Of a stretch of 25,917 nucleotides of DNA, positions 1 to 25,917 are shown piece by piece; the stretch's first letter is position 1; every line of letters begins with the position of its first letter. Location of the stretch: IMG/VR virus record IMGVR_UViG_3300006802_000485, positions 1 to 25,917 of that record. One strand, given 5' to 3'. A program made the translations under genes and the position numbers. The stretch is from a virus. The notes under the pieces are model-generated. The model was not told the origin of the DNA. It worked only from the letters and a program-made list of their open reading frames with translations, and made no database searches.

Positions 1-1
1 T

Positions 2-121
2 AAAGAAAAAGACAAGCAAGGAAAATATGCAATAACTTTTATACAACCACGACAGGAACTAGAGCAAGCAAGAAAGACACTTGAAGAACAAGGTTATTAT
101 AAAAACTTTAGGAAAAAATAA
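2..121 (+). CDS. 3' end of an unidentified gene (partial)
   Basis: An open frame enters from the left edge and stops at TAA 119-121. The visible 39 residues are charged and rich in Lys, Glu and Gln (ending GYYKNFRKK), like a helical C-terminus. Its stop lies one base before the ATG of the glutaredoxin gene at 123, which suggests co-transcription. The start is outside the window and I do not recognise the family. Confidence 0.6.
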   Translation, partial: KEKDKQGKYAITFIQPRQELEQARKTLEEQGYYKNFRKK

Positions 122-122
122 A

Positions 123-395
123 ATGCTAACAGTATATACAAAAGACTGGTGTGGCTATTGCAATATGGCAAAGGCATACCTAAAAAAATATGATATCCCA
201 TTCGAGGAAATCAACATCGATCATGACAGTAATGCACGTGAATATATGATTGCAGAAGGCCACAGAACAGCACCGCAAATTTATAAAGATGGTAAACTGT
301 TTATTGATGGTGGTGCTGACGCCCTTACAAGTTTAAGTGAACAAGAACTACGTGAACGCTTGGGCGATCTTGGATTAGAAAATTTAAGTCTTTAG
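123..395 (+). CDS. Glutaredoxin (thiol-disulfide oxidoreductase)
   Basis: A 90-residue protein of normal glutaredoxin length. It has the redox motif C10-G-Y-C13 after the first strand (TVYTKDWC), the cis-proline segment TAPQ with Pro51, and a GG pair near residue 63 that in the family helps bind glutathione. Phage glutaredoxins usually supply electrons to ribonucleotide reductase in the cytoplasm; no reductase gene is in view, so that partner is inferred. I chose ATG 123 because AGGA at 110-113 lies nine bases upstream. A TTG at 81 in the same frame would add 14 residues unlike the family and would overlap the preceding gene. The CGYC form (Gly instead of Pro) is a common phage/NrdH-like variant. 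Confidence 0.9.
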   Translation: MLTVYTKDWCGYCNMAKAYLKKYDIPFEEINIDHDSNAREYMIAEGHRTAPQIYKDGKLFIDGGADALTSLSEQELRERLGDLGLENLSL

Positions 396-410
396 TCTTA
401 CACTATTATT

Positions 411-641
411 ATGAAATATAAAATTGAAATCAGTCTTCGTGATGGTGTCAAAGATATTGCATCTGAATCTATCTTTAAAACTGCAAACGGAAACGATATG
501 CTAGGCAACGGAAAACTTCAGAGCCTTCGTATGGGAAAATGGTTTGTTGTCGAGTGTGATGACGATTATGATATTGAAATTTTATGTGCAAAATTGCTCG
601 CTAACTCTGTGATCGAAAATTACTCTATAACTGAATTATAA
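411..641 (+). CDS. purS: PurS subunit of phosphoribosylformylglycinamidine synthase
   Basis: A 76-residue protein matching PurS in length and pattern: an opening strand (KYKIEISLRDGVKD), the middle segment LRMGKWFVVEC, and the family-typical end CAKLLANSVIENYSI. PurS is the small dimeric subunit that bridges PurL and PurQ in the FGAM synthase step of purine synthesis. Here it stands alone, so it presumably joins host PurL/PurQ, or phage copies elsewhere. It starts 15 bases after the glutaredoxin stop and shows no clear Shine-Dalgarno sequence. Together with the GMP reductase at 16785 it suggests that the phage reshapes the host purine pool. Confidence 0.85.
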   Translation: MKYKIEISLRDGVKDIASESIFKTANGNDMLGNGKLQSLRMGKWFVVECDDDYDIEILCAKLLANSVIENYSITEL

Positions 642-659
642 TAGCAGTTTATTTTTACA

Positions 660-667
660 CATAAATA
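660..667 (+). promoter_or_regulatory. T4-late-like promoter octamer CATAAATA
   Basis: CATAAATA matches the T4/cyanophage late -10 element (consensus TATAAATA / NATAAATA). It ends five bases before the ATG of the PAAR gene, a virion gene as expected for late transcription. With that spacing the transcript would begin at or just beside the start codon. Confidence 0.5.
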
Positions 668-672
668 TACAT

Positions 673-957
673 ATGGGAAGACCTGTAGTAAGAATTTTTG
701 ATATTAATATAGCCGGCGGCGCAGCAATATTGCCTGTATTAAGTGTAACTGCTAATGGTAGACCCTTGGCTAGACACCTAGGTCCTGTGACTTCACATCC
801 ACTATGTCCATTAGTTCCTATACACTGTACAGCACTCGCAGCATTGCCTGGTAGTTTTAAAGTAACAGCAGGAGGAGCACCGGTTGTAAGAGTGGGCGAT
901 ATAGATACCTGCGGTGATCCAAGGTTAACTGGATCATTAAGTGTGATAGCGGGGTAA
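673..957 (+). CDS. PAAR-repeat spike-tip protein (T4 gp5.4-like)
   Basis: A 94-residue protein typical of PAAR tips: MGRPVVRIFD at the start, regular hydrophobic strands with Gly turns, a His/Cys-rich centre (H35, H42, C45, H51, C52) and the closing segment GDIDTCGDP. PAAR proteins form a zinc-stabilised cone capping the VgrG/gp5 tail spike and help pierce the outer membrane. Which His and Cys bind the metal cannot be fixed by eye. It directly precedes a long structural-type protein, with only three bases between them, so the pair is probably a baseplate unit. The start follows a late-promoter octamer. Confidence 0.88.
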   Translation: MGRPVVRIFDINIAGGAAILPVLSVTANGRPLARHLGPVTSHPLCPLVPIHCTALAALPGSFKVTAGGAPVVRVGDIDTCGDPRLTGSLSVIAG

Positions 958-960
958 ACC

Positions 961-2895
961 ATGGCATGTATTAAAGCAGCAATTACAAGTATAGGACTAA
1001 ATGCGCTAGGCGGCGGCCTTGGTGGTTTAGGTCTGGGAAATTTAGGTAGTGCTTTAGCTAGTCCCATGTCTGCTCTTGGTGGCATTGCGGGCCAAATGGG
1101 AATAACCAGTCAACTAGGCAGTTTTTTAAGTCCTATAACAAGTGCCCTGGGCGGTGTAACTGATCTAGTTAGTGCAGGTCTAAATCCCCTAACAAGCATA
1201 AGTGGTGCTTTAAATGGAATTGCCGGCGGAATAGGCAGTGCTCTGAGCGACGGTCTTGGATCAATTACTGGTGTTCTAGGTGAAGGTTTTAGTGCTCTTG
1301 GTGGTACTGGTATATTAGACAGTATTAGTAGTCATACCAGTAACTTAATGGGTAGCTTTGGCGCTAACAGTATTATGCAAGCATTCAGTGGTGTTGAAGC
1401 ATTTTCTAATATAAGTGGTACACTAGCAAGCAGTTTAACAAGCGGGTTGAGTGCTCAGTTTGGTAGTGCTTTTAGTGCTCTTACCAGCGCACTTCCATTT
1501 GGAGATGTTCTTAGCGGATTAGATTCAGGTTTCTTGGATGCGCTGGATCCTGGCGAATTAACTGATATACTAGGCGGAGGTGAATTTGACTTTGGTAATT
1601 TCCTAGGTGATGCCATAGGTAGCATAGGTGATGTAGTTACGAATGGTATGACAAGTTTTATTTCCGGACAAGTAAATGATATTCTTCCCGACTTTGCTCA
1701 AGACTTAGTTAATCTAGGCGGTGCTTTTGATTTAGGCGATATTGCTAATTTTGGCAATCCAGGGCAGCTAGTTGAAAAATTAATTAACAGTGGTGCTGGT
1801 GAAATTACAGGAATTTTTGATGTTCTTCAGGATGTTGCTGGGAATGAATTACTAGATAATATAGGCAATCTAGCAAGCGGACAATTTAATGATATTCTAA
1901 ATGACGCACTAGGAATGGTAACTAACCCAGACATGTTAAATATAGCTCAGGATGTACTGGGCAGTAAAATTCCTGGTTTAGAAAGTTTGGCAGATTTTAC
2001 AAACTTAGCTAAAGTTTTGCCTACCAGTTTTGACTTTATAAGCCCTGATACATTTCAAGAATTTGCTGGTGAACTAGCAAATGTAAGTCTTGGAAGTTTA
2101 GCAACACCACAACAGTTTGGTAAATTATTGCAAGCATTTGACATTCCCACGGAACTGCCTATAATTGGAAATGCTTTAAATCTAATAGACAAAGATGCGG
2201 CAGCCAATATCACAAGCAAATTTCTTGGTGGTACAGGTCTAGACGGTAGACTACAAATCAGTGATGTAATGGGTTCACTAGCAGGAATAGGTTTAAAAGA
2301 GCCTATTAATCAGTTTACAAATAGTATGCGTAAGATGGAAGATTTAGGAGCATTTACAAATTTAAATAATTTGTACAGTCATCTAAGCAATGGCTTAACT
2401 GGTAACTTTACAACTGGAGGAGGATCCCCAGTATATGGCGTAGATGGTATAGTTGATACAGTACTAGGCATAACTCATGAAGACATGGATAGTTTTGCTA
2501 AGAAAACGCTGGATAGCATACAAAGTGAAGTGACTAGTATTGCAAATAATTCTACATGGAGTGGTGCGTTTGGCAGTGCAAGAAGTGCCATTCAACAGAT
2601 ACAGAAAAAAGTTTACGACGAAAAAATTATACACCTACCTAAAATGGACCTACACTTAGATCTTAGAACAAACGATCCACAAAATGTATTTGGTTTTGTA
2701 GCTAGCATGGAAAACCGTGTTACTAGTCCAGACGCTGTTGCTATGTTAAAAGGATTAGCGGAAGGCGCAAAAGTTACAGGAGACAAGTTTGGGAGTTACT
2801 GGGATGCATTTACCAGTGAAATGATAAACAGAAACGCTGTTCAGGAATATGCTATTGAATGGATGGCAGAAGATAAAATAGAATTAGTAGCATAA
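961..2895 (+). CDS. Gly/Ser/Leu-rich virion protein, probably tail or baseplate
   Basis: A 644-residue protein. Residues 1 to about 250 are low-complexity, dominated by G, S, A and L with repeated LGG, SALG and GS elements and almost no charge. The middle carries amphipathic helices (repeats of the LxNIGNLxSGQ kind), and residues 545-644 are ordinary, more polar protein. No signal peptide or convincing membrane segment is seen. Its position right behind the PAAR gene suggests a baseplate, spike-associated or tail-fibre component, and the repetitive N-terminus would fit an extended or oligomerising part. I do not recognise a named family. Confidence 0.6.
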   Translation: MACIKAAITSIGLNALGGGLGGLGLGNLGSALASPMSALGGIAGQMGITSQLGSFLSPITSALGGVTDLVSAGLNPLTSISGALNGIAGGIGSALSDGLGSITGVLGEGFSALGGTGILDSISSHTSNLMGSFGANSIMQAFSGVEAFSNISGTLASSLTSGLSAQFGSAFSALTSALPFGDVLSGLDSGFLDALDPGELTDILGGGEFDFGNFLGDAIGSIGDVVTNGMTSFISGQVNDILPDFAQDLVNLGGAFDLGDIANFGNPGQLVEKLINSGAGEITGIFDVLQDVAGNELLDNIGNLASGQFNDILNDALGMVTNPDMLNIAQDVLGSKIPGLESLADFTNLAKVLPTSFDFISPDTFQEFAGELANVSLGSLATPQQFGKLLQAFDIPTELPIIGNALNLIDKDAAANITSKFLGGTGLDGRLQISDVMGSLAGIGLKEPINQFTNSMRKMEDLGAFTNLNNLYSHLSNGLTGNFTTGGGSPVYGVDGIVDTVLGITHEDMDSFAKKTLDSIQSEVTSIANNSTWSGAFGSARSAIQQIQKKVYDEKIIHLPKMDLHLDLRTNDPQNVFGFVASMENRVTSPDAVAMLKGLAEGAKVTGDKFGSYWDAFTSEMINRNAVQEYAIEWMAEDKIELVA

Positions 2896-2900
2896 AACTG

Positions 2901-2930
2901 TTGACAAAAATCCAAAAATATAGTTAAATA
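2901..2930 (+). promoter_or_regulatory. Sigma-70-type promoter of the tmRNA gene
   Basis: TTGACA at 2901-2906 is followed, after 17-18 bases, by an AT-rich -10 (TTAAAT/TAAATA, 2924-2930). Transcription would start near 2937, just before the tmRNA acceptor piece. The -35 is consensus and the -10 is weak. Confidence 0.6.
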
Positions 2931-2937
2931 GTATTGT

Positions 2938-3250
2938 AACGTTGAAGCACGTTAACGACGGAGTAGACAGCGGGGCAGTACCGCTCGCCTCCACCATAAG
3001 CACACCAGCAGGTAGCTCCTGTAGTATGGTACTATTCTAGAAATGAGGTTCAAGTCCTCGGTGTGCTTTTGATGGGGGCGAACTAGGATCGATACACGTA
3101 ATAGGCGCAGTGGAGTTACCGGTAGGCGATGACCGTAAATCAAGCAAACTTTATAAACGCAAACGATAATAACGTTGCATTTGCTCTAGCCGCTTGAGGC
3201 TAGACGGGGTTTGGCTAGCTGAACCTGGCAACAGAATCAGCTAGCATCTA
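2938..3250 (+). ncRNA. ssrA: Circularly permuted two-piece tmRNA (tag ANDNNVAFALAA)
   Basis: The acceptor piece comes first: T-arm AGCGG-GGCAGTA-CCGCT at 2969-2985, then CGCCTCC (2986-2992), A and encoded CCA at 2994-2996. The coding piece begins downstream with GGGGGCG (3074-3080), which pairs with CGCCTCC over 7 bp including G3-U70, the alanine identity pair. The tag frame runs from GCA at 3159 to TGA 3195-3197. The stop codon lies in the loop of a 7-bp stem (3185-3191 with 3198-3204), as in other tmRNAs. A 9-bp stem follows (3214-3222 with 3237-3245). The role is rescue of stalled ribosomes and tagging of the product for Clp proteolysis. The permuted order is the alphaproteobacterial arrangement. 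Outer ends are approximate. Phage tmRNAs are known but uncommon. Confidence 0.9.
2999..3067 (+). other. tRNA-like element inside the tmRNA intervening segment
   Basis: Between the encoded CCA of the acceptor piece (2996) and the 5' end of the coding piece (3074) lies a tRNA-shaped sequence. It has a perfect 7-bp acceptor stem AGCACAC/GTGTGCT (2999-3005 with 3061-3067) and a 5-bp T-arm with a canonical TTCAAGT loop (3044-3060). The D-arm lacks the GG pair (3008-3022), and the anticodon region forms no good 5-bp stem with a 7-base loop carrying U33. It could be a decayed tRNA, or a minihelix kept because acceptor plus T-arm is what RNase P and RNase Z recognise. No CCA is encoded. Confidence 0.6.
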
Positions 3251-3264
3251 CCTTGGAGCAGGTA

Positions 3265-3585
3265 TTGAATTTAAGGTTGACATATTTAAGTATTTTTATT
3301 ACAATGTTAGGAGGATGTGCAGCAGGATTAGTTCCTTTGCCCATACAAATATTAGGAGCAGCAAAAACTGTTTATGATGCAGGGGCAATTATAGCAGACG
3401 AAAAAACTATTAATGATCATGTTATATCTGAAATAGTCGACAAAGAATGCAAAACTAGAAGCCTCCTAGAAGGGGAAGAATACTGTAAAGTAAACCTAGA
3501 TAAAGCAATAAAAGATTACATTGAAAACTTGAAAACGCAAGAGCAATTAAAGCAAAAAAAGGAAAACAAAGATGGCAAAGGGTAA
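3265..3585 (+). CDS. Small predicted lipoprotein
   Basis: A frame of 106 residues from TTG 3265, which sits just after GGAGCAGG at 3255-3262. The N-terminus reads MNLRLTYLSIFITMLGGC: a basic tip, a hydrophobic stretch and a lipobox LGGC, so the mature protein would start at a lipidated Cys18 in the envelope. A longer TTG start at 3253 is possible; the first ATG (3304) would remove the signal. The mature part has two further Cys (KECKT, EEYCK) and a charged Lys/Glu-rich C-terminus. It resembles small alphaproteobacterial envelope lipoproteins of unknown role, from memory only. It could be read from the tmRNA promoter. Confidence 0.6.
   Translation: MNLRLTYLSIFITMLGGCAAGLVPLPIQILGAAKTVYDAGAIIADEKTINDHVISEIVDKECKTRSLLEGEEYCKVNLDKAIKDYIENLKTQEQLKQKKENKDGKG
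3277..3305 (+). promoter_or_regulatory. Sigma-70-type promoter inside the lipoprotein gene start
   Basis: TTGACA (3277-3282), 17 bases, then TACAAT (3300-3305). It overlaps the signal-peptide codons, so a transcript from it (start near 3312) cannot encode the lipoprotein from 3265. It would instead feed the basic-protein genes from 3572 on. Confidence 0.55.
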
Positions 3586-3847
3586 GAGGTCTTCAGGCAA
3601 GAATTATACTTCAAAAGGTGAGCGTCCAAACGTATCACGCTGGTTACGTAAAACAATGCGTCGTGAATATTTAGAAAATAATCTTTTAGAAAGAGCAAAT
3701 AATCAAATAGCTGCTTTTATTAAAGGCAAAAATGTAGTTCTAACTATTCCGAATCCAAACAAAAATGAAAAAAACAAGAAATTCATTAGGGTAAATGCTA
3801 GGGAAGTTTTGAAGACAGGTTCATATTCCATGAAGAGTTCAGGTTAA
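3572..3847 (+). CDS. Small basic protein, conserved-looking, unknown function
   Basis: A 91-residue, strongly basic protein opening MAKGKRSSGKNYTSKGERPNVS, with many Lys, Arg and Asn, a helical Arg-rich middle (LRKTMRREYLENN) and a short strand segment NVVLTIPNPN. Its composition is that of a nucleic-acid- or ribosome-binding protein, but I see no named fold. The ATG overlaps the end of the lipoprotein gene by 14 bases, and its own stop overlaps the next ATG (TAATG), so 3572-4050 is translationally coupled. Being beside the bL33-like gene makes a ribosomal link plausible but unproven. Confidence 0.65.
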   Translation: MAKGKRSSGKNYTSKGERPNVSRWLRKTMRREYLENNLLERANNQIAAFIKGKNVVLTIPNPNKNEKNKKFIRVNAREVLKTGSYSMKSSG

Positions 3848-4050
3848 TGGCAGGTAAAAAAAATCGTAATGATAAAGTATGGATGATTCCAGAAGATGAA
3901 TCGCGTACCAATGCTAGTTATCACTTTGTTCATCCTAAAACCTTGAGCGAACTACGCGAAGGTAAAAAGTTGCGTATGCGTAAGTATCATCCAGGCCGAC
4001 GTGCTCATGTTTGGTTTGTTGAGTCAAGGATGCCTCCGCATAGCAAATAG
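3847..4050 (+). CDS. Ribosomal protein bL33 homologue
   Basis: A 67-residue basic protein whose second half follows bL33: an aromatic strand (ASYHFVHPKT), then KLRMRKYHPGRRAHVWFVESRM, which lines up residue by residue with the bL33 end [22 protein letters not shown], sharing KL, K-aromatic, P, R, HV and E. bL33 sits near the E site of the large subunit. The N-terminal 20 residues (KKNRNDKVWMIPEDESRT) differ from cellular bL33. No zinc-binding Cys pairs are present, so it is of the Cys-free type. Start and stop overlap with its upstream neighbour. The assignment is by eye and would profit from a profile search. Confidence 0.65.
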   Translation: MAGKKNRNDKVWMIPEDESRTNASYHFVHPKTLSELREGKKLRMRKYHPGRRAHVWFVESRMPPHSK

Positions 4051-4058
4051 ATAACTAA

Positions 4059-4087
4059 ATAGTGAGTCAACAAGGAGGACTCACTAT
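4059..4087 (+). promoter_or_regulatory. Perfect hairpin presenting a Shine-Dalgarno in its loop
   Basis: A 10-bp perfect stem, ATAGTGAGTC (4059-4068) with GACTCACTAT (4078-4087), encloses the 9-base loop AACAAGGAG. The Shine-Dalgarno AAGGAG is thus exposed in the loop and the AT of the start codon ATG 4086 is paired. A CTAAATA late-like motif (4054-4060) overlaps the left arm, so the full hairpin exists only on read-through transcripts. Confidence 0.6.
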
Positions 4088-4250
4088 GGCTAAAGGTGGT
4101 AAATCAATTGGCTCCAACAAAGGAGTTAAACTAACACAAAACAGATCCGGAACTAAAAAAAGAACCAGTATTGGATGCAGTAATTTAACTAGACCAAAAA
4201 ACAAACATAAAGGAAAAAATTTCAAAGCATATCGCGGTCAAGGCAAATAA
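4086..4250 (+). CDS. Very small basic protein, unknown function
   Basis: A 54-residue protein, MAKGGKSIGSNKGVK..., very rich in Lys, Gly, Asn, Ser and Thr, ending in NFKAYRGQGK. ATG 4086 is chosen because AAGGAGG (4072-4078) sits at good distance; an upstream GTG at 4062 in frame lacks this. The charge suggests RNA or ribosome binding. It is the third small basic protein in a row after 3572 and 3847. I do not know the family. Confidence 0.65.
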   Translation: MAKGGKSIGSNKGVKLTQNRSGTKKRTSIGCSNLTRPKNKHKGKNFKAYRGQGK

Positions 4251-4253
4251 ATA
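4246..4253 (+). promoter_or_regulatory. Late-promoter octamer AATAAATA overlapping a stop codon
   Basis: AATAAATA contains the TAA stop (4248-4250) of the preceding gene. Transcription would begin near 4259, leaving a leader of about 16 bases that carries GAGGAG before the ATG at 4275. Confidence 0.45.
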
Positions 4254-4272
4254 CCTCAGAAGAGGAGTATTT
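4249..4272 (+). promoter_or_regulatory. Hairpin sequestering the ribosome-binding site of the nuclease gene
   Basis: AAATA (4249-4253) pairs with TATTT (4268-4272), and CCTC (4254-4257) pairs with GAGG (4262-4265), with an AGAA loop and a two-base AG bulge. The Shine-Dalgarno GAGGAG is inside the stem. It exists on read-through RNA but not on RNA starting at the overlapping late promoter. Confidence 0.35.
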
Positions 4273-4274
4273 AA

Positions 4275-4718
4275 ATGTATGAGTACCGCACAAGTATTCT
4301 ACGAGTTGTGGATGGAGACACAGTAGACGTAGATATTGATTTAGGCTTTGGAGTGTGGCTTAAAGATGAACGTGTCCGTATTATGGGCATTGATACACCA
4401 GAATCTCGCACAAGGGATAAAGTAGAAAAGAAGTTTGGGCTTGCTGCTAAGGCTAGACTCAAATCTTTATTAGGTAAAACCGCAGTACTACAAACACAAG
4501 TAAACAAAAATGGTGAGGATATGAAAGGCAAGTTTGGTCGTATCCTTGGTGACTTTGTATGCTGGGACGCTAAAAATGACAGAGAATCAATGGTTACTAC
4601 AGTAATGATTGCTGAAGGACACTGTGTGCCTTATTTTGGCGGCAGCAAAGAAGAGGTTCAAGCCCAGCATATGCGTAACAGAGAACGCCTGATTGCTGAA
4701 GGAATCGTTAAACTTTAA
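4275..4718 (+). CDS. Thermonuclease-family (SNase-like) nuclease
   Basis: A 147-residue protein with the staphylococcal-nuclease (OB-fold) signature: strand RTSILRVVDGDTVDVDID with D13, then VRIMGIDTPE with R35, D40, T41 and E43, the same numbers as in the staphylococcal enzyme, and KFGRILGDF with R89 as the second catalytic arginine. Substrates are single-stranded DNA or RNA with calcium. No signal peptide is seen, so it acts in the cytoplasm or in the particle, for example in host nucleic-acid degradation. The start follows AGAGGAG at 4261-4267. All catalytic residues look intact. Confidence 0.9.
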   Translation: MYEYRTSILRVVDGDTVDVDIDLGFGVWLKDERVRIMGIDTPESRTRDKVEKKFGLAAKARLKSLLGKTAVLQTQVNKNGEDMKGKFGRILGDFVCWDAKNDRESMVTTVMIAEGHCVPYFGGSKEEVQAQHMRNRERLIAEGIVKL

Positions 4719-4721
4719 CGG

Positions 4722-4749
4722 TTGACTTTTTTGTAAATAATTATATTAT
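4722..4749 (+). promoter_or_regulatory. Sigma-70-type promoter
   Basis: GTTGACT with its -35 at 4722-4727, then a very AT-rich stretch with TATTAT at 4744-4749 (16-base spacer). It precedes the gene at 4792. The -10 position is uncertain because the region is almost all A and T. Confidence 0.5.
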
Positions 4750-4791
4750 TAATAATATAATATTATATTTTAGAAATAAAAGGAATTGATT

Positions 4792-5310
4792 ATGATTACT
4801 GAAGCGAGTCTAAGTAGAGTGTGGCAACATTTTAACGATCCAGACAGGAATGTTGCTATATTAACAGCGTTTAGGGGTGATTATACTTATGAAGAGAATG
4901 TTGCTAGAAATAAAACACTTGCAGCGGACTTACGTAAAGAAGGGTATGGATTTTTTTATGTTGATGGTTATTGGATTGAAAACCAAGGAACTGAAAACGA
5001 ACGCAAAGTAGCCGAAGACAGCATTTTTGTAATAGCGCCCTCTAGTTCAGATTCTTTTGCAGACACCATTCATAAACTAGGCAATCAATGGGATCAGGAT
5101 GCTGTACTAGTTAAAGACAGTGACGGAACTAGAATTATTAATAATGATGGCAGCGACTTTTCACTAGGCCCAATACAGCCAGGAAAACTAGGTGTATTGT
5201 ATACCAAGTTAAGAAACAATAAAAAAGCCAACACTTTTGTTTTTGAATCAGAACGCAATGACAAAGGATTTATTGTTAGACTTAGAGAACTTGCAGGCTT
5301 AAAAGGGTAA
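4792..5310 (+). CDS. Unidentified 172-residue phage protein
   Basis: An alpha/beta-type protein with the segment VAILTAFRGDYTYEENVARNK, a helix LAADLRKEGYGFFYVDGYWIE, a strand EDSIFVIAPSSSD and a second strand-rich half (LGVLYTKLRN, NTFVFES). The pattern of an AF/AW strand, N..RN, a helix, a GY strand with G-W and a following F-V-I strand resembles DUF3293-like small proteins, but I am not sure. ATG 4792 is preferred over TTG 4786 because AAAGGA ends about eight bases before it. It has its own AT-rich promoter. Function unknown. Confidence 0.6.
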   Translation: MITEASLSRVWQHFNDPDRNVAILTAFRGDYTYEENVARNKTLAADLRKEGYGFFYVDGYWIENQGTENERKVAEDSIFVIAPSSSDSFADTIHKLGNQWDQDAVLVKDSDGTRIINNDGSDFSLGPIQPGKLGVLYTKLRNNKKANTFVFESERNDKGFIVRLRELAGLKG

Positions 5311-5364
5311 CTGGGCTAAAATACGTGTTAAACTAAGTTTAGTATTAACTCTAGGAGTAAGTCT

Positions 5365-6063
5365 ATGAATTTACGTAACATGCCTCTGTTTTTAATAATT
5401 GGTTTTATGGTTGGTGCTTCAGCACATTATTACATGGGGGAGCCTAAAACTATAACTAAGTTTATTGAAGTAGAGAAGATAATTGAAAAGTTTGTTCCTT
5501 TAGAAAAAGTTGTTATAAAAGAAGTACCAACAACAAAAACAGTTATACAAACAAGAACAATATATATTCCAGCTGAAAAAGATAAAAATAAAGTAGAACA
5601 AGAAGAGCTATACTGTATGGCCCTAAACATATACAGAGAAGCAGCCAATCAAAGCCAGGCTGGAATGATAGCTGTAGCTAGAGTGGTTATGAATAGAGTA
5701 AATGATCGCAGATTTCCTGGTACAGTCTGTGACGTAATATACGAAGGGCCAGTGAGAGAAAGTTGGCGTACCAAAAACGATCCTAACATTAATAAGGAAG
5801 ACAGGAAATTTTATCCAGTAAAGCACCGCTGCCAGTTTAGTTGGTATTGTGATGGCAAAAAGGATGAAGTAATAAACACTGAAAATAACATCAAGTGGAA
5901 AGTTGCTAATGCCATCGCTTATGAAGTACTAGCATACAACAAATGGAAAGGCATGTTAGAAGGAGCCAATCACTATCATGCTGAGTATGTGAAGCCAGAA
6001 TGGCGTAAGCGTATGACCCTAGTAGCTCATATTGATGACCACATCTTCTACAGAGCGGATTAA
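5365..6063 (+). CDS. Membrane-anchored SleB/CwlJ-type cell-wall hydrolase (endolysin)
   Basis: A 232-residue protein. Residues 6-23 (MPLFLIIGFMVGASAHYY) form one membrane segment or signal anchor. Residues 30-75 are a Lys/Glu/Val-rich stalk. Residues 80-232 are a Hydrolase_2 domain: ALNIYREAANQSQAGMIAVA with catalytic-type E92, VVMNRV, RFPGTVCDVIYE, and after an insertion CQFSW at 156-160. SleB enzymes are lytic transglycosylases cutting peptidoglycan. The anchor suggests export by the host Sec system, like a signal-arrest-release endolysin. It follows a dyad TAAACT-A-AGTTTA (5329-5341) and an AGGAG site, and shares its stop with the oxygenase start (TAATG). Confidence 0.88.
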   Translation: MNLRNMPLFLIIGFMVGASAHYYMGEPKTITKFIEVEKIIEKFVPLEKVVIKEVPTTKTVIQTRTIYIPAEKDKNKVEQEELYCMALNIYREAANQSQAGMIAVARVVMNRVNDRRFPGTVCDVIYEGPVRESWRTKNDPNINKEDRKFYPVKHRCQFSWYCDGKKDEVINTENNIKWKVANAIAYEVLAYNKWKGMLEGANHYHAEYVKPEWRKRMTLVAHIDDHIFYRAD

Positions 6064-6824
6064 TGTTTAATACACATGATTTGGATAAGGCTAGATATGA
6101 TTTTAAAAAACACAGATTTTGTGTAATAGACAATATTATCCAAGAGCCCTGGATTAGTCATCTTTACCAATGCTTGCCTACCATGAACATGGGCTATTGG
6201 ATGTGTGTGGGCAATAAACATCAAAAAATAAGTCAAGAGAGAGCGCAAACTATTGATATTGATAGCTTTAAAAGTTACCATAAAACAGGAGCGCAACAAG
6301 AGTTTGGCTACTGGCATAGAGCTAAGTGGATCCTCAAAGAAGAAGATATTATTGAAAATGAGTATCCCAGAGTCATTGAATTTACTAGAGTTGTAACAGA
6401 AGATTACAGTTTGGGTAAACCAGAAACCACATTTTTAGATATAGCAGAATATATCAGTGGTTTTCCTAACATGTATACCAGAGAACCCAGTTACAGTGCT
6501 TATGATCACGAATCCTGGTTAAATCCACATCATGATCCAAGACGCTGGCTAGCCTACATATTTTACTTTAATCCAGACTGGCGGGCGCACTGGGGAGGAC
6601 AACTATGTATTATGAATGAAGACGAAACCAGCATAAAACATAGTATTGAACCATTTGGTAACCGTTTGGTGTTCATGGATGTCAGCGAACTTGCTGGCCA
6701 TAGAATTAATAAACATTTTATAAGTCCTGTTAGTTATATAGCGCCCACACCCAGATACAGTTTAGCAGGCTGGTTTTATCCAAGAGATACAAACGGTGAA
6801 CTTCCTGTAATGCGCGATCAATAA
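6063..6824 (+). CDS. 2-oxoglutarate/Fe(II)-dependent oxygenase
   Basis: A 253-residue protein of the prolyl-4-hydroxylase-like superfamily. The iron triad is visible as H156-x-D158 (NPHHDPRRWLAYIFYFN) and a distal His near H213 (ELAGHRINKH), followed by R231 in PRYSLAGWFY, the usual 2-oxoglutarate contact. GNRLVFMD before the distal His is also typical. Such enzymes hydroxylate protein, nucleic acid or small-molecule targets. They are frequent in T4-like marine phages, with mostly unknown substrates. The start overlaps the endolysin stop, so the two are coupled. Confidence 0.88.
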   Translation: MFNTHDLDKARYDFKKHRFCVIDNIIQEPWISHLYQCLPTMNMGYWMCVGNKHQKISQERAQTIDIDSFKSYHKTGAQQEFGYWHRAKWILKEEDIIENEYPRVIEFTRVVTEDYSLGKPETTFLDIAEYISGFPNMYTREPSYSAYDHESWLNPHHDPRRWLAYIFYFNPDWRAHWGGQLCIMNEDETSIKHSIEPFGNRLVFMDVSELAGHRINKHFISPVSYIAPTPRYSLAGWFYPRDTNGELPVMRDQ

Positions 6825-6827
6825 ATA
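6820..6827 (+). promoter_or_regulatory. Late-promoter octamer AATAAATA overlapping a stop codon
   Basis: AATAAATA includes the oxygenase stop TAA (6822-6824) and ends four bases before ATG 6832. The architecture CAATAAATANNGTATGG is the same as at 10244-10260. Confidence 0.45.
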
Positions 6828-6831
6828 CTGT

Positions 6832-7014
6832 ATGGAAAAAAATAAGTTTAGTAATGATGGTCCTTTTCAGAGCCATGATCCTGATAAAAGAGTCTGGGAA
6901 TATGATGGCGATGGTACTAAAATTTATAAACTTAACCAGGGATATAGTGCGAAAACGCTTTATACCTCACGTCACTTTTATGATACTCATTTCTGGAAGG
7001 GTAGATCTTTTTAA
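6832..7014 (+). CDS. 60-residue hypothetical protein
   Basis: A small hydrophilic protein rich in Asp, Lys, Tyr and Phe (ending DTHFWKGRSF), without membrane segment or motif that I recognise. It has no Shine-Dalgarno; a late-promoter octamer ends four bases upstream, so it may be read from a leaderless message. Its TAA overlaps the ATG of the metallopeptidase gene (TTTTTAATG), pointing to one operon. Confidence 0.6.
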   Translation: MEKNKFSNDGPFQSHDPDKRVWEYDGDGTKIYKLNQGYSAKTLYTSRHFYDTHFWKGRSF

Positions 7015-7706
7015 TGTTATTACATGAACTCACAGAAGGCAGACTGGATCCAGACCATGGTTTTTTACTTCTTGTTGGAGAAGTATTAGACGACGCCAAT
7101 GCTGAGTATAGCGATTTTCTAAAAAACAATAACGATAAAGATGATCTGGAAGAACTAATAGACATTTTACAAAGTTATAGTAATTCTGAAGAGCTAAACA
7201 TAGATTGGCATATTGGCAAACCTGGCGGTAAAGCAGTTGACTGGTATATACAAGCAGCTCAGGTTCACGGTGATGGCAGCATGGATATTATTCTAGATCC
7301 TGACAGTACCATTGGATACTGGGGACCAAAAAGTTTTAAGGATAGTGTGTTAAAAACCCTGGCGCATGAAACAATACACCTGGCACAACGAGACCGAATG
7401 GGTGTTAAAAAATATAAAAGTTTACCCAGTGGATATCAGCTGGGGTTGAAGAAAAAAGAAAAAACTGGCAAAGAACGTGATCTTATACGCACATATTTCC
7501 GTGACCCACATGAACTAATGGCGCACGGTCACGATTTAGCACGTGAGATTCAAGCCAGCAGTGACCCAGAAGCCGCGCTTCGCAATCCAGAAAAGTTTAG
7601 AGATGAACTTCCTGCTTATGATAAACACAGACAAATATTCCCCCCGAACGCAAAACCACTACAGCGGTTACTGAGTTATGCTGCTGGTTATCTTAAAGAT
7701 AGTTGA
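7014..7706 (+). CDS. HEXXH metallopeptidase-like protein with possible capsid-targeting leader
   Basis: A 230-residue protein. The zinc motif H118-E-T-I-H122 (TLAHETIHLAQ) is followed by DPHELMAHG, in which E167 is a good third ligand; this is the pattern of phage-encoded zincin-like peptidases. The N-terminus MLLHELTEG is nearly repeated in the unrelated protein at 18570 (MLLHELITEA). Both carry an (L/I)-x-E followed by Gly or Ala, the cleavage pattern of the T4 prohead protease on capsid-targeting leaders. I therefore infer that this protein may be packaged in the head and delivered with the DNA. Its protease substrate is unknown. Confidence 0.7.
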   Translation: MLLHELTEGRLDPDHGFLLLVGEVLDDANAEYSDFLKNNNDKDDLEELIDILQSYSNSEELNIDWHIGKPGGKAVDWYIQAAQVHGDGSMDIILDPDSTIGYWGPKSFKDSVLKTLAHETIHLAQRDRMGVKKYKSLPSGYQLGLKKKEKTGKERDLIRTYFRDPHELMAHGHDLAREIQASSDPEAALRNPEKFRDELPAYDKHRQIFPPNAKPLQRLLSYAAGYLKDS

Positions 7707-7730
7707 CATTAACTCAGAATAAGTTATAAT
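7703..7730 (+). promoter_or_regulatory. Consensus sigma-70 promoter of the lipoprotein gene
   Basis: TTGACA (7703-7708), a 16-base spacer and TATAAT (7725-7730). The -35 contains the TGA stop codon (7704-7706) of the preceding gene. The leader of about 18 bases holds AGGAG before ATG 7755. Confidence 0.8.
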
Positions 7731-7754
7731 ATAGTATTGTATAGGAGAATACAC

Positions 7755-8219
7755 ATGAAGATCAAGAATACACTCATGGTAGGTGTAGTTGCGCTAGGTT
7801 TAGCAGCCTGCCAATCAGGACCTAAAGCTCAGCTGGGTGGACTACTGGGTGCTGGTGGTGGCGCTCTAGCAGGATCACAAATTGGCAGCGGTAAAGGTCA
7901 ACTTGCCGCTGTAGCAATAGGCGCTCTTGGTGGTATGCTACTAGGTAACAGCATTGGAAATAGCCTAGATGAACTAGACCAGATGAAGATGTCCAACACT
8001 ACTCAACGAACACTGGAAGTAGTTAGAGATGGTCAAACATCTACCTGGCAAAATCCAAACTCAGGCAACAGTGGTAGTGTGGTACCACTACGCACATATC
8101 AAGCCGCTGGGTCTTATTGTAGAGAGTTTCAACAGACAGTTACAGTTGGCGGCCAACAGCAGAGTGCTTATGGTACAGCCTGCAGGCAACCAGACGGAAC
8201 CTGGAAGATTAAAGGCTAA
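7755..8219 (+). CDS. 17-kDa surface-antigen-type lipoprotein (glycine zipper)
   Basis: A 154-residue protein with a lipoprotein signal (KIKNTLMVGVVALGLAAC, lipobox LAAC), then a Gly-rich zipper segment (residues about 28-72, GGLLGAGGGALAGSQIG, ALGGMLLGNSIG) and a C-terminal domain with YCREFQ and YGTACRQPDGTW. This is the architecture of the Rickettsia 17-kDa antigen/RT0821 family, common in alphaproteobacterial outer membranes. A phage copy could alter the envelope, for example in superinfection exclusion, or aid lysis; that is inference. ATG 7755 is used because AGGAG (7743-7747) fits. It has its own strong promoter, unlike its neighbours, so it is probably made early. Confidence 0.85.
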   Translation: MKIKNTLMVGVVALGLAACQSGPKAQLGGLLGAGGGALAGSQIGSGKGQLAAVAIGALGGMLLGNSIGNSLDELDQMKMSNTTQRTLEVVRDGQTSTWQNPNSGNSGSVVPLRTYQAAGSYCREFQQTVTVGGQQQSAYGTACRQPDGTWKIKG

Positions 8220-8225
8220 TAATAA

Positions 8226-8314
8226 TCCAGGATAGCTCAGTTGGTAGTAGCAACGGACTGTTAATCCGTGGGTCGTAGGTTCGAATCCTACCTCCGGTCC
8301 TACCTCCGGAGCCA
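8226..8314 (+). tRNA. tRNA-Asn(GUU), structurally damaged
   Basis: The anticodon arm CGGACTGTTAATCCG with GTT at 8260-8262 and the T-arm GTAGG-TTCGAAT-CCTAC are classic tRNA-Asn, and a CCA is encoded at 8312-8314. Two defects are seen. The 12 bases TCCTACCTCCGG occur twice in tandem (8287-8298 and 8299-8310), so the T-arm is separated from the true 3' acceptor strand CTCCGGA by 12 extra bases. The D-arm also has one extra base (GTAGTAGC for GTAGAGC). With one repeat removed, the 5' strand TCCAGGA pairs at only five of seven positions. It may be a pseudogene. Confidence 0.7.
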
Positions 8315-8315
8315 A

Positions 8316-8410
8316 TATGGTAACTATGCCAGCTGACGGCCGTGATATAGGGTCAGGGGAAAGGCTCCCAAAAGTGTTATGGAGCGGGCAAAAATAGCAT
8401 TTACACTACA
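8316..8410 (+). ncRNA. Candidate structured RNA between tRNA-Asn and a terminator
   Basis: No good reading frame is present here, but the sequence can form a three-way junction. A closing helix pairs CTATGCC with GGGC...ATAG (about 8325-8331 with 8389-8399). One inner hairpin is CTGAC/GTCAG and a second is GCTCC/GGAGC, with GGGGAAA unpaired between them. It ends in a strong terminator, as an independent small RNA or leader would. I cannot match it to a named riboswitch or ribozyme class. Confidence 0.4.
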
Positions 8411-8411
8411 G

Positions 8412-8438
8412 AAAAAAGCTTACTTGGTGAGCTTTTTT
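8412..8438 (+). terminator. Rho-independent terminator
   Basis: AAAAAAGCTTAC (8412-8423) pairs with GTGAGCTTTTTT (8427-8438) around a TTG loop, with one G-T pair, and ends in six Ts. It closes the tRNA/structured-RNA transcript before the next promoter. Confidence 0.85.
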
Positions 8439-8450
8439 CATCTAAAATGG

Positions 8451-8478
8451 TTGACGAAACTGCTATATGTGCTAATAT
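8451..8478 (+). promoter_or_regulatory. Sigma-70-type promoter
   Basis: TTGACG (8451-8456), a 16-base spacer, TAATAT (8473-8478). It follows a terminator directly and drives the gene cluster starting at 8507. Confidence 0.65.
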
Positions 8479-8506
8479 GTATATGTAGGAAATGAGGAGC
8501 AAACAG

Positions 8507-8929
8507 ATGTCCAACACTTATACTGAAGCCCAGGAACGCGAAGACCTCATCCTCTATATCTACGAGGGTCACAAGGACGCTTTCGGCGTCAAGGGTCGGC
8601 ACTATGACTTCAAATCCATGTCAATGGATGACCTTCGCAAAGAAGCTAACCGTATTGGTGCAGCGGTAGAGGTCGCAGAGGCAGAAGAAGCATATGCTGC
8701 CGAGGTTGCTATTGCTGACTTCGAAGCAACTGTCGGTGAGTTCATCGAAGCTGGTGCCGGTGACCGTGAAACCGCTCTCTGTTGGATGACAATGGAGGAG
8801 ACGTTCTATATGAAACAGGATGTCGAGTCTTGGGTGTATGGCCATGGTTTCTTGTTTACTTCTCACGGCAAAGCTGTCGTAGAAGAGTTGATGGAGATTG
8901 TAAAATTTGAATCTGAGGAGGCAGCGTAA
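8507..8929 (+). CDS. Acidic 140-residue phage protein, unknown function
   Basis: A protein beginning MSNTYTEAQEREDLILYIYEGHKD, with an Ala/Glu-rich helical centre (residues about 55-90) and the segment AGAGDRETALCWMTMEE. From memory, proteins of this type occur in many marine and roseobacter phages without a known role. ATG 8507 is preferred over 8492 because AGGAG (8495-8499) lies seven bases before it. Codons end in G or C far more often than in the surrounding genes, which suggests recent acquisition. The stop overlaps the next ATG (TAATG). Confidence 0.65.
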   Translation: MSNTYTEAQEREDLILYIYEGHKDAFGVKGRHYDFKSMSMDDLRKEANRIGAAVEVAEAEEAYAAEVAIADFEATVGEFIEAGAGDRETALCWMTMEETFYMKQDVESWVYGHGFLFTSHGKAVVEELMEIVKFESEEAA

Positions 8930-9267
8930 TGGAACTGGAGATTGAATCAACAGGCAACGACGTTCGTGCGTCAGGCACAAGTCTGCAGGGTTATGTTAAG
9001 GCTACCTATGCAGAACTTGAAGCAGTGTTTGGCGAAAACATTGGCAGTTCGGACAAGACGTGGAACGAGTTTCGCGCAGATATCCTTGTGCGTGACTTTG
9101 ATCAGGAAACTGAAGATATGGTTACCGCTACCATCTACGACTGGAAAGAATACAGCCCAGAAACTGCCCGTACAGGTGTCTATGAATGGCATGTGGGCGG
9201 CTATTGTATTGATGCGTCTTGGTATGTCCAGGATCTGCTGGACGCACATAGAAAAGGAGAAAACTAA
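8929..9267 (+). CDS. 112-residue conserved-type phage protein
   Basis: It contains GTSLQGYVKATYAELEAVFGE, TATIYDWKEY and EWHVGGYCIDASW. A GT-LQGYV-TY-L-FG start, an ATIYxWK strand and an EWHxGG end form a pattern I have seen in many phage genomes as an uncharacterised protein that looks globular and mixed alpha/beta. It overlaps the preceding stop and has GGAGG (8915-8919) upstream. Codon use is GC-richer than the window average, like its upstream neighbour. Confidence 0.65.
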   Translation: MELEIESTGNDVRASGTSLQGYVKATYAELEAVFGENIGSSDKTWNEFRADILVRDFDQETEDMVTATIYDWKEYSPETARTGVYEWHVGGYCIDASWYVQDLLDAHRKGEN

Positions 9268-9268
9268 A

Positions 9269-9532
9269 ATGATCACACCACTAGACATACGAGCAGGTAA
9301 CAGTTACAGTTGCAAATTTACCGTAAACATTCCTCTGGACAGTTATGGGCGTCCCGGTGGTTTGTACAGCATGGCAGACCTTCCTGTTCAAAGGTATGGT
9401 GACTATACAAGCACAGGCGATATTGTTGCTCGTGATTTGAATACTGAATTATTTGAAGTTAGGGATCATGAGTCAAAAAGTACATTTGTTGTTAAGTTTG
9501 CTGATACGCAAGATATTGAGATTCAGGAATGA
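9269..9532 (+). CDS. 87-residue hypothetical protein
   Basis: It starts at ATG 9269 after AAAGGAG (9253-9259), two bases beyond the previous stop. It has mostly beta-type sequence (NSYSCKFTVNIPLD, TELFEVRDHESKSTFVVKF) and looks like a small beta-barrel protein. A longer open frame in this phase reaches back to 8942, but that part is a shadow of the preceding gene. It overlaps the next gene by four bases (ATGA). Function unknown. Confidence 0.6.
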   Translation: MITPLDIRAGNSYSCKFTVNIPLDSYGRPGGLYSMADLPVQRYGDYTSTGDIVARDLNTELFEVRDHESKSTFVVKFADTQDIEIQE

Positions 9533-9807
9533 CAGCGCAGATTTTTAACATTGCTAGGCTGGATTTCTCAAGTTATCCCAGTATCCCTGACAATATTCGT
9601 GGCGCACTGGAGCGTTATGTTTTCCAGCGTCTGCAACCTGGTGGATTTCTCACCGCGGTGCTTGCTAACAATCTCAGTGAAAGTGTGGGACGAGCAGACG
9701 AGGAAAGCCGGCAGGCATTGTTTGATATTGTTAAGTTCATTTATAATGAACTTCCGGGTAACGCCTGGGGAAGTCACAGCAAGGTAAAGGAGTGGATCAA
9801 TGGATGA
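9529..9807 (+). CDS. 92-residue conserved-type phage protein
   Basis: The key segment IPDNIRGALERYVFQRLQPGGFLTAVLANNLSESVGRADEES, followed by a helix ending FIYNELPGNAWGS, is a pattern I recall from many unrelated phages. It probably forms a small helical bundle of unknown role. It starts by ATGA overlap with the gene before and overlaps the deaminase start by eight bases, so 9269-10249 is a tightly coupled operon. Confidence 0.65.
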   Translation: MTAQIFNIARLDFSSYPSIPDNIRGALERYVFQRLQPGGFLTAVLANNLSESVGRADEESRQALFDIVKFIYNELPGNAWGSHSKVKEWING

Positions 9808-10249
9808 TGGCCCGTCGCCCGGGCCGGTGATAAGCCGGCGCGACTTTCGTATCATGGATTTCCTTCGTAGACAGGCTATTGACAACAATGGCCTGCGACG
9901 TGCCAAACTTGCTGCCGCAGTTGCTATCAAAGGCAAAGTTATTAGCACTGGTCTTAATCAAAAAAAGAGCCACCCGTTTCAACAACTCTATGCAAAGAAC
10001 AGCGAGGCCATCTTCCTGCATGCTGAGATAAATGCTATCAAAAACAGCCTTAACCACTTGAACCCTGAAGATCTAAGGCAAGCAACTCTGTACATTTACA
10101 GGGTAAAACGTCCCAGTGAACGTGCTAAACACTGGATAAACGGTATTGCTAAACCCTGCAAGGGCTGTATGGTGGCCATTGCAGAGTTTGACTTTAAACG
10201 TGTAGTTTACACTACAGATAATCCTGAGGAGTTCGCTGTCCTGCAATAA
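9800..10249 (+). CDS. Zinc-dependent deaminase of the dCMP/cytidine deaminase fold
   Basis: A 149-residue protein with the zinc site H74-A-E76 (LHAEINAIKN) and P119-C120-K-G-C123 (KPCKGCMVAIAEF), and the following strand VVYTT typical of the fold. dCMP deaminases make dUMP for thymidylate synthesis; cytidine or guanine-type relatives share the motif, so the substrate is uncertain. Residues 34-55 (RRAKLAAAVAIKGKVISTGLN) form the first sheet. GGAG at 9788-9791 fits ATG 9800. The leader codes a Pro/Gly-rich start over GC-rich DNA (9810-9842) able to form a CCGG-based hairpin. Confidence 0.82.
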   Translation: MDDGPSPGPVISRRDFRIMDFLRRQAIDNNGLRRAKLAAAVAIKGKVISTGLNQKKSHPFQQLYAKNSEAIFLHAEINAIKNSLNHLNPEDLRQATLYIYRVKRPSERAKHWINGIAKPCKGCMVAIAEFDFKRVVYTTDNPEEFAVLQ

Positions 10250-10252
10250 ATA
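10245..10252 (+). promoter_or_regulatory. Late-promoter octamer AATAAATA overlapping a stop codon
   Basis: AATAAATA includes the deaminase stop TAA (10247-10249) and ends four bases before ATG 10257, in the same layout as at 6820. It separates the deaminase cluster from the virion genes downstream. Confidence 0.5.
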
Positions 10253-10256
10253 TAGT

Positions 10257-10556
10257 ATGGACACTAGTGAACTTATTAAGCGCCTATTGGGTGTAATTGA
10301 CGAATACCAGCAGGTAAATGAACCTGTTGATGACAATCATTTCCGTCAGATTGAAGATCTAACCGACGATAATCGCAGTGCATGCGAGCCTGCAAATGCT
10401 CCCAATGAGCAGTATGCAGATATTGAAAGCGTAACAACTCATGCAGGTGGCGGCGTGAACGGTCCAAAACACGCAGCAGATTTGCGTACAGATTCGCCAA
10501 GCCTATATCACTATCTAACACAAGTGGAGCATGACCGTGGCAAATATAGCAATTAA
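10257..10556 (+). CDS. 99-residue hypothetical protein next to virion genes
   Basis: An acidic, hydrophilic protein with an N-terminal helix (TSELIKRLLGVIDEYQ) and a disordered-looking Gly/His/Asp/Asn-rich second half. No motif is recognised. It has no Shine-Dalgarno but a late octamer next to its ATG. It overlaps the adhesin gene by 20-26 bases. Its position suggests a minor virion or assembly protein, an inference from context only. Confidence 0.55.
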   Translation: MDTSELIKRLLGVIDEYQQVNEPVDDNHFRQIEDLTDDNRSACEPANAPNEQYADIESVTTHAGGGVNGPKHAADLRTDSPSLYHYLTQVEHDRGKYSN

Positions 10557-11736
10557 ATATAAAGGTCTGACAGGTTTACTAAACAACCTTACAATTGACG
10601 ACGGACAAACAATGGCACAACTTCGTAGTGCTATTATTAGTGACGAAGGATTGAGCAGTTCTTACTACAGTCGTGTTAGTATTCACAAAAATGGACTTGT
10701 GAAAGACAGCACAGACAATGCAGCAACAACTCTTGCTAGTGCAGGCATTGTTGCTGGCGATATTATTACAGTTTCCAGTGAAAGGTCACAGGCAAACAAA
10801 GAAGCAAATCAACTTATGACACTTGAGATTGTACAACTAAAACGCAAAGCAGGTGGAGATACTACAAAGCCATATTATAGACAGTGGAACACATATGATC
10901 AACTAGCACTGAGTTTGCCTTATGCAGATGGTGCGAGTACACTGGAAGATGATGCAAACACATACAATCCACTATTGCCTCACAGACCATGGGTGACCAG
11001 TGTAGAAGGTGCAGCACCTGCAAGTCCAGAAGAAGCAGTTGGTGAAAGCACATTTCTTGACTTGCAGATTTGGTATGATGGTGCTGATACAAGCACACTT
11101 ATTCCAAGTGCCACAGATGAAGGTCAGATCACACAGTGGACTGATAAATCTGTTCAAGCACACAATGCTAATCCAAATGGCGGCAGTGCTAAACCAAGTT
11201 ACGAAAACACTACACCTCAAAATGGCTATGGTTACTTGGAGTTTGATGGCAATGACAACTTGAGTGTTAACCCATTTACACAACTACAAAGTCAAGCAGG
11301 CTTTACTGTGTTTATGGTTAGTAAACTACTAAACACTACAGGTGTGCAGTATTTGAGTGAAACAAACCAAAATGACCTGCGTATGAACGCTAACGGTACT
11401 ACAATGGAAATTGGCATGAACAGCGCAGTAGGCACAGTTGCTTCTACCGCAGACACAAACTGGGCAAGACACACACTGGTGTTTGATGGCAGTAAAAGCA
11501 CTAACGCAGACAGATTAGTGTATAGAAAAGATGGCGCAGCCAAAACACTGAGTTTTACAGGTACAGTTGCCGCAACCACAAACGCAAGCAACACACATTT
11601 CTATATAGGTAATAACACTGGAAAAACAAGTGGCGCAGAAGTATACATTGCAGAAGTGTTGTTGTTTAATAGAACGCTAAACGCAATCGAGATTACAAAC
11701 GTAGAGTCATATCTAGGCACCAAATGGGGGCTATAG
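10531..11736 (+). CDS. Virion adhesin with C-terminal LamG-like domain
   Basis: About 400 residues. Residues 1-85 (NIAIKYKGLTGLLNNLTIDDGQTM...) look like a ubiquitin-like beta-grasp module, and 85-170 is a linker. Residues 175-401 have the concanavalin/LamG pattern: LQIWYDGADTSTL, ITQWTDKS, GYLEFDGNDNLSV, FTVFMVSK, a WARHTLVFDG strand and the ending YIAEVLLFNRTLNAIEITNVESYLGTKW. Such domains bind carbohydrate on phage fibres. ATG 10531 has GGAG only three bases upstream; GTG 10537 is better spaced and may be the real start. Codons rich in ACA, GCA and AGT are those of an abundant late protein. Confidence 0.75.
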   Translation: MTVANIAIKYKGLTGLLNNLTIDDGQTMAQLRSAIISDEGLSSSYYSRVSIHKNGLVKDSTDNAATTLASAGIVAGDIITVSSERSQANKEANQLMTLEIVQLKRKAGGDTTKPYYRQWNTYDQLALSLPYADGASTLEDDANTYNPLLPHRPWVTSVEGAAPASPEEAVGESTFLDLQIWYDGADTSTLIPSATDEGQITQWTDKSVQAHNANPNGGSAKPSYENTTPQNGYGYLEFDGNDNLSVNPFTQLQSQAGFTVFMVSKLLNTTGVQYLSETNQNDLRMNANGTTMEIGMNSAVGTVASTADTNWARHTLVFDGSKSTNADRLVYRKDGAAKTLSFTGTVAATTNASNTHFYIGNNTGKTSGAEVYIAEVLLFNRTLNAIEITNVESYLGTKWGL

Positions 11737-11739
11737 TAA

Positions 11740-13140
11740 ATGGTTGATCGTTCAGACACCACTAGAAACAATAATACAAACTATAGCCATCCACAAGAGA
11801 CCAATCTACTCAATGTGCATAAAGCAATGGACTACAATGCGTCAGGGCAACCTGTGTTGCGTATTAAAACTTCTACTGGTGTTGGCGATGCCGGCGGGCT
11901 AACCTCAAAGGGTAGACAAAAAGTAAGTCCTTATGAAACTGTGTTCTTTAACACATTCCAATATGGTCTTGAAACTGACGTATGGGAAACTAGTGTAACA
12001 GGCACTGGCAGTGCAACTCACGTACTAGCCAGCAGTCAAGTACAGTTAAGCGTCAATGGAGACAGTGGCGATAAAGTTATTAGACAAACTCTTCTCGCAC
12101 AACGATATGTTCCAGGAAGAACCAGCACAGTGAGTTTTGCTGTCACACTTGGAACTCCTGTAGAAGGTATCCGCAAAAGATTTGGAATGTTAAATCAAGG
12201 GGAAGATGGCTTTTGGTTTGAAGACAGTGGTGTATGGGTAGATGGTGCTCCAGTTTATAACTGCACAGTATCAAACGGCGGCGTTGACATTGTGGTTCCA
12301 AGAAGTCAGTGGAATGGCGACAGACTTGACGGCACTCAATCAAGTGGTATTACAGCAGACCCAACCAAGATACAGTTGATCAACGTTGAATATGAATGGT
12401 ATGGCGCAGGTCAAGTTAAGTTTGGTTTTGTAATTGATGGTGCAACTCACGTGATACACACTCACCGAAATGCCAACAGATATACTTTACCTTGGGCACA
12501 GACTCCTTTTCTTCCTATCAGAATGGAAATAGAAGCACTCAGCACCGTAGCAGGTGGACCATTCACAATGCTTCAAGGATCAAACAGTCTTATTTCAGAA
12601 GGCACAGTGGGTAAACTTGGTATAGCACAAAACATCAGTGCTCCTTTTTATGGCACACGAATGGCAAATGCCTTGTCCAGCGCCGGCACCAAAGACAATT
12701 GGTATCCCGTTTTAAGTATTAGATTAAAGTCGTCGGCACTGAATGGAATTGTTTTACCACAGGCGTTCCAGGTTGCTACCATTGACAACACCAACGTCTT
12801 TTATAAACTGGTGCGTAATGCCACCATACCAGCAGAAGTCACAGCAGGACAGTCAGGACCGCAACCGTGGTTAGACAATCCTGACCCAGATGGATTTACA
12901 CAGTATCAAACCTATATTACTCCGGCTAACATCACTGAAGCCAATCACGGCAGAGTCCTTGACAGTGGATTTGTTATCTCAGGTGGTGGTGGCACAGGCA
13001 TCCAACTGGAAGAAAGCACAGCGTATCAAATTGGTAGAACTAACCTGGGATCAGTCAGTGATGTATTCACCATTTTATGTGCATCAAGTGGCACAGGTAA
13101 AGACGCACTTGCATCTATGACTTGGATTGAACAGCGTTAA
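11740..13140 (+). CDS. Virion structural protein, probably tail-fibre related
   Basis: A 466-residue, beta-rich protein without signal peptide or membrane segment. It opens with a polar Asn/Thr-rich stretch, then has the segments GQPVLRIKTSTGVGD and ETVFFNTFQYGLETDVWE, and repeated strand/turn elements such as GDKVIRQTLLAQRYVPGRTSTVSF, KFGFVIDGATHVIHTH and VLSIRLKSSALNGIVLPQ. This order resembles large marine-phage structural proteins with a jelly-roll core. It starts three bases after the LamG adhesin stop. The exact place in the particle cannot be read from the sequence. Confidence 0.65.
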   Translation: MVDRSDTTRNNNTNYSHPQETNLLNVHKAMDYNASGQPVLRIKTSTGVGDAGGLTSKGRQKVSPYETVFFNTFQYGLETDVWETSVTGTGSATHVLASSQVQLSVNGDSGDKVIRQTLLAQRYVPGRTSTVSFAVTLGTPVEGIRKRFGMLNQGEDGFWFEDSGVWVDGAPVYNCTVSNGGVDIVVPRSQWNGDRLDGTQSSGITADPTKIQLINVEYEWYGAGQVKFGFVIDGATHVIHTHRNANRYTLPWAQTPFLPIRMEIEALSTVAGGPFTMLQGSNSLISEGTVGKLGIAQNISAPFYGTRMANALSSAGTKDNWYPVLSIRLKSSALNGIVLPQAFQVATIDNTNVFYKLVRNATIPAEVTAGQSGPQPWLDNPDPDGFTQYQTYITPANITEANHGRVLDSGFVISGGGGTGIQLEESTAYQIGRTNLGSVSDVFTILCASSGTGKDALASMTWIEQR

Positions 13141-13145
13141 GTTTA

Positions 13146-13174
13146 TAGACACTGAACTAAAAAGGTAGTATAAT
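13146..13174 (+). promoter_or_regulatory. Sigma-70-type promoter giving a leaderless message
   Basis: TAGACA (13146-13151), a 17-base spacer and TATAAT (13169-13174). Exactly six bases separate the -10 from ATG 13181, so transcription should begin at the start codon. Confidence 0.7.
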
Positions 13175-13180
13175 ACAGAT

Positions 13181-14950
13181 ATGTATTTAGGTATTCTTAC
13201 ATTATTAGTTGCTCTGTGTATCTCAGGTATTGCGGCTTACTATAGCATCATTGGCTTGACTGCTATCTTTGCAGCAGCCTTCTTGCCTATTGTTCTAATG
13301 GGCAGTGTGCTAGAAGTTGGTAAAATTCTAACCACAGTATGGCTACACCAAAACTGGCATCGTGCGCCTAAGATTATACGTGGCTACTTAACCATAGCGG
13401 TCATAGTGCTTATGTTTATTACAAGCATGGGTGTATTTGGTTTCCTAAGTAAAAGTCATATTGAACAGGCTAGTGTAGGGCAAGAGCAAATAGCACTAGC
13501 AGCAAATATTGACGATAAGATGGCTAGGTCAGAAGCCAAAATCAAACGCTGGCAAGAAGACATACAGGCGTTAAACAAGGGCGAAACTGGTGGTCGAATC
13601 GACAGTCTCATTGCCCGAGAGCAACAGCGTATTAAGGATGCTAATGCTAGACTACAGCCGCAGATTGATGCTGAAAATGCAAAGATACCCGGACTACGCA
13701 GTCAAGCACAAACAGAGATTGGACAGCAGGAAAAGCGCCTAGTAGATGCACAGAAACGTGCAGAGGCTAGTATTAAAGTAGCGCAAGACGAACTTACAAG
13801 ACTAGACAATGACGTGAAAGCATACACCAAGCAGGGCACCACTGGAGAAAGTGGTCTGTTTAGTAGCACAACAGACAACGTTGCCAAGGGTGCTGAACTA
13901 AGAGCTAAACAAAAGCCTGAGCGTGATAAACTACAAGCAGATATTGACCGTGCCAAAGCAAATGAGCTTAGTATTGCTAGTGCGGTACAACGAGAAATTC
14001 GTGATATAAACAAGAGACTATCTAACAGTATAAAAGATGTTGAAGCACGTATTGCTACTATTCGTAAGAGCGTTGATCCCACAGTAAAGAGTGCCAATGA
14101 AAATATTACTCGTTATACACTAGAAGCAAGTAATGCTAATAAGGGTGTAGATACACGTATCGCTGATTTAGAAAAACAAATAGAAAACGAACAGCCTGTT
14201 ATAGATCAACTACGTGAAGAGAAGTTTGTATTTGAGAAAAAGTACAGACAGTTTGAAGCAGAAGTAGGCCCAGTAAAATACATCGCAGAACTTATCTATG
14301 GTGCAGCAGATAAGACATTATTAGAGGAAGCAGTGCGTTGGGTGATAATTATAATAGTAGCAGTTTTTGATCCACTTGCTGTATGTCTTGTGCTAGCAGG
14401 CAGTATGACCTTAACCTGGTGGCGTCAAGAAAGAAATAAAAAACCACTAGGCTTTTATGACACAAATTTACAGATAAAAACACAGCCAGACCCAAGAGTA
14501 GAGGAACTTGAAATGGAACTCAAAAAGCATAATGAGATTTTAGACGAGCTAGAAAAATTACTAGACAGCAATTTAAGCAATATTAATCCACTTGAATATC
14601 AAAAATTACAGGATGAACACGCTGCTCTCCTAAGCGAAAAAATAGAACTAGAATCACAACTTGCCACTAGCAAAGAGCAGACCGAGTTGTTGGTAGACAA
14701 GGTAGTAGAAACAGAAGCAGATCGTGACAATTATAAAAAACAAGTAGACGAACTAAGCTCAGGAGTAGAAGGGTTCACAACAAGAATTGAAGAATTACTA
14801 AAGCGTGTTGCAGAACTTGAATCTGAGGTAGAACGCAGAGATGCTGTTGTTATCAAGATGGCAGAAAAATATCAGCTTGTAGAGAAAGACGAGTTTGGTA
14901 ACGATCTAGTTGCAGAAGCAGGTGGTGCGGAAACAACAACAAAAAACTAG
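13181..14950 (+). CDS. Membrane coiled-coil protein, zero-frame product of a -1 frameshift gene
   Basis: A 589-residue protein. Hydrophobic segments lie at about 2-21, 24-42 and 68-90, and again at about 386-412 (VIIIIVAVFDPLAVCLVLAGSM). Residues 95-380 and 430-565 are long charged coiled coils. Such multi-span coiled-coil proteins recur in marine T4-like phages without known function; inner-membrane location is expected. No Shine-Dalgarno is seen and the promoter places the transcript start at the ATG. The zero frame ends ACA AAA AAC TAG: the slippery heptamer A-AAA-AAC sits directly on the stop, so an extended product is expected (see 13181-15264). Confidence 0.75.
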   Translation: MYLGILTLLVALCISGIAAYYSIIGLTAIFAAAFLPIVLMGSVLEVGKILTTVWLHQNWHRAPKIIRGYLTIAVIVLMFITSMGVFGFLSKSHIEQASVGQEQIALAANIDDKMARSEAKIKRWQEDIQALNKGETGGRIDSLIAREQQRIKDANARLQPQIDAENAKIPGLRSQAQTEIGQQEKRLVDAQKRAEASIKVAQDELTRLDNDVKAYTKQGTTGESGLFSSTTDNVAKGAELRAKQKPERDKLQADIDRAKANELSIASAVQREIRDINKRLSNSIKDVEARIATIRKSVDPTVKSANENITRYTLEASNANKGVDTRIADLEKQIENEQPVIDQLREEKFVFEKKYRQFEAEVGPVKYIAELIYGAADKTLLEEAVRWVIIIIVAVFDPLAVCLVLAGSMTLTWWRQERNKKPLGFYDTNLQIKTQPDPRVEELEMELKKHNEILDELEKLLDSNLSNINPLEYQKLQDEHAALLSEKIELESQLATSKEQTELLVDKVVETEADRDNYKKQVDELSSGVEGFTTRIEELLKRVAELESEVERRDAVVIKMAEKYQLVEKDEFGNDLVAEAGGAETTTKN

Positions 14951-15264
14951 CTCAGGTCTCTGTTGATAATATCATCAGGGACCTAGAACTACCACTAGGT
15001 GCCAATATAGATTTTGGTACTAGCTTTGTAGAAGATCCTGAAAAAGGGGATCTTTTTATAAGAGTAGATTTTTTACCTAATAAATTATTTAGGTTTACAG
15101 GTAACAAATGGATAGAAATTCCCAAAACCAGGACCACAAGTTATCTTGGAAATGAACAATACATTCGTCATATGGTTAATAGTATCAAGAGTGGAAAAAT
15201 ATCCCTGGAGCACCTTACAGAAGATGAGCGTGACGAAATTAAAAAGTTTTTATTAAATGACTAA
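13181..15264 (+). CDS. Predicted -1 frameshift product of the membrane coiled-coil gene (694 residues)
   Basis: After the heptamer at 14941-14947, the -1 frame stays open for 105 codons (14947-15261, stop TAA 15262-15264). That frame has no ATG, GTG or TTG between its upstream stop (14899-14901) and the coding start of the domain, so it can hardly be an independent gene. It encodes a real-looking domain: DNIIRDLELPLGANIDFGTSF, GDLFIRVDFLPNKLFRFTGNKWIEI, and a helical end YIRHMVNSI...LEHLTEDERDEIKKFL. The fusion would add a cytoplasmic C-terminal domain to a fraction of the membrane protein. The efficiency is unknown. Confidence 0.75.
14941..14988 (+). promoter_or_regulatory. Programmed -1 ribosomal frameshift site
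   Basis: The slippery heptamer A-AAA-AAC (14941-14947, in phase with the zero frame) is followed by the stop TAG, a 6-base spacer (14948-14953) and a stem of 9 bp: AGGTCTCTG (14954-14962) with CAGGGACCT (about 14976-14984), including one U-G pair. The stem continues after a T-T mismatch with TGAT/ATCA closing an AAT loop. Heptamer, spacer length and stimulatory hairpin all fit the standard model. Confidence 0.85.
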
Positions 15265-15619
15265 ATTTACCCTGGTTACACAGCCAGACTATTATTTTAT
15301 GGACCAGCCAAGTATATTAAGTTTTGGCTATGAATACAACAATCAAAGTGTATGTAATTACATCAAGGATATTAATATTGATATAACTATATACCTAGCA
15401 AACTCAGGCAAGGATATAAACTGGTTGGTAAATGTTTCTAATAATGTAGATTATATATTGTTAAATACTGAAGTAGACAATTTAGTAACAGGATTACTAA
15501 TTGACAAACCTAAAACTTACTATTACAATAATAGTACAGATTTTAATATTATTAATAAACAACAGATCGAGGATCCAGTGGCATTCTTGGTAGGTTGGCT
15601 TGCTAAACTAGAGGACTAA
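15257..15619 (+). CDS. 120-residue hypothetical protein
   Basis: A protein rich in Asn, Asp, Tyr and Ile with alternating strand-like segments (DINIDITIYLANSG, VDYILLNTEVDNLVTGLLI) and a short helix at the end (AFLVGWLAKLED). The Asn and Ile codons reflect AT-rich DNA. ATG 15257 overlaps the last codons of the frameshift extension in a different frame. No Shine-Dalgarno is visible. The next gene begins directly after its stop. I do not recognise the family. Confidence 0.6.
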   Translation: MTKFTLVTQPDYYFMDQPSILSFGYEYNNQSVCNYIKDINIDITIYLANSGKDINWLVNVSNNVDYILLNTEVDNLVTGLLIDKPKTYYYNNSTDFNIINKQQIEDPVAFLVGWLAKLED

Positions 15620-15847
15620 ATGAGAGACAGAGAAAAACGTGGACTTTGTGTAGAAGTTCACAACAACAATATTAACAAGGCCTGGCGCCGTCTTAAAAAA
15701 ATGGTACAGGAAGATGGGTTACTTCAAACTCTTAAAGATAAAGAACGCTTTACTAAGCCCAGTGAGCGTCGCCGCAAGGAACGTGATATGGCTCGCAAAC
15801 GCTGGCTAAAGAAAAAACGTGAAATAGAAAATAACTTTTATAAATAA
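15620..15847 (+). CDS. rpsU: Ribosomal protein bS21 homologue
   Basis: A 75-residue, very basic protein with the bS21 layout: strand LCVEVHNNNINKAWRRLKK, then DGLLQTLKDKERFTKPSERRRKE and an Arg/Lys helix DMARKRWLKKKREIE. The core (one short strand, RRLKK, a GLL-x3-K-x-KE-F-KPS-RR box, basic tail) follows cellular bS21 closely. bS21 lies near the anti-Shine-Dalgarno end of 16S rRNA and affects initiation, and phage copies are known to be common in marine viruses; swapping the host copy could favour phage messages. It starts directly after the previous stop. Its end overlaps a late octamer. Confidence 0.88.
   Translation: MRDREKRGLCVEVHNNNINKAWRRLKKMVQEDGLLQTLKDKERFTKPSERRRKERDMARKRWLKKKREIENNFYK
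15839..15846 (+). promoter_or_regulatory. Exact T4 late octamer TATAAATA at the end of the bS21 gene
   Basis: TATAAATA covers the last codons and part of the stop of the bS21 gene. It lies upstream of the consensus sigma-70 promoter of hsp20. Confidence 0.45.
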
Positions 15848-15852
15848 AAAAG

Positions 15853-15881
15853 TTGACAAGTTTTTTATAGAAGTATATAAT
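15853..15881 (+). promoter_or_regulatory. Perfect sigma-70 promoter of hsp20
   Basis: TTGACA (15853-15858), a 17-base spacer and TATAAT (15876-15881): a full consensus. The leader from about 15888 is roughly 74 bases long, unusually long for this window. Confidence 0.85.
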
Positions 15882-15886
15882 ACTTG

Positions 15887-15894
15887 TATAAATA
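15887..15894 (+). promoter_or_regulatory. Exact T4 late octamer TATAAATA before hsp20
   Basis: TATAAATA just downstream of the sigma-70 -10. hsp20 could therefore be read both early and late, with late transcripts starting near 15900 and still carrying the whole leader hairpin region. Confidence 0.5.
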
Positions 15895-15900
15895 AAGTTA

Positions 15901-15961
15901 GAAGATGCTGACAGTCGGGTCTTCGCAAAACGTATATCTTGCTTAGAAAAGGAGAAATGCA
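15901..15961 (+). promoter_or_regulatory. Candidate ROSE-like RNA thermometer before hsp20
   Basis: Two hairpins fit the leader. The first pairs GAAGA (15901-15905) with TCTTC (15920-15924). The second pairs TTGCT (15939-15943) with AGGAG (15950-15954), through U-A, C-G, G-G, U-A and U-G. This is the ROSE signature, in which UYGCU masks the Shine-Dalgarno with a G-G mismatch. ROSE elements control small heat-shock genes of alphaproteobacteria. The second stem is short, so the call is tentative. Confidence 0.5.
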
Positions 15962-16390
15962 ATGGATAATACTCTTACAACTTTTGACATCCCCACACTT
16001 AACAGAAACTTTATTGGCATCGATCGTTTGCTTGATCGTATGCTGGTAAACGGACATACTTCAGAAGGTTACCCACCCTACAATGTGGTTAAACTGGATG
16101 ACGATAACTTTGAAATTGAACTTGCTGTCGCAGGTTTTGGCAAAAAGGATATCGAGGTTACTGTCCATAATGGCGTGCTAACTGTAGAAGGTAGCACAGA
16201 TGCTGGTGAATCTAATCGTGAATATCTACACAAGGGCATCAGCAGTCGCAAGTTTCGTCGTACCTTTAACCTTGCAGATCACGTAGAGGTCAAGGACGCA
16301 ACTGTACAGGATGGTATTCTAAGCATTGTGCTAGAACGCCATGTACCTGAAGAGCTAAAGCCTCGTCAGATCCCTGTTAAATTTGTGTAA
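15962..16390 (+). CDS. Small heat-shock protein (Hsp20/IbpA family)
   Basis: A 142-residue protein with the alpha-crystallin domain at about 38-128: PPYNVVKLDDDNFEIELAVAGFGKKDIEV, GVLTVEG, a YLHKGISSRKFRRTFNL segment as in IbpA, and DGILSIVLER. The C-terminal IPV is an I-x-I/V anchor. These proteins hold unfolding proteins for refolding, and phage copies may protect capsid assembly. AGGAG lies eight bases before ATG 15962 and is probably masked by the leader hairpin. A very stable hairpin follows the stop, then clpS. Confidence 0.93.
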   Translation: MDNTLTTFDIPTLNRNFIGIDRLLDRMLVNGHTSEGYPPYNVVKLDDDNFEIELAVAGFGKKDIEVTVHNGVLTVEGSTDAGESNREYLHKGISSRKFRRTFNLADHVEVKDATVQDGILSIVLERHVPEELKPRQIPVKFV

Positions 16391-16400
16391 ATAATTGTGT

Positions 16401-16426
16401 GTAGGGGGAGAGAAATCTCCCCCTAC
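16401..16426 (+). promoter_or_regulatory. 11-bp hairpin with GAAA tetraloop between hsp20 and clpS
   Basis: GTAGGGGGAGA (16401-16411) and TCTCCCCCTAC (16416-16426) pair perfectly around GAAA. No run of T follows, so it is not a normal terminator. It may stabilise the hsp20 3' end, block RNase or set the ratio of hsp20 to clpS. The clpS Shine-Dalgarno (CGGAG, 16431-16435) lies just outside it. Confidence 0.7.
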
Positions 16427-16442
16427 TAACCCGGAGTTAAAA

Positions 16443-16748
16443 ATGGCAGAGCAAACAGATATTAGAGAAAAGTTTCGTCCTGTTTTGGACCTCGAACCAC
16501 CCAAGGACTATAAGGTCATTTATGTAAATGATCAAGTAACTACATTTGATTTTGTTTGTGACAGTTTAGTAAATGTTTTTGATTACGATGCACCAAAAGC
16601 AGAAAAGAAAACAGCAGAAATTCATGAAAAGGGTGCTGGAATTGTTGCTGTACTACCTTTTGAAATAGCAGAACAAAAGGGCGTTGAAGTCCTTATTCAA
16701 GCTCGTAATCAGGGTTATCCACTAGAAGTAAAATTAGAACAAGAATAA
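16443..16748 (+). CDS. clpS: ClpS-type Clp protease adaptor
   Basis: A 101-residue protein with the ClpS core: PPKDYKVIYVNDQVTTFDFVCDSL, a helix FDYDAPKAEKKTAEIHEKGAG with the conserved His, then VAVLPFEIAEQKGVEVLIQARNQGYPLEVKLE. ClpS docks on the ClpA N-domain and delivers N-degron substrates, while slowing degradation of SsrA-tagged ones. The usual NDD is NDQ here, and the gatekeeper-like PM is TF, so amino-acid preference could differ. ATG 16443 follows GGAG at seven bases; an open frame before it reaches into the hairpin and is not used. Probably co-transcribed with hsp20. Confidence 0.9.
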   Translation: MAEQTDIREKFRPVLDLEPPKDYKVIYVNDQVTTFDFVCDSLVNVFDYDAPKAEKKTAEIHEKGAGIVAVLPFEIAEQKGVEVLIQARNQGYPLEVKLEQE

Positions 16749-16749
16749 T

Positions 16750-16778
16750 TTGCTTTTATCCGAGAAATATCTTATAAT
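16750..16778 (+). promoter_or_regulatory. Sigma-70-type promoter giving a leaderless guaC message
   Basis: TTGCTT (16750-16755), a 17-base spacer and TATAAT (16773-16778). Six bases separate the -10 from ATG 16785, identical to the layout at 13174/13181 and 25384/25391. Confidence 0.65.
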
Positions 16779-16784
16779 AAATTT

Positions 16785-17855
16785 ATGAGAATAGAAAACG
16801 ATCTGAAGTTAGATTACTCTAACGTGCTACTGCGGCCCAAACGTAGTACACTGGATAGTCGAAAAAATGTAGGTCTCAGCAGAGAGTATACATTTATCAA
16901 TAGCCATCAAACCTACAAAGGTATTCCTATTATTGCCGCTAACATGGATGGTGTTGGCACCTGGGATATGAATGATGTTCTTTGTAGACAAGGCATGCTC
17001 ACCGCGGTTGTTAAACATTATAATATTTCCAGTTTAGTAGAACATTTTAATCATCCTGGTAGTGACTATGCTGTTTATAGCATGGGTGTTACAGAAGATG
17101 ATCTAGCAAAGTTTAGAGCAGTAAATGTTGGTAGTGTAATTAAATACGTTTGTATTGATGTTGCCAATGGTTATAGTGAAAGATTTATAGACTTTGTTCA
17201 AGCGTTTAGACAAGAATTTCCAGATAAAGTAATCATAGCAGGCAATGTCGTTACTGGTGATATAACAGAAGAACTTATCCTCAAAGGAGCAGATATCGTT
17301 AAGTGCGGTATTGGTCCTGGATCAGTGTGTACCACTCGTATTAAAACTGGTGTTGGTTACCCCCAGTTATCTGCGGTTATGGAATGCGCCGACGCGGCAC
17401 ATGGCCTTGGTGGACATATTATCGCTGATGGTGGGTGTACTTGTCCTGGCGATGTTGCTAAGGCATTTGCGGCTGGAGCAGACTTTGTCATGCTTGGTGG
17501 AATGCTAGCGGGACACAACGAGGGCGGAGGAGATGTTATTAGTAAAATGTACATCACTGACGAACTAGATTCAAATGGAAATCGTGTTATGGAAGAACGA
17601 CAATTTGTTGAATTTTATGGTATGAGCAGCAAAGCCGCTAACGACAAACACAGTGGCGGATTAAAAGAATATCGTAGCAGTGAAGGCAGGGAGGTGCTTA
17701 TACCCTACAAGGGGTCAGTCGAGGACACCCTACAAGATTTGCTGGGCGGTATAAGAAGTACTTGTACATATGTTGGTGCTAGGCGTCTAAAAGATTTAAC
17801 CAAGTGTGCTACATTTATAAGATGCAGCGACACGCATAATAGGGTGTATGAATGA
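16785..17855 (+). CDS. guaC: GMP reductase
   Basis: A 356-residue TIM-barrel protein, close to the 347 residues of the E. coli enzyme. It has the N-terminal [12 protein letters not shown], the catalytic loop GPGSVCTTR with Cys182 and the GuaC-specific run [20 protein letters not shown], followed by [13 protein letters not shown] and [11 protein letters not shown]. It lacks the CBS domains of IMP dehydrogenase, and SVCTTR with GYPQ favours GMP reductase. It converts GMP to IMP with NADPH, feeding adenine nucleotides from guanine salvage. No Shine-Dalgarno is present and the promoter points to a leaderless mRNA. It overlaps the next gene by four bases. Confidence 0.93.
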
Positions 17856-18565
17856 GTTTATCAAATGCGTTTCCAAAGTACATGGATAAGAATATTAATA
17901 ACCCATTATGGGTGGCTAAAGAAGTAGATTTAAAACTTGATGGCGATCCTGTGGCCTGCGCCTGGCATTTGCATAGAACAAATGCTGTGCCGGAAAATTT
18001 CCGCATGGTGCTTGAAAGAATTACGGAAGAAGATCGAGAGACCGCTGTTAAAATTCGAAATCATTTTGGCGGAAAACTGTTATTGCTACAACTTGGTAAT
18101 AAGCCTTTAACCAAGTATAGATCTGAACTCTTGAAGTTTTTAACAAAAGACTGTGCCTATGCCCACGAAGAAACTGGAATGATTATGAGCCTGCCAATGT
18201 TATATGAAGAGGATATGTTATTAGATAGTTTAAAAGAAAACTACAACAACACACCTTGGAAAAACAGTGAAGTACATAACCAACCGGTAGAGAGAACATT
18301 AAATTTTATCAATAGTCATACTAAGAAAAGTCAAAAATATAGCCGTAGCAGATTTAGTAGTGGAACCAAGTTTACTTGTAATTGGTTGCACGATGAAAAC
18401 GATAGACTCTACTTAATTGAAACTGAAGACCAGTGTCCTTATCGTATGTTTTGGCAGGATACTATTAAAAAACCCTTTACGATAGTTGGAAAACCAATAA
18501 AAAATCATAGCAGGGATGATCTTTACTATTATGAACTACACGATTGGTTTATTTTAAATAAATAA
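17852..18565 (+). CDS. 237-residue hypothetical protein
   Basis: Starts by ATGA overlap with guaC, so it is probably translated by coupling. It is a soluble, mixed alpha/beta protein with the segments [43 protein letters not shown] and a Tyr/Trp-rich end ([26 protein letters not shown]). No catalytic motif that I can name. Placement behind guaC hints at a metabolic or host-takeover role, but nothing in the sequence proves it. Confidence 0.6.
18557..18564 (+). promoter_or_regulatory. Late-promoter octamer AATAAATA
   Basis: AATAAATA overlaps the stop (18563-18565) of the gene before and ends five bases before ATG 18570, the same layout as at 660 and 25080. Confidence 0.45.
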
Positions 18566-18569
18566 GTAC

Positions 18570-19664
18570 ATGTTATTACACGAACTTATTACAGAAGCAA
18601 ACAACCTAACTAAAGCAGAACTTTTAAAAGTTAGAGACGTAAATCGTCTGGAAGTATTTCTTCAAAAGATTGCCGCCGGAAGTAAAAGTCCTTTTACTAC
18701 CACAGATGGACAGAGATTTGATGCGGATCCTTCACAATTAGAACAAATTAAACAACAGTTAGAAGATCCAGAGTATAAAGGTCAAATTACAATCCGTAAT
18801 ACTCAAGGACAAAGTATTCCAATTGGTAAATTAGCTAAGACACAAGAGTTTGGTGGACAGCAACTAGCTTGGGATGCAGATCCTGCAGCAGGTGGTAAGG
18901 AATCATTTGTTGTTAAACCAAGCGATCTTTGGCCTGGCGAAGGTGGTAACTTTACTGCTACACAGCTATTTCCAACTGTAATTAACAATAAGACACTTAA
19001 CAGTAGCGAGATTGGTAAAACTATTGTTAATATTGCCAAACAAATTCAAGCAGGACAACTTGTAAATTGGGCAACAGTCGATAAAAAATTCCAACCAGCT
19101 ATCAGAGATTACGCAGGAGAATACCTAGGTGTTCTTGCACTAATAAATGGTACTGCTAACTTCCCTAATAGAGATGCATTTGTTAAACACCTAGGCGCAG
19201 GCTTAGATAAGATTAACTATTTCTTTCCAGCTAAACCCAACTTTCCATTGGGAGATAGTTTAGGTGGTGTTGATATCGACGGTGCATTTACTAATATGGA
19301 TAGCGGAAATGTTATCTATATTAGTAGTAAAGGTGGTAAAAAAGGTGCACCTCCAAGTCTAAATAATCTTAAGATTCCTGACAATTTAAGAACACCGGAA
19401 TACGCAAGAGAAATAGAATTTATCGAAACGCTACAAAATCCAGATACTAGTGCTGGGCCTGCTAGCTACACACAATCATTGATTGGTATTAACAAGTTGT
19501 TTGAACTTGCGCCAGATTCTATTCCGCAGAATATTGCAAGAGGTTTACCTTTTAGTGCAGACGATATTGCACGTATTGTTGATATGCAGCGTAATCGCAA
19601 AGATGTAGATTTAAAAAATATTTCTGAGCTTCCTGAAACTGCACAAAAGATGTTAAGGAATTGA
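18570..19664 (+). CDS. Possible head-packaged protein with capsid-targeting-like leader (first part of a split gene)
   Basis: 364 residues up to TGA 19662-19664. The N-terminus MLLHELITEA nearly repeats MLLHELTEG of the metallopeptidase at 7014, with I7-T8-E9 before Ala as a candidate prohead-protease site. The remainder is soluble. It includes FDADPSQLEQIKQQLEDPEYKG, GDSLGGVDIDGAFTNMDSGNVIYISSKGGKKG (a D...S-K arrangement reminiscent of some nuclease-like folds, but only weakly) and a helical C-terminus. The frame ends abruptly, while a +1 frame continues with similar sequence to 19956 (next entry). Enzyme function unknown. Confidence 0.65.
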   Translation: MLLHELITEANNLTKAELLKVRDVNRLEVFLQKIAAGSKSPFTTTDGQRFDADPSQLEQIKQQLEDPEYKGQITIRNTQGQSIPIGKLAKTQEFGGQQLAWDADPAAGGKESFVVKPSDLWPGEGGNFTATQLFPTVINNKTLNSSEIGKTIVNIAKQIQAGQLVNWATVDKKFQPAIRDYAGEYLGVLALINGTANFPNRDAFVKHLGAGLDKINYFFPAKPNFPLGDSLGGVDIDGAFTNMDSGNVIYISSKGGKKGAPPSLNNLKIPDNLRTPEYAREIEFIETLQNPDTSAGPASYTQSLIGINKLFELAPDSIPQNIARGLPFSADDIARIVDMQRNRKDVDLKNISELPETAQKMLRN

Positions 19665-19956
19665 TTTTAGTAAGTATAGAGAAGGTGTAAAGCCAAGCGG
19701 CGTTGTAATGTATCTTTGTGCCAAAACTATTGTTAATGCAGTAAACAAAACAAATGCAATGCCAAACTTTCCTGCACTAGCTCGTGAAATTCTACAGCAC
19801 AACTTTATTCAAATATTTGCCAGACCCAAAGGCGGCGAGTTAAATTTTGATGTACTATGGCCTAATAGAGAAATGGGTACAGGTAAAGTAGAACTTTACT
19901 ACAAAGGTAGTGCTAACGAACCTAACAAGCAACGACTTAGCTTCAGCGTCAGCTAA
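19657..19956 (+). CDS. Continuation of the 18570 protein in the +1 frame
   Basis: The +1 frame opens at 19657, right after its own TAA (19654-19656), and runs 99 codons as GIDFSKYREGVKPSGVVMYLCAKTIVNAV... to TAA 19954-19956, with normal protein texture (ILQHNFIQIFARPKGGELNFDVLWPN). No start codon precedes residue 17, and ATG 19708 has only a poor ribosome site and would begin mid-domain. The two frames must meet within 19650-19664 (ATG TTA AGG AAT TGA). Options are a one-base indel in the genome or assembly, or +1 frameshifting at the stop. Confidence 0.55.
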   Translation, partial: GIDFSKYREGVKPSGVVMYLCAKTIVNAVNKTNAMPNFPALAREILQHNFIQIFARPKGGELNFDVLWPNREMGTGKVELYYKGSANEPNKQRLSFSVS

Positions 19957-20011
19957 TACTTTTACACATACCAGGTTATACTGCACCGCAACATTTTTTT
20001 TATTGAAATCT

Positions 20012-20019
20012 TATAAATA
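20012..20019 (+). promoter_or_regulatory. Exact T4 late octamer TATAAATA
   Basis: TATAAATA in a gene-free AT-rich stretch (19957-20123). It would give a leader of about 100 bases before ATG 20124. In that leader TCTCC (20090-20094) can pair with GGAGA (20113-20117) and mask the Shine-Dalgarno. Confidence 0.55.
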
Positions 20020-20123
20020 ATATTATACCATAGAGTATAGCATAACGCATGCTCCAAAAGCGCGACGCCGGAAAAGACCGGGGTATTGCTCTCCTCAAGC
20101 ACACACATATACGGAGAAAAGAA

Positions 20124-20225
20124 ATGATTAATTTTTTAGCAGGCCTCACCGCGTGGGCAGTAATGATGTCTATCCTAGTAATAGTACTAGGATTACCAAT
20201 CTTAAAATACATGCCATTGGTTTAA
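20124..20225 (+). CDS. 33-residue membrane mini-protein
   Basis: ATG 20124 follows CGGAGAAAAG. The peptide MINFLAGLTAWAVMMSILVI continues VLGLPILKYMPLV and is one hydrophobic segment with a Lys near the end. It could be a small inner-membrane peptide, for example a holin-like or regulatory mini-protein. The start signal is good and the frame is fully open. The 12 bases GGATTACCAATC within it recur at 20261-20272. Confidence 0.55.
   Translation: MINFLAGLTAWAVMMSILVIVLGLPILKYMPLV

Positions 20226-25917: not shown

Follow-up and report, generated by a model that had tools for sequence, protein, structure and literature searches.

The virus fragment analysed here carries an open reading frame for a membrane coiled-coil protein of 589 amino acids (13181–14950, + strand), which ends at a TAG stop codon that the −1 frame passes without interruption. 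This raises the question of whether some ribosomes change frame at the stop and make a second, longer form of the protein. The fragment, hereafter the window, is the whole 25,917-base stretch of IMG/VR record IMGVR_UViG_3300006802_000485. A sequence-only reading had proposed programmed frameshifting at this point, and the comparisons with relatives given below indicate that the junction is very probably a true programmed −1 ribosomal frameshift site.

Reading frames and stem at the window junction

The heptamer A_AAA_AAC (14941–14947, +) is in phase and adjoins the 0-frame TAG (14948–14950, +), exactly as the sequence-only reading had it. The open frame contains two in-phase X_XXY_YYZ heptamers in 593 codons, one of which is that touching the stop. 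In the −1 frame, an upstream stop at 14899–14901 is followed by an open stretch (14902–15264, +) that continues to 15261 and closes with a stop at 15262–15264; the part past the shift, 14947–15261, is 105 codons, which with the 589 would give a long form of 694 aa. The frame was also said to have no usable start of its own and this holds, the first ATG, GTG, or TTG being the ATG at 15172, inside the appended domain. A second IMG/VR record of 51 kb (L002), from what is possibly the same sample, has an identical junction; it overlaps the window for 9767 nt with one mismatch, at 10832, about 4 kb from the junction.

A putative stimulatory stem (14954–14984, +) begins after a spacer of 6 nt (14948–14953). 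Its nine base pairs, one of them G-U, join 14954–14962 (AGGTCTCTG) to 14976–14984 (CAGGGACCT), and past a T-T mismatch there is an upper helix of four more pairs, in which TGAT (14964–14967) pairs with ATCA (14971–14974). The spacer and the extended 9 bp stem had been noted by eye, and folding returns the same structure, with an energy of −20.5 kcal/mol (z −3.6) that is equalled by 1 of 200 dinucleotide shuffles. When the codons of the −1 frame are resampled synonymously, none of 500 sequences folds as well (z −4.2), and when the gene's own synonymous codons are permuted 1 of 500 folds as well as the native stem. There is no relevant family for it in Rfam, where the one sub-threshold match is to the other strand.

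Two other features of the window were noted. The phage carries a tRNA-Asn with anticodon GUU (8225–8300), which reads AAC, the A-site codon of the slippery heptamer; it could tune the shift, although this is an idea only. The TATAAATA boxes, presumably T4-late-promoter-like, number four in the window against 3.2 expected, and are not therefore in excess over chance.

The junction and the appended domain among relatives

Loci were gathered by searches with the protein and with alignments, two of which kept the best 80 matches. Among the matches listed there are 94 distinct loci with the appended domain, which is fused in frame to the membrane protein in 58, in an overlapping −1 frame in 23, in a separate ORF in 4, and in an overlapping +1 frame in 1; the remaining 8 have the domain in another gene, with no membrane protein found. 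In 16 of the 23 loci with an overlapping −1 frame the 0 frame stops at the junction, as it does in the window; these are the distinct junctions, from 19 records.

In all 16 junctions, the window included, the 0-frame stop comes 0, 3, or 12 nt after an in-phase heptamer, which is A_AAA_AAG in 7, A_AAA_AAA in 5, A_AAA_AAT in 2, A_AAA_AAC in the window only, and C_CCA_AAG in one (L045), where the slipperiness is kept and the amino acids are changed. In E. coli, A_AAA_AAG and C_CCA_AAG are reported to be highly shift-prone and A_AAA_AAC to be less so than A_AAA_AAG (PMC5009743). To judge by the sequences, the free last base and the CCC swap are the trace of selection for slippage and not for lysines. 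The 16 genes hold 52 in-phase heptamers in 9589 open-frame codons, 36 of them besides those at the junctions, and in every gene a heptamer begins no more than 19 nt from the stop. An in-phase heptamer is, however, also present in the last 24 nt of 24 of the 128 other relatives (distinct tails, with the two other groups described below included), which makes the heptamer alone weak evidence.

Among the relatives the first pair of the stem lies about 3–7 nt past the heptamer, as judged from folds of each sequence and from arm matching, and the minimum-energy fold gives other pairings in several of the junction sequences. Against synonymous-codon controls the stem has a z of −1.5 or lower in 12 of the 16 junctions and is not clearly above the controls in the other four (L005, −0.6; L006, −0.5; L013, +0.3; L045, −0.6). 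In alignment A4, the 11 pairs of the stem are standard in 80% of cells, falling to 26–55% when the partner is slid by 1 to 3 columns. Two-sided changes are seen at 9 of the 11 pairs, in 19 cells, and none of 500 shuffles is as high on either count; nor does any of 500 reach the covariation score of 0.389 (0.219 when shuffled), whereas the measure of further pair types is matched by 29 of 500. RNAalifold, unaided, recovers five lower pairs of the stem, four of them with two-sided changes. With the 5' arm set beforehand at +6 to +16, the sequences' own arms pair at 160 of 176 positions, compared to a mean of 136.3 for arms permuted among sequences, a result reached in 0 of 20000 permutations. 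The shuffle, permutation, and codon controls all leave some of the shared ancestry among the sequences in place. Counting against the stem is L012, for which the arm search gives 8 of 11 pairs by a pairing unlike that of its near relative L015 (10 of 11).

The sequence following the junction is itself conserved as protein. In an alignment of 10 of the 16 junction members and the fused L014, the −1 frame domain of the nine others has 39–56% identity to that of the window, and L014 has 45%. From the upstream stop of the −1 frame to the domain core there is no ATG, GTG, or TTG in 14 of the 16 junctions, the exceptions being L131, with an ATG 14 codons before the core, and L129, with a GTG 4 codons before it. 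Three of the features looked for in a −1 frameshift site, namely the heptamer, conserved coding without a start in the −1 frame, and a covarying downstream structure, are thus all present.

In a tree of the membrane core, the window's class falls in one clade with a support of 98. This tree was made by a quick method with SH-aLRT support only; 143 of its 150 rows differ, 57 of its 140 inner branches are open, and L136 is unplaced. Two members of the clade differ: L014 is an in-frame fusion, and no domain was detected in L004, which would mean that the two-form arrangement is not indispensable. Within this clade the heptamer (16 of 16), the spacer, and the covarying stem are kept, in agreement with what the sequence-only reading expected of homologues, and the conservation of the heptamer and covariation of the stem indicate that the shift has been maintained there.

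The sequence-only reading had a single junction position, which has to be corrected, since in more distant relatives the domain is in the −1 frame elsewhere. There are two further groups, of 2 and 5 loci, in which it follows runs of 8–9 As at other positions. In L062 (7617) and L113 (7605) an A9 run lies 18 nt before the 0-frame stop, and the −1 frame extensions of 193 and 184 residues, respectively, end in the domain; by eye, SRDQAIERISQKYDLVDK in these extensions resembles ERRDAVVIKMAEKYQLVEK, which precedes the window junction. In L136, L159, L177, L188, and L199 an A8–A9 run lies about 50–220 nt before the stop, and in four of these five, two sequences are preserved across the overlap: the 0-frame tail KLSWKNLTDW..SPIL and, in the −1 frame, a stretch that runs on into EIITEGVT and the domain. 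Both L062/L113 (support 99) and L159/L177/L188/L199 (support 92, with the fused L149 among them) are outside the window's clade. The downstream stem is better than shuffles in L199 only: of 200 mono-nucleotide shuffles, 4 are as good in L199, 50 in L062, 119 in L113, 137 in L159, 171 in L136, and 200 in both L177 and L188. At least one TTG or GTG precedes the core in the −1 frame in six of the seven loci, mostly far upstream (19–83 codons); each of the five loci of the larger group has one, L113 has a GTG, and L062 alone has none. For these groups polymerase slippage is a good explanation, and separate initiation at the internal starts is possible in the six.

A dnaX-like arrangement of inverted polarity, considered for L149, finds no support beyond that single case; the −1 tail of L149 is 4–5 codons, and 41 of 63 fused linkers hold some in-phase heptamer. 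There are also four relatives without a detected domain (L065, L076, L099, and L121) that have −1 extensions of 63–113 codons behind A runs. Only L076 among them has a domain match, a weak one (E 9e-5 with 7 sequences searched), and these may possibly be further shift sites with other C-terminal parts.

What else could place the domain in the −1 frame at the window's junction has to be weighed against these observations. If an indel had arisen by an error in sequencing or assembly, or through the recent decay of a fused gene, then continuous-frame relatives would be expected, and the sequence-only reading had named homologues of this kind as grounds for rejecting a frameshift. They do exist, as the 58 of 94 distinct domain loci listed, although L014 is the only one in the window's clade. 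The indel is nonetheless contradicted by the 19 records: the junction is identical in L002, even if the sample is possibly the same, the split is common to 16 distinct junctions together with heptamer and stem, and the 10 aligned junction members have kept the domain as protein sequence. This explanation is extremely unlikely. Slippage of RNA polymerase, by which an A would be added or dropped in the run and the other frame read by normal translation, is suggested by the A runs at the site in 15 of the 16 junctions, and by the two other groups, which mostly lack a clear downstream stem. Runs of 8–9 As are long enough for polymerase slippage. The run is just 6 As in the window and in L003 and L131, however, L045 has CCCAAAG with no run above 3, and a covarying stem at near-constant spacing fits ribosomes and not polymerase, which leaves transcriptional slippage very unlikely in this clade.

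The domain might instead be the product of a second gene, translated alone by re-initiation from a rare start, with the heptamer reflecting nothing other than lysine-rich tails. Distant relatives do have it in a separate ORF (4 of the 94 listed) or an overlapping +1 ORF (1), and the heptamers near the stop of 24 of 128 other relatives are consistent with this. Initiation at rare starts is also allowed by the sequences, since at least one CTG, ATT, ATC, or ATA codon precedes the core in 14 of the 16 junctions and L131 and L129 have their ATG and GTG. Against it are the 14 junctions with no ATG, GTG, or TTG before the core, the presence of the heptamer in all 16, the free variation of its last base alongside a slippery hexamer that is conserved or swapped for CCCAAA, and the covarying stem just downstream; re-initiation is therefore very unlikely indeed. 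The site, the stem, their conservation, and their covariation are all there to be read in these sequences, and an indel error is no explanation for them. It is the programmed ribosomal frameshift that would account for them together.

The protein is common, and the domain is not always with it. There are at least 591 related stretches of the membrane coiled-coil protein in environmental phage contigs. The phage collection has no near DNA match to the window and no tblastn match to the extension, and seven of its loci (L220–L226) show none of the appended domain, which among nine MAG contigs searched with profiles only (L227–L235) was found in one, fused. Of 58 relatives in which the domain was not detected, 12 close with a motif like W-N/K-x-L/I (for example SVWNKLQDSDNK; L064, L067, L072, L095, L098, L105, L106, and L112 are among them), which is perhaps a short C-terminal signal.

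The membrane protein, its extension and its neighbours

The 589 aa protein has hydrophobic stretches at approximately residues 1–55, 62–92, and 378–412, with a coiled coil, found by inspection, at about 95–365 and a second one after the 378–412 segment. The AlphaFold model, which is poor (pLDDT 66), otherwise has long helices. With four hydrophobic regions, we infer that it is a membrane anchor. The positively charged loop at 46–68 and tail at 408–440 suggest that the C-terminal coil and the extension would be cytoplasmic, and the charge pattern suggests that the first coil is periplasmic, with the C terminus in the cytoplasm. There is no convincing Pfam family for the protein or the extension and no PHROGs family for the protein, and relatives are annotated as hypothetical in all five of the annotated phage records inspected (Pelagibacter phage Mosig, Salicola phage SCTP-2, Flavobacterium phage immuto_3-5A, Xanthomonas phage XacN1, and Microcystis phage Mel-JY01).

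The core of the appended domain (15013–15120, +; FGTSF...GDLFIRVDFLPNKLFRFTGNKWIEI) is predicted to be a beta-module, and the 47 or so residues after it to be mainly helical; the model of the extension (pLDDT 84) has four strands of 4–5 residues and C-terminal helices. A fold search of the PDB with the domain gave no match at E ≤ 0.001. In BFVD there are three matches at this threshold, two to uncharacterised phage proteins and one to a structural protein of phage PA5oct (E 3.5e-4), with fibre and collar proteins at E above 0.005. An Ig fold was considered and rejected, given that the PDB has no match at E ≤ 0.001 and that none of the 50 BFVD matches listed is named as an Ig domain. The domain does match the C-terminal part of phrog_11591 (E 5.6e-7), a virion structural protein of the head and packaging category, which we take to be a T4-like neck protein. 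The structural-type proteins of L028–L044 bear the domain, and of the eight distinct loci with the domain in another gene the one protein run, that of L041, is itself phrog_11591.

Immediately following the extension is a gene of 120 aa (15257–15619, +), the ATG of which overlaps the extension's end. It has relatives in 27 of the 154 distinct loci surveyed for neighbours, many of which are ended by contig edges; these relatives are always downstream of the membrane gene, and 26 of the 27 are within 3 kb. After this uncharacterised ORF the window has syntenic genes for an Hsp20 small heat-shock protein (15962–16390, +) and a ClpS adaptor (16440–16748, +), and then IMPDH/GMP reductase. Hsp20 is present in 104 of the 154 loci and ClpS in 101, always downstream of the membrane gene and within 6 kb (within 3 kb in 74 and 64 loci, respectively), and in the 98 loci with both, Hsp20 comes before ClpS in 97. 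In phage SCTP-2 the order is membrane gene, ClpX, an ORF, and a ClpS-like gene. The membrane gene travels with protein-quality-control genes.

The two proposed forms of the protein and comparison with known systems

On the frameshift reading, ribosomes reaching the end of the membrane coiled-coil ORF would read A_AAA_AAC there and be paused by the stem 6 nt downstream. In some of them the tRNAs would then re-pair one base back (AAA_AAA), and translation would go on past the TAG for 105 more residues. A single mRNA would in this way give a 589 aa form, with the second coiled coil at its end, and a 694 aa form with the small beta-module and helices, probably the minor one. These two forms, with an extra C-terminal domain in the longer, had been predicted from the window by itself, and comparison with the relatives supports them. 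That slippage would occur at a useful frequency, and would set a ratio of the forms, we likewise infer. Mixed oligomers, assembled through the coiled coils, would have the extension on only a fraction of their subunits, and the in-frame fusions would have it on every subunit. The extension may bind a partner, plausibly a virion component, given that a structural protein of phage virions has this domain too.

A broader proposal is considerably more doubtful. It is that this widespread, Hsp20/ClpS-linked phage protein has been selected for two C-terminal forms, which its lineages would obtain through frameshift or slippage sites at different positions: in some the A6-type heptamer lies at the stop, in others an A9 run comes 18 nt or an A8–A9 run about 50–220 nt upstream of it. 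The long form would then tether part of an assembling virion (neck or head) to a platform in the membrane, with the subunits in a fixed ratio. The proposal is made less likely by the starts in six of the seven loci of the other groups, which allow for separate initiation.

If the frameshift is real, C-terminal-domain frameshifting in phages would reach beyond virion proteins and tail chaperones to a membrane coiled-coil protein, which as a target seems to be new. The sequence-only reading knew of no such case, and none was found among the papers listed from the open PMC literature, as covered by titles and the starts of abstracts, with subscription papers and preprints mostly outside it; the wider principle, by contrast, is already known for virion proteins (PMC5009743). 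Loci with a frameshift, an in-frame fusion, a separate gene, or no domain would form a natural comparative series for testing whether the ratio of the forms matters, and reporter tests could draw on the junctions as a small collection of naturally varying heptamers and stems. The junction would also be a first handle on an uncharacterised protein that accompanies Hsp20 and ClpS, and one with an extension that would presumably be missed by gene callers requiring a start codon.

The closest parallel is with the Ig-like and other C-terminal domains that are added by frameshifting to phage head and tail proteins, as in gene 10 of T3/T7, Lactobacillus phage A2, and Listeria phages (PMC5009743). There, as is proposed here, some copies gain a C-terminal domain through a shift late in the ORF; in both cases in-frame versions exist, and the domain is also found on other proteins (PMC5009743). 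It differs in that the target here is a membrane coiled-coil protein and no known head or tail subunit, that the domain is without a significant match to a solved fold, and that two further groups carry it in the −1 frame elsewhere. The idea put forward for such mobile domains, that they land in or out of frame by chance (PMC5009743), is also compatible with fused, shifted, and separate states occurring side by side here.

Tail assembly chaperones account for 2397 of the 2476 frameshift genes annotated in one phage collection (PMC10885494), and a cluster of phage tail assembly chaperones is named in PMC3711429. The lambda gpG/gpGT pair is similar in having a −1 shift near the 3' end that gives short and long forms (PMC5009743), whereas here the protein is a large membrane one and the neighbours include Hsp20, ClpS, and virion structural genes. 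A chaperone of the G/GT type, small, soluble, and encoded before the tape-measure gene, was rejected for the window's protein, which has 589 aa and hydrophobic segments and is followed by other genes; no tape-measure protein was found among the window proteins run, in batches of 10 and 9.

With phrog_11591 the likeness is in the domain, the appended one matching its C-terminal part, although there it sits in a protein read in one frame. In E. coli dnaX frameshifting leads to a truncated form, whereas the shift here would lead to an extended one. The dnaX site is otherwise alike, with a heptamer of the A_AAA_AAG type, which is that of 7 of the 16 junctions, and a downstream stem (PMC5009743). 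The bypassing in T4 gene 60 is likewise a case of recoding that joins two frames (PMC5009743), but by a 50 nt hop in a topoisomerase gene and not by the −1 slip proposed for the membrane coiled-coil protein.
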